This document shows, piece after piece, positions 1 through 55,886 of a stretch of 55,886 bases of DNA. The DNA lies in assembly GCA_016937695.1 (NCBI GenBank), contig JAFGWC010000118.1, positions 1-55,886 on the forward strand, written 5' to 3'. Positions within the stretch are counted from its first letter, which is position 1; the number at the start of each line of letters is the position of its first letter. The stretch is from Bacteroidales bacterium (GTDB lineage: Bacteria > Bacteroidota > Bacteroidia > Bacteroidales > NBLH01). The position numbers were made by a program, and so were the translations under genes. The notes under the pieces were generated by a model, which was given only the letters and a program-made list of their open reading frames with translations, searched no databases and was not told where the DNA came from.

Positions 1-1197
1 ATTTTTGCTTCAGATATCGAAAATAATATTTATTTGCAAGAAGATTTAGGTGATGTAACACTTTTCTCATACATAGAATCAGTAAGAACAGGAGTTGAAT
101 TTTCGGAAGAATTGATAAATATTTATAAAAAAGTAATAGATGGTTTAATAAATTTTCAGATAAATGGGGCGAAAGATTTCAATTATTCATTTTGTTATCC
201 AAGAAATGCATTCGATAAGCAATCTATGATGTGGGATTTGAATTATTTCAAATACTACTTTTTAAAACTAGCGAAAATACCTTTCGATGAGCAAAATTTA
301 GAAAATGATTTTCAAAAATTTACCGATTTCTTATTGGAAGCCGACACAGAATATTTTCTTTATCGCGATTTTCAATCCAGAAATATAATGCTAAAAGGCA
401 ATAATGTTTATTTTATTGATTATCAGGGAGGTAGAAAAGGTGCTTTGCAATACGATTTAGCTTCATTACTTTACGATTCAAAAGCAAATATTCCGCAACA
501 AATTAGAAATGAGTTAGTTAAATATTACATCAATAAATTATCTGATTATAATATTGATAAAGAAAAATTTAACAATTATTATTTCGCTTATGTTTTTATA
601 AGAATAATGCAGGCAATGGGCGCTTATGGTTTTAGAGGATTTTATGAAAAGAAAACACATTTTCTTCAAAGTATTCCTTTTGCAATTGAAAACATAAAAT
701 ATCTGTTAGAAACAGTAACGTTTAATGTTGAAATACCAGAATTGCTTAATGTTTTAAATTTATTGACACAATCTGAGGAGTTAATGAAATTTAAAAATGC
801 AGAAAAAAAACTTACTGTAAATATCAAGAGCTTTTCGTATAAAAAAGGCTTGCCGGAAGACAAAAGTGGAAATGGCGGCGGTTTTATTTTCGATTGCAGA
901 GCAGTAAATAATCCGGGACGATACGAAAAATATGTAAATTTAACAGGAAAAGATAAAGAAGTTATTGATTTTTTTGAGCAAGAAGAAGAAATGACAGAAT
1001 TTCTTGAAAATGTTTATTCTATTGTAAATCAATCAGTTAAAAAATATATAAAAAGAGGATTTTCAAATTTGATGGTGAGCTTTGGTTGCACAGGCGGCCA
1101 GCATCGCTCAGTATATTCTGCCGAAATGCTTAAAAAGCATTTAGAAAAAAACTACAATATAAATATTGAAATACAGCACCGAGAACAAAATTTTTAA
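1..1197 (+). CDS. AmgK-like sugar kinase fused to a RapZ C-terminal domain (5' partial)
   Basis: The reading frame is open from base 1, so the gene starts before the window; the first in-frame start-like codon (TTG at 34) lies inside the kinase fold and is not trusted. The first two thirds form an aminoglycoside/choline-kinase-like phosphotransferase: the catalytic loop YRDFQSRN (about nt 358-381) is followed by the metal-binding IDYQGG. The last ~125 residues (from about nt 810) match the C-terminal domain of the RNase adaptor RapZ, including FDCRAVNNPG, LTG and the phosphate-binding-like GCTGGQHRS (nt 1084-1110). The RapZ P-loop ATPase half is absent. A murU-like gene follows 45 nt downstream, which suggests the kinase is AmgK-like, phosphorylating the anomeric position of MurNAc/GlcNAc for peptidoglycan recycling. 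The family assignments are from motifs; the substrate is inferred from context. Confidence 0.8.
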   Translation: MFASDIENNIYLQEDLGDVTLFSYIESVRTGVEFSEELINIYKKVIDGLINFQINGAKDFNYSFCYPRNAFDKQSMMWDLNYFKYYFLKLAKIPFDEQNLENDFQKFTDFLLEADTEYFLYRDFQSRNIMLKGNNVYFIDYQGGRKGALQYDLASLLYDSKANIPQQIRNELVKYYINKLSDYNIDKEKFNNYYFAYVFIRIMQAMGAYGFRGFYEKKTHFLQSIPFAIENIKYLLETVTFNVEIPELLNVLNLLTQSEELMKFKNAEKKLTVNIKSFSYKKGLPEDKSGNGGGFIFDCRAVNNPGRYEKYVNLTGKDKEVIDFFEQEEEMTEFLENVYSIVNQSVKKYIKRGFSNLMVSFGCTGGQHRSVYSAEMLKKHLEKNYNINIEIQHREQNF

Positions 1198-1242
1198 TAC
1201 TAGTAAATTTATTGAAAATAGTATTTTAAAACAACAGAAAGC

Positions 1243-1959
1243 ATGAGAGCAATGATACTTGCGGCCGGACTAGGAACGCGATTAATGCCTTTAACCGAAA
1301 ACAAACCAAAAGCACTAGTTGAAATAAAAGGCACGCCATTACTTGAAATAATAATTAACAAATTAAAAAGCGAAGGATTTACAGATATTATTATAAACGT
1401 GCATCATTTTGGAAATCAAATAGTTGAATTTTTGAAATCTAAAAATAATTTTAATATAAATATTCAAATTTCAGACGAAACTGATAAATTACTTGATACA
1501 GGCGGAGGAATTTATAATGCAAAATGGTTTTTAGAAAGAGAAAAATCCTTTTTGGTTTATAATGTAGATATTATTTCAGATATAAATCTGCAAAAAATGT
1601 ATTGGTCTCATATTCAGACTAATGCATTGGTTACTTTGGCCGTAAAAGAAAGAGAAACAAGTAGAATTCTTCAATTTGATACTGAAAATAATCAATTATG
1701 TCGATGGAAAAATTTAACAACAGGCGAAAAAAAAATTTCCAGACAATCAGAATCGAATTTATACACATCAGCATTTAGCGGAATTCATATATTAAATTCA
1801 GATATTTTTAATTTAATAACAGAAAAAGGAAGTTTTTCAATAATTGATACATATTTAAGATTAGCAAAAGATTATAAAATAATATCTTATCAACATGATA
1901 ATTCTAGTTGGTTTGATTTGGGCAGATACGAGCATGTTTTAAATTACAATAAATTTTAA
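1243..1959 (+). CDS. murU: MurU-like sugar-1-phosphate nucleotidyltransferase
   Basis: A 238-residue single-domain nucleotidyltransferase. The N-terminal signature LAAGLGTRLMPLT and KALVEIKGTPLLE bind the nucleotide, and the metal-binding aspartate lies in VYNVDIISD. The length fits MurU (N-acetylmuramate-1-phosphate uridylyltransferase) and short GlmU/RmlA relatives without an acyltransferase tail. It sits 45 nt behind the AmgK-like kinase in the same direction, the arrangement of the amgK-murU recycling pair described in Pseudomonas and found in Bacteroidota. Expected product: UDP-MurNAc (possibly UDP-GlcNAc) from the 1-phosphate and UTP in the cytoplasm. The start gives MRAMILAAG, with only two residues before the conserved core. 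A related mannose- or glucose-1-phosphate transferase cannot be excluded without the genomic context upstream. Confidence 0.75.
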   Translation: MRAMILAAGLGTRLMPLTENKPKALVEIKGTPLLEIIINKLKSEGFTDIIINVHHFGNQIVEFLKSKNNFNINIQISDETDKLLDTGGGIYNAKWFLEREKSFLVYNVDIISDINLQKMYWSHIQTNALVTLAVKERETSRILQFDTENNQLCRWKNLTTGEKKISRQSESNLYTSAFSGIHILNSDIFNLITEKGSFSIIDTYLRLAKDYKIISYQHDNSSWFDLGRYEHVLNYNKF

Positions 1960-2009
1960 AATGATATAAAAAATAGAAATAAAACAAGCTTTTTTGTATC
2001 TATTTATAT

Positions 2010-2017
2010 TATCTTTG
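2010..2017 (+). promoter_or_regulatory. Bacteroidota -7 promoter element for the stress protein
   Basis: TATCTTTG matches the Bacteroidota TAnnTTTG consensus and lies 38 nt before the universal stress protein start. A TTTG occurs at 1993-1996 but the 13-nt gap is shorter than the usual 17-23, so the -33 element is not convincing. Confidence 0.45.
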
Positions 2018-2055
2018 TATATAACGAACTGAAAATTAACTAAAAACTAACTAAA

Positions 2056-3333
2056 ATGCTTTTCAATTTGCATCCTGAAACCATTATAAATACTTTAAAA
2101 AACTGCTTTAAATGGAAAAATGATGAAACAATTAAAGCAAGTAAATTAACACTTAATATTTTTTGCGATTTTGTTAGGCAAAGACTAATTCCAAAAAATG
2201 ATAAATCAGCTAAAGCATTTGACGAATTTAAAAAACATCCTAATAATTCAAAGTTAGAAGGAAAACTTGAAACTTGGATAGAAATTGGATTGGAACAAGG
2301 CGACGAAATTAAAGCAGAGCTAGAAAAAAAAATGGAAAAGGTTGGTTTGTTTTACGAGAAAAATCTAAATAAGGAAAATATTATTGTTGAAGAAAAAGAA
2401 GAGGATGATATTAAAAATGAAAACGAAACTAAATCTGAAACTAAATCTGAAACAGAAGAAATAACAGAAATTTTTTTAGAGAATAATAACAGAATAGAAA
2501 ACATGAAAAATCCTATTTTAGTTACTTGGGATTTTTCAGAAGTTGCAAAATATGCATTGCAGCATGCTTTACAATTTATTGATATAGTTGAAGGAGATAT
2601 TTATTTATTGCATATTGCTAAAAAGGAAAAAGATATTCCTGATGTAGAAAAAGAACTTAAAAAAGTTGTTGAAGAAACATATTTGAAGTACAATGTAAAA
2701 ATTAATACATTAGTTCAAACCGGAAATATTTTTAAAACAATAACTGAAATTGCAAATCAAAACGATGCGAAATTGGTTATAATGGGAACACATGGTGTTA
2801 AAGGAATGCAAAAATTTACAGGAAGTTGGGCTTTAAAAGTAATAGCCGGAACCAATACACCATTTGTTGTGATTCAAAATCCACCGGAACGAAAAATCAT
2901 GAAAAATGTTGTTTTTTCAATTGATCATACAAAAGAAAACAAGCAAAAACTAAAGCAAGCAAAGATTTTAGCTAAAAATAATAATCTTAAATTTTATTTA
3001 ACAGTTCCTGCAGAAATAACTAATCCTCAAATAATTAAGAATACAAATACAAATTTAAATTATGTGAAAAGCTTTTTCAAACAGAGCAATGTAGATTTTG
3101 ACGTAGTGTTTGTAGAAGGAACTGATAATGCTTTAGATGCAACTTTAAAATTTATTAACGAAAATGAAACTGATCTTATTATTGTATTAACAACTAAAAA
3201 TATCAATATCCAGGATTATGTTTTAGGAGCCGATGAACAAAGAATTATCGCAAATGATAATAAAATACCTGTAATGTGTATTAATCCTAAAAAAGTTAAA
3301 TTTGCTTCATATAGTACATTTGCTAATGCATAA
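2056..3333 (+). CDS. Tandem universal stress protein with a helical N-terminal extension
   Basis: 425 residues. Residues about 150-280 form a first UspA domain (starts ILVTWDFSEVAKYALQHA; nucleotide-binding loop GTHGVKGMQKFTGSWALKV) and residues about 285-410 a second, more diverged one that lacks a clear glycine loop. This two-domain layout is common in Bacteroidota Usp proteins. The unusual part is the first ~100 residues, a predicted all-helical segment unrelated to Usp, joined by a charged Glu/Lys/Asn linker (about 110-148). The Usp part begins with an internal Met (nt 2503) that could be a secondary start, but the ATG at 2056 follows a -7 promoter motif and the frame is continuous. It is cytoplasmic. 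The specific stress or ligand is not visible; neighbours give no clue. Confidence 0.8.
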   Translation: MLFNLHPETIINTLKNCFKWKNDETIKASKLTLNIFCDFVRQRLIPKNDKSAKAFDEFKKHPNNSKLEGKLETWIEIGLEQGDEIKAELEKKMEKVGLFYEKNLNKENIIVEEKEEDDIKNENETKSETKSETEEITEIFLENNNRIENMKNPILVTWDFSEVAKYALQHALQFIDIVEGDIYLLHIAKKEKDIPDVEKELKKVVEETYLKYNVKINTLVQTGNIFKTITEIANQNDAKLVIMGTHGVKGMQKFTGSWALKVIAGTNTPFVVIQNPPERKIMKNVVFSIDHTKENKQKLKQAKILAKNNNLKFYLTVPAEITNPQIIKNTNTNLNYVKSFFKQSNVDFDVVFVEGTDNALDATLKFINENETDLIIVLTTKNINIQDYVLGADEQRIIANDNKIPVMCINPKKVKFASYSTFANA

Positions 3334-3363
3334 ATTAATATTAAATTGCTGATTATTAGTGTC

Positions 3364-4530
3364 TTATATCGAATTTAATGTGTCGTTAAAAATTTTCTCG
3401 ATAAAATAATAATCTTCAATTCCTACAGAAAGTCTAAAAGTTCCGGGAGTTGGATATTTATCTGGCCAAACTGCATCAACAGGAAGAAAAATTGTATCAA
3501 CATCTCCAAGAGTTGGTATTAAAAAGAAATGCTTAGAAATTAATTCAATAAATTTTTGACTTTTAGTGGATTTTTCTTCATCGTTTTCGCCGGATAATTC
3601 AAAAGTAATCATCGCACCATAAGCTTTTTCGCCAAACAAACATTTTGCATTATCATAAGTTTTATGGACTTTTAATCCGGGATAATAAACTTTATTTATT
3701 TTTGCATTATTTGATAAAAATAGAGCTAATTTATTAGCATTATTGCATTGTTGCTTAAATCTAATATTATACGTTTTTAATTGAGTTCCAAGCCTGTATG
3801 CGTCGTCAGGACTAATCATGTGGCCAATTAACTTTCTGTATTCAATTGCTTTTTGCATAATATTATCATCGTTTCCACAAATTACTCCGGCTGTAATATT
3901 TCCATGCCCGGCTAAATATTTTGTTGCACTATGAATAACTATATCCGCGCCGAATTTTAATGGCTTCCATAAGTATGGGCCTGCAAATGTATTATCCACA
4001 ATTACAATAACATTTCTTTTTTTAGCTTCATCAATTATTTTATTTGCATCAGCAACAATTAACATTGGATTTGAAATGGTTTCAAAATACAAAAGTTTAG
4101 GTTTTATCTTGTCTAAAAGCTCTATGTAATCAGATAAGTTATATTTATTGTCTTTTGAAGAAAAACGTTCGATTTTAAGACCTCTTTTTTTTATTAATAT
4201 TGAATCGATATAACTATTTGTTCCTCCATATATATCGTTGAAAATTAGCCATTTGTCATCATTTTTTGCTTCTTGAAAAATAGATAAAGCAATATCAATT
4301 GCAGACATTCCGCTTTGAGAAAGTAAAGCCCAATTTGAATCTTCAATTTCTTTTATTTTTTCTTCAACTGAGCTAACTGTCGGATTTCTATATCTTGAAT
4401 ATATGAAATTATCTGGAAAATGTGGATGCGAAAGTTCATCATTAAAAGCTTTTTTTGTTGTTATTATATCTTTTAAATTAAAACCCGATTCTCTGTAAAT
4501 AGGTGTTTTTGAAGAGTTTATTTTTGGCAT
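3364..4530 (-). CDS. Cys/Met-metabolism PLP-dependent enzyme (cystathionine gamma-synthase/lyase or methionine gamma-lyase type)
   Basis: 388 residues, full length for the trans-sulfuration family. Visible landmarks are YSRYRNPT (residues 44-51), the PLP-stacking tyrosine in IYGGT (Tyr101), the PLP-ring aspartate in VDNTFAGPYLWKP (Asp179), the Schiff-base lysine in HSATKYLAGHG (Lys204), and the C-terminal FRLSVGIED substrate-binding segment. The family handles gamma- or beta-elimination/replacement on sulfur amino acids. Sequence alone does not separate cystathionine gamma-synthase, cystathionine gamma-lyase and methionine gamma-lyase. It stands alone, convergent with the stress-protein gene and divergent from the small NTF2-like gene across a 282-nt AT-rich spacer in which I found no perfect TAnnTTTG on this strand. 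Confidence 0.85.
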   Translation of the reverse strand: MPKINSSKTPIYRESGFNLKDIITTKKAFNDELSHPHFPDNFIYSRYRNPTVSSVEEKIKEIEDSNWALLSQSGMSAIDIALSIFQEAKNDDKWLIFNDIYGGTNSYIDSILIKKRGLKIERFSSKDNKYNLSDYIELLDKIKPKLLYFETISNPMLIVADANKIIDEAKKRNVIVIVDNTFAGPYLWKPLKFGADIVIHSATKYLAGHGNITAGVICGNDDNIMQKAIEYRKLIGHMISPDDAYRLGTQLKTYNIRFKQQCNNANKLALFLSNNAKINKVYYPGLKVHKTYDNAKCLFGEKAYGAMITFELSGENDEEKSTKSQKFIELISKHFFLIPTLGDVDTIFLPVDAVWPDKYPTPGTFRLSVGIEDYYFIEKIFNDTLNSI

Positions 4531-4812
4531 GTTTTTGTTTTTAAACTATTATTTCAACAAAATTAATTTCTTTTTAAAGAAAAACATCAAATATCAACAA
4601 ATATTTATTCTGATTTTATCTGTAAATAAAATATAGTATTTAGACAATAGAATTTAGTAGTTTGTCAATACAAATTGTTAGTATGTAAAAATAAATTGAT
4701 TTAAGTATTGTTATTATTTAAATTTGTTAATTAATCTCAAAAAAGCATTTGTATATAATTTTTTCCCTAAATGATTGATTTATAATAATTTGTTTATTTT
4801 AAATATCTTGAG

Positions 4813-5232
4813 ATGAAAAAAATTTATTTTATTATTTTAATTGTATTTGTGGGATTTTTTATTTCAACTTTTTTGTTCAGCTCTGTTTCTCAAAGTGGTA
4901 AAGTTGGAGATTATTTTTATAAAAATCTTCAATCTTCAAATTATGATGCAATTATTCAAATTTTAGATAAAGATGCATTAAATCAGAAAACTAAAAATGA
5001 GTGGCTGGAAACTTTAAAATTGAATAAAGAAAATTTGGGAAATTCCTTTATTTATAAAAATACAGGATTTCATACTTTAACTGTTAATAATCAAAATATC
5101 ATCAAGTTAAATTATTCTATTGATAACGGAAATGGAATTACTTTTAACATAATTGAATTAATAAAAAGAGATGATGGTTATAGAATTATTAATTATTATT
5201 CTGAGAATAAATTTGTTATTAACGATAATTAA
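4813..5232 (+). CDS. Small membrane-anchored or secreted protein, NTF2-like (DUF4019/DUF3887 type)
   Basis: 139 residues. Residues about 4-24 form one hydrophobic segment (signal peptide or anchor; no lipobox Cys). The remainder alternates strands and helices with the feel of NTF2-like DUF4019/DUF3887 proteins: an early helix GDYFYKNLQSSNYDAIIQ, then a strand-rich half ending DGYRIINYYSENK. Those families are small exported proteins of unknown role. The assignment is by pattern only. The gene is monocistronic, ends 20 nt before a strong hairpin terminator, and converges with pyrI. Confidence 0.55.
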   Translation: MKKIYFIILIVFVGFFISTFLFSSVSQSGKVGDYFYKNLQSSNYDAIIQILDKDALNQKTKNEWLETLKLNKENLGNSFIYKNTGFHTLTVNNQNIIKLNYSIDNGNGITFNIIELIKRDDGYRIINYYSENKFVINDN

Positions 5233-5252
5233 AATGCATTAAAAATATGCAT

Positions 5253-5296
5253 AAAAGACTGTCTGAAAAGCAACTTTTCTTTTTAGACAGTCTTTT
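5253..5296. terminator. Bidirectional terminator between the NTF2-like gene and pyrI
   Basis: A 12-bp perfect stem (5253-5264 with 5285-5296, core AGACTGTCT) is flanked by A-run and T-run, so it can stop transcription from both converging genes. An inner helix GAAAAG/CTTTTC (5265-5270 with 5274-5279) extends it. Confidence 0.8.
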
Positions 5297-5308
5297 AGTT
5301 TTCCAAAA

Positions 5309-5770
5309 TCAGATAATTATTTCAATATGTTCTTCATCTGTAATTTTTTCGCAATACAGGCACTTTAATGCCACATTACTTTTAGATAAAACCTTAAATT
5401 TTGTTTTAACCTTTTCGTGATTAGTAACACATTTTGGATTAACACATTTTGCGATTCCTATAATTTTATCAGGAACGCTAACTAGCTTTTTATCAATTAC
5501 TTCGTAGTTTTTTATTATGTTAAGTCTTGCTTTTGGTGCAACTAAAATAATTTTACTGATTTCTTCATCTTCAAAAAACTTGTTGCTAAGCTTAATAATT
5601 GCTTTTTTACCTAATTTCTGACTGTCTAAATTTGTTCCAAAAGTAACTTGATTTTCTAAATTCATTAAACCAAGTATTCTGATAACTTTAAATAAATTTT
5701 TTGCTGGAATATGATCAATAACAGTTCCGTCTTTTATGGCGCTAACTTGTAATTTTTTATTTTCTTTCAT
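5309..5770 (-). CDS. pyrI: Aspartate carbamoyltransferase regulatory subunit PyrI
   Basis: 153 residues, the usual PyrI length. The N-terminal allosteric domain starts LQVSAIKDGTVIDHIPA and contains the nucleotide-binding features of the family. The C-terminal zinc domain carries four cysteines in the expected pattern: Cys109 and Cys114 (CVNPKC) and Cys137 and Cys140 (CLYC). It forms the dodecameric ATCase with PyrB and confers CTP/UTP inhibition and ATP activation. It follows pyrB by 21 nt, so the two are one transcript. Confidence 0.95.
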   Translation of the reverse strand: MKENKKLQVSAIKDGTVIDHIPAKNLFKVIRILGLMNLENQVTFGTNLDSQKLGKKAIIKLSNKFFEDEEISKIILVAPKARLNIIKNYEVIDKKLVSVPDKIIGIAKCVNPKCVTNHEKVKTKFKVLSKSNVALKCLYCEKITDEEHIEIII

Positions 5771-5791
5771 TTTTTTTATTTTGACAATAAA

Positions 5792-6700
5792 TTATTTTAA
5801 ACCTAAAATGCTTGATATAATTGCTTGGCGAGTAAATACTCCATTTAATGCCTGAGTAAAATAATAGGCTTTTGAATTGTCGTCCACATCTTCATCAATT
5901 TCATTTACTCTTGGCAAAGGGTGTAAAATTTTTAAATTTTCTTTAGTGTTTTCAAGCATCGAATTTTTTAAAACATAAACATTTTTTGTTTTCTCATATT
6001 CAACAGGATCAGAGAATCTTTCTTTTTGAACACGAGTCATATAAATAATGTCAGCTTTAGAAATTATATCCGTAAATTCTGAGTGTTCGTAATATTTAAC
6101 TCCTAATTCATCTAGAATTAGCTTGTATTCGTCGGGGATTCTTAATTTTTCGTGAGAAATAAAATTAAAAACCGGATTAAAATTAGATAATGCAATTAAA
6201 AGAGAATGAACAGTTCGTCCATATTTTAAATCACCAACTAAGAAAACATTTAAATTTTCAAGAGTTCCTTGTGTTTTTTTTATCGAGTAAAGATCTAATA
6301 ATGTTTGAGTTGGATGTTGATTTGCACCATCACCGGCATTAATAACAGGAACATCAGACACTTCGCTTGCAAATCTGGCGCTTCCTTCTAAAGGATGTCT
6401 CATCACTATTAAATCGCTGTATTTACTAACAGTTCTAATTGTATCGTTTAAAGATTCACCTTTAGTAACACTTGAAGTGCTAGAATCTGTAAAACCGATA
6501 ATTCTTCCGCCTAATTTATTAACAGCGCTTTCAAAACTTAATCTGGTTCTTGTTGATGGTTCAAAAAATAAAGAAGCAATAACTTTGCCTTCTAAAATTT
6601 TTTGATTAGGATTTTCTTCAAAGTATTCAGCTAAATCAAGTATTCGATTTATTTCTTCTTTTGAATAATCATCAATTGATACTAAACTTCTATTTTTCAT
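5792..6700 (-). CDS. pyrB: Aspartate carbamoyltransferase catalytic subunit PyrB
   Basis: 302 residues, full length. The carbamoyl-phosphate loop [15 protein letters not shown] (residues 46-59), the mobile-loop lysine in SVTKGESL (Lys80), [12 protein letters not shown] (129-140) and [10 protein letters not shown] near the C-terminus are all intact. It catalyses carbamoyl phosphate + L-aspartate to N-carbamoyl-L-aspartate, the committed step of pyrimidine synthesis. The 262-nt region upstream holds a -7 promoter motif, a 12-codon leader ORF and a terminator-like hairpin (annotated separately), which suggests attenuation control as in enterobacterial pyrBI. Confidence 0.97.
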
Positions 6701-6785
6701 TTTTTAAAATTTATAAAAAAACACTTTTAATAATTAAACAAACTTATTTAGTAAAGAATTTTCACTCATAAAAACTATTAAACAT

Positions 6786-6816
6786 AAAAAAAGCAAAGTA
6801 AAAATACTTTGCTTTT
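6786..6816 (-). terminator. Terminator-like hairpin in the pyrBI leader (putative attenuator)
   Basis: Read on the minus strand, AAAAGCAAAGTA (6816-6805), a TTTT loop (6804-6801) and TACTTTGCTTTT (6800-6789) form a 12-bp stem ending in a run of seven T (6792-6786). It lies 85 nt before the pyrB start and 147 nt after the stop of the YigZ-family gene. It could terminate the upstream operon, attenuate pyrBI, or both. Confidence 0.65.
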
Positions 6817-6853
6817 AGTTTAATTTATGTCTTATATTTAGCACTTCATGCAT
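6815..6853 (-). CDS. Putative pyrBI leader peptide (12 residues)
   Basis: An ATG at 6853 opens a 12-codon frame reading MHEVLNIRHKLN, with its TAA at 6817-6815 overlapping the first bases of the hairpin's 5' arm. A ribosome reaching this stop would cover that arm and block the terminator. The position relative to promoter and hairpin copies the logic of the enterobacterial pyrBI leader, although the peptide is much shorter and not similar. A frame this short can arise by chance. Confidence 0.35.
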   Translation of the reverse strand: MHEVLNIRHKLN

Positions 6854-6878
6854 AACTATATCGTATTAAATTTCAATG

Positions 6879-6886
6879 CAAAGATA
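6879..6886 (-). promoter_or_regulatory. -7 promoter element for pyrBI
   Basis: Minus-strand TATCTTTG matches TAnnTTTG. Transcription from here would start near 6873, giving about 20 nt before the leader ORF and about 170 nt before pyrB. No well-spaced -33 TTG was found. Confidence 0.5.
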
Positions 6887-6962
6887 AAGAAATTATTTTC
6901 AAAAAACTATAATTAACAATTATCTTATTTGATTGAAATAGGATTTTTATTTTAAAAATATT

Positions 6963-7574
6963 CTAGTTTGTATCTGTTTTAATATTTAAAGAGTGCATTA
7001 AATTTAATTTATTTATGGTTTGTTCATAAATATTTTTTCTGATTTTAATTTCAATAAAACAATTATCAGTAAAATTTTGATTTATTATTTCAATTCCATC
7101 ATCTTTTAAAACTCTCATTACATCATTCATTAAAGGATAATTAAAACTTAACTTGATTTTTATCCCAATTGTTTTTGTAATTACATTAGAATTTTGAATT
7201 GCTTTTAAAGCAGCTGATTTATAGGCTTTTATAAGTCCCGGAATTCCAAGTTTTGTGCCGCCAAAATATCTAACTACAATAATTAATATGTTTGTTAAAT
7301 CGGCAGCTCTTATTTGTCCTAAAACAGGTGGTCCTGATGAATTTGCTGGTTCTCCATCATCACTTGAGTAAAAAATGTCTTTTTCTGCACCAATTCTGTA
7401 TGCGTATACATGATGGCGTGCATCGTGATGTTTTTTTCGTATTTGGCTTCTGTATTGTTGAATTTCTTCGTCAGTTTGTACCGGAAAAGAATAAGAATAA
7501 AATTTACTTCCTTTATCTTTGTAAAAGCCTTCAGATGGCTTAGATATTGTTTTATAAATGTCTTCTTCGCTCAA
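6963..7574 (-). CDS. YigZ/IMPACT (UPF0029) family protein
   Basis: 203 residues. The N-terminal UPF0029 domain contains the family hallmarks KKHHDARHHVYAYRIG, the DDGEPA turn (here DDGEPANSSGPP), and VVRYFGGTKLGIPGLIKAYKSAA. The C-terminal ~65 residues form the small ferredoxin-like DUF1949-type domain. IMPACT/YigZ proteins are linked to translation control in eukaryotes; the bacterial role is not established. It starts 2 nt after the stop of the DMT permease gene, so it is the third gene of a tight minus-strand operon. Confidence 0.9.
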   Translation of the reverse strand: MSEEDIYKTISKPSEGFYKDKGSKFYSYSFPVQTDEEIQQYRSQIRKKHHDARHHVYAYRIGAEKDIFYSSDDGEPANSSGPPVLGQIRAADLTNILIIVVRYFGGTKLGIPGLIKAYKSAALKAIQNSNVITKTIGIKIKLSFNYPLMNDVMRVLKDDGIEIINQNFTDNCFIEIKIRKNIYEQTINKLNLMHSLNIKTDTN

Positions 7575-7576
7575 AA

Positions 7577-8440
7577 TTATACAGATAAAATTAAAATTGC
7601 TAATACAGAAAGTGCCACGCCTAGCCAGTTTATTGGTTCAATTTTTTCATTAAAAAACTTAAAACCTGCAATTACTGAAATCAAGATTATTCCTGTACTA
7701 ATAATTGAAAAAACAATTGAACTTGCGAAAATATTTGTATTTAAAGCTAAAATAGTAAAATACAAAGATGCAAAATTTGCTAATCCTAATGAAATTCCCC
7801 AAAATAGATTTTTAATTAGAATTAACTGTTTAAATTTATTTTTTAAAAAAATAAAAACAACTAAAGATGTAATTACAGAAAAAATAAATGAAATTGCAGA
7901 AAATTCAATTATATCAACATTTTTAAGATATTCTTCTTGGCTATATTTTACAATTGAATCAATTGAGCCTGCACCAAAAAACAGCAAAAAAGGTAAAAAG
8001 ATATATGTTCGGTTTAGGTTTTCTTTTTTCTTTCCTTTATAAGAAGCTAAGAATAAAGCTAATAAGGCAATAATAATACCTATAAATTTTAGTATGTAAA
8101 TTTCTTCATTGTAAAATAAAATTGAGAACAATATAGGAATTACAACAGACATTTTTGTACTGATACTAGTAATTGTAAGCCCAACTTTTTGAGATGAATA
8201 ACCTATTGTGAAAAATACAATTACAAATAAAAAGCCTAAAAAAGAAGAAACAGGCAACCAGTTTGATTGAATCAAATAATTAAAAGAAAGGTTAGCTTTA
8301 CTAAAGAGCAATCCAAAAACTGAAGCAGTAATGTAATTTAAAACAATTATTGGGAAAAGCTTAATCTTATTTTTTTCTAACAATCTGAATATTATTAAAA
8401 TCAGGCTACTAGAAATAATACATAAAAGTATGTAAAGCAT
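7577..8440 (-). CDS. EamA-type drug/metabolite transporter (DMT superfamily)
   Basis: 287 residues with about ten hydrophobic segments arranged as two five-helix EamA repeats (residues about 1-135 and 150-287), the second repeat ending in the family-typical LGVALSVLAILILSV. Such proteins export or exchange amino acids, purines or other small metabolites; the substrate cannot be read from the sequence. It begins 1 nt after the stop of the TerB-like gene and ends 2 nt before the YigZ-family gene, so co-transcription is near certain. Confidence 0.88.
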   Translation of the reverse strand: MLYILLCIISSSLILIIFRLLEKNKIKLFPIIVLNYITASVFGLLFSKANLSFNYLIQSNWLPVSSFLGFLFVIVFFTIGYSSQKVGLTITSISTKMSVVIPILFSILFYNEEIYILKFIGIIIALLALFLASYKGKKKENLNRTYIFLPFLLFFGAGSIDSIVKYSQEEYLKNVDIIEFSAISFIFSVITSLVVFIFLKNKFKQLILIKNLFWGISLGLANFASLYFTILALNTNIFASSIVFSIISTGIILISVIAGFKFFNEKIEPINWLGVALSVLAILILSV

Positions 8441-8441
8441 T

Positions 8442-8858
8442 TTATTTTAATATATTTTGTATTTTTTTTTTATCAATATTCCAAATTTCGGCAATTTTTT
8501 TAATCCAGTTTTTTTCTGATTTTAAATATTTTTTGTCTGAAAGAGCTATTGTTTTTAAGTCTTTTAAGCTTTCAATTTTTTTTGAATTGCAAAACCATGA
8601 ATATTCATTTATTATTCTCGCAATATCAAAAATATATTCTTCAAAATCTGTATTTAAAATATTGCTTTTATATAATAACATAACTTCATCCATTATTTTA
8701 GCATGTTCAATTCTAGAGAGTTCAACTTCAGACCATTTTACTACTAATTTCCATATAGAAATTTGCTCTTCTCTTGAATATATTCCATCTGTTTGATGTG
8801 CAAATGCTAAATATAAAAACCCAAAATAATGTGTAGATGTTAGATTTATAGTATTCAT
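8442..8858 (-). CDS. TerB-like small cytoplasmic protein
   Basis: 138 residues, predicted all-helical and soluble. Features resembling the TerB/DjlA N-terminal fold are the early helix FGFLYLAFAHQTDGIYSREEQ (acidic turn after the first helix), a central helical hairpin, and a C-terminal LKTIALSDKKYLKSEKNWI segment like the 'aiasaDG-l...E...l' repeat of TerB. TerB-fold proteins are associated with metal binding and membrane stress; the function here is unknown. It is the first gene of the operon with the DMT permease and YigZ. A minus-strand TATTTTTG (8883-8876), matching TAnnTTTG, lies about 18 nt upstream and supports this start. Confidence 0.5.
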   Translation of the reverse strand: MNTINLTSTHYFGFLYLAFAHQTDGIYSREEQISIWKLVVKWSEVELSRIEHAKIMDEVMLLYKSNILNTDFEEYIFDIARIINEYSWFCNSKKIESLKDLKTIALSDKKYLKSEKNWIKKIAEIWNIDKKKIQNILK

Positions 8859-9006
8859 TTAATCAAATTTTGTGGCAAAAATATAACTTTATTTATTTTA
8901 ATTTTTACATATTTGTTTATATTTTAAAGGGAAAATTGTTATTTGAATTTTTTTTGCATTAATTTCTAAAATAACTATTTGATTTATAGTTAAATAATAA
9001 TGATTT

Positions 9007-11211
9007 ATGAGTTTTTTTAAAAGGCAAAAAAACATAAAAAAAGTAAAGTATAGAGGCTTAAGGATTTATTCTGTTGCTTTTATTCTGTTCTATCTATTAA
9101 CATCACCATTAACACTTATATTATATACAACAAATTTTTCAAAACTTCATGATATAAATGAATTATCTATTTTTCAGCAAAGTGCAGAAACAGATAGTTT
9201 GTTAATTGAAAATGAGCTTGTTAAGATTGAAAATGAAATAGATTCATTAGAGTTTAAAAAACAACCATCAATAGTAATAAAAGATGAAAAAGCAGGAAAT
9301 AAACTTGAGTTTGAAGTTTTTTTCTTTAATCTTTTATTGTTTGTTTTTTTATTAGGCTTTTTGTTTAATTTACCTTTCAAAATTTATTTTAAAAGATTAA
9401 GAAAAAATAAAATAATAAGTAATCAAATAAAAGTTTTTTGTAAAAAAACGCTTCTTTATTCTCCATTAATAAACACTGCAATAATTGCTATTTCATTTAT
9501 TGGTGGTGAATTTTTTATGATTAATAAAATATTTATAATAAATGATTTTAACAATAATCTGGGAAAAGAAATATATATTCAATATTGGATAATTTTTACA
9601 GTTTCTGCAATATTAACATTAACTTTTGTCTATTACTGGCAAAAATACAGAGTTCAAATTCATTATCTCGATTCTGTTTTTACCAAAGAAGAACTCAAAA
9701 AAAGTATATTTAAGTTTAAAAAAGGGAAAATTAAGTATCGAATGGTTTTATCAGGAATACTAACAACTTTTTTACCAATAGGAGTTGCAATTAGTTATAT
9801 CTTTTTGAGCATCAGTTTTGTTAAAGATTTAGATTTGTACGCACCAACAGAAACAGAATTGAAAATTTTATTAGGCGATTATAAAAATATCTTTGGGCAA
9901 ATGTTTCAAGACCATATTTCCAATCCATATTTGTATTATATAAATATCCCAAATACTTTTTTAATGAGTGCAGGTATAGTTATGGGAGTTTTTGTTACTA
10001 TTATTTATTTGTATCTCTTTGTTTATTGGTCTAATTCTCAAATAATTAAGCCGGTTAAGGAACTTTTAGGTAATATGCAAAAAACAACATCCGGAAATTT
10101 AGAAAATTACAGTATAGTAAGAACAAATGATGAAATCGGCGAACTATCTGAAAATTACAATATAATGACAGACCGGTTGTTCGAATATATATCCAGAATA
10201 GATAAAATGAATGCTGAACTTGAAGATAAAGTTAAAGAAAGAACTTTGGAAATAATGGCCCAAAAAGAAGAAATTCAAGCACAAAGAGATGAAGTAGAAA
10301 GCCAAAGAGATGAGATAGAAATGCAAAGAGATTATGTTGTAAATCAAAGAGATTTAATTTCGATACAAAAAAAATCAATTACAGACAGCATAGAATATGC
10401 AGGAAATATACAAAAAGCAATATTGCCACCACTTGAAAATTTAAATGAATCGCTTGGCGATTATTTTATTATTAACAAACCCAAAGACATAATAAGTGGC
10501 GATTTTTATTGGACTTATCAGCTATCTGAAAAAAACAAACAAATACTTGTTGCTGCGGCCGATTGTACAGGACATGGTGTTCCTGGCGCATTGATGAGCA
10601 TGTTGGGAATTACATCATTAAATGAAATAGTTGTAGAAAAGAAAATTTTTCGTCCAAATGAAATACTTAATAATTTAAGATTAAATTTAATTAAAACACT
10701 GCATCAAACTTCTGATAAGATAAATTCGAGAGATGGGATTGATATTTCATTATGTTACATCAACTTTGATGAACTATATTTGGAGTTTGCAGGAGCATAT
10801 AATTCAATTTATATTATCAGAAATAACTTAAAACAAAATGAAATAGAAAATATATTGAAAAATCAAACCGAAATCATAAAGTCCTTTTTATTTAACGATA
10901 GTGTTTTAATTGAGATAAAAGCAGATAAAATACCAATAGGGATTTCAAGAAAAGACGTGCTTAATTTTTCTTTAAAGAAATTTAAACTTAAGAAAGATGA
11001 TAAAATATACATGTTTTCTGATGGTTATGCTGACCAGTTTGGAGGAAAAAAAAGGTTGAAATTTATGTATAGAAAATTTAAAGAAATATTACTTCTGTAT
11101 AGTAAAATGGATATGAACGAACAAAAAATAAAAATTATTGAAGAATTTGAAAATTGGCGTGGAAAAGAAAAACAAATCGATGATATTTTGATAATTGGAA
11201 TTAATATTTAA
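9007..11211 (+). CDS. SiaA-like membrane PP2C (SpoIIE-type) serine phosphatase with HAMP domain
   Basis: 734 residues. About six hydrophobic segments occupy residues ~18-345. A HAMP domain follows (about 345-395, with IKPVKELL and NDEIGELSENYNIM), then a heptad-rich coiled coil (~397-460) with repeated EIQAQRDEVESQRDEIEMQRD-like units. The C-terminal ~270 residues are a SpoIIE/RsbU PP2C phosphatase: SGDFYW, ADCTGHGVPGALMSMLG and MFSDGYADQFGG supply the metal-binding aspartates. Such enzymes dephosphorylate Ser/Thr on partner-switching proteins at the inner membrane. The same-strand SiaC homolog two genes downstream, with a conserved Thr68, is the likely substrate, as SiaA acts on SiaC in Pseudomonas. 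The histidine kinase gene starts 83 nt downstream. Confidence 0.88.
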   Translation: MSFFKRQKNIKKVKYRGLRIYSVAFILFYLLTSPLTLILYTTNFSKLHDINELSIFQQSAETDSLLIENELVKIENEIDSLEFKKQPSIVIKDEKAGNKLEFEVFFFNLLLFVFLLGFLFNLPFKIYFKRLRKNKIISNQIKVFCKKTLLYSPLINTAIIAISFIGGEFFMINKIFIINDFNNNLGKEIYIQYWIIFTVSAILTLTFVYYWQKYRVQIHYLDSVFTKEELKKSIFKFKKGKIKYRMVLSGILTTFLPIGVAISYIFLSISFVKDLDLYAPTETELKILLGDYKNIFGQMFQDHISNPYLYYINIPNTFLMSAGIVMGVFVTIIYLYLFVYWSNSQIIKPVKELLGNMQKTTSGNLENYSIVRTNDEIGELSENYNIMTDRLFEYISRIDKMNAELEDKVKERTLEIMAQKEEIQAQRDEVESQRDEIEMQRDYVVNQRDLISIQKKSITDSIEYAGNIQKAILPPLENLNESLGDYFIINKPKDIISGDFYWTYQLSEKNKQILVAAADCTGHGVPGALMSMLGITSLNEIVVEKKIFRPNEILNNLRLNLIKTLHQTSDKINSRDGIDISLCYINFDELYLEFAGAYNSIYIIRNNLKQNEIENILKNQTEIIKSFLFNDSVLIEIKADKIPIGISRKDVLNFSLKKFKLKKDDKIYMFSDGYADQFGGKKRLKFMYRKFKEILLLYSKMDMNEQKIKIIEEFENWRGKEKQIDDILIIGINI

Positions 11212-11294
11212 TTAACTTTAAAAACTTCAGAATTTAAAATTGTTTGTTAATTTTGCCCAATTAATTATTCGTTAACTAATTAATAATAAATAAT

Positions 11295-14200
11295 ATGATA
11301 AACAATAAATTAAAATTTATTGTAAGATATATAAAATTTATAATAATTATTTTTCTTGCTTTTTTTGCTGAAAATATAGTTTTTGGACAAACAGATGCAA
11401 AATTTGAAAGATTAACAAGAAACGAAGGACTTTCACATAATAATGTTTATTCTATTATGCAAGATAAATATGGATTTATGTGGTTTGGCGCACAAGAAGG
11501 TTTGAATAGATATGATGGATACAATTTCAAACAATTTTATAGCGAGCCTAATAATTTAAATTCATCTTCATCAAGTAATTTTGGGAAAATTTTTGAAGAC
11601 AGTAAAGGTTTTATTTGGTTAGGAACATATAGAAGTGGTTTAGATAAATACGATCCAATAAATAGAATATTTAAGCATTTCGATTACGATGAAAAAGATA
11701 CTAACAGCCTTTCAAACAGTAAGATAAGAGGAATTAACGAAGATAAATATGGCAATATCTGGATTGCAACTTCAGGTGGAGGATTAAATAAATATAATCC
11801 ATTAACAGATACATTTACTCATTTTTTACATTCAGAAACAAACAAAAATTCAATATCTAGTAACGATTTAAATTGTTTATTTATTGACAATACAGGAAAT
11901 TTTTGGATAGCAACAAGCAAAGGAGTTGATTTTTTTGATATAAAAACAAATCAATTTAAACATTATGTATTAGGAAGTGAAAGTTATGATATTACAAGAA
12001 ATATTTCAATAAGCTCTGTTATTGTTGATGAAAAAGGGATAGTTTGGTTGGGAAGTTCAAATGGAGTTTTTACAATTAATCCAATTACAAACAAAATTAA
12101 CAATTATAAACAAGATATTTCAAATCCGCAAAGTTTAGGAAGCAATATAATTAATGTTATTTATGAAGATTCATATGGCACAATATGGATTGGTACTGAA
12201 AATGGAGGCTTAAATAAATTTATTCCTGAAAAGAATGCTTTTGAAAATTATATTTTTGATATAAAAAATCCATACAGCATAAGCAGCAATAGAATTTGGT
12301 CAATATATGAAGACCAATCAAAAATATTGTGGATTGGAACAAAAGGTGGAGGCGTAAATAAATTAGATTTAAAAAGAAAGAAATTCGAACATTTATATTA
12401 TTCTACAGATAAAAAAACTGGTTTGCCACATCCAAGTGTATCTGCAATTGTAGGAGATTCGACTAACAATATTTGGATTGGAACTGATGGCGGCGGAGTT
12501 TGTAAATACTCTGAAAAAGAAGGCATTACAGATAGATTTTATGAAAAACCATTTGATAAAAATAGCCTTTCTGATGATCAAATTTGGTCTTCTTTTACAG
12601 ATAAAAAAAATAGAATTTGGCTTGGAATGCACACAGGCGGTTTAGATTGTATAATATCTGAAAAAGGGAAATATATTATCAAAAAATATATAAATGAAAC
12701 AAATAATCCGCATAGCATAAGTAATAATCAAGTAAATACAATTTTTGAAGACAATTTAGGAATGCTATGGATTGGTACAAGAAACGGGCTAAATAAATTA
12801 ATTGATACAATTGAAAATGTAGCACCTTATTTTCAGAGAATAAACGACAACTTTACTGATACTGCAAGTTCTTTCAGCAGTAACTATATAACATCAATTT
12901 ATCAAGATCACTATAATTATATGTGGATTGGAACATATACAAATGGTTTAAATAGACTAAATCCTGAAAATGGAGAAATTATTAAATTTGAAAATATCGC
13001 GAATAATAATAACTCTCTTTCTAGCAACAATATACAGACAATTTTTGAAGACCATTATGGAAATTTATGGATAGGTACAGGAAGTGGATTAAATAAACTT
13101 AACAGAAAAACCAATACTTTTAAAAGATATTTTGTGAAAGATGGTTTACCAAGTAATGAAATTATGGCAATACTGGAAGATAATTCTGGTTTTCTTTGGA
13201 TTAGTACTTCAAAAGGCTTGTCTAAATTTAATCCTATAAACGATGAGATGATTAATTTTAACATTTCTGATGGATTATATAGCGATGGTTTTAATTGGAA
13301 CTCTGCATATAAAAATGTAGATGGCAAATTGTTTTTTGGAACAAATTCCGGAATGGTTTCTTTTTATCCATCTGAAATACAATTGAATTCATTTATTCCT
13401 AAAATAGTTATTACAAAATTTAGCATTATCAAAGATGATAAATGGGTTAGTAACGATATGTTTATTTCAAACTATAATGATGAAAATAATAGAATTATTT
13501 TGAGTTATGAAAATAATATTTTTTCAGTAGAATTTGCTGCCATGGATTTTACAAATCCTAATAATAATACATTTCAATATAAAATTGACGGCATAGACAA
13601 TAATTGGATTGATTATGGAAATAAGCGCTTTATAATGGTTACAAACCTAAAACCAGGCGATTATGTTTTAAGAATACGAGGAACAAATAACGATAAAACA
13701 TTGAATGAGAGCGGAATAGCCTTGGCTATTTCTGTAAAACCTCCATTTTGGAATAGTATTTGGTTTTATCTGATTATAATTGTAATTGGCTTTTTAATTG
13801 TAATTTGGGTTTATAGTTTTTTAATCGAACTAAAAACTAATAAAATTCTAGAAGATAAAAACTTACAACTAGAAATCACAAATAAAAAATTAATAGAATC
13901 TGAAAAAAGTTTGAAATTATTAAATAATACTAAAGATAAATTTTTCTCAATAATTGCCCACGATTTAAGAAATCCATTTAATCCTTTACTATCATTAACA
14001 GAATTATTAGATGATGATTATGATACATTTACCGAAACTGAAAGAAAAGAATTTATAAAGGAAATTAAAGGAGGAGCGAAAAAACTTCATAATCTCCTCG
14101 AAAATCTATTACAGTGGGCATTATCTCAAACTCATCAAATTAAATTTAAACAAGAAAAACTAGAGCTCAACTCAATTATAAACAAAAACATAGATTTATT

Positions 14201-14606
14201 GGAAATTAATGCTGAGAAAAAACAAATTTCATTAATTAATAACTTTTCTTCTATTGCAAATATAATGGCAGACGAAAATATGATTAATAGCATTATTAGA
14301 AATTTATTAAATAATGCAATGAAATTTTCTCCTGAAAATTCACAAATCGATATATTTATTAGAGATTTTGATAAACAATATATTGTTGAAGTTGCTGACA
14401 ATGGAATTGGAATTAGCAAAGAGGATTTACCTGAAGTTTTTGGTGGTATTTCTAAAAATTCATCAAAAAAAGTAAAAGGAGCAGGCTCTGGATTAGGACT
14501 TATATTATGCAAAGATTTTGTTGAACAAAATGGCGGTAAAATTTGGGTGACAAGTAATTTAAATGAAGGCAGTGTTTTTCACTTTACTGTAAACAAGGCA
14601 ATTTAG
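11295..14606 (+). CDS. Sensor histidine kinase with two-component-regulator propeller
   Basis: 1103 residues. A signal peptide or anchor is at ~12-32. Residues ~35-705 hold about fourteen propeller repeats of the form SSN.I..I.ED..GN.WIGT..GGLNK. A Y_Y_Y domain follows (about 715-815, FSVEFAAMDFTNP...YKIDGIDNNWIDYG), then a transmembrane helix at ~825-850. The cytoplasmic part is a HisKA dimerisation domain with phosphoacceptor His889 in IIAHDLRNP and a HATPase domain with NLLNNAMKFS, VADNGIGISKEDL and GAGSGLGLILCK. There is no receiver or AraC domain at the C-terminus, unlike the large hybrid versions common in Bacteroides. The periplasmic propeller probably senses a ligand. A TAATTTTG (-7-like) motif at 11248-11255 may give it its own promoter. 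No response-regulator gene is adjacent. Confidence 0.93.
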   Translation: MINNKLKFIVRYIKFIIIIFLAFFAENIVFGQTDAKFERLTRNEGLSHNNVYSIMQDKYGFMWFGAQEGLNRYDGYNFKQFYSEPNNLNSSSSSNFGKIFEDSKGFIWLGTYRSGLDKYDPINRIFKHFDYDEKDTNSLSNSKIRGINEDKYGNIWIATSGGGLNKYNPLTDTFTHFLHSETNKNSISSNDLNCLFIDNTGNFWIATSKGVDFFDIKTNQFKHYVLGSESYDITRNISISSVIVDEKGIVWLGSSNGVFTINPITNKINNYKQDISNPQSLGSNIINVIYEDSYGTIWIGTENGGLNKFIPEKNAFENYIFDIKNPYSISSNRIWSIYEDQSKILWIGTKGGGVNKLDLKRKKFEHLYYSTDKKTGLPHPSVSAIVGDSTNNIWIGTDGGGVCKYSEKEGITDRFYEKPFDKNSLSDDQIWSSFTDKKNRIWLGMHTGGLDCIISEKGKYIIKKYINETNNPHSISNNQVNTIFEDNLGMLWIGTRNGLNKLIDTIENVAPYFQRINDNFTDTASSFSSNYITSIYQDHYNYMWIGTYTNGLNRLNPENGEIIKFENIANNNNSLSSNNIQTIFEDHYGNLWIGTGSGLNKLNRKTNTFKRYFVKDGLPSNEIMAILEDNSGFLWISTSKGLSKFNPINDEMINFNISDGLYSDGFNWNSAYKNVDGKLFFGTNSGMVSFYPSEIQLNSFIPKIVITKFSIIKDDKWVSNDMFISNYNDENNRIILSYENNIFSVEFAAMDFTNPNNNTFQYKIDGIDNNWIDYGNKRFIMVTNLKPGDYVLRIRGTNNDKTLNESGIALAISVKPPFWNSIWFYLIIIVIGFLIVIWVYSFLIELKTNKILEDKNLQLEITNKKLIESEKSLKLLNNTKDKFFSIIAHDLRNPFNPLLSLTELLDDDYDTFTETERKEFIKEIKGGAKKLHNLLENLLQWALSQTHQIKFKQEKLELNSIINKNIDLLEINAEKKQISLINNFSSIANIMADENMINSIIRNLLNNAMKFSPENSQIDIFIRDFDKQYIVEVADNGIGISKEDLPEVFGGISKNSSKKVKGAGSGLGLILCKDFVEQNGGKIWVTSNLNEGSVFHFTVNKAI

Positions 14607-14625
14607 CACATAATGGCTTATTCAA

Positions 14626-14656
14626 TTGTTTTACTAATTTACTTTAATTATATTTG
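14626..14656 (+). promoter_or_regulatory. Promoter of the siaC-like gene
   Basis: TTG (14626-14628), a 20-nt spacer and TATATTTG (14649-14656) fit the Bacteroidota -33/-7 consensus well. Predicted transcription start is near 14662, about 50 nt before the ATG, so siaC can be expressed apart from the two genes upstream. Confidence 0.65.
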
Positions 14657-14712
14657 TAGTTTAAATAAATAATTTGTATAATTATTTAATAGATTAAGAT
14701 AAAAGCTGAATA

Positions 14713-15099
14713 ATGGATATATTTACATATAATCAAGAAGGATTAAGGCCTGGAGTAACTTTAAATCCTGAATTACAAGTTTTTGAAATTGTTGGAAAAT
14801 CGTGCCCTGAAAATGTAGTTGAATTTTACAAACCAATTCTTGATTGGTTTGATAAATACAGTGAAAACCCAAATGAAAAAACTATTTTTGAATTTAAACT
14901 GGAATATTATAATACAGCATCATCAAAAATGCTGTACGTTGTAATGCAAAAGCTTGAACATATTAAAGAAAAAGGTAAAGAAGTTCATGTTAGGTGGTTT
15001 TATCCAGATGACGATGAGGCATTAGAAGAAGCCGGCGAAGAATATAAAGAGTTAATTGATTTACCTTTCGAATTAATCCCTTTTAACTCTGAAGAATAG
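14713..15099 (+). CDS. siaC: SiaC-family regulatory phosphoprotein (DUF1987)
   Basis: 128 residues, full length for the family. It has the characteristic core FKLEYYNTASSKMLY, in which Thr68 falls at the position phosphorylated in Pseudomonas SiaC, and the acidic C-terminal half VRWFYPDDDEALEEAGEEYKE. In Pseudomonas, unphosphorylated SiaC binds and activates the diguanylate cyclase SiaD; kinase SiaB phosphorylates it and phosphatase SiaA reverses this. Here the SiaA-like phosphatase is encoded two genes upstream, but no SiaB-like kinase and no GGDEF protein is in view. Its target in this organism is therefore unknown. It has its own consensus promoter and is followed by a strong terminator. 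Confidence 0.88.
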   Translation: MDIFTYNQEGLRPGVTLNPELQVFEIVGKSCPENVVEFYKPILDWFDKYSENPNEKTIFEFKLEYYNTASSKMLYVVMQKLEHIKEKGKEVHVRWFYPDDDEALEEAGEEYKELIDLPFELIPFNSEE

Positions 15100-15111
15100 G
15101 AATTTATTTTT

Positions 15112-15159
15112 CAGCAAAGCTAAATGCCTTAATATAAGACATTTAGCTTTGCTGTTTTT
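15112..15159 (+). terminator. Terminator downstream of siaC
   Basis: A 15-bp perfect stem (15112-15126 with 15140-15154, CAGCAAAGCTAAATG and its complement), a 13-nt loop and a T5 tail. The T run touches the stop codon region of the convergent nucleotidase gene. Confidence 0.88.
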
Positions 15160-16927
15160 AAGGCTTGTATGTAAGTTTATTTTCATTGAAAAGTAATTCG
15201 TAATCACGTTTTTTTGCTTTTTCAACAAGCTTTTTAGGAATAAATTTCCAGTTATTATTCTTAACAGGATAAATAGTATCTTGTTCTTCAATCCATTTCA
15301 TTAAGTAATATCTTAAATCTTTGTCTGTGGATTTCAAAATCCTACTGTTTAATTCCTCTTTCGTGATTTTAGCACCTTCGGTTAAATGATTCCCACCTCC
15401 ATTTCCTCTGTAAGAATTTATTGCCACTTTATACATTTTATCCAAATCAAACTTCTCACCATTTGTACGGCTAGAAATGTTAATTCTTTCGCCTTTTTCT
15501 TTTGTTACATCAACAGTATAATTAATTCCTTCTGCCGATGAAAAATTATAATATGGTGTAATCAAAGCTAAACCGCCATTTTCTGTCTTTTTTAACTTAA
15601 TTATATTATCCTCTGCCGATTTCATAGTATTTACCCAATAGTCGTATGAAAATTCCAAGTAATTTTTAATTTCTTTACCACTTAATTCCATTGTGTATAA
15701 TAAATTTTCATATTTATACAATTTAAACATATCGCTAACAATTATATCACCTTTTTGTATTTTAGTGTCAAAATTTAATGGTGAAGCAAAGGAAATTTCA
15801 GCACCACTTTTTTCTAGCTGCATGTTATGAATTAAATCAATAAATTCAGAATCTCCAAAATATGAATTTCTTGTTGATATTTCTGAATTAATATATGAAA
15901 TTTTTCTATTCACATAACTTTTTACTTCATTATAAAAGTCATTAAATATTGTCATGAAACTGCTGTCAGCCTTATAGTCCGAACTAGAAACAATTGAGCC
16001 TAATATCTTTTTATCATAAGATTTAGTTTCTGTGTTCCATTTAAAATTAACATCTGCAACAGCAACAAATCTTGCATGACTTCTTGGGTCTAAAATCAAT
16101 ACTTCACTACTGTCATCACTTTTAACAGTAAAATTATACTCTTTATGATCATGACCAGTAAAAATAATGTCAAATCCCGGAACTTTTTTGGCAACTAAAA
16201 CAGATGCATTTTCATTTTTATTGGTTGTATCTGTTTCGTTATTATATTCATAATCAACACCTGCATGGAAAAGACCAATTATTAAATCGGGTTTTTCTTT
16301 TTCTTTAACAATTTTCATCCATTTTTTTGCAGAAACAACCATGTCTTCAAATTCTATTCCTTCCCAAATATTTTCTGGTAACCACTTAGGAATAGCAGGC
16401 GTAATTAATCCGATAACTGCTATTTTAACTCCCTTTCTTTCAATAATAGTATATGGTTTAAAATATGGTTCTTTTGTTTTAATATTTATTGCATTTGCAG
16501 CTAACCAAGGATGTTTAAACTCTTTTATCAATTTATCATAAACATCATGTCCGGCTTCTATATCATGATTTCCAACAGTTCCTGCATCATATTTCATGTA
16601 ATTCATTACAGAAGCACAAATATGTTCGGAATTAGTGTTTTCAAAATTTGAGTAATATACAACCGGTTGACCTTGAAGTATATCGCCGTTATCTATTAAT
16701 AAAACTTCTTGACTGCTATCATTTCTCTGAATTTTAACATAAGTATAAACTTGTGCTAATGAATTGTTTTGTTCTTTGTTTCCAATAAAGTCGAATGGAA
16801 AAATACTTCCATGAATATCTGTTGTTTCTATAATTTTAATGTTTACTTCAGATTCTTTTTTAGTTGAAGAGCATGATATAATTAACATTATAATAAAAAG
16901 TGCAATTATTGATTTTAAAATTTTCAT
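15158..16927 (-). CDS. Lipoprotein 5'-nucleotidase / 2',3'-cyclic-nucleotide phosphodiesterase family metallophosphatase
   Basis: 589 residues. A lipoprotein signal peptide ends at Cys19 (IMLIISCSS), placing it in the cell envelope. The N-terminal calcineurin-like metallophosphatase domain has the dinuclear-metal motifs TTDIHGS, DNGDILQG, GNHDIEAG, FHAGVDYE and TGHDHKEY. The C-terminal 5'-nucleotidase domain (~residues 335-545) includes NSYRGNGGGNHLTEG, which forms part of the nucleobase pocket. Relatives hydrolyse 2',3'-cyclic nucleotides and 3'- or 5'-nucleotides in the periplasm for phosphate or nucleoside scavenging. A minus-strand TAAATTTG (17096-17089) about 160 nt upstream may be its -7 promoter element. 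It converges with siaC. Confidence 0.93.
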   Translation of the reverse strand: MKILKSIIALFIIMLIISCSSTKKESEVNIKIIETTDIHGSIFPFDFIGNKEQNNSLAQVYTYVKIQRNDSSQEVLLIDNGDILQGQPVVYYSNFENTNSEHICASVMNYMKYDAGTVGNHDIEAGHDVYDKLIKEFKHPWLAANAINIKTKEPYFKPYTIIERKGVKIAVIGLITPAIPKWLPENIWEGIEFEDMVVSAKKWMKIVKEKEKPDLIIGLFHAGVDYEYNNETDTTNKNENASVLVAKKVPGFDIIFTGHDHKEYNFTVKSDDSSEVLILDPRSHARFVAVADVNFKWNTETKSYDKKILGSIVSSSDYKADSSFMTIFNDFYNEVKSYVNRKISYINSEISTRNSYFGDSEFIDLIHNMQLEKSGAEISFASPLNFDTKIQKGDIIVSDMFKLYKYENLLYTMELSGKEIKNYLEFSYDYWVNTMKSAEDNIIKLKKTENGGLALITPYYNFSSAEGINYTVDVTKEKGERINISSRTNGEKFDLDKMYKVAINSYRGNGGGNHLTEGAKITKEELNSRILKSTDKDLRYYLMKWIEEQDTIYPVKNNNWKFIPKKLVEKAKKRDYELLFNENKLTYKP

Positions 16928-17115
16928 ATATTATTATTTTGTATGTTAAATTGTTTCAAAATGCTAAATGTCTATATAATTTATAGATAATTTAATATAA
17001 AAAAACAGCTAAATGAATTTTATAGTAAAAATTGTAATTGAAGAGCATAAAAAAATAATTAATAAAGTAAATTATGGAATTGTGTATGCAAATTTAAAAA
17101 GTATATAATCATTTT

Positions 17116-17268
17116 TTATTGAAAATAGTAATTGCTAAAATAAAGATATGCAGATATAAAAACGACAAATAAAAAAATAATAAAGCCTAAATTTGGTGCT
17201 TCATCTTTTATTTCAGAATCCTTCCTTCTAGTAAAAGTTTTTTTCTTTCTTAAATCTAATTTTTTCAT
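17116..17268 (-). CDS. Small single-pass membrane protein (50 residues)
   Basis: An uninterrupted 50-codon frame lies in the otherwise empty 690-nt gap. It encodes a strongly basic N-terminus (MKKLDLRKKKTFTRRKD), a short acidic/proline stretch (SEIKDEAPN) and one hydrophobic helix (about residues 28-43), ending YFSNYYFQ. This positive-inside pattern is what a real inner-membrane miniprotein would show. An upstream ATG seven nucleotides earlier is out of frame and stops at once. No family recognised. It reads in the same direction as the nucleotidase gene, about 190 nt upstream of it. Confidence 0.6.
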   Translation of the reverse strand: MKKLDLRKKKTFTRRKDSEIKDEAPNLGFIIFLFVVFISAYLYFSNYYFQ

Positions 17269-17457
17269 TTTTTCATTTTTAAATAATATGCAATATAATG
17301 AAATTTTAAATTATTATCAATATCTGTTAAAGCATTAATTAAAATGTTAAAATCTGAAATTATAAAAATATTTGAGAAATTGGAAATTACAAATATGATT
17401 TTAATCATTTTGTGTAATAATAATATTATTTTTCAGTTATTAAAAAACATAATTAAT

Positions 17458-17494
17458 TACCTTTGTATAATTATTTTTTAAAAAATTATACAAA
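17458..17494 (+). promoter_or_regulatory. ugd promoter -7 element overlapping an inverted repeat
   Basis: TACCTTTG (17458-17465) matches TAnnTTTG, 157 nt before ugd. It overlaps the left arm of an 11-bp inverted repeat TTTGTATAATT/AATTATACAAA (17462-17472 with 17484-17494). The rest of the leader to 17621 holds a 10-codon ORF (17496-17528) and a short CATCC/GGATG dyad (17571-17583) but no gene. Confidence 0.45.
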
Positions 17495-17621
17495 AATGAA
17501 ACATCTTAAAAAATGTTATCATAATTAAGAATTAGTATAAAAATAAAATCAAATTTAAAGTTAAATCTTTCATCCAGTGGATGTTACATATAATAAATAA
17601 AACCTTTTAAAACAAATACAT

Positions 17622-18959
17622 ATGAAAATAGCAATAGTTGGTACAGGATATGTCGGATTAGTTTCAGGAACTTGTTTTGCTGAAACAGGAATAGATGTTG
17701 TCTGTGTTGATATTGATAAGAAAAAAATTGACAATCTCAATAAAGGGATAGTTCCAATTTATGAGCCCGGTTTGGATACAATGATTGAAAAGAATGTGAA
17801 AAACGGTCGCCTTAAATTCTCAACAAACCTAAAAGATAGCCTTGAAGGTTGCGAAGTTGTTTTTAGTGCAGTTGGCACACCACCTGATGAAGATGGAAGT
17901 GCTGATTTAAAGTATGTTATTTCTGTTGCAAGAGAATTAGGACAGCATATTAATGAATATGTTGTAATGGTAACTAAAAGCACTGTTCCTATTGGTACAG
18001 CAAAACTTGTTAATGCTGCAATTCAAGAAGAACTTGATAAAAGAGGAGTTAAAATCCCTTTTGATGTTGCTTCAAATCCTGAATTTTTAAAAGAAGGAGA
18101 TGCAATTGATGATTTTTTAAAACCAGATAGAATTGTTATTGGTATAGAATCAGAAAGAGCTGAAAAAATAATGCGTAGATTGTATAAGCCATTCCTTCTT
18201 AACAATCATCCAATATTATTTATGGATATTCCATCTGCAGAATTAACTAAATATGCAGCAAATTCTATGTTGGCTACAAAAATAAGTTTTATTAACGATA
18301 TTGCTAACTTGTGTGAAATTGTTGGAGCTGATGTTAATAATGTTAGAAGAGGTATTGGTTCTGATTCAAGAATTGGACATAAATTTATATATGCTGGTGT
18401 TGGATATGGCGGTTCTTGTTTCCCAAAAGACGTTAAAGCTTTGATTAAAACAGCTGATGAAAATAAATATTCTTTAGATATTCTTAAAGCAGTTGAAAAT
18501 GTAAATGATAGACAAAAATCTATTCTATTTGCAAAAATAAGTAAACATTTTAATCATGATTTAAAGGGTAAAACCTTTGCTATTTGGGGCTTGGCTTTTA
18601 AACCTAATACTGATGATATGCGTGAAGCACCTTCTCTTGTGCTTATAAATAAACTTATTGAAAGTGGTGCGAAAGTTAAAGTATTTGACCCAGTTGCAAT
18701 GGAAGAAACAAAACGCAAAATTGGAGGAATGGATGATAAAATATATTATGCAATCGATCCAAATGATGCTGCTATAGATGCAGATGCGCTTGTTTTAGTC
18801 ACTGAATGGAATGAATTTAGAGCATTAAATTATAAAGTCATGGAAAGGCTGCTTAATAATAAATTAATATTTGATGGAAGAAATATATACGAACCTCAAG
18901 AAATGGAAGAGTTTGGATATACTTATTATAGCATTGGTAGACCTACAATTAATGGTTAA
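17622..18959 (+). CDS. ugd: UDP-glucose 6-dehydrogenase
   Basis: 445 residues, full length. The N-terminal Rossmann motif GTGYVGLVSGTCFAETG (7-23) binds NAD, the central domain carries the catalytic cysteine Cys266 in GYGGSCFPKD, and the C-terminal UDP-binding domain has FAIWGLAFKPNTDDMREAPS and FDGRNIYEP. It oxidises UDP-glucose to UDP-glucuronate with two NAD+. The product is the substrate of the UXS enzyme encoded by the next gene. A terminator between them and a separate -7 motif for the next gene suggest independent transcription. Confidence 0.97.
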   Translation: MKIAIVGTGYVGLVSGTCFAETGIDVVCVDIDKKKIDNLNKGIVPIYEPGLDTMIEKNVKNGRLKFSTNLKDSLEGCEVVFSAVGTPPDEDGSADLKYVISVARELGQHINEYVVMVTKSTVPIGTAKLVNAAIQEELDKRGVKIPFDVASNPEFLKEGDAIDDFLKPDRIVIGIESERAEKIMRRLYKPFLLNNHPILFMDIPSAELTKYAANSMLATKISFINDIANLCEIVGADVNNVRRGIGSDSRIGHKFIYAGVGYGGSCFPKDVKALIKTADENKYSLDILKAVENVNDRQKSILFAKISKHFNHDLKGKTFAIWGLAFKPNTDDMREAPSLVLINKLIESGAKVKVFDPVAMEETKRKIGGMDDKIYYAIDPNDAAIDADALVLVTEWNEFRALNYKVMERLLNNKLIFDGRNIYEPQEMEEFGYTYYSIGRPTING

Positions 18960-18985
18960 ATTAAAAAAATTGGATCTATTTTGTG

Positions 18986-19025
18986 AAATAAGCTTGCTAT
19001 TGATAGTTAAGCTTATTTTTTTGTT
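18986..19025 (+). terminator. Terminator downstream of ugd
   Basis: Stem AAATAAGCTT/AAGCTTATTT (18986-18995 with 19009-19018) with an extra CTAT/ATAG helix in the loop, running into a T-rich tail ending near 19025. Confidence 0.8.
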
Positions 19026-19063
19026 TTGTTGATATTAATTTTAATCAGTAAAGAAATAATATT

Positions 19064-19071
19064 TACTTTTG
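19064..19071 (+). promoter_or_regulatory. -7 promoter element for the uxs-rml operon
   Basis: TACTTTTG fits TAnnTTTG and lies 51 nt before the uxs start. No well-spaced -33 element was found. Confidence 0.4.
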
Positions 19072-19122
19072 CTGATAAATTTAAAAACTAATTTCACTTT
19101 TTAAATTAACTAATTCATACTA

Positions 19123-20064
19123 ATGAAAAGAATTCTTGTTACTGGCGGTGCCGGATTTATTGGATCACACTTGTGCGAACGATTATTAGAAGAAGGTAAT
19201 GATGTAATTGCTCTTGATAATTATTTTACTGGTTCTAAATCAAATATTTTACATCTTTTAGACAATAAATATTTTGAAGTTATAAGGCACGATGTGACTA
19301 TGCCATTTTATTTAGAAGTTGATGAAATTTATAATTTAGCATGTCCTGCTTCGCCTGTTCATTATCAGCATAATGGAATCAAAACAATTAAAACATCAGT
19401 AATGGGTGCAATTAATGTTTTAGGATTGGCTAAAAGGAAAAATGCAAGAATTTTACAAGCATCAACAAGTGAAGTCTATGGTGATCCAAAAGTTCATCCT
19501 CAAACAGAAACATATTGGGGTAATGTTAATACACTTGGGCCAAGAGCTTGTTACGACGAAGGAAAACGCTGTGCTGAAACTCTTTTTGTTAATTATCAAA
19601 CTCAAAACAATGTTGATATTAAAATAATTAGAATTTTTAACACTTATGGACCCAGAATGCATCCTAACGATGGGAGAGTGGTTTCAAATTTTATAATTCA
19701 AGCTCTTAAGGGTGATGATATTACAATTTATGGAGATGGTAGCCAGACAAGAAGTTTTCAATATGTAGATGATCTTGTTGAAGGTATGATTAGAATGATG
19801 AAAACTGAAAAAGGTTTTTCCGGTCCTGTAAATATTGGCAATCCTAATGAGTTTACTATCAAGCAATTGGCTGAAACTATAATAACTCTTACAAAATCTA
19901 AATCTAAATTAATTTATTTTCCTTTACCTCAAGATGATCCTAGCCAGAGACAACCTGATATTTCATTAGCAAAAAAAAGGCTGAAGGGTTGGGAACCAAA
20001 AATTCAGCTTGAAGAAGGACTTGTAAAGACTATAGAGTATTTTAAATCTACGTTAAATATATAA
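19123..20064 (+). CDS. UDP-glucuronate decarboxylase (UDP-xylose synthase, UXS)
   Basis: 313 residues, an extended SDR-family NAD enzyme. The Rossmann motif [10 protein letters not shown] (7-16) is followed by [11 protein letters not shown], which is characteristic of UXS, and the catalytic pair Tyr144/Lys148 in [17 protein letters not shown] and the [17 protein letters not shown] segment are also typical of UXS proteins. It converts UDP-glucuronate, the product of Ugd encoded just upstream, to UDP-xylose. It is not RmlB: that family has a different catalytic Asp-Glu pair and length near 350. It heads a four-gene operon with gaps of 6-13 nt to rmlA, rmlC and rmlD. Confidence 0.93.
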
Positions 20065-20077
20065 TAAAAAGAATACA

Positions 20078-20965
20078 ATGAAAGGTATTATTTTAGCTGG
20101 AGGATCAGGAACAAGACTATATCCTCTAACAAAAAGTATTTCAAAACAAATAATTCCAATTTATGATAAGCCGATGATATACTATCCGCTTTCAACTTTA
20201 ATGCTGGCCGGAATAAAAGAAATTTTGATAATATCTACACCAAAAGATATAAATCTTTATAAAGAATTGCTTGAAGATGGCTCTCAAATTGGTATAAAAC
20301 TTAGCTATGCTGAACAACCATCTCCAGATGGATTAGCTCAGGCCTTTATAATTGGAGAAGATTTTGTTGGTAATGATAATGTTTGTCTTATTCTTGGTGA
20401 TAATTTATATTATGGCTACGGGTTTCAGAAAACTTTAATGCAGGCTGCTGATATAAAAGATGGCGCAATTGTTTTCGGATATTTTGTTAAAGACCCTGAA
20501 AGATATGGTGTTGCAGAATTTGATGATTTTGGAAAAGTTTTAAGTATCGAAGAAAAACCTGCAAATCCTAAATCTAATTATGCTATTACTGGATTGTACT
20601 TTTATAGTAATGATGTAGTTGAAAAAGCAAAATCATTAAAGCCATCAAAAAGAGGAGAATTAGAAATTACTGATTTAAACAGAATATTTTTAAACCAAAA
20701 CAGATTAAAAGTTGAATTGTTGGGAAGAGGAATGGCCTGGTTGGATACAGGAACTCATGAAAGTTTATTAAAAGCTTCTAATTTTATTGCAACAATAGAA
20801 TACAGACAAGGCTTGAAAGTAGCTTGTATTGAAGAAATAGCATATCACAAAAAGTTTATTGATAAAACTCAGTTATTGAAAATAGCAGAGTCAATGAAAA
20901 ATAATCAATATGGAGAATACCTTTTTTATATTGCTGAAGGAAAAGTCAAAACATTTGATTATTAG
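20078..20965 (+). CDS. rmlA: Glucose-1-phosphate thymidylyltransferase RmlA
   Basis: 295 residues, the standard RmlA length. The start [18 protein letters not shown], then [34 protein letters not shown] (catalytic-site aspartate), the [19 protein letters not shown] segment and [16 protein letters not shown] are all diagnostic. It makes dTDP-glucose from dTTP and glucose-1-phosphate, the first step of dTDP-L-rhamnose synthesis for surface polysaccharides. It follows uxs by 13 nt. Confidence 0.97.
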
Positions 20966-20971
20966 TATATT

Positions 20972-21520
20972 ATGAAAATTACTGAAACATTTATTGACAG
21001 TTTAAAAATAATTGAGCCAAGGGTTTTTGAAGATGGGCGAGGTTATTTTTTTGAAAGTTATAGTAAAGAAAAGTTTGAACAAAACAATATATTTTGCGAT
21101 TTTGTACAAGATAATGAATCATTTTCAACTTTTGGTGTTATAAGAGGATTGCATTATCAGCTAGAGCCTTATGCTCAAACTAAACTCCTAAGAGTTGTTT
21201 TTGGTAAAATATTAGATGTTGCTGTTGATTTGCGCAAAAATTCGCCAACTTTTGGAAAGCATTTTTCAATTGAACTTTCATCAGATAATAAAAAACAATT
21301 ATTTATACCAAAAGGTTTTGCTCATGGATTCTCTGTTTTAAGTGAAACTGTTATTGTTAACTATAAATGTGATTCTTTTTATAATAAAGATGCAGAATCA
21401 GGAATCTTTTTCGCTGACAAGGATATTAATATTGACTGGCACTTAGCTGAAAAATATATTAGTTTATCGGAGAAAGATAGATTGTTGCCATTATTAAAAG
21501 ATTCTATTTTAAATTTATAA
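20972..21520 (+). CDS. rmlC: dTDP-4-dehydrorhamnose 3,5-epimerase RmlC
   Basis: 182 residues, a complete cupin epimerase. The catalytic base is His61 in IRGLHYQ and the acid Tyr131 in NYKCDSFYN; Arg23/Phe26 in FEDGRGYFFESY and the QDNESFS loop shape the dTDP pocket. It acts on dTDP-4-keto-6-deoxyglucose. It starts 6 nt after rmlA and ends 9 nt before rmlD. Confidence 0.97.
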   Translation: MKITETFIDSLKIIEPRVFEDGRGYFFESYSKEKFEQNNIFCDFVQDNESFSTFGVIRGLHYQLEPYAQTKLLRVVFGKILDVAVDLRKNSPTFGKHFSIELSSDNKKQLFIPKGFAHGFSVLSETVIVNYKCDSFYNKDAESGIFFADKDINIDWHLAEKYISLSEKDRLLPLLKDSILNL

Positions 21521-21529
21521 CAAAATAAC

Positions 21530-22387
21530 ATGAATATTTTAATTACAGGTGCAAACGGACAACTAGGAAAAGCTCTTAATAATGTTCTAAAATCTGATAT
21601 TGAAAATGAAGTTTTTGCTACTGATATAGATATACTAGATATTTGCAAACAAGCTGATGTTGAACAGTTTATAAAAAGCAACTCCATTGATATTATAGTT
21701 AATTGTGCAGCATATACAGCGGTTGATAAAGCCGAAAACGATAGCGATAATGCATTTTTGCTTAATTCAACAGCACCAACAAATTTAGCAAAAGAAGCAA
21801 AAAAAGCAGGAATAAGTTACATAACAATCTCAACAGATTATGTTTTTGATGGAAAGGCATTTAAACCGTTAACTGAAGATGATATTACAAATCCGTTATC
21901 TGTTTATGGCAAATCAAAGCTTGAAGGTGAAAAACAAGTTTTAAAAGCAAATCCAAATTCTATAATTATCAGAACTTCTTGGCTTTATTCGAGTTATGGT
22001 AATAATTTTGTTAAAACGATAACAAAAATAGCCAAACAGAACGATACAATTAGAGTAGTCTCAGATCAGATTGGAAGTCCAACTAATGCAAAAAATTTGG
22101 CGGAAGCTATATTTGAAATTATGAAATTTCTAAAAAATAATACTGATAAGTCATATGGTGGAATATATCATTATTCCAATGAAGGTGTTTGTAGTTGGTA
22201 TGATTTTGCAAAAGCAATTTTAGAATTTCAAAATATTAAAACTAATGTTATAGCAGTTAGTTCAGACGATTTTAAAACAATTGCAAAGAGGCCATATTAT
22301 AGTGTTCTTAACAAGAAAAAAATAAAAGAGGTTTTTAATCTAGAAATTCCTCATTGGCAAGAAAGTTTAAAGGCTAATTTATTGTAG
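21530..22387 (+). CDS. rmlD: dTDP-4-dehydrorhamnose reductase RmlD
   Basis: 285 residues, full length. The N-terminal TGANGQLGKAL (6-16) binds the cofactor, NCAAYTAVDKAE is the family hallmark, STDYVFDG follows, and the catalytic Tyr126/Lys130 pair lies in SVYGKSKLEGE. It reduces the RmlC product to dTDP-L-rhamnose. It is the last gene of the uxs-rmlACD operon. The intervening dehydratase RmlB is not encoded in the window and must be elsewhere. Confidence 0.97.
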   Translation: MNILITGANGQLGKALNNVLKSDIENEVFATDIDILDICKQADVEQFIKSNSIDIIVNCAAYTAVDKAENDSDNAFLLNSTAPTNLAKEAKKAGISYITISTDYVFDGKAFKPLTEDDITNPLSVYGKSKLEGEKQVLKANPNSIIIRTSWLYSSYGNNFVKTITKIAKQNDTIRVVSDQIGSPTNAKNLAEAIFEIMKFLKNNTDKSYGGIYHYSNEGVCSWYDFAKAILEFQNIKTNVIAVSSDDFKTIAKRPYYSVLNKKKIKEVFNLEIPHWQESLKANLL

Positions 22388-22390
22388 ATT

Positions 22391-22428
22391 CTAATTTAAT
22401 ATAAAAATAGTTTCATATATTAAATTAG
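22391..22428 (+). terminator. AT-rich inverted repeat after rmlD
   Basis: A 12-bp perfect dyad CTAATTTAATAT/ATATTAAATTAG (22391-22402 with 22417-22428) begins 3 nt after the rmlD stop. There is no T run after it, so it is at best a weak terminator or an mRNA 3'-end stabiliser. Confidence 0.4.
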
Positions 22429-22510
22429 TGTAACATGTTAATTTACTGCATTATATATTTAGTTTTCTCGTTTTTTGTCTAGATTTTCTAAAAAAAAAAT
22501 AAATAAACAT

Positions 22511-22542
22511 TTTGCAATATTAATTAATATGTTGTATCTTTA
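22511..22542 (+). promoter_or_regulatory. Promoter of a candidate small RNA
   Basis: TTTG (22511-22514), a 20-nt spacer and TATCTTTA (22535-22542) fit the Bacteroidota -33/-7 consensus except for the last base. The predicted start is near 22548, and no gene-sized ORF begins before the terminator at 22647. Confidence 0.6.
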
Positions 22543-22547
22543 CATAG

Positions 22548-22677
22548 AAATTAAAAAATGTTTGTTGCATTATTGAGGGATAAGTGCAACTGTGGTTAAC
22601 ATTAGGTTAATTTTAATTTTAGGGTTAAACATTGATTTTTGGGATTGGCTGCAACTTAGTTGCAGCCTTTCTTTTTG
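22548..22677 (+). ncRNA. Candidate small RNA (~130 nt) with own promoter and intrinsic terminator
   Basis: The segment begins just after a consensus promoter and ends with a strong intrinsic terminator: GGCTGCAAC (22647-22655), loop TTA, GTTGCAGCC (22659-22667), then TTTCTTTTT. Inside, a 5' hairpin GTTGCA/TGCAAC (22564-22569 with 22585-22590) precedes an unpaired stretch carrying three GGTTAA-type motifs (around 22594, 22605 and 22623). The only ORF is 13 codons (from 22558) and looks accidental. GTTGCA of the first hairpin could also pair with TGCAAC of the terminator, so a leader attenuator for the downstream nuclease gene is an alternative, but that gene has its own promoter motif. No known RNA family was recognised. 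Confidence 0.5.
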
Positions 22678-22698
22678 TATATTATTTCTAAATTTGAG

Positions 22699-22727
22699 TT
22701 GATTAATTAAAATTTTAAATAAATTTG
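22699..22727 (+). promoter_or_regulatory. Promoter of the EEP nuclease gene
   Basis: TTG (22699-22701), an 18-nt spacer and TAAATTTG (22720-22727). It overlaps an upstream TTG codon of the nuclease frame (22725), so the ATG at 22752 must be the real start. Confidence 0.55.
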
Positions 22728-22751
22728 TTCTTACTTTTTATAATCATTAAT

Positions 22752-23801
22752 ATGAAACCATTCTATATTATTTTATTTGCTGCAATTTTTTTTCTAGGAT
22801 TTAGTCTTTATGCTTACTCTCAAAATTCAAAATATAAAAAAGACAATAAATTTACACTTGCTTTTTATAATGTTGAAAATTTATTTGATACAATTAATAA
22901 TCCTCAAAAAAAAGATGAAGAGTTTTTACCTGAGAGTGATAAAAAATGGACAACGAAAAGATATTGGCAAAAAATCAATAATTTGTCTAAAGTAATTTCA
23001 TCAATAAATCTAAATGGATTACCTGAAATTGTTGGACTATGCGAAGTTGAGAATAAATCAGTGTTACAAGATTTAGTAAATTCAGAATTGCTAAAGCCAG
23101 GTGATTATCAAATAATTCATGAAGAAAGCGATGACATTAGAGGAATTGATGTTGCATTAATTTTCAGAAAAGAGAAATTTACTTATATCAGTCACGAAGT
23201 GCATAAAGTTAAATTCACAAAAGACCCTGATTATACAACTAGAGATATATTGTATGTTAAAGGCAAATTAAATAATAATGAAATATTGCACGTTTTTGTT
23301 AATCATTGGAGTTCAAGAAGAGAAGGTGTTGAAGAGACTGAAATTAAAAGAATTGATGCAGCAAAAGTTTTGAGAGAAAAAGTTGATAATTTATTGAAAA
23401 AAGATAAAAATGCAAAAATATTTATTATGGGTGATTTTAATGATGAACCTACAAATAATAGTTTAAATATAGTCCTAAACGCAACAAATAACCAAAGAAC
23501 AACTAATTTTTTAGAATTGTATAACTTGATGTATGATAAGCATTTAAATAAAGTTGGCTCATATAACCATAGAGGTGAATGGAATATGATCGATAATTTA
23601 ATTATTTCCCAAAGTTTATTGAAAAGCAAAATAGGTTATGTCGTTTCAACCGATGGAGGACAGGTTTTTAAAGAAAGATGGATGATGTTTGATAATAAAA
23701 AAACTGGCCAGCTTACACCAAGCAAAAGTTATGGAGGACCTCAATATTATGGTGGATATAGTGATCATTTTCCTGTTTTTGTAACATTGAAAAATAATTA
23801 A
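22752..23801 (+). CDS. Secreted endonuclease/exonuclease/phosphatase-family protein
   Basis: 349 residues from the ATG at 22752. The frame extends nine codons upstream to a TTG that lies inside the -7 promoter element, so the ATG is preferred. A signal peptide spans about residues 1-24 (hydrophobic core then YAYSQN). The EEP fold shows FYNVENLFDT, the metal-binding glutamate in VGLCEVENKSVL, VNHWSSRREG, MGDFNDEPTN and the final YSDHFPVFV with the catalytic Asp-His pair. Relatives are secreted nucleases or phosphoesterases of Bacteroidota; the substrate is unknown, and extracellular DNA or RNA is plausible. It is followed 32 nt later by uvrB in the same direction. Confidence 0.9.
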   Translation: MKPFYIILFAAIFFLGFSLYAYSQNSKYKKDNKFTLAFYNVENLFDTINNPQKKDEEFLPESDKKWTTKRYWQKINNLSKVISSINLNGLPEIVGLCEVENKSVLQDLVNSELLKPGDYQIIHEESDDIRGIDVALIFRKEKFTYISHEVHKVKFTKDPDYTTRDILYVKGKLNNNEILHVFVNHWSSRREGVEETEIKRIDAAKVLREKVDNLLKKDKNAKIFIMGDFNDEPTNNSLNIVLNATNNQRTTNFLELYNLMYDKHLNKVGSYNHRGEWNMIDNLIISQSLLKSKIGYVVSTDGGQVFKERWMMFDNKKTGQLTPSKSYGGPQYYGGYSDHFPVFVTLKNN

Positions 23802-23833
23802 TTAAACTTAAAATTTGAATTTTATCTCTATAA

Positions 23834-25852
<2,019 letters not shown>

Positions 25853-25884
25853 AAAAGCGGTTTAAAATTTTAAAACCGCTTTTT
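25853..25884. terminator. Bidirectional terminator between uvrB and yidC
   Basis: Stem AAAAGCGGTTT/AAACCGCTTTT (25853-25863 with 25873-25883) with A and T tails on the two sides, immediately after the uvrB stop; the convergent yidC stop is 28 nt away. Confidence 0.85.
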
Positions 25885-25911
25885 GTTTGATTATGTGTAA
25901 ATAATGTAATA

Positions 25912-27831
25912 TTATTTCTTTTTACCTTGAATTGCTTTTTGCTGTTTTGCAATATCTTCTAATTTTGATTGAAATCTTGATTTCTTTTTAGGTTTCTTTT
26001 TATTAGCATTTAATTTTGCAAGAACAGCTTCATCATCCACAAAATTTCTAATAACAATAGTCTGTCCAATAGTAATTACATTTGATAAGAAATAGTAATA
26101 ACTTAAACCGGCAGAATAATTATTAAACCAAAATAGCATCATAACAGGCATCATATACATCATAGTTTTCATGCCCGGCATTTGAGAGCTAGAGCCTTGC
26201 ATTTGACTACTATTTAATTTAGTGCTAAATACCATAGAAATAGCCATTAATACTGTAAATAAACTCACATGGTCGCCGTATTGCCAAATTGTAAATGGTA
26301 ATTGCAAAATAGAATCATATGATGATAAATCTTGCGCCCATAAAAATGATTGCTGTCTAAGTTCTATGGATGCAGGAAAAAATCGGTACATAGCTATTAA
26401 TATTGGCATTTGTAAAGCCATTGGTATGCAACCACCCATTGGATTAACGCCGGCTTTTCGATATAAAGCCATGGTAGCTTGTTGACGCTCCATTGCTTTT
26501 TCTTTTGGGATTTTTTCATTTATTTCATCAATTTGAGGTTTTAATACTCGCATTTTCGCCGATGAAGCAAATGATTTATAGGTTAGTGGAAAAAGTACTA
26601 ATTTAATAAGCAAGGTCATTACTAAAATTATAATACCGTAATTAGACATAAATCCACCCAAAAAGTTGAATAAAGGAATAATTGCAAACCTATTTATCCA
26701 ACCAAAAATGCCCCAGCCAAGTGGAATCATTTTTTGAAGGTTTAAATCGTCATCATCGGCAACATGAAGATTTTTTAATGTTTTATATTTATTTGGACCA
26801 TAATAAAAAGAAAATTCCAAAGTTTCGTCATTTTTCCCTTCGAAAGGTAAACTTATATTAGCATCAAATCTTTTTAAATATTCCTCAGAATCAGTAGCTT
26901 TTTGCTGTTCTAATTTAGCGTTTAGCATAAATGATTTTGAAATTAGGACTGATGAAAAGAATTGATGTTTAAAAGCGACCCACTTAACTCTAGTTGTTAA
27001 TGTTTTTTCATCATGGTCTGAAGTTTCAGAAAGATAGTCAACTTCATCCTGATAATATTTCCAATATATTCCTGTGTTTTGATCTTCCCAATCTCTGCCT
27101 TTTTCTAAACCTAAAACGTTTGTATGCCAAGTCATATCAATATAATTCACATCAGATGCAATCAAATTGTCCATTCCTACAAAGTGAATATTAAAATCAA
27201 CCATATAGCTATTAGGCTTTAAGGTGTATACGTATTCAATATATTTGTTATCGCCGGCTTTAAGTCTCATTTTTAAAGAGCGTTCACCGGTTGATGCATC
27301 AATAATCGAATCACTTATTTCAGGTTCAAAAAATAAATTATTTGTTGATATTCTTCTATTTTCAGCAAAAAAGTTTAATCCAAAAACAGTTTCATCACCA
27401 TCGAAAAGCAAAAGAGGTAAAGAATCGTGTCGCAAATAATTTTTAAGTTCAACAGAATAAGGTCTGCCGCCTTTATTATAAACTTTAAGTCTTATTAATT
27501 CGTTTTCGATTACAATAAATTTTTCTTCTCCAAATGCTGATTCGCCAAAAGAACCAAATCTTTCTTTTATTTTTGATATTTTAGCAGTATCTGTTTCAAT
27601 CGAATCATTTAATTCTTCAATTGTTGTTTTATTAGTTACTTGATTTAATTCATTAGAATAATCAGCTGCTTTTTGTTTTTCTATTTCTTCATTAATGTTT
27701 CTTATTGAATCGTTTTTTAAACGTTCTTGTCTTGCAGCCTCAATTTCTTTTTCGCTTGGTTTGGTATATATACTATATATAATTAAAATAACTACAATCA
27801 GTATTATACCAAAAGTTTGATTTTTATCCAT
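25912..27831 (-). CDS. yidC: Membrane protein insertase YidC
   Basis: 639 residues, the long Gram-negative form. An N-terminal transmembrane helix (about 5-23) is followed by a charged linker, a large periplasmic P1 beta domain (~90-365) and the five-helix Oxa1 core. The core includes YGIIILVMTLLIKLVLFPLT, the cytoplasmic hairpin with KMRVLKPQIDEINEKIPKEK, MGGCIPMALQMPILIAMYRFFP and SYYYFLSNVITIGQT. The tail is lysine-rich (KKKPKKKSRFQ), as in proteins that touch the ribosome. It inserts and folds inner-membrane proteins with or without SecYEG. It lies 101 nt downstream of pyrG on the same strand. Confidence 0.97.
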   Translation of the reverse strand: MDKNQTFGIILIVVILIIYSIYTKPSEKEIEAARQERLKNDSIRNINEEIEKQKAADYSNELNQVTNKTTIEELNDSIETDTAKISKIKERFGSFGESAFGEEKFIVIENELIRLKVYNKGGRPYSVELKNYLRHDSLPLLLFDGDETVFGLNFFAENRRISTNNLFFEPEISDSIIDASTGERSLKMRLKAGDNKYIEYVYTLKPNSYMVDFNIHFVGMDNLIASDVNYIDMTWHTNVLGLEKGRDWEDQNTGIYWKYYQDEVDYLSETSDHDEKTLTTRVKWVAFKHQFFSSVLISKSFMLNAKLEQQKATDSEEYLKRFDANISLPFEGKNDETLEFSFYYGPNKYKTLKNLHVADDDDLNLQKMIPLGWGIFGWINRFAIIPLFNFLGGFMSNYGIIILVMTLLIKLVLFPLTYKSFASSAKMRVLKPQIDEINEKIPKEKAMERQQATMALYRKAGVNPMGGCIPMALQMPILIAMYRFFPASIELRQQSFLWAQDLSSYDSILQLPFTIWQYGDHVSLFTVLMAISMVFSTKLNSSQMQGSSSQMPGMKTMMYMMPVMMLFWFNNYSAGLSYYYFLSNVITIGQTIVIRNFVDDEAVLAKLNANKKKPKKKSRFQSKLEDIAKQQKAIQGKKK

Positions 27832-27932
27832 TACTTTATACTTTTATTTAGCTCGTTGTTTACTATTCTTTTTTTGATTTAATGTTTTTTTTGAATTGAA
27901 GTTTTGATTCTTATGCTTTAATTAATAAGTTT

Positions 27933-29621
27933 TTATAGATTGCTATTGGCTTTTTCTACTTTTCTCTTTTCGTTATTCTCTTTATTGTCAAATGCAGCTT
28001 TAACAAATTCAACAAAAACAGGATGAGGATTAATAACTGTACTTTTGTATTCAGGATGAAACTGAACACCAACAAACCAAGGGTGGTTTTCAATTTCAAT
28101 TATTTCAACTAATTGACTTTCAGGGTTTATACCTGTAAATTTCATTCCTTGTTTTTCAAAATCATCAATATATTTATTGTTGAATTCATATCTATGTCTG
28201 TGTCTTTCGTTTATTAGTTCTTCATTATATGCTGAAAATAGTTTTGATTCTTTATTTAACATACAAGGATATGAGCCTAATCTCATAGTTCCACCAACAT
28301 TAGTTACAGTTTTTTGTTCTTCCATCAAATCAATAACAGGATAAGGAGTGTTAGAGTCCATTTCTGTAGAATGTGCATCGGCTAAATTCATTACATTTCT
28401 AGCAAAATCGATTACTGCGCACTGCATTCCAAGGCAAATTCCTAAAAAAGGTATTTTATTTTCGCGTGCATATTTGGATGATTTAATTTTTCCTTCAATT
28501 CCTCTGTGTCCAAATCCAGGTGCTATTAATATTCCATCAACATTATTTAAATAGTTGTCAATAGTTTTGCTCGTAATTTTTTCAGCATTAATCCAAACAA
28601 TTTCCACTTTCAACTCGTTTTTTGCTCCAGCATGCACAAAGGATTCAATAATTGATTTGTATGCATCGTGAAGTTCTATGTATTTGCCTACTAGTCCAAT
28701 TTTTACAATTTTTTTAGACCTTTTCATTTTAGCAAGAAATTCTTTCCAATCTTTCAAATCAGTTCTTTCAAGAGTTGTGAAACCAAGTTTTTTAAGTACT
28801 TGAATATCAAGCTCTTCTTCTTGCATTAAAATAGGAACTTCATAAATTGTAGAAACGTCTATAGATTCGATAACCGATTTAATATCAACATTACAGAATC
28901 TTGCAACTTTTGATTTTATATCATCAGTAATTTTCTTTTCTGTTCTAAGTACCAGAATATCAGGTTGAACACCATTTTCAAGTAAAAGTTTTACAGAGTG
29001 CTGAGTTGGTTTTGTTTTTAATTCACCAGAAGCTGCAAGAAAAGGGACTAAAGTTAAATGAATAACTATACTAGAACCCGGCATTTCCCATCTTAATTGT
29101 CTTACAGCTTCAATGTATGGTGTAGATTCAATATCGCCAACAGTTCCGCCGATTTCAGTAATTACAAAATCGTATTTGTATTTATTGCCAAGAATTTTAA
29201 TTCTATGTTTAATTTCATCGGTAATATGTGGAACTACTTGAACTGTTTTTCCTAAATAGTCTCCTTTTCTTTCTTTGTTAATAACGGATAAATAAATTTT
29301 TCCGGTAGTTACATTATTCGCTTGGGAAGTAGGTTTGTTCAAAAATCTTTCATAGTGGCCTAAGTCTAAATCAGTTTCTGCTCCATCGTCTGTAACATAG
29401 CATTCTCCATGTTCATATGGATTCAAAGTTCCTGGGTCAATATTGATATATGGATCCAATTTTTGAATTGTAACAGAATATCCTCTTGATTGCAATAATT
29501 TTGCAAGCGAAGCTGATATTATACCTTTTCCTAGCGATGAACTAACTCCTCCGGTAACGAATATGTATTTTGTTTTAGACAAAATGCTTAGTTTTAATTT
29601 AAATATTGTTTGAATTTTCAA
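27933..29621 (-). CDS. pyrG: CTP synthase
   Basis: 562 residues from the ATG at 29621. The amidoligase domain begins [17 protein letters not shown] with the ATP P-loop, then [21 protein letters not shown] and [11 protein letters not shown]. The glutaminase domain has GFGHRG, the nucleophile cysteine in FLGICLGMQ and the catalytic histidine/glutamate in [10 protein letters not shown]. It makes CTP from UTP, ATP and glutamine. Most homologs begin (M)SKTKYIF; the corresponding codon here is a TTG at 29582-29580, so the true start may be that TTG rather than the ATG 13 codons upstream. There is a 20-residue polar C-terminal tail. It is 24 nt behind the DUF349 gene. Confidence 0.97.
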
Positions 29622-29645
29622 TTAATAATTTAAAAATTTATTGAA

Positions 29646-31664
29646 TTATAATATATCATCAAACATATTTAGCTGATTTTCAAGGTTTTTTACAGAGTCT
29701 TTTGCGTCATTTATTTTTTTATTGAAGTCTTTTATCATAGAATCTGCATTTTTAGATTTTGCGAAAAAACCAATATTATTTTCCCATAAAATTATATCAC
29801 TTTTCAATTTGTCAAGTTTAAATACAATTTTATCTCTTTCATTTCTGGCTTTAAATTTTGAGTTTGCTGAATTTTTAATGTTATCAATTTTGTTTTGAAA
29901 CTGAAGTTCCATTTTTTCAGATTCATCAAGTTTTAGCTTTTCAAATACTTTATTTAATTCAGATCTAAATTCTTTTTGAACATCATCTTTTTCTTTTAAA
30001 GGAACATACCCAATTTCAGTCCATTGTTTTTGAATTTCATTTAAAATCAAAAAGTTTTCTTTCTTATTTTCAGATAATTTTATTGATTTAACTTTTTCAA
30101 TTAAATCTTTTTTTAGGTTTAAATTCTCAATCTGAGATTCATCTTGTGAAGAAAAATGGTTTGATTTATTATTGAAAAATACATCGCAAGCAGTTCTAAA
30201 TCTTTGCCAAATTTCATCTTTGTTTTTTCTTGGAACTGGTCCTAAAGTTTTCCATTTTTTTTGCAAGTTAATGTATAAATCAGATGTTTTCCGCCAATCT
30301 GTGCTATCTTGCATGCTTTCAGCCTGAATGCAAAGTTCTTCTTTTTTCTTCAGATTTTCAATTTCTTCTTCTCTGCTTTTTGAATAAAATTCTCGTTTAT
30401 TATTGAAGAATATATCGCAAGCTTTTCTAAATCTAGAATATATTTTATTATTATCTTTTTTAGGTGCAAAACCAATAAGTTTCCATAATCTTTGTAACTC
30501 AACTATTTCTTTAGAATAAACTTCCCATTCTCTATGAGAATTTATTTGAAGAGCATTAAGTTCTTCAACTTTTTCGCTTATAAGAGTTTTTGCTTTAAAA
30601 TTATTTATTTGTTCTTTTTTTAAGCTTTCAAAATAATCTTGATGGTTTTTGTTTATTTTAGCTGTAGCTTCTTTAAATCTATCCCATAATTCATCTCTTT
30701 TATCAGAAGGAACAGGTCCAATTTCACGCCAGATGCGGTGAAGTTTTTGAAGTATTTTAAAGGCAGTTACAACTTTAGGCTCTAGTAAAAGTTCTTCTGC
30801 TTGTTCACATAATTTTATTTTATGTTCCAGATTTTTTTTAAAATCTAAATCTCTTAAGTCTTTATTTATTTTAACAAAGTCATAAAATTTTTCAACTTGA
30901 TAATTATATGCACTCCAAAGGTTTTTAATTTCAGATTGAGGTATTACACCAATATTTTGCCACTGTTTTTGAAGCTCTTTAAATTCTTGAAATGTGTCGT
31001 TTAAAGATTCTTGTCCATTTATTAATTCTTCAATTCGTTTAATTATTTCATGTTTTGCCTCTAAATTTTTTTCTTTCTCTTTTTCAGCAATAATATTTAA
31101 TTCAGTTCTTTTTTCTTTATATATATTGTATAATTGTTTGAATTCATCTTCAAACTTGTTTTCAGCAGGTTTAAATTCTTCTTCTTTACCATCATTTTCA
31201 ATAAATGCTAATCTCTGTTTTTCAATTTCAGCATGATGTCTTTTATAAAAATTTGTTTTAATGATTTCAACAATATTTTTTGTTTTTTTTATATTTCCAT
31301 TAATGATTATATCATTTAATTTACTGTTTAGCTCTTGCATACTAAGTGAAGATAAATCTAAATTGTCGATATCTGCTTCGACATCATCATCATCATCTTC
31401 TTCTTCTTCTTCAATTTCTTCTATAGAATCATCTTTTTCAATTGAATTAATTTCGATTTGATTTTCTTCACTATTCTGTTTCAATTTTCTAAGAATAGTA
31501 TCGGCTGAACTTTCAGCTTTTAGGTTATTATCAGCCAAATCTGTTTCGTTTTCTGTTTCAGATTTTTCATTAGTTACTTGATTTGTAACCAGGCTTTCAT
31601 TTTTAATAATCTCAGAACTATCGTTGTTATTCTGAGCAGAGTGCATTAAATCATCAGTTTTCAT
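29646..31664 (-). CDS. DUF349-repeat protein
   Basis: 672 residues. Residues 1-110 are low-complexity and acidic, including a long Glu/Asp run (about 80-95). The rest is about six or seven DUF349 units, each a helical bundle of ~70 residues with the recurring signature LQ..W..IG.VP....++..W.RF+.A.+.FF (for example WREIGPVPSDKRDELWDRF, WKTLGPVPRKNKDEIWQRF). Coiled-coil propensity is high throughout. The family is abundant in Bacteroidota and its function is not established. It is the first gene of a likely operon with pyrG (24-nt gap). Confidence 0.9.
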   Translation of the reverse strand: MKTDDLMHSAQNNNDSSEIIKNESLVTNQVTNEKSETENETDLADNNLKAESSADTILRKLKQNSEENQIEINSIEKDDSIEEIEEEEEDDDDDVEADIDNLDLSSLSMQELNSKLNDIIINGNIKKTKNIVEIIKTNFYKRHHAEIEKQRLAFIENDGKEEEFKPAENKFEDEFKQLYNIYKEKRTELNIIAEKEKEKNLEAKHEIIKRIEELINGQESLNDTFQEFKELQKQWQNIGVIPQSEIKNLWSAYNYQVEKFYDFVKINKDLRDLDFKKNLEHKIKLCEQAEELLLEPKVVTAFKILQKLHRIWREIGPVPSDKRDELWDRFKEATAKINKNHQDYFESLKKEQINNFKAKTLISEKVEELNALQINSHREWEVYSKEIVELQRLWKLIGFAPKKDNNKIYSRFRKACDIFFNNKREFYSKSREEEIENLKKKEELCIQAESMQDSTDWRKTSDLYINLQKKWKTLGPVPRKNKDEIWQRFRTACDVFFNNKSNHFSSQDESQIENLNLKKDLIEKVKSIKLSENKKENFLILNEIQKQWTEIGYVPLKEKDDVQKEFRSELNKVFEKLKLDESEKMELQFQNKIDNIKNSANSKFKARNERDKIVFKLDKLKSDIILWENNIGFFAKSKNADSMIKDFNKKINDAKDSVKNLENQLNMFDDIL

Positions 31665-31773
31665 AATAAAAAAAATTAATAGGTTTTACATAAATACCTG
31701 AGCATAAATTGTCAATAAATATTACCCAATATTTGGGTTGAAGACATTCTTACAAGTTTCACTTAAAATTTTA

Positions 31774-31781
31774 CAAATTTA
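31774..31781 (-). promoter_or_regulatory. -7 promoter element upstream of the DUF349 gene
   Basis: Minus-strand TAAATTTG (TAnnTTTG) about 110 nt before the DUF349 start. The 353-nt divergent spacer 31665-32017 otherwise shows AT-rich sequence only; I found no perfect -7 element for trmD and no gene. Confidence 0.4.
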
Positions 31782-32017
31782 AAAAATAAATACCATTATT
31801 TATAATTAGCAGTAAATCATTGACATACAGCGAAGTATAAATTAATTGAATAATAAAATATTTATTACAAAAATAAATGGTCTTAAAAACTCACGAAAGT
31901 AAATATTAACAGACTAAGCACAAAAAAAAAAGGTGATAATTTTACTTTTTTATCAAATTAAAAATTGTTTTTTTTAATTTCGGGAAATATTTATTTTAAT
32001 TTAATGTAAGCAATATT

Positions 32018-32707
32018 ATGCAAATTGATATTATAACTGTACTTCCTGAATTATTGGAAAGCCCTTTTAATCATTCTATTATAAAAAGAGCAAAAGAAAA
32101 ATCATTAGTTAATATTAATTTGCATGATTTAAGAGATTTTTCTACAAATAAGCATCGAAATGTTGATGATTATGCTTATAGTGGCGGCGCAGGGATGGTT
32201 ATTCAAGTTGAACCTGTTGACCGAGCAATTTCATTTTTGAAAGAAAACATTGAGTATGATGAAATTATTTACACTTCGCCTGATGGCGAACTTTTTGATC
32301 AAAAAATGGCAAATTATTTCTCAACTTTAGATAATATTTTGATTTTATGTGGTCATTATAAGGGAATTGACCAAAGAATTAGAGAAAATTTAATAACAAG
32401 GGAAGTTTCTATTGGTAATTTTGTTATGACAGGTGGCGAATTAGCAGCTGCTGTTATTACAGATAGTGTTATAAGGCTTATTCCCGGTGTAATTTCTGAT
32501 GAAACATCAGCATTAAGTGATTCTTTTCAGGATGATTTGCTTGCGCCGCCAGTTTATACAAGACCAGCAGAATACAAAGGCTGGAAAGTTCCTGAAGTTT
32601 TATTATCCGGAAATCCAAAAAAAATTGAACAATGGCAACATGAAAAATCTCTAGAACGAACAAAAAAATTGAGACCGGATATGTTTAAAAAAATCAGTGA
32701 TGAATAA
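32018..32707 (+). CDS. trmD: tRNA (guanine37-N1)-methyltransferase
   Basis: 229 residues, full length. The SPOUT trefoil-knot elements are clear: [14 protein letters not shown], the AdoMet-binding [12 protein letters not shown] and [19 protein letters not shown], followed by the linker and a C-terminal helical domain with [16 protein letters not shown]. It methylates G37 of tRNAs with a G36-containing anticodon, preventing +1 frameshifts. It is not in the usual rpsP-rimM-trmD-rplS order; ligA follows 75 nt downstream. Confidence 0.97.
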
Positions 32708-32764
32708 TATTATTTTATATCAGAAATTTAATTTACTGATAATGAAGGATTTAATGTGTTTTAA

Positions 32765-34786
<2,022 letters not shown>

Positions 34787-35245
34787 TAAGCATTTAGGTA
34801 AAATGTTGATTATTAAGTAAATATATTTCAAGGATTTGAATATATTATGAGGTAATTAAAGTTAAATTTAGATGTTTTTTAAAATTTCCAAATTTAGAAA
34901 GTAAAAAATTAATTTTCAAAGAGTATGATATAAATGACACAGAAGATTTTTTTTTGGTTCGTTCTAACACACATTATTCATAAATAATGTGGACTTGAAA
35001 GTTTATAAAGTTGATAGTCAAAAGTTTATGTTTATTTTTTGTTCTAATTTTGCAGCCCAAATTTTAGCTCTTTAAATACAACTAAGTATCACATAACTTT
35101 ATTACTGTTAAACATTTTTAACTTTATAACTCCCGAATTATGTGAATAAGTCGAGAGTTATAAAAAAATGTTCTTTAATAAGAATTTTAATTTATAGGTT
35201 TCAGCAATTAGTTAATAATCAAGTAGTTGATTGCTAAAATTATAA
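34787..35245. other. Gene-free spacer with two hairpins
   Basis: No coding frame is credible in these 459 nt. A 9-bp stem CACATTATT/AATAATGTG with a CATA loop lies at 34970-34991. A second dyad, TTTATAACTC/GAGTTATAAA (35123-35132 with 35155-35164) extended by an imperfect inner helix, lies at 35123-35164. Neither has a T run of terminator type. Confidence 0.5.
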
Positions 35246-35719
35246 TTATTCTGGCCAAATTTGCATGTCAGCATCATCCCATAAAACGCCCCATTCAATT
35301 TCTTCTAAAATACCATTCATAAACCAAAGACTAAGACTTAAATCTTCAAAACTAACAAGAATTCTTTCGGGATCATCTTCGTAATTTGTAAATTCATGCT
35401 CTATATCTTCAGGGTAAATAGACATTATATAGCTTAGAACTTCTTCTTCGCTTTTTCCAATTAATTTTTGTCCATTAAAAAGAAATTCATCTGAGCTAAC
35501 AGAAATTGCACCAAGTAGCCAGTCATCTTCCTGATCAAAGGAAACAGAAATTTCAGAATCATCGTAATGCCAAGATTCTGTTAAATCCGTGTCTGAATTT
35601 GTATATGAATATTTATCAATTTCATCAGGTTCACCTAATACTTTTTTAAGTTCTTCTCTGGTATAACCAAATTTAATATTGCCAAGACCTTGGCCTATTT
35701 TTATTTCTTTCATTATCAA
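35246..35719 (-). CDS. Uncharacterised small acidic protein
   Basis: 157 residues, soluble, strongly acidic, with no signal peptide or membrane segment. The N-terminus IGQGLGNIKFGYTREELKKVLGEPDE resembles the repeat found in small cytosolic or immunity-like proteins and BLIP/SmpA-like folds, in which a short strand precedes a helix and the L-G-x-P-D turn. The second half has another strand-helix unit (LIGKSEEEVLSYI) and ends WGVLWDDADMQIWPE. The first codons are ATG ATT ATG; the second ATG (35713) is an equally good start. No neighbour suggests a toxin partner. It ends 24 nt upstream of no gene on its strand and follows the DASS transporter gene by 24 nt, so the two may be co-transcribed. Confidence 0.7.
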   Translation of the reverse strand: MIMKEIKIGQGLGNIKFGYTREELKKVLGEPDEIDKYSYTNSDTDLTESWHYDDSEISVSFDQEDDWLLGAISVSSDEFLFNGQKLIGKSEEEVLSYIMSIYPEDIEHEFTNYEDDPERILVSFEDLSLSLWFMNGILEEIEWGVLWDDADMQIWPE

Positions 35720-35743
35720 TAATTTACAGTTTATAATTTACAT

Positions 35744-37267
35744 TTATTTCAATGTTTTAGCCCATTCAGGAAAAGTTAAAACATCAATATCAAAAATTGT
35801 TTGTCCCCAAAAATACATAACCAAAGTTACTATAATTATTCCAATAAAGTTTAAAATAAAACCTGTTTTCATCATTTGTGAAATTCTTAAACGATTTGTA
35901 CCAAAAATAATTGCATTTGGCGGAGTTGCAACTGGAAGCATAAAAGCTAATGATGCAGCTATTGTTGCAGGTATCATAAAAATCAATGGATTTAACTCAA
36001 TACTAACTGCAATTCCAGCCAAAATTGGTAAAATCATTTCGGTAGTTGCTGTATTGGATGTTAATTCTGTTAAAAAGGACATGAAAAAAGTAATTAATAA
36101 TATAATTATAAAAGGGTGAAAAATAGAGGCTATTGTCATTTTATTACCCAGCCAAATTGCAAGTCCTGAATCAGCAAAACCTTGAGCCAGAGCAAAACCA
36201 CCACCAAATAAAAGGACAATATGCCATGGGAGTTTGGTCAGTATTTTGCCTTCTAAAATTCGTGAATTGCTATTTGTTTTTGTTGGTATAATAAACAGTA
36301 ATAGTGCAATAGCAATTGCAACAGTTCCGTCATTAATAAATTTAGGATTATTGAATAAAGCAGACCATCCAGGGATTTCAAAATTTCCAATTATAATTCC
36401 TGATCTAAATATCCACAGCAGTGCAAGACTTATAAATGCTAAAAACACAATTTTTTCTTCATAAGAAGCTCTGCCCAGATTTTTATATTGTTCTCTGAAA
36501 ATTATAATTTCTTCTTTGTTTTTTTTGATTTTAGGTTTATATATAAAATATAATACTATCCACGAAGCAATTAACATTGAGATAGTTATGGGGATTGCAA
36601 AAATAAACCATTGCGAGAAAGTTATTTCCGGTGCATTTGGAAAAATGATTGAGAAAATTCTGACAAAAGATAAATTTGGAGGAGTTCCAATAAGAGTTGC
36701 AATTCCACCTACTGAAGCGCTATATGCAACACCAAATAATAATCCAGAAGCATATTTGTTTAATTCGTTTTGGCTTAATGTTTCTTTAAATTTGTTGACG
36801 ATAGAAATTACAACAGGAACCATCATCATAGCAGTTGCAGTATTCGACATCCACATTGATAAAAATGAAGTTGCAATCATAAAACCTAAAAGTATTTTAC
36901 CGTATCCGGAGCCTGTAAATAGTAAAATTCTCAATGCAATTCTTTTATGAAGATTATGCTTTTCCATTGCTAAGGCCATTAAAAAGCCGCCGATAAATAA
37001 AAAAATCACATGATTGAAATAAGCTGAAGAAATTGTTTTGCCATTCATTATGCCCAATAATGGGAATAAAACAACCGGAAGTAGCGCTGTTATTGCAATA
37101 GGTATCGCCTCACTAACCCACCAAATTGCCATTAATACGGCCACTGACATAGTTGCAGTAATTTCAGGTTTTCCGGGTTCTAAATCAGTAAAAAAATAGA
37201 TTATTATTGCTGAAATTAACCCTAATAAAAGGCCAATTGTTTTACTATTGAAGGTTTTTTTATTCAT
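35744..37267 (-). CDS. DASS-family (SLC13) sodium/dicarboxylate or anion symporter
   Basis: 507 residues with about 11-12 hydrophobic segments. The two substrate/sodium hairpin motifs of the family are present: SNTATAMMMVPV in the first half and SNTATTEMILPI in the second, and the proline-rich PVATPPNAIIFGTNRL segment is near the C-terminus. Homologs such as VcINDY import succinate, fumarate or malate with sodium; sulfate or other anions are possible. The downstream gene on this strand, 24 nt away, encodes a small acidic unknown protein. Confidence 0.92.
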   Translation of the reverse strand: MNKKTFNSKTIGLLLGLISAIIIYFFTDLEPGKPEITATMSVAVLMAIWWVSEAIPIAITALLPVVLFPLLGIMNGKTISSAYFNHVIFLFIGGFLMALAMEKHNLHKRIALRILLFTGSGYGKILLGFMIATSFLSMWMSNTATAMMMVPVVISIVNKFKETLSQNELNKYASGLLFGVAYSASVGGIATLIGTPPNLSFVRIFSIIFPNAPEITFSQWFIFAIPITISMLIASWIVLYFIYKPKIKKNKEEIIIFREQYKNLGRASYEEKIVFLAFISLALLWIFRSGIIIGNFEIPGWSALFNNPKFINDGTVAIAIALLLFIIPTKTNSNSRILEGKILTKLPWHIVLLFGGGFALAQGFADSGLAIWLGNKMTIASIFHPFIIILLITFFMSFLTELTSNTATTEMILPILAGIAVSIELNPLIFMIPATIAASLAFMLPVATPPNAIIFGTNRLRISQMMKTGFILNFIGIIIVTLVMYFWGQTIFDIDVLTFPEWAKTLK

Positions 37268-37330
37268 TCAATAATTATAATTTACTTTGAAATTGTAAAT
37301 ATAAATATCTTTGATAAAAATTAAATAAAA

Positions 37331-37442
37331 GAGGCTGTCTAAAAAACAAAACTTAGTCATCTGATGAATTTTCAATTAGCTGTTTTTAAGGATAATAAAA
37401 TTCAAAATATTACTAAAATTATTCATCAGATGACTTTTTAGA
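37331..37442. repeat. Inverted-repeat element, possibly a decayed MITE or lepB terminator
   Basis: A 15-bp perfect inverted repeat AGTCATCTGATGAAT/ATTCATCAGATGACT (37355-37369 with 37421-37435) encloses 51 nt. Outside it, TCTAAAAA (37338-37345) is repeated inverted as TTTTTAGA (37435-37442), and the left end GAGGCTGTCTAAAAA resembles the ends of small Bacteroidota repeats. On the minus strand the left arm is followed by a T-rich run, so it could also end lepB transcription. No coding capacity. Confidence 0.5.
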
Positions 37443-37470
37443 TACCGCATTTAAAATTGTAAGAGAAATT

Positions 37471-38847
37471 TTATTCTTTTCCTATGATTCTGAAAATTCT
37501 GTCCCATCTAATATTTGAAGGAAAACTTTTTTCTTCATTTAAAGAATAAAAAATCATAACAGGCTTCCCAACTGTGTGATTTTCAGGCACAAAGCCCCAA
37601 GCTCTTGAGTCGGCAGAATTATGTCTGTTATCACCCATCATCCAATAATAATTTTGTTTAAATGTATATTTTGTAATTTCTTTTCCGTCAATATATACTT
37701 TTCCGTTTTTTTCTTCATAGTTATTTTCATCGTAAACATCTATAACTCTACGATATAAAATAATATTTCCTTCATTCAAATCTATTGTCATTCCTTTTTT
37801 AGGAATAACAAGAGGTCCGAAATTATCATAATTCCAAGGAAACATAGGATTATGCGGGAAAATGTGAGCATCGTATTGCTCTTTTGGCACAATTGTTTTT
37901 TCAATCTTTTCTAAAGAAGGATATTGTTTGAATTTTTCTACCATTTCATCTGTTAAAGGCATATAATTCTGATTAGTTGAAACATCATATTCAGAATCTG
38001 CAGTGTAAATTCCCATTCGGCCTAATGTCATTGGGTTAATTTTGCCTTCTTTAATTTTAACAATATAATTATATTGTATGCCTTTATAATTTGGTTGAGC
38101 TTTATGATTTATAAAAACCTTACTGTCAATAATTTGCAGTGTGTCGCCAGGTATTGCAACACATCTTTTCACAAAGTTTTCTTTTTTATCAATAGGTCTT
38201 GCTTTTACTTCAAACTCATTAAAAATTCTATCTTTGCCATATTGTCTTACCCATTCATAATAATCAGGATTTTCGTATCCAACAATAATTGTATCTCCAA
38301 CAGGAAAGTTAAAAACTACGATATCATCTCTTTCAATTTTACCTATACCTGCAAGTCTTTTGTATTTCCATTTAATCCATTCAAGATAAGAGTTTGTTTT
38401 TTTTGTAAACGGTAAAACATTATGAACCAGAGGAAAAGAGATTGGAGTAAAAGGCATTCTTGGTCCGTAACTTAGTTTACTTACAAAAAGTCTGTCGCCA
38501 ATAAGCATTGTTTTTTCTAAAGAGCCAGTTGGAATTGCATATAATTGAAAGATGAAAACTTTTATTAAAGCCGAAACAACTAGTGCGAAAATTAAAGCAT
38601 CAGCCCATTCTTTCCACTTTTTTTTAGGTTCGCCTTCTTTTTGTTTAAAAATATTCCATTTTACTTTTTTTGAAATATAAATATCAAGAATAATAGGCAG
38701 TCCAATAAGCATCCAAATACTTTTCATCCAAATCATCCATAATATCCATAATATTGTGGCAATTCCATATTTTATTAATTGTTTTGTACTTGGTTTATTT
38801 TCAATTAGTTTCATTGTTTTTTGTTGTTTTAATTTTAAATTTTTCAA
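37471..38847 (-). CDS. lepB: Signal peptidase I (long Bacteroidota form)
   Basis: 458 residues from the first ATG. Two hydrophobic segments (about 27-57 and 83-104) precede the catalytic region: nucleophile Ser109 in IPTGSLEKTMLIGDRLFVSK, general-base Lys227 in FVKRCVAIPGD, and box E GDNRHNSADSRAWGFV. Ser and Lys are separated by 118 residues, about twice the spacing in E. coli LepB, and a further insertion precedes box E. It cleaves signal peptides of exported proteins. A minus-strand TATATTTG (38852-38845) overlaps the first ATG, so the second ATG (38814, MKLIENKP) is the likelier start. It lies downstream of the RND efflux operon. Confidence 0.95.
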   Translation of the reverse strand: MKNLKLKQQKTMKLIENKPSTKQLIKYGIATILWILWMIWMKSIWMLIGLPIILDIYISKKVKWNIFKQKEGEPKKKWKEWADALIFALVVSALIKVFIFQLYAIPTGSLEKTMLIGDRLFVSKLSYGPRMPFTPISFPLVHNVLPFTKKTNSYLEWIKWKYKRLAGIGKIERDDIVVFNFPVGDTIIVGYENPDYYEWVRQYGKDRIFNEFEVKARPIDKKENFVKRCVAIPGDTLQIIDSKVFINHKAQPNYKGIQYNYIVKIKEGKINPMTLGRMGIYTADSEYDVSTNQNYMPLTDEMVEKFKQYPSLEKIEKTIVPKEQYDAHIFPHNPMFPWNYDNFGPLVIPKKGMTIDLNEGNIILYRRVIDVYDENNYEEKNGKVYIDGKEITKYTFKQNYYWMMGDNRHNSADSRAWGFVPENHTVGKPVMIFYSLNEEKSFPSNIRWDRIFRIIGKE

Positions 38848-38852
38848 ATATA
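38845..38852 (-). promoter_or_regulatory. -7 promoter element for lepB
   Basis: Minus-strand TATATTTG matches TAnnTTTG, 31 nt before the ATG at 38814. It sits between the tolC stop and lepB. Confidence 0.4.
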
Positions 38853-38885
38853 TGTATTTTACAATTTATAATTTCCTTTTCAGAT

Positions 38886-40241
38886 TTAATATTTCGAAAT
38901 TATTTCGCCTGTTAAAATTAATAAATCGTTATGAGAGCTTATTAACATATAAATAGCTTCAAGTTTTTTGAATGAGGCATTTATAAATGATAATTGTATG
39001 TCTCTGTAATTGAATGAGTTAATTGCGCCAGAAGCAAATTTATCTTTGGCGATTTCTAAATTTAGCTTAGAGGTAATTACACTTTCATTTGCAACATTGT
39101 ATAATTGTTTTCTGGCATTATAAAGCTCGAGCATCGATAAAAGTTGATTGTTAAGACTTAGTTTTATGTCTTCAATTTGCATTTTACCAATTTCTTCTTC
39201 TATTGTAGCGTTTTGTATGTTTTTTCTTCTATTTAAACCATTAAAAATAGTATAACTTAGAGTTAAATTTGCATATGCATCGTAGTTTTGTGTATTCGAT
39301 GTTCCTGCATCAGGATTAATCATTTTTATTCTTAAATTTGAATTGTCAATTCCTGTTCTTAAAGAAATACTTGGATATAAGCTGCTTTTTTGAAGTGCAA
39401 TATCGTTTCGCAAAACATTTTGATTCATATTTTGAATTTTTAGTGTTTTATTGTTTTCAAGCATTTTAGTTTTTAGCTCTTCATAATTAAAATTAACAAA
39501 ATCGGTATTAAATTCATCCGTTGGATTATATGAAATATAAACAGTATCTGCCAAAAGTTTATTGAAAACTCGTATTGAATTATCAAAATTCAATTTTTGA
39601 AGAATATAATTACTTGAGTCTGATAAAAAAGCATCTTTAACTTGAAGAACATCAAATGTTACAGCACTTCCAAGCTCTTTTCTTGCTTTAACATAATCAT
39701 ATCTGTCTCTCGATAAATCCATTATTTGATTTAAGATATTTAGTTTTTCTTTTTGCAAAAGAATATCATAATATCCTAAAATTGTCTGGTAAATTGTGTT
39801 TTCAATCTGTAGTTTCAAATAATCTTCAGAAATATTTTTATATTCTTCAAGATTTTTTTTTGTAAATCTAACAGAAAATCCATTAAATAAAACCCAATTG
39901 GCGTTTAAGGATGGTGATAAACTAATTGTTCCGATTTCAGTTCTTTCATCAGTAATAGATGGAGGTGTATTATCGTATCTGTTGCCTTGCGTAAGATTTA
40001 AACTTACAGTAGGATATCGTCCGGCTCTTCCCCAAGAATTATTATTTTCTGAAATTTCATGCTCTTTTTCTGAAATTTTTACTTGGTAATTCCTTTCTAA
40101 TGAGGTTTTTATAGCATCAGAAAGACTTATATCCTTATGTTCAGCATTTGTTATTACTGAATCTTGCTGTGCAAAAATTTCAAAAGAAAAGCTTGTTATT
40201 ATAATTGCTAAAAAAAGAATGTATTTAATTTTTGTTGCCAT
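38886..40241 (-). CDS. TolC-family outer-membrane efflux protein
   Basis: 451 residues. A signal peptide ends near residue 25 (SFEIFAQQ). Two homologous halves each give long coiled helices plus short beta strands of the TolC barrel-tunnel; typical segments are LSDAIKTSLERNYQVKISEKE at the start and SYTIFNGLNRRKNIQNA and the LELYNARKQLY helix later. It forms the trimeric exit duct of the efflux system. It is the third gene of the leftward adaptor-pump-duct set, 72 nt after the RND pump. Confidence 0.93.
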   Translation of the reverse strand: MATKIKYILFLAIIITSFSFEIFAQQDSVITNAEHKDISLSDAIKTSLERNYQVKISEKEHEISENNNSWGRAGRYPTVSLNLTQGNRYDNTPPSITDERTEIGTISLSPSLNANWVLFNGFSVRFTKKNLEEYKNISEDYLKLQIENTIYQTILGYYDILLQKEKLNILNQIMDLSRDRYDYVKARKELGSAVTFDVLQVKDAFLSDSSNYILQKLNFDNSIRVFNKLLADTVYISYNPTDEFNTDFVNFNYEELKTKMLENNKTLKIQNMNQNVLRNDIALQKSSLYPSISLRTGIDNSNLRIKMINPDAGTSNTQNYDAYANLTLSYTIFNGLNRRKNIQNATIEEEIGKMQIEDIKLSLNNQLLSMLELYNARKQLYNVANESVITSKLNLEIAKDKFASGAINSFNYRDIQLSFINASFKKLEAIYMLISSHNDLLILTGEIISKY

Positions 40242-40313
40242 TTTAAAATTAGTTAATTAGTCTTTTAATAATGTGTTTTTAATTAATATTATAATAAAAT
40301 ACAAATTATTCTT

Positions 40314-43300
40314 TTATTTATATTGTTCCTCAAGTCTTTTATTATCTTTTAAAATTGTTTCCATGCTTTCATTTGTTGGTCTTTCTCCAGTCCATAGCCA
40401 TTTAATATAAACTTTTATAGATGTTCTAACCAAAATTAATACTGGAAAAAACACTAAAATAAAAGCTGTTCCAAATAAAACTCCATATGCAAGAGAAACA
40501 GCCATCGGTTTTAAAAACTGCGCCTGAAAGCTTTTTTCAAATATAATTGGATATAATCCAACCGCAGTAGTAAAAGTTGTTAGAATAATAGGTCTGAATC
40601 TTGAAATACCTGCATTAAATATCGCTTTTTCAACAGTTTGTCCTTCCAATAAATTTAAATTGTATTTGTCAAGCATCACAATAGAATCGTTTACAATTAC
40701 TCCTGCAAGAGCAACCATTCCCCAAGCGCTAAGCATTGAAACCGGAATTCCTTCAATACCATGTCCCCAAGCTGCACCAAGCCATGCAAGAGGAATCAGC
40801 ATAATTATTATTAAACCATGAGTTGCAGATTTGAATTGAATCATTATAATAAGAAGAATTATCGCAAATGCAGTTCCAAAATACAAAATAATTTCGCTAG
40901 TTGCTTCTTCACTATCTTTTTGTTGACCTTGATATTTTATTCTAATTCCTGGAAAAGAAGTTTTAATCTGTGGAATTATATTGCTGTTGATGTGTTCTAA
41001 AATAGGAGGAACAGCTGCATATGGATCTTTTGTGTCGGCATCAACTCTAACTTCACGCGAACCATTATATCTTTGAATATTAACCGGGCCTCTTTTTATT
41101 TCAAAATCAGCCAATTCTGATAAATAATATTCACCTTGAGGCGTTTTTATTTTCATTTTTTCAAGTTGTCCTACCGTTTGTCTATTTTCTTTTGGAAATC
41201 TAACCCAAATTCTTAATTCGTCTCTTCCATTTTGTATTCTCTGAGCTTGTCCACCAAAAAATCCTTGCCTTACTTGGTTACTTATAAATGCGTGATTTAA
41301 TCCCAAAAAGTAAGCCTTTGGCTTTAAATTTAGTAAAATTTCAGGCATTCCTGCTGCGTCATTGTCCGTAATGTTTATTAATTCCGGCATGTTTTTCATT
41401 TGGTCTTCAAGCATTTTTTTTGCTTGTTTTAATTCTTCCAGATTTTTGCCAAGTAAACTAATTGATACAGGGCTTCCAAAACGGTTTCTTCCGCCAATGC
41501 TAAATTTTTCTGCTCCCTTAACTTCACCGATTTTTTCTCTAACACTGTTTGCAATATCAAAACTTGAAATAGGCGCTTTTTCCATATCTCTCATAAAAAC
41601 CATTACCGTGCCTGCATGAGAACCATTTTCTTTTCCTGAAAAAGCTGTGCCTGTAAATCTAAAAACTGCTTTTATGTATGAGCTATCATTGTTTTCTTTC
41701 ATTAATTGTTTGTCCACTTCCCAAATAGCTTCTTCAAATTGTTTTAAATATTTTCTTGTTTGAGCTTCTCCTTCGCCAGGTTTAAAAGCAACTTCAACAT
41801 TAAAACTATCAAAAGGAATGTTTGGAAAGAATGTAGTTTTTATTAATCCGCCATCAAACAATCCAATTGTAAGAATTATTATTCCGGTTGGAACGCTCAA
41901 AGCTATCCATTTCCATTTGATAACTTTTTCGAGAATTTTTCCATAAATCTTAAATTTCAAAAAGTCTATACCTTTTTCTAGAAAAATTCTTATTTTAGCT
42001 TGTTTTGATTTTGCTCTTAAAATGTGCGGAGAACCAATATGGGTTGGTAATACAAAAAAAGCTTCTAATAATGAAAATGCGATACTGAAAATTACAACAA
42101 AAGCCATTTCGTATAAAAATTCAAATGCGCCTTCGAGTAAAAGCAATGGCGAAAAAGCAATCATTGTTGTTAAAGCTGATGTTATTACTGGAATTAGAAC
42201 TTCGTTTGTTCCATCAATGGCAGCTCTAATAGGACTTTTGCCTTTTTCGAAATGAGTGAAAATATTTTCGGCAATAACAATCCCGTCATCAACAAGAATC
42301 CCTACTACTAAAATCATCCCGAAAAGGGAAATCATGTTTATTGTAATTCCAAAAAACGGTGCAACTATAAACATTCCTAAAAAAGCAGAAGGTATTCCCC
42401 ACGCTACCCACATTGAAAGCCTGAAACTTAAGAATAGTGCAAGTGTTATTATTACTAACAATAAACCCATTCCACCGTTTCTGTATAAAAGATTTAGTCT
42501 TTGTCCAAGTATTTGCAAAAAATCAAAAACAACAAAAAGCTGAACGTCTTTGTGTCCTTTATTGAAGATATTAACATAATCATTTGTGAAATTTGCTATT
42601 TTGTCTAAATCTTCTTCGGCAAGTTTTTGAATATTAATCCAAACAGCTTGTTTCCCATTCATGGTAAGATAGTTAGCAACATCAGCAAATTTTTTCTTTA
42701 CAACAGCAACATCGCGTATTCTTAAAAAACCTCCATCTGGATTTGCTCTAATTATAATTTCTCCAATTTCATCAGGATCAACACTTCTTGCTCTTGAACG
42801 TATATAGAGTTCTTCTTTTGAAGATCTTACAATACCTGCAGAAATATCCTGATTATTTAATGCAATTGCATTAGATATTTCATCAAAAGTTAAATTATAT
42901 CTTAGAAGGTCTTCTTCTTTGGTTTCAACCGAAATTTCAAGTGCCGGATAACCTGAAACTGAAACTTGCGAAATATATCCTGTCGCTAAAAAATCTTCTT
43001 CAATTTCTTGTCCGTATTTTTTTAGAGTTTCCATATCAACATCGCCTGAAAGTCCAACCATCATTGCATTTGTGGTGGTTCTTTGTTTTGTTACGATTGG
43101 TTTTTCGGCAGCAGTTGGAAAAGAGTTAATTGCATCTACAGCGTTTTTAACTTCTAAAAGTGTCATGTCCAAATCATATTTTCCGGTAGTTTCTACAGAA
43201 ATATTTGCGAAATTTTCCATTGAGTTAGATGTGATTTCTTTGATTCCAACAATTCCTCTAACAGCTTCTTCAATTCTAGATGTAATTCCTTCTTCCATTT

Positions 43301-43475
43301 CTTTTGGAGAGGCTCCAGGATATGAAACAGATACAGTTATGAATCTTGATTTTCTTTCGGGGAAGAATGATTTTTTTGTGTTTTTAAGTGCAATTCCACC
43401 TGCAATTATGATAATAACCACTATTATATTTGCATAAAATGGAAATTTTATGAAGTTTTTTACAAATTCTTTCAT
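40314..43475 (-). CDS. RND efflux pump, inner-membrane transporter (AcrB/HAE-type)
   Basis: 1053 residues, full length. Twelve transmembrane helices are arranged as 1 + periplasmic loop + 5, twice. The first loop opens SYPGASPKEMEEGITSRIEEAVRGI, and the transmembrane helix 4 segment GMILVVGILVDDGIVIAEN carries the paired proton-relay aspartates. The second half has the matching ALAGVIVNDSIVMLDKYN. It drives drug or metabolite export by proton antiport as a trimer. Members with this overall pattern in Bacteroidota export hydrophobic compounds; the substrate is not visible. It follows the adaptor gene by 112 nt. Confidence 0.95.
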   Translation of the reverse strand: MKEFVKNFIKFPFYANIIVVIIIIAGGIALKNTKKSFFPERKSRFITVSVSYPGASPKEMEEGITSRIEEAVRGIVGIKEITSNSMENFANISVETTGKYDLDMTLLEVKNAVDAINSFPTAAEKPIVTKQRTTTNAMMVGLSGDVDMETLKKYGQEIEEDFLATGYISQVSVSGYPALEISVETKEEDLLRYNLTFDEISNAIALNNQDISAGIVRSSKEELYIRSRARSVDPDEIGEIIIRANPDGGFLRIRDVAVVKKKFADVANYLTMNGKQAVWINIQKLAEEDLDKIANFTNDYVNIFNKGHKDVQLFVVFDFLQILGQRLNLLYRNGGMGLLLVIITLALFLSFRLSMWVAWGIPSAFLGMFIVAPFFGITINMISLFGMILVVGILVDDGIVIAENIFTHFEKGKSPIRAAIDGTNEVLIPVITSALTTMIAFSPLLLLEGAFEFLYEMAFVVIFSIAFSLLEAFFVLPTHIGSPHILRAKSKQAKIRIFLEKGIDFLKFKIYGKILEKVIKWKWIALSVPTGIIILTIGLFDGGLIKTTFFPNIPFDSFNVEVAFKPGEGEAQTRKYLKQFEEAIWEVDKQLMKENNDSSYIKAVFRFTGTAFSGKENGSHAGTVMVFMRDMEKAPISSFDIANSVREKIGEVKGAEKFSIGGRNRFGSPVSISLLGKNLEELKQAKKMLEDQMKNMPELINITDNDAAGMPEILLNLKPKAYFLGLNHAFISNQVRQGFFGGQAQRIQNGRDELRIWVRFPKENRQTVGQLEKMKIKTPQGEYYLSELADFEIKRGPVNIQRYNGSREVRVDADTKDPYAAVPPILEHINSNIIPQIKTSFPGIRIKYQGQQKDSEEATSEIILYFGTAFAIILLIIMIQFKSATHGLIIIMLIPLAWLGAAWGHGIEGIPVSMLSAWGMVALAGVIVNDSIVMLDKYNLNLLEGQTVEKAIFNAGISRFRPIILTTFTTAVGLYPIIFEKSFQAQFLKPMAVSLAYGVLFGTAFILVFFPVLILVRTSIKVYIKWLWTGERPTNESMETILKDNKRLEEQYK

Positions 43476-43587
43476 TTAATTAGGACTATTTAGTTTTTAA
43501 GGTAATAATTGTAATCACTTTAAAATTAGCTGTTTAGCTTAGTTTTGAAAACAGTAAACTTATATTTATATACTGCAAAAAATGGTT

Positions 43588-44733
43588 TTATTTTGAACGT
43601 ATAATACTTACTTTCATATTTTCAGATGCATTTATAAGTGGTTCAACCACTAAATCTGTTCCTTCAGGTAAACCTGAAAAAATCAAAGTGTTTTCATTAA
43701 TTTTGTGTATTTTTATTTCAGCTTTCATAAGTAAGCTGTCTTGTACAAAAAATACTTCATTATTGTTAAAAACAGCATTTCTTGGAATTTCCATAGTTTT
43801 TGCTATTGACATTCCTGGAAATTCTGCGTTGAGATAAACACCTTTGTATAGTTCAGTTGTGTAATTGCTATTTATACTTACAAATACTGTAATTGTTTGA
43901 GTTTTTGGATCTACAAAATTGGACTTTCTTGCAACATATCCTTTCCATTTTTCTTTATTGTTTCCGTCAGATATATTTACTAAATCTCCTTTTTTTACCC
44001 ATTTTGCTTCATTCTCATTTACAGGAACTTCCAGTTCAAGCTTATCTGTACTTATTATTGTCGCAATTTTACTTCCCGGATTTGCTATTGAGCCAACTCT
44101 AAGATATACTTCAGAAAAACTTCCTGAAAAAGGTGCTGTCAAAGAATATTTTCTTAATCTTTCTTCTTCAGCTTTAATAGTGTAAAAATCGCTCAAAATG
44201 TTTCTGCTTGCCAAGTATATTTTTTCTTGTTCCGATTTAATTTCCGGTAAATTAGGAAGGTTTTTGTTTATATCTATATCAGAAAAAAACTTTTGCCAGT
44301 TTTGGTAACTATTAGGATAATCAATTTTGAAATCAGGCAATAAATTTGCAACAGAATTGAGAAATCTGCTTTTATGAGCATTTAAAGAAAGAACATATTC
44401 TTTATTGTTTATCTGAATAAGTAATTCGCCTTTTTTAAAAGCGGCTCCTTTTTTTAGGTTTACATTTCCATTTAAAATCTTGCCTTGAACTTCGGCACTT
44501 ATATCAAAAAAATCTTGGGACTCTACTCGTCCCGAAGCAGTTATGTTTGAGCTTGTTACAGTATATTTTACTTTTTTAGCTAAAACATAACGTTTAGCTT
44601 TTTCAATAGGCGGCTTTTTAATTTCTGATTTAAGATTTCCTAACAGCTTCATTCCGCCAAATGATATTAATAATATAGATAGAATAGCAATAACTATTAC
44701 AACTCTTCTTTCTTTAAAAAATTCAAATTCCAT
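43588..44733 (-). CDS. RND periplasmic adaptor (membrane fusion protein)
   Basis: 381 residues. One N-terminal transmembrane helix (about 11-31) anchors a periplasmic body. The lipoyl-like half motifs are SGRVESQDFFDISAEVQGKIL and LTAPFSGSFSEVYLRVGSIANPGS, separated by a helical hairpin of about 100 residues. A beta-barrel domain (KLELEVPVNENEAKWVKKGDL) and a membrane-proximal domain complete it. It links the pump with the TolC duct. It is the first gene of the efflux operon; 310 nt of spacer upstream (44734-45043) are AT-rich and hold no recognised promoter element or gene. Confidence 0.93.
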   Translation of the reverse strand: MEFEFFKERRVVIVIAILSILLISFGGMKLLGNLKSEIKKPPIEKAKRYVLAKKVKYTVTSSNITASGRVESQDFFDISAEVQGKILNGNVNLKKGAAFKKGELLIQINNKEYVLSLNAHKSRFLNSVANLLPDFKIDYPNSYQNWQKFFSDIDINKNLPNLPEIKSEQEKIYLASRNILSDFYTIKAEEERLRKYSLTAPFSGSFSEVYLRVGSIANPGSKIATIISTDKLELEVPVNENEAKWVKKGDLVNISDGNNKEKWKGYVARKSNFVDPKTQTITVFVSINSNYTTELYKGVYLNAEFPGMSIAKTMEIPRNAVFNNNEVFFVQDSLLMKAEIKIHKINENTLIFSGLPEGTDLVVEPLINASENMKVSIIRSK

Positions 44734-45043
44734 TGTTATTTATTATTAGTTTTTAATATAATTTTAAAAAATATTTTTTTAGAATATCAAGTCAAAATTT
44801 TGTTGGTTACTCAATTATTAGTCCAAACAACTTATATTTATGATATTCAGTATTATAACTTATTTTTCTCTGTTTTTAAAAATAAATTGTGTGCGATTAT
44901 GGTTTGTTTTGTTCGACATCGGACACAAATAATTTTTAAAATTTATTGCATAAAAGTATAAATATTGTATTTTATTTAGAAATACTAATCGGCAAATTAA
45001 CAAATTATATAGGTGAAATAATATTTTTTTAACATAACAAATG

Positions 45044-45784
45044 TTAAATGCTTTTTTGTCTTAAGGCTTCATAAAGTATTATTCCTGTGGCAACTGAAAC
45101 GTTTAAAGATTCTATTGTTCCTTTGATTGGGATTTTAATAATTTTATCAGCAATATTTAGAAAGCTTTTAGATACACCAGTGTCTTCAGATCCCATAATT
45201 ATTGCAATTGGTGTTGAATAATTAATATCAGTATAGAAAAAATCAGATTTTTCGCTGGCTGCGATGATTTGAAGACCACTTTCTTTAAGAAAATCTATAG
45301 TAGAATTTAAATTTTTTGCTCTACATACCGGAATTTTCATTAATGCGCCTGCAGAAGTTTTTATTGCATCAGAATTTATTGATGCACTTCCTTTTTCCGG
45401 TATTATAATTGCATGAACACCAGCACATTCAGCTGTTCTTGTAATTGCGCCAAAATTTCTAACATCTGAAATTTGATCTAGAATTAAGATGAACGGATCT
45501 TCGCCTTTTTCATATATTAATGGTAAAATATTTTCTATTTTTTCATATGTTATTTCAGAAAGTAATGCCATTACACCTTGGTGATTTTTTCCAGTGAAGC
45601 CTTTAAATTTTTCAATAGGAATATATTGGAAAGGAACTCCTTCGTTATTTGCAAGAATCATTAACTCTTTTATTAAGCTGCTGTTATTGCCTTTTTGAAT
45701 AAATATTTTTTCAATATCTTTTCCTGCTTTTATTGCTTCAATTGTGGTTCTAATTCCAAAAATCATATTTTTTTTTGCCGACAT
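45044..45784 (-). CDS. rlmB: 23S rRNA (guanosine-2'-O-)-methyltransferase RlmB (TrmH family)
   Basis: 246 residues. The N-terminal substrate-binding domain begins FGIRTTIEAI and contains HQGVMALL. The SPOUT catalytic domain shows the three TrmH motifs: LDQISDVRNFGAITRTAECAG, IIMGSEDTGVSKSFLNIADK and IPIKGTIESLNVSVATGIILYE. It 2'-O-methylates a guanosine of 23S rRNA (G2251 in E. coli numbering). The exact target is taken from the closest-looking family; a generic TrmH paralog is possible. It is monocistronic as far as can be seen. Confidence 0.92.
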   Translation of the reverse strand: MSAKKNMIFGIRTTIEAIKAGKDIEKIFIQKGNNSSLIKELMILANNEGVPFQYIPIEKFKGFTGKNHQGVMALLSEITYEKIENILPLIYEKGEDPFILILDQISDVRNFGAITRTAECAGVHAIIIPEKGSASINSDAIKTSAGALMKIPVCRAKNLNSTIDFLKESGLQIIAASEKSDFFYTDINYSTPIAIIMGSEDTGVSKSFLNIADKIIKIPIKGTIESLNVSVATGIILYEALRQKSI

Positions 45785-45967
45785 GTTTATTTATTTAATT
45801 TAAATTATTATTCAATTTTAAAAAGTAAAAAACAAAAAAACAAACAAATGCTGATGTCTAATTCGCATAATATCAGCTAGTTATTTTGTTATAATCTTTA
45901 ATCTTATTTTTTTTGTGTATGTTTTTTTATTTTAATAATATCTGAATTTGTAACTCATACTTCACAC

Positions 45968-47245
45968 TTATTTAAAAACTGTATAAACTTTTCCTTCGCG
46001 CCAACTTCGAATCGATTCAAACCAAAATTTCTTAAAATCAATATTCCTTTCTAGCACGTAGTCGTTATCAGAAAACTTGTCATTTGTTTTATTAAAAACA
46101 AATATCAGCATTTTATAATTAAGTCTGTCGCTATAAATCCATTCTTCTTTATTTGCAGTCTTTTTTACAGCTTTTGGTGGTCCAAATATTAAATAAATCA
46201 TTCCTCTGTCTGTTCGCCAACCTTGGGTGAATGAGCTAAAATTAATATTCGCATAAAGAACTCTGTTATAGTAAATTCTTATAAGCTCTCTTGTTCTCTG
46301 AGGGTTTTCGCCGCAACTTAACCAAAATCTATCAATTGCAAGTTTTTTATTTGTACTGGTTTGTATTTTTATAAATTCATTTGTACTTGTTAAATATTGA
46401 AGCGGACTTAGCATTTCGTCAGTTTGTTTTATAAAAGGAAAATTATTTGTTTGATTAATTAATGCTAATCCATTTTTACTAGTAGTATCAGTTTGAATAA
46501 AATACAAACCAAATTTTGATTCGTTAAATTGAATAGATTCTTTACCATTAACCGACCAGATACTATCGTGTTTTGTTAAAATTTCATCTCTAATCATAGA
46601 TGAGAAAGGTGGATATGGTAAAGGTAATTCTTCAGAAAAATATTTAATGTAGATACTGTCAACAGGGAAGTTGTGTTTTATTGAGAAAAAGTGTTCTTTT
46701 CTAAAATAATTTTTAAAATACGGATAATCATTTTCCTTTGATTTTACTATAAAACTTTGTTTTGAGCCTTCTTCTGTACTTACAAATATAAAATCCTGAA
46801 TACTAACACGTCTAAACATATCTGTAGTTGTGATTTTTAGATAATATTCTTTAAGTAAATTATTATTTATGTTTAGATATGTGATAATATTATTTTGACC
46901 TTTTATATTTCTGATATTATAGATGTTACTTGCACTGTCTATTAATAAATCTAAATTTTCAGGAGAAAAAACTTCATATTCAATTTTTATTTTGCCAACA
47001 AAAATTTTGTTTGTACTATCTGTAGGAATAAACATCAGGTCGTTTAGGTATATTTTAGTGTAAAGTCTGCTTTTGCCCATTTCATCATTATACACAAAAT
47101 ATTCCGGATTAAGTCTGTTTAATAACGGATTATAAATAGATTGTGTATCGTTTTTAATTGTTGGATTAGTAGATTTAGGCAAACAAGAAAACAGCAAAAA
47201 TACAGCTAATATGCTTATAATCAGGATGTTATTTTTAAATATCAT
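45968..47245 (-). CDS. GWxTD-domain lipoprotein
   Basis: 425 residues. A lipoprotein signal ends at Cys21 (LAVFLLFSCLPKS). The C-terminal third holds the GWxTD signature GWRTDRGMIYLIFGPPK, followed by a strand-rich region ending FWFESIRSWREGKVYTVF. The middle is beta-rich and unassigned. GWxTD proteins are widespread, envelope-located proteins of Bacteroidota and relatives with no proven function. A minus-strand -7 element lies about 25 nt upstream. Confidence 0.88.
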   Translation of the reverse strand: MIFKNNILIISILAVFLLFSCLPKSTNPTIKNDTQSIYNPLLNRLNPEYFVYNDEMGKSRLYTKIYLNDLMFIPTDSTNKIFVGKIKIEYEVFSPENLDLLIDSASNIYNIRNIKGQNNIITYLNINNNLLKEYYLKITTTDMFRRVSIQDFIFVSTEEGSKQSFIVKSKENDYPYFKNYFRKEHFFSIKHNFPVDSIYIKYFSEELPLPYPPFSSMIRDEILTKHDSIWSVNGKESIQFNESKFGLYFIQTDTTSKNGLALINQTNNFPFIKQTDEMLSPLQYLTSTNEFIKIQTSTNKKLAIDRFWLSCGENPQRTRELIRIYYNRVLYANINFSSFTQGWRTDRGMIYLIFGPPKAVKKTANKEEWIYSDRLNYKMLIFVFNKTNDKFSDNDYVLERNIDFKKFWFESIRSWREGKVYTVFK

Positions 47246-47269
47246 TTTTATCTTCTTAAGTTTTTGTTA

Positions 47270-47277
47270 CAAATATA
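47270..47277 (-). promoter_or_regulatory. -7 promoter element for the GWxTD gene
   Basis: Minus-strand TATATTTG matches TAnnTTTG, 24 nt before the start codon. Confidence 0.45.
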
Positions 47278-47405
47278 TTAAGATAATTAATTAATATAAC
47301 CAATTATATTTTAAAATCTTAAAATTAATCTTTGGTGTATAAAAATGATAATTTAGTCTAATATTTGTAAAATTCTAAAGAAAAAATTTTCATGACTTTT
47401 TATTT

Positions 47406-47443
47406 TATATATATTTACCTTTGAAAAAAGGTAAATATATATA
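47406..47443 (+). promoter_or_regulatory. Long GAAA-loop inverted repeat with embedded -7 element, upstream of the barrel gene
   Basis: A 17-bp perfect inverted repeat (47406-47422 with 47427-47443) closes on GAAA. Its left arm carries TACCTTTG (47416-47423), a TAnnTTTG match, so the promoter of the interrupted barrel gene would be embedded in the palindrome, about 125 nt before its ATG. It may be an operator or a cruciform-prone site. Confidence 0.45.
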
Positions 47444-47547
47444 AAGTAATTTTAATATTAATAAAAGGTGATCCCAACATCTTTTATAAAAAAAGGGAGT
47501 GAAAGCTGAAAAACTTAAGAGTAGGCAAAACAAAACAACATTAAAAA

Positions 47548-48222
47548 ATGAAAAAAATTTCAAAAATTTTGTTAGTTGCAGCATTTGCTGTATTTGGTGC
47601 TCAAGCATTTGCACAAACATTTGGAGTAGTTGGTGGTCTTAACATGTCAAATTTAACTATGAAAGATGACGATGCTTCATAAGATGATGATTTTAAAATG
47701 AAAATGGGATTTCATGTTGGTGTAACTGCTGAATTTCCAATAAGTGATGCTTTGTCGTTCAACACGGGTGTTTTATTATCAACAAAAGGAGTTAAAATGG
47801 AAGCTACTGAGGATTATATGGGAGTTACTCTTACTTCAGAAGGAACTTATAATCTTATGTATCTTGATATTCCTTTAAATGTAAAATTCACAAAAGACAT
47901 GGGTGGTGCAAAACTATTCGGAACTTTTGGCCCTTATGTTGGTTTAGCTTTAAAAGGAACTTATGATATGAGTGTGTCTATTGGTGGTGATTCTGAATCA
48001 GAAAGTGGTGATTTGAATATTGGTAGCGACGAAGAAGATGATGATTTCAAAATGTTAGATTTTGGATTAATGGTAGGAGCAGGTGTTGAATTTGGTCCTA
48101 TTTCTGTTGGTGCATCTTATCAATTAGGTCTTGCAAATATTTCTCCTTATTCAGAAAATGGATATAAAATTAATAATAAAGTTATTGGAATTTCTGTTGG
48201 TTACAAATTTGGTGGCGAATAG
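47548..48222 (+). pseudogene. Outer-membrane beta-barrel (porin-family) gene with an in-frame stop
   Basis: Frame from ATG 47548: residues 1-23 are a classic signal peptide (hydrophobic core, then QAFAQ), followed by the barrel start TFGVVGGLNMSNLTM. A TAA at codon 45 (47680-47682) interrupts an acidic loop (DDAS, stop, DDDFKM). The same frame then continues without further stops for 180 codons with typical barrel strands (FHVGVTAEFPISDALSFNTGVLLSTKG ... VIGISVGYKFGGE), ending in aromatic-rich strands suited to BAM recognition. The total would be 224 residues, normal for this family (PF13568-like). The downstream ATG (47698) lacks a signal peptide, so it would not yield an exported protein. 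The stop is either a real nonsense mutation (for example from GAA) or a sequencing error. A terminator follows 20 nt after the gene. Confidence 0.8.
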
Positions 48223-48242
48223 TAAATATCTTTTGCAATAAT

Positions 48243-48277
48243 AAAAAATCCTCAAAGTTTTCTTTGGGGATTTTTTT
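48243..48277 (+). terminator. Terminator downstream of the barrel gene
   Basis: Stem AAATCCTCAAAG/CTTTGGGGATTT around a TTTT loop (48258-48261), with one G-U pair, followed by a T7 run. Confidence 0.85.
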
Positions 48278-48281
48278 ATGC

Positions 48282-48310
48282 AAAAAAATGCCACCCTAAA
48301 AAGAGTGGCA
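48282..48310 (-). terminator. Minus-strand terminator (of an unidentified transcript)
   Basis: Read on the minus strand, TGCCAC (48310-48305), a 10-nt loop region and GTGGCA (48294-48289) are followed by a T7 run (48288-48282). No minus-strand gene ends here; the GGTTA-rich segment 48312-48404 precedes it. Confidence 0.5.
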
Positions 48311-48311
48311 C

Positions 48312-48404
48312 AAAACCTATTACCTAATAATCATTAACCTTAAACTACTTTTTACCCTAACCAAAATAAATTTAAATAGCTTAAGTCAGAAAAACCTATT
48401 AACC
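48312..48404. repeat. Cluster of ACC-rich (minus: GGT-rich) short repeats
   Basis: AAAACCTATTACC (48312-48324) recurs as AAAACCTATTAACC (48391-48404), with CATTAACC and ACCCTAACC between them. No gene. It lies in the 439-nt gap before the exporter operon. Confidence 0.35.
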
Positions 48405-48514
48405 AATTTAAAATAATCAATACTTATGCCAGTATAATTAATATGCAGATACATAGTCTTTTATCATTTAAACCGCAAATTATTTAAAATAGGAAAGTGT
48501 TCGAAAATGGAATT

Positions 48515-48538
48515 TTATTGTACGTAAACGTACAATAA
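48515..48538. promoter_or_regulatory. Palindrome, likely repressor operator, upstream of the MacAB-type exporter
   Basis: TTATTGTACGT and its exact complement ACGTACAATAA are separated by AA (11-bp arms). It lies 124 nt before the ABC ATPase start. Size, symmetry and the GTACGT core look like a TetR-family or similar dimeric repressor site. Confidence 0.5.
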
Positions 48539-48661
48539 TTATTTAAACTGAATTTAGATGTTTTTTAGTTAAGTGCTGTAAATGAATTGTTTATGCGTGT
48601 TGGCATAATAGATGGTTGTAAAAAAAAGAATCCAATAGTAATTAACTCTATAATTTAATAT

Positions 48662-49375
48662 ATGATTCGAATAAACAATTTACACAAATCCTATACAACA
48701 GGACAAAATAAGTTACATGTATTAAAAGGACTTGATTTTAATATCAAAGAAGGCGAACTTGTATCTATTATGGGTTCTTCCGGTTCTGGAAAATCTACAT
48801 TATTAAATATAGTTGGCATATTAGATAATTATGATCAAGGCGATTATTATCTTGATAATATGTTAATTAGAGATATGTCTGAAAAAAAAGCAGCTCTTTT
48901 AAGGAATAAATATATTGGATTTGTATTTCAATCATTTAATCTTATTTCTTTTAAAAATGCGATGGAAAATGTTGCATTGCCATTGTATTATCAAAAAATG
49001 AGCAGAAAAAAAAGAAATATAAAAGCAATGGAATATCTTGAAAAAATGGGTTTAACTGAATGGGCTAATCATATGCCAAACGAATTGTCTGGAGGACAAA
49101 AACAGAGAGTTGCTATTGCCAGGGCTTTAATTACTCAACCTAAAATTATTCTTGCCGACGAGCCTACAGGAGCATTAGATACAACAACATCATATGAAGT
49201 AATGAGTCTTTTTAAAGAAATTAATCAACTTGGAATTACTGTGATTATTGTAACACATGAGAATGATATTGCAGAGAGAACAGACAAAATAATAAGACTT
49301 AAAGATGGTATTATTGAGTCAGTTAATGGGAAAAAAATTGCACATAAAACTGAAAATTCATTAGCATATGTTTGA
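48662..49375 (+). CDS. ABC transporter ATP-binding protein (MacB/LolD type)
   Basis: 237 residues. Walker A GSSGSGKST (38-46), Q-loop FVFQSFNLISFKNAMENV, signature LSGGQKQRVAIARAL, Walker B IILADEPTGALD and H-loop VTHENDIAERTDK are intact. It powers the two MacB-like permeases encoded immediately downstream: its 3' end overlaps the first permease gene by 8 nt, so they are translationally coupled. The operon probably exports a peptide, antibiotic or lipid. Confidence 0.95.
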   Translation: MIRINNLHKSYTTGQNKLHVLKGLDFNIKEGELVSIMGSSGSGKSTLLNIVGILDNYDQGDYYLDNMLIRDMSEKKAALLRNKYIGFVFQSFNLISFKNAMENVALPLYYQKMSRKKRNIKAMEYLEKMGLTEWANHMPNELSGGQKQRVAIARALITQPKIILADEPTGALDTTTSYEVMSLFKEINQLGITVIIVTHENDIAERTDKIIRLKDGIIESVNGKKIAHKTENSLAYV

Positions 49376-50597
49376 TCTTGATAAATGGCAGGAAATATTT
49401 AGCACTATAAGAAAGAACAAGCTTAGAACCTTTTTAACTGGTTTTAGCGTTGCATGGGGAATTTTTATGCTAATTATTCTTTTAGGCTCAGGAAAAGGAT
49501 TGCAGAATGGTATCGAAACACAATTTAAGCAAGATGCGGTTAATAGTATTTGGCTTTTCCCGGGTCAAACAAGTGTACCATATAAAGGTTATACTTTAGG
49601 TAGAAGAATAAGATTCACTAATGACGATTTTGACCAAGTAAACAATAAAGTTGAAGATATAGACCATATCTCAGCTAATTTTTCTATCCGCGGAAGCGGC
49701 GTTGTTTCTTATAAAAATGAATTTGGAAGTTTTGATATTATAAGTATTCATCCTGATTATTTATTTCTTGAAAATGCGAAAGTTAAAGAAGGCAGATTTC
49801 TTAATGATATTGATATTAAAAAATTTAGGAAAGTTGTTTCGATTGGGCCACCAATTGTTGAAGCTTTGTTTAAAGATAAAGAAAGCCCAATTGGTAAATA
49901 CATAAAAGTAAATGGAATTCCTTTTAAAGTTGTTGGCATTTTTGAAGATCCTAATGAAAGAGATATGAATAGGATTTATATTCCGGTATCTACAGCACAA
50001 AAAATTTTTAATGGAGGAAATGTTATTCATAGATTATCACTTACAACAACAGCTTCAGTTACAAGAAGTGATGAAATGACAGAACAACTACAAGCTGATT
50101 TTGCAAAAAGGCATCATTTTGATGTTAAAGATAAACAAGCAATTTTTATCAGAAATACTTTAAAAGATTTTCAACAATTTCAGAATCTTTTTCTTGGGAT
50201 TAGAATTTTTATTTGGATTATCGGAATAGGAACTATAATAGCTGGTATTGTTGGCGTTAGCAATATAATGATGATTGTTGTTAAAGAAAGGACAAAAGAA
50301 ATTGGAATTAGAAAAGCTATAGGTGCAACGCCAGGTTCGGTTGTCGGTTTAATAATGATGGAAAGTATTGCTATTACAGCTTTTGCAGGATATTTGGGAT
50401 TGGTTTTGGGCGTTGGTTTATTAGAACTTATTTCAAGTAATATGCCGGGAACTGATTTTTTCCGAAATCCTGAAGCCGATTTTGGAGTTGCTGTAAGTGC
50501 TACAATTTTACTCGTTGTTTCGGGAGCTATTGCAGGACTAGTTCCTGCGACAAAGGCAGCTAGAATAAAACCAATTGTGGCTTTAAGAGATGAATAA
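49368..50597 (+). CDS. ABC transporter permease, MacB/FtsX type (1)
   Basis: 409 residues with four transmembrane helices. The first ([17 protein letters not shown], about 25-42) is followed by a MacB periplasmic core (~60-270), then three C-terminal helices of the FtsX domain ([26 protein letters not shown]..., [20 protein letters not shown] and [25 protein letters not shown]). [17 protein letters not shown] is the typical coupling loop after TM2. It overlaps the ATPase gene and is followed 34 nt later by a paralogous permease; the two may form a heterodimer. Confidence 0.93.
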   Translation: [409 protein letters not shown]

Positions 50598-50631
50598 AAT
50601 AAACATACTAATAATCAATTAAAACTATTTT

Positions 50632-51897
50632 ATGTTCGATATAGACAGATGGCAGGAAATATATGCGGCATTAAAAAGCAATAAATTAAGAACCTTTTTA
50701 ACAGCCTTTGGCGTATTTTGGGGGATATTTATGCTGATAATAATGTTAGGTTCTGGAAAAGGTCTTGAAAATTCTGTTTTCGAAGATATGGGCGATTTTG
50801 CAACAAATACTGCTTTTATTTGGGCAAGAAGAACAACAATTCCTTATGAAGGTTATCCAAGAGGCAGAAGATATAATTTTACAAATGACGACATGAAAGC
50901 CCTTAAAGATAATATCTCTGAAATAGATGTTCTTGCACCAAGATTACAGGGCTGGGGTGCTGGCGATGGAGAAAATAATGTTACAAGAGGACTTAAAACA
51001 GGCGCTTTTACAATTCAGGGCGATTATCCTGAAATGAATAAAATTGACCCTAATAAAATAGTAAATGGCAGATTTATAAATTATAAAGATATTGAACAAA
51101 GCCGAAAAGTATGTGTGATTGGTTCTAGAGTTAAAGAAGTTTTGTTTGAAGAAAATGAGGAGCCGATTGGGAAGTATATAAGAATTAAAGGTGTTTATTT
51201 TCAGGTAGTTGGACTCATTGAACCTGTTAGTAATATTAATTTTGGAGGTGAAAAAGAGCAAACAATTTTTTTACCTTTTACGGCTTTGCAAAAGGCATAT
51301 AATTTTGGAAATGAAGTTCATTATTTTTCAGTAACAGCAAAAGAGAATGTTCCCGTTTCTGTTGTTGATGAAAAATGTAAGGCTATAATTCGCGAAAGGC
51401 ATCATATACATCCTGATGATAAACAGGCAGTTGGAGGATTCAATTTAGAAGAAGAATTTGCTAAAATGAAAGGTTTATTTACGGGAATTTCAGTTCTGAT
51501 TTGGATTGTAGGTACAGGAACTTTAATGGCTGGAGTTATTGGCGTAAGTAATATTATGCTCATTATAGTTAAAGAAAGAACTAAAGAAATAGGAGTTCAA
51601 AGAGCAATTGGTGCTACTCCTTATAAAATAATCAGTCAAATAATTTTAGAATCTGTTGTGTTAACAGCTTTAGCAGGATATATTGGACTTGTAATTGGAG
51701 TGGGTTTAATAGAATTGATAAATTATTTATTAGTTAGCTCAGGCTCAGAAGGTGATTTTTTTAGGCATCCAAGCGTTGATTTTAATGTTGCAATTTCAGC
51801 ATTAATTATTCTAATTATTTCGGGAGCTTTAGCAGGGTTAATTCCAGCTCAACGAGCAATACGTATAAAACCAATTGATGCTTTAAGAGATGAATAA
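50632..51897 (+). CDS. ABC transporter permease, MacB/FtsX type (2)
   Basis: 421 residues, clearly paralogous to the preceding permease. The N-termini ([36 protein letters not shown] versus [36 protein letters not shown]) and the coupling loop [17 protein letters not shown] match closely. Four transmembrane helices and a MacB core of about 200 residues. The C-terminal tail [11 protein letters not shown] resembles that of the partner ([11 protein letters not shown]). The adaptor gene follows 99 nt downstream. Confidence 0.93.
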   Translation: [421 protein letters not shown]

Positions 51898-51996
51898 TTT
51901 GAGATGTTTATTTACTCTTTTAAACATGATATATTTTAAATATTATAAAACAAGTAATTTTTAAACAAACAAAAATTGAAACTAATTTATTAAAAA

Positions 51997-53106
51997 ATGA
52001 AAAAAATCATTAGAATATCTGTTCTTGTAATTATTAGTGTTGTTTTTATATGGACAATTGTTTTTTTATATCAAAAATCAGAAAAAAAACCTGTTGTTTA
52101 TGAAACTGAAAAGCCTTTTATTACTAATATTATTAAAAAAACTGTTGCTACAGGTTCTGTTGTTCCTAGAAAACAAGTCGAAATTAAACCAACAGTATCC
52201 GGAATTGTTGAAGCAATATATGTTGAGGCAGGGAAAATTGTAAGAAAGGGCGACTTAATTGCTAAAGTAAAAATTATTCCTAATATGTTAAGCCTTAATA
52301 ATGCTGAATCAAGACTAAAACAAGCAAAAATTAAATTTAATGATGCAGAACTTGAATTTATAAGACAAAAGGAATTATTTGCAACAGGAGTTATTGCAAG
52401 TGCCGAATTTCAAAAAAATGAATTAGAATATAAAAGTTTAAAAGAAGAGCTAGAATCTGCCGAAAATAATTTACAATTGATTAAAGAAGGTGTTTTAAAA
52501 AAATCAGGAAATGCAACAAATACATTAATTCGATCAACAATTAACGGTATGGTGCTTGATGTGCCAATAGAAGAAGGAAATTCTGTTATTGAAAGTAACA
52601 CGTTTAATGACGGAACTACAATTGCCGTAATTGCAGATATGAATGATATGATTTTCAAAGGAAAAGTTGATGAAACTGAAGTTGGAAAGATTAAACAAGG
52701 AATGGATTTGTTATTGAATATTGGGGCAATAGAAAATGATACTTTTTATGCAAAATTAGCTTATATTTCGCCAAAAGGAGTTGAAGAAAATGGAGCAATT
52801 CAATTTGAAATTAAAGCAGATGTGAAATTAAAGAATTCTCAATTTATTCGCTCTGGTTACAGTGCAAATGCAGATATTGTTCTTGAACGAAAAGATAATG
52901 TTTTAGCTGTTAAAGAAAGTTTAATAAAGTTTGAAGGAGATTCTTCTTTTGTTGAATTAGAAAAAGGAGAACAAAAATTTGAAAGAATTGCAATTTTAAC
53001 CGGACTTTCAGATGGAATAAATATTGAAATAAAACAAGGACTTGATACCACAAGTCGATTAAAATCAAAAGTAAAAGAAGAAAAAGTTGAGAAGAAAGAA
53101 GAATAG
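51997..53106 (+). CDS. MacA-type periplasmic adaptor of the ABC exporter
   Basis: 369 residues. One N-terminal transmembrane helix (about 4-24) anchors a periplasmic adaptor. The lipoyl-like halves are ATGSVVPRKQVEIKPTVSGIVEAIYVEAGKIVRKGD and STINGMVLDVPIEEGNSVIE, separated by a helical hairpin (~95-165). A beta-barrel domain follows (MNDMIFKGKVDETEVGKIKQGMD), then a membrane-proximal domain. The tail is lysine/glutamate-rich (KVKEEKVEKKEE). It would connect the permeases with an outer-membrane TolC duct, which is not encoded in this operon. Confidence 0.92.
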   Translation: MKKIIRISVLVIISVVFIWTIVFLYQKSEKKPVVYETEKPFITNIIKKTVATGSVVPRKQVEIKPTVSGIVEAIYVEAGKIVRKGDLIAKVKIIPNMLSLNNAESRLKQAKIKFNDAELEFIRQKELFATGVIASAEFQKNELEYKSLKEELESAENNLQLIKEGVLKKSGNATNTLIRSTINGMVLDVPIEEGNSVIESNTFNDGTTIAVIADMNDMIFKGKVDETEVGKIKQGMDLLLNIGAIENDTFYAKLAYISPKGVEENGAIQFEIKADVKLKNSQFIRSGYSANADIVLERKDNVLAVKESLIKFEGDSSFVELEKGEQKFERIAILTGLSDGINIEIKQGLDTTSRLKSKVKEEKVEKKEE

Positions 53107-53193
53107 AAATGTATTTAGTTGATATACTGATGCTTAAAAAATCTTAGCTTTAAAAAAATATTTCAAGGTAGCTTTAAAAAAAGGGGAATTTGT

Positions 53194-53231
53194 ATGTCCG
53201 CTTACGAACATTTTTGTTCGTAAGCGGACAT
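53194..53231 (+). terminator. 17-bp hairpin downstream of the MacA-type gene
   Basis: A perfect 17-bp stem (53194-53210 with 53215-53231, ATGTCCGCTTACGAACA and its complement) around a TTTT loop, 87 nt after the adaptor stop. Only a short T run follows, so an operator for the downstream gene is an alternative. Its GC content is above its surroundings. Confidence 0.5.
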
Positions 53232-53332
53232 TTTAATTAATATAAAAAAAGATTAAATATCTGAATTTTATACATTTAAGTTTTATGGCATAGAAATAGC
53301 TAATTATGTGTAAATCTAATACTTATCAATAT

Positions 53333-55753
53333 ATGAAGAAACTAATTTTATTGCTGTTGTTTTTTAATAATTTTTCCTTCCTTTTTTCACAAGATGTTAA
53401 AAAAAGTATTAATATTTCCAGAACAAATGACATTCCTAAAATAGATGGTGTTTTAGATGATAAATGTTGGGAAAATGCAGAAGTTGCAAAAGATTTTATT
53501 CAATTGCGGCCTGATAACGGAAAACCTTCAACTTTTCAATCAGAAGTAAAATTTGTTTATGACGATAAAGCCATTTATGTTGCTGCAATGCTTTACGATC
53601 CTTATCCCGACAGTATTATGACTCAATATTCACCGCGTGATGAAATTGATATTTCTGATTATTTTGGAGTTTATTTCGATCCTTTTAATAGCGGATTGAA
53701 TGCATTGGGATTTTTTGTAACTCCGGTAAATATTCAAATTGACATGAAAGCCGATGAAAGTGGAAATGAAGATACAAATTGGAGTGCCGTTTGGAAAAGT
53801 GCAACAAAAATAAATGAAAAAGGTTGGGTTGTTGAATATAAAATTCCATATTCTGCATTAAGATTTCCAAAATCTGACATCCAAACATGGGGCGTAAATA
53901 TTTTTAGGAATATTCAACGATATAGAGAAAATGCTTCATGGAATTTTATAGACAGTGAAGCTCAAGGCTGGATTAATCAAGAAGGACAATTGATAGGCAT
54001 TCAGAATGTTAGTCCGCCATTGCGCTTATCTTTTAGTCCGTATGTTTCAGGATATATCGAAAATGATGATGCTAATGGAAATTGGACAAACTTTTATAAA
54101 GGAGGCTTAGATTTAAAATACGGAATTAACGAAAGCTTTACATTAGATATGATGTTAGTTCCTGATTTTGGTCAAGTTCAAAGCGATGATGGAGTGCTTA
54201 ATTTATCACCATTTGAAGTTTTTTATGATGAAAAAAGACAGTTTTTTACCGAAGGAACAGAATTGTTTAGTAGAGCTTCAATATTTTACAGCAGAAGAAT
54301 AGGAGCAAGTCCGAATAAATTTTATGATGTTGAAGCAGAACTGTCAGAAAATGAGACTATTATAGAAAATCCATCAGAAACACAATTAATTAATGCTACA
54401 AAAATTTCAGGAAGAACAAACAACGGTTTAGGCATTGGTTTTCTTAATGGAATGACTATTAATTCTATTGCAAAAGTAAAAGATACTATTTCTGGAGCTG
54501 AAAGAGAAATTATTACTCAGCCATTTACAAATTATAATGTTATTGTTTTTGATCAAACATTTAAAAATAATTCATATATAAGCCTTATAAATACGAATTT
54601 ATCTCGTTTTGCAGATAATTATTCCGCAAACGTTACAGGTGCAGAATTAAGTTTATTCAATAATAAAAAATCATTCCGAATTTATAGTGAAGGTGCTGTT
54701 AGTCAGATTTTTGAAGATTCTTTAGATGCAAATTTTGGTTATCGTTCATATATAAGCTTTTCAAAACAGAGTGGGCAATTTAGATTTTCTATAAGCAATA
54801 ATATAGAAAGTGATACTTATAATCCAAATGACCTCGGATATCTGCAAAGTAATAATGAAGTGTCTTATTATTCTTGGATTGCATATAATTTTTATAAACC
54901 AGTGTGGCGATTATTAAATATGTACAACACGCTTGATTTATATTACTCTAAACTATATAATCCTGATGAATATTCTCAAATATTGACATCGTTTAATAGC
55001 AATATGACTTTCAAAAATCATTTAACTCTTGGCTGGTATTTAGAATTTGAATTATTCGAAAAACATGATTATTTTGAATCAAGAGTTGATGGAAGAATGT
55101 TTATTAAGCCGACAAATAATAATTTAAATATCTGGTTTTCAACAGATTACAGAAAAAAATTTGCTTTTGATATAAGTTTTGCCACAGAAACAAAAAATCA
55201 ATATGGCAGACAATTATTTAAAATCGGCTTTGAGCCAAGATATAGATTTAGCGATAGATTTCTAGTTGTTTTAGAAACTGAAATAGAAAGTTTGAACAAG
55301 GATATAGGTTATGTTGATAACAATGAAAATCAAGACTCTATTTTTTTTGGCCGTAGAAATGTTATAACAATTGAAAATACAATTAATACAAGATATATTT
55401 TTAATGAAAACATTTCAATTAATTTAAGATTAAGGCATTATTGGTCTGCAGTAGATTATAATAAATTTTTCACATTAAACAAATCTGGTCTTTTAGACGA
55501 TGACAATTCTTATACTGAAAATAATGATATCAACTTTAATTTCTTTACAGTGGATTTAAGTTTTAGATGGATATTTGCACCAGGCAGTGAACTATCTGCA
55601 GTATGGAAAAATTCGATTAATACAGAAAACGAACAGATAGATAATAATTATTTTAATAATTTAAACAAAACTTTTGATTCGCCACAAATTAATAGCTTTT
55701 CAATAAAAGTTCTATATTATCTCGATTATTTATATTTGAAAAAGAAAGTTTAA
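53333..55753 (+). CDS. DUF5916 family outer-membrane protein with CBM9-like domain
   Basis: 806 residues from the ATG at 53333 (an upstream ATG at 53306 would add nine polar residues before the signal peptide). The signal peptide MKKLILLLLFFNNFSFLFSQ is followed by a carbohydrate-binding-module-9-like domain (~25-210), with IPKIDGVLDDKCWENAEVAKDF at its start and VVEYKIPYSALRFP near its end. The C-terminal ~580 residues are strand-rich with aromatic/aliphatic alternation (DUF5916), consistent with a large outer-membrane beta barrel; the motif FDPFNSGLNALGFFVTP is typical of the family. Function is unknown. Its promoter was not found. It ends shortly before a terminator. Confidence 0.9.
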   Translation: MKKLILLLLFFNNFSFLFSQDVKKSINISRTNDIPKIDGVLDDKCWENAEVAKDFIQLRPDNGKPSTFQSEVKFVYDDKAIYVAAMLYDPYPDSIMTQYSPRDEIDISDYFGVYFDPFNSGLNALGFFVTPVNIQIDMKADESGNEDTNWSAVWKSATKINEKGWVVEYKIPYSALRFPKSDIQTWGVNIFRNIQRYRENASWNFIDSEAQGWINQEGQLIGIQNVSPPLRLSFSPYVSGYIENDDANGNWTNFYKGGLDLKYGINESFTLDMMLVPDFGQVQSDDGVLNLSPFEVFYDEKRQFFTEGTELFSRASIFYSRRIGASPNKFYDVEAELSENETIIENPSETQLINATKISGRTNNGLGIGFLNGMTINSIAKVKDTISGAEREIITQPFTNYNVIVFDQTFKNNSYISLINTNLSRFADNYSANVTGAELSLFNNKKSFRIYSEGAVSQIFEDSLDANFGYRSYISFSKQSGQFRFSISNNIESDTYNPNDLGYLQSNNEVSYYSWIAYNFYKPVWRLLNMYNTLDLYYSKLYNPDEYSQILTSFNSNMTFKNHLTLGWYLEFELFEKHDYFESRVDGRMFIKPTNNNLNIWFSTDYRKKFAFDISFATETKNQYGRQLFKIGFEPRYRFSDRFLVVLETEIESLNKDIGYVDNNENQDSIFFGRRNVITIENTINTRYIFNENISINLRLRHYWSAVDYNKFFTLNKSGLLDDDNSYTENNDINFNFFTVDLSFRWIFAPGSELSAVWKNSINTENEQIDNNYFNNLNKTFDSPQINSFSIKVLYYLDYLYLKKKV

Positions 55754-55767
55754 TTTTTGAAAATAAA

Positions 55768-55793
55768 AAAAGCTCATCAAAAGATGAGCTTTT
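55768..55793. terminator. Bidirectional terminator between the DUF5916 gene and tRNA-Leu
   Basis: Stem AAAAGCTCATC/GATGAGCTTTT (55768-55778 with 55783-55793) with an AAAA loop; it can stop both converging transcripts. Confidence 0.85.
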
Positions 55794-55801
55794 ACTTTGA
55801 G

Positions 55802-55886
55802 TACCCGGGGCCGGGATCGAACCGGCACGACCGCAATGGTCACTGGATTTTAAGTCCAGCGCGTCTACCAATTCCGCCACCTGGGC
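55802..55886 (-). tRNA. tRNA-Leu(TAA)
   Basis: 85 nt on the minus strand, 5' end at the last base of the window. It starts GCCCAGGTGGCGG, has D-arm AATTGGTAGACGC, anticodon stem CTGGA/TCCAG with loop CTTAAAA (anticodon TAA at 55852-55850), a long variable arm (GACCATTGCGGTC), T-arm GCCGGTTCGATCCCGGC and acceptor 3' strand CCCGGGT with discriminator A. No CCA is encoded. One A-C mismatch is seen in the acceptor stem. The long variable arm identifies it as a class II tRNA; it reads codons UUA/UUG. Confidence 0.95.

Follow-up and report, generated by a model that had tools for sequence, protein, structure and literature searches.

A candidate ribosome-occlusion attenuator before pyrBI in Bacteroidales, with short leader frames running into a terminator-like hairpin

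Ribosome-mediated attenuation of the pyrBI operon is a textbook case of transcriptional control in enteric bacteria. In Escherichia coli K-12 the leader ORF pyrL precedes pyrBI and overlaps an intrinsic terminator, whose hairpin lies 50-30 nt before pyrB; pyrL itself ends 3 nt before that gene. A related geometry is found in terminators of an engineered E. coli construct (PMC4824070), in which, according to the available portion of that article, the stop codon overlaps or lies close to the hairpin and the ribosome is able to cover its 5' arm, but there a long gene stands in the place of the short leader. The same portion reports that an E. coli terminator is repressed when the stop codon lies within a few bp and is fully active when it lies beyond ~30 bp, and that repression is much less frequent for terminators located within 100 bp of the start of a coding region. 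Within the Bacteroidota, flavobacterial leader-peptide attenuators (PMC9723704) share with the locus studied here the TAnnTTTG type of promoter and a short ORF before a terminator; in the excerpts available from this source, however, they are suggested for amino acid operons, and a search of the same text found no pyrB leader. A transcriptome of Bacteroides thetaiotaomicron (PMC7366714) is stated, in its available part, to contain short ORFs in long 5' UTRs, and the term pyrB is absent from its main text. Our search of one literature collection found no description of a pyrB attenuator in Bacteroidota among the matches listed. To our knowledge, the coupling of transcription to translation has been little studied in this phylum, where it would become testable if the reading proposed below is true.

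We analyzed a window of 55,886 nt (the whole stretch of DNA under study, from contig JAFGWC010000118.1 of a Bacteroidales bacterium), in which pyrB and pyrI lie downstream of a gene of the UPF0029 (YigZ) family (table 1). A first-pass annotation of this region had read on the minus strand a TATCTTTG element, a 12-codon ORF, a 12-bp stem and a run of seven Ts in this order, with the ORF stop codon overlapping the 5' arm of the hairpin by two bases. All these elements lie where it had put them, including the two shared bases (stop codon at 6817-6815), and Pfam confirms pyrB, pyrI and the UPF0029 gene. The TATCTTTG box sits in the gap of 147 nt that separates the stop of the UPF0029 gene from the hairpin. 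The latter has 12 pairs, three of them G-C, around a loop of 4 nt; since this stem takes in four of the seven Ts, its core amounts to 8 bp (GCAAAGTA/TACTTTGC) rather than 12, the rest being A-U pairs. The same hairpin is terminator-like on the plus strand too. The available text of PMC9723704 locates this type of box at -12 to -5 in a flavobacterium; on the same spacing, we infer a putative transcription start near 6874, some 20 nt 5' of the ATG.

Table 1. Features of the pyrBI locus and its upstream region in the window, in order of transcription
Feature	Coordinates	Strand	Basis
UPF0029 (YigZ-family) gene, upstream	6963..7574	-	Pfam UPF0029
-7 promoter box TATCTTTG, TAnnTTTG type (putative)	6879..6886	-	sequence match; same octamer before leader in L007, L008
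Leader ORF, 12 codons, MHEVLNIRHKLN and stop	6815..6853	-	sequence; translation predicted
Intrinsic terminator-like hairpin, proposed attenuator	6789..6816	-	fold; core GCAAAG/CTTTGC kept in 8/8 loci
T7 run of terminator, four Ts paired in stem	6786..6792	-	sequence
Further TAnnTTTG octamer TAAGTTTG, 3' of the hairpin and 5' of pyrB	6739..6746	-	sequence match
pyrB, aspartate carbamoyltransferase catalytic chain	5792..6700	-	Pfam OTCace_N + OTCace
pyrI, aspartate carbamoyltransferase regulatory chain	5309..5770	-	Pfam PyrI + PyrI_C

The PyrB protein of E. coli is 53% identical to that of the window, but the two leaders differ in their anatomy: pyrL has 44 codons and runs through its hairpin, whereas the window ORF has 12 and stops at the hairpin, is without a U-rich tract and stands behind a box of the TAnnTTTG type. 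We nevertheless consider it probable that the region works as a transcription attenuator of pyrBI by ribosome occlusion, this being the best-supported reading of the sequence. RNA polymerase would start at the position given above and transcribe the short leader ORF, then the intrinsic terminator. A ribosome close behind the polymerase would come to sit at or near the stop codon on the hairpin and cover its 5' arm, so that the terminator would be blocked and transcription would read through into pyrBI; with no ribosome close, the hairpin would form and the transcript would end near 6786. The putative use of this promoter, the predicted translation of the ORF and the presumed balance of termination and read-through would then link pyrBI expression to pyrimidine supply, the signal read by the attenuator being either the UTP level or another one. 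This arrangement suggests that in these bacteria the ribosome may help to decide pyrBI transcription, as it does in E. coli. The shortness of the leader counts against occlusion unless the polymerase pauses, because early terminators are much less often repressed in the available data of PMC4824070.

Taken alone, the window provides limited evidence. Its TAnnTTTG matches number 120 versus 114 expected and those to TATCTTTG number 8 versus 5.1 expected; the box by itself is thus weak evidence, being near chance frequency, and we dropped the -7 box as a stand-alone argument. An ORF starting from the leader ATG extends to the hairpin in 46% of shuffles. The putative 95-nt leader is predicted to fold more stably than 199 of 200 shuffles (z -3.49), and among the 17 terminator-like hairpins on both strands of the window the layout is found in 2, one of them with an 'ORF' of 2 codons. 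As judged from these values, the observation in a single genome is real but weak, and its significance comes from the relatives.

Box, ORF and hairpin recur in the same order before pyrB in these relatives. Our survey comprised 268 distinct pyrB upstream regions, which are a sample of the pyrB loci of the order, drawn from among the matches listed. A first set of 208, obtained after dropping 13 paralogue loci and L204 (with a short upstream region) and merging exact duplicates, was later enlarged by 60. In the first set, the hairpin stands apart from any co-directional gene in 41 loci and immediately follows such a gene in 25, with no hairpin in the remaining 142. Around the 41 free-standing hairpins the box was found in 32 cases versus 5.4 in dinucleotide shuffles of the same regions, and an ORF reaching the hairpin (with its ATG 3-29 nt past the box) in 31 cases versus 0.59 in such shuffles; for 11 of these 31, L001 not being counted, the nearest ORF of at least 120 aa is divergent. 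When the comparison was made with other hairpins on both strands in 218 loci, the whole layout appeared in 34 of the 67 hairpins situated up to 150 nt from pyrB (a count that still includes L006, L210 and L151, to be discounted) versus 2 of the 262 others. Across all 268 regions there were 41 hits with box, ORF and hairpin and the ORF reaching the hairpin, of which 38 were retained after removal of L006 and L210, where the supposed ORF is just the 3' end of the preceding gene, and of L151, a near copy of L145. Since the loci are related, these counts are not independent trials.

The element is patchy, as 230 of the 268 upstream regions did not score; L142, L148, L149, L158, L160, L212 and others show the layout by eye, but their box or hairpin is imperfect and they stand outside the 38. 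Apart from the loci of named genera, which include Gaoshiqia (G. sediminis, L203), Anaerophaga (A. thermohalophila, L209) and Maribellus as well as candidate Butyricimonas and Barnesiella genomes, the 38 fall by manual assignment in 17 families (f1, f3, f11, f16, f22, f30, f32, f42, f56, f61, f72, f73, f79, f101, f104, f106 and f109). Where the sequence extends far enough, pyrB is followed by pyrI in 138 of 144 loci; among the 29 scored loci listed, this holds for all 27 with data. The earlier proposal of a terminator before pyrBI that a ribosome could block gains support in its main part: before pyrB the layout is far commoner than in shuffles and also commoner than at the remaining hairpins of these loci, and it recurs even where the closest ORF upstream is divergent.

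The leader ORFs of the 38 loci range from 6 to 98 codons. In 32 of them, as in pyrL, the frame closes within or past the hairpin; in all 38 it closes at most 11 nt before it, the latter value being nearly built into the scan (limit 12), and 18 of them end at least 48 nt past the hairpin start. In 25 of the 38 the frame opens 4-9 nt past the box (p 1e-8 versus a uniform spread, which is a simple null), a spacing unlike that of E. coli pyrL, and the corresponding mRNAs would therefore be nearly devoid of a 5' leader; the window, where the ATG comes 25 nt after the box, does not have this near-leaderless form. Of 18 pairs, 15 have a pN/pS ratio below 1 (0.29-0.85), computed on whole leaders with the hairpin codons included; the three others, which are all the pairs of family f68, give values above 1 or undefined. 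This pattern suggests that the frame is better kept than the peptide. Inspection of the amino acid composition of the leaders, made without a formal statistic, revealed no obvious regulatory residue.

From these features we tentatively envisage an old and much-diverged class of Bacteroidales elements, in which nearly leaderless ORFs overlap with a terminator ahead of pyrBI. What sets read-through might then be the speed of ribosome loading at the 5' end, or else slippage or the choice of start site at that end, rather than pausing at a U tract. The genus of the window would then carry a shortened form, with the stop codon on the hairpin. If Bacteroidales indeed share the layout with another mode of sensing, the operon and this sort of control would go together across phyla, either by descent or by convergence.

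A strict attenuator of the E. coli type, in which low UTP stalls the polymerase at a U-rich leader tract and lets the ribosome catch up, is possible but in our view rather doubtful. The gene pair and the end-product pathway are the same, the ORF runs into the terminator much as pyrL does, and the L158 leader has, by eye, a long T-rich stretch before its imperfect hairpin. Against this, the 60 nt before the window hairpin contain no run of at least four Ts, and a T-rich tract reaches p<0.05 in only 1 of the 32 leaders (combined p 0.61); the test is a weak one, with even E. coli pyrL reaching no more than p 0.08. Within the limits of this weak test, a U-rich pause signal found no support, T-rich tracts not being enriched in the 32 leaders. 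Because no pause tract is visible and the test is weak, we retain the earlier notion that the region works like pyrBI attenuation but do not assign UTP as its signal, the UTP-dependent pausing in that notion having failed to find backing in the window or in the other leaders. Of note, the T-rich stretch of L158 (in the 300 nt before pyrB) encodes AFFFFP, which by eye recalls the PFFFP of E. coli pyrL.

The hairpin could alternatively do nothing more than terminate the UPF0029 gene, with pyrB transcribed from its own promoter past the hairpin, for instance at the octamer 6746-6739. That gene is co-directional and ends 147 nt upstream, and the 25 hairpins found directly after a co-directional gene in the first 208 loci resemble ordinary termination. 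We compared eight loci, namely those of the six genomes of the window's genus that have a pyrB orthologue (window included) and two of the neighbouring family f11; a seventh genus genome, G001, is without a close pyrB orthologue. The sequence GCAAAG…CTTTGC followed by a T run is present 5' of pyrB in all eight, across families f1 and f11, whereas the upstream gene changes: the window, L007 and L008 have UPF0029 there, L004 and L006 an M42 peptidase, to which the protein of L005 is similar by its C-terminus, and the nearest upstream ORF is divergent in L045 and L048 (ORFs of at least 120 aa considered). As the core stays before pyrB with different neighbors, including those where yigZ is absent, the suggestion of the first-pass annotation that the hairpin simply ends the yigZ-family operon is weakened, and we regard it as unlikely. 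The box placed between UPF0029 and the hairpin also speaks against it. The octamer past the hairpin might serve as a bypass promoter, but it occurs at chance frequency in the window, with no exact TAnnTTTG past the hairpin in L004-L008, and is probably a chance match.

A search for the exact hairpin pattern in six genus genomes matched in four, once each and always just before pyrB; it is absent from G003 and G004, which both carry variants. A common genomic terminator sequence was rejected on this basis. Beyond the hairpin stem, the sequences of the genus are not alike. Retention of the leader ORF in relatives, on which the first-pass annotation had made its reading depend, is only partial: among the five genus relatives with pyrB it is found in L007, as an ORF of 11 codons that needs a GTG start and ends at the hairpin, and in L008, where 35 codons run through the hairpin up to the pyrB start, both behind the TATCTTTG octamer. 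The other three, L004-L006, are without a separate leader ORF; there the gap between the end of the upstream gene and the hairpin (or the hairpin core) is 5-15 nt. In family f11 the leaders of L045 and L048 have 33 and 41 codons and end 3 nt before the hairpin and inside it, respectively. The leader peptide of the window is not kept in L007 or L008, and the genus and f11 peptides are unlike each other. The unlike peptides, the GTG start of L007, the situation in L004-L006 and the second box-like octamer past the hairpin count against an attenuator, as do the patchy occurrence of the element and the pN/pS values of f68.

It is very improbable that the locus is an amino acid attenuator of the trp or his type, in which a stalled ribosome would shift pairing between antiterminator and terminator. 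A short ORF before a terminator is common to both, and leader-peptide clues precede flavobacterial amino acid operons in the accessible part of PMC9723704. However, the predicted fold of the 95-nt leader contains only the terminator, extended by pairing around 6832 with bases past the T run, and one weak small helix, with no pairing that competes for the hairpin 5' arm; an antiterminator hairpin was rejected accordingly. Moreover, MHEVLNIRHKLN has no run of one amino acid or of regulatory codons. The layout is also set apart from such attenuators because, in the portion of PMC4824070 at hand, their terminator is kept >20 bp from the leader gene, whereas here the two overlap.

A small regulatory RNA ending near 6786, with only incidental effects on pyrB, would agree with the compact, well-folded RNA predicted here but is highly improbable, given the divergence of the genus sequences outside the stem and the lack of any Rfam family at threshold. 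Indeed, tRNA was the only Rfam match at gathering score in the whole window, and the interval 6600-7000 gave no match above that score; a known RNA family (riboswitch or leader) was thus rejected for the leader region.

No comparable hairpin was found within 200 nt before pyrE or pyrD-like genes in the genome of the window (G000) and in G006, or before carA in G006, and a wider pyrimidine regulon in the genus was rejected for the genes checked. In G000 no CarA (TIGR01368) scored above the cut-off, the best value being 39.5 bits as compared with 456 bits in G006, and its absence may reflect either loss or an assembly gap. PyrB proteins of the window type (E 1e-60 or better) are present in 12 of 247 genomes across the class, 8 of the 12 belonging to the order of the window. 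Many of the attenuator hairpins outside the lineage of the window (L202, L205, L212, L215, L229 and others) have in common a CCAAC…GTTGG stem, which may indicate common descent, and L150 (in the 300 nt before pyrB) displays, by eye, two terminator-like hairpins in series.
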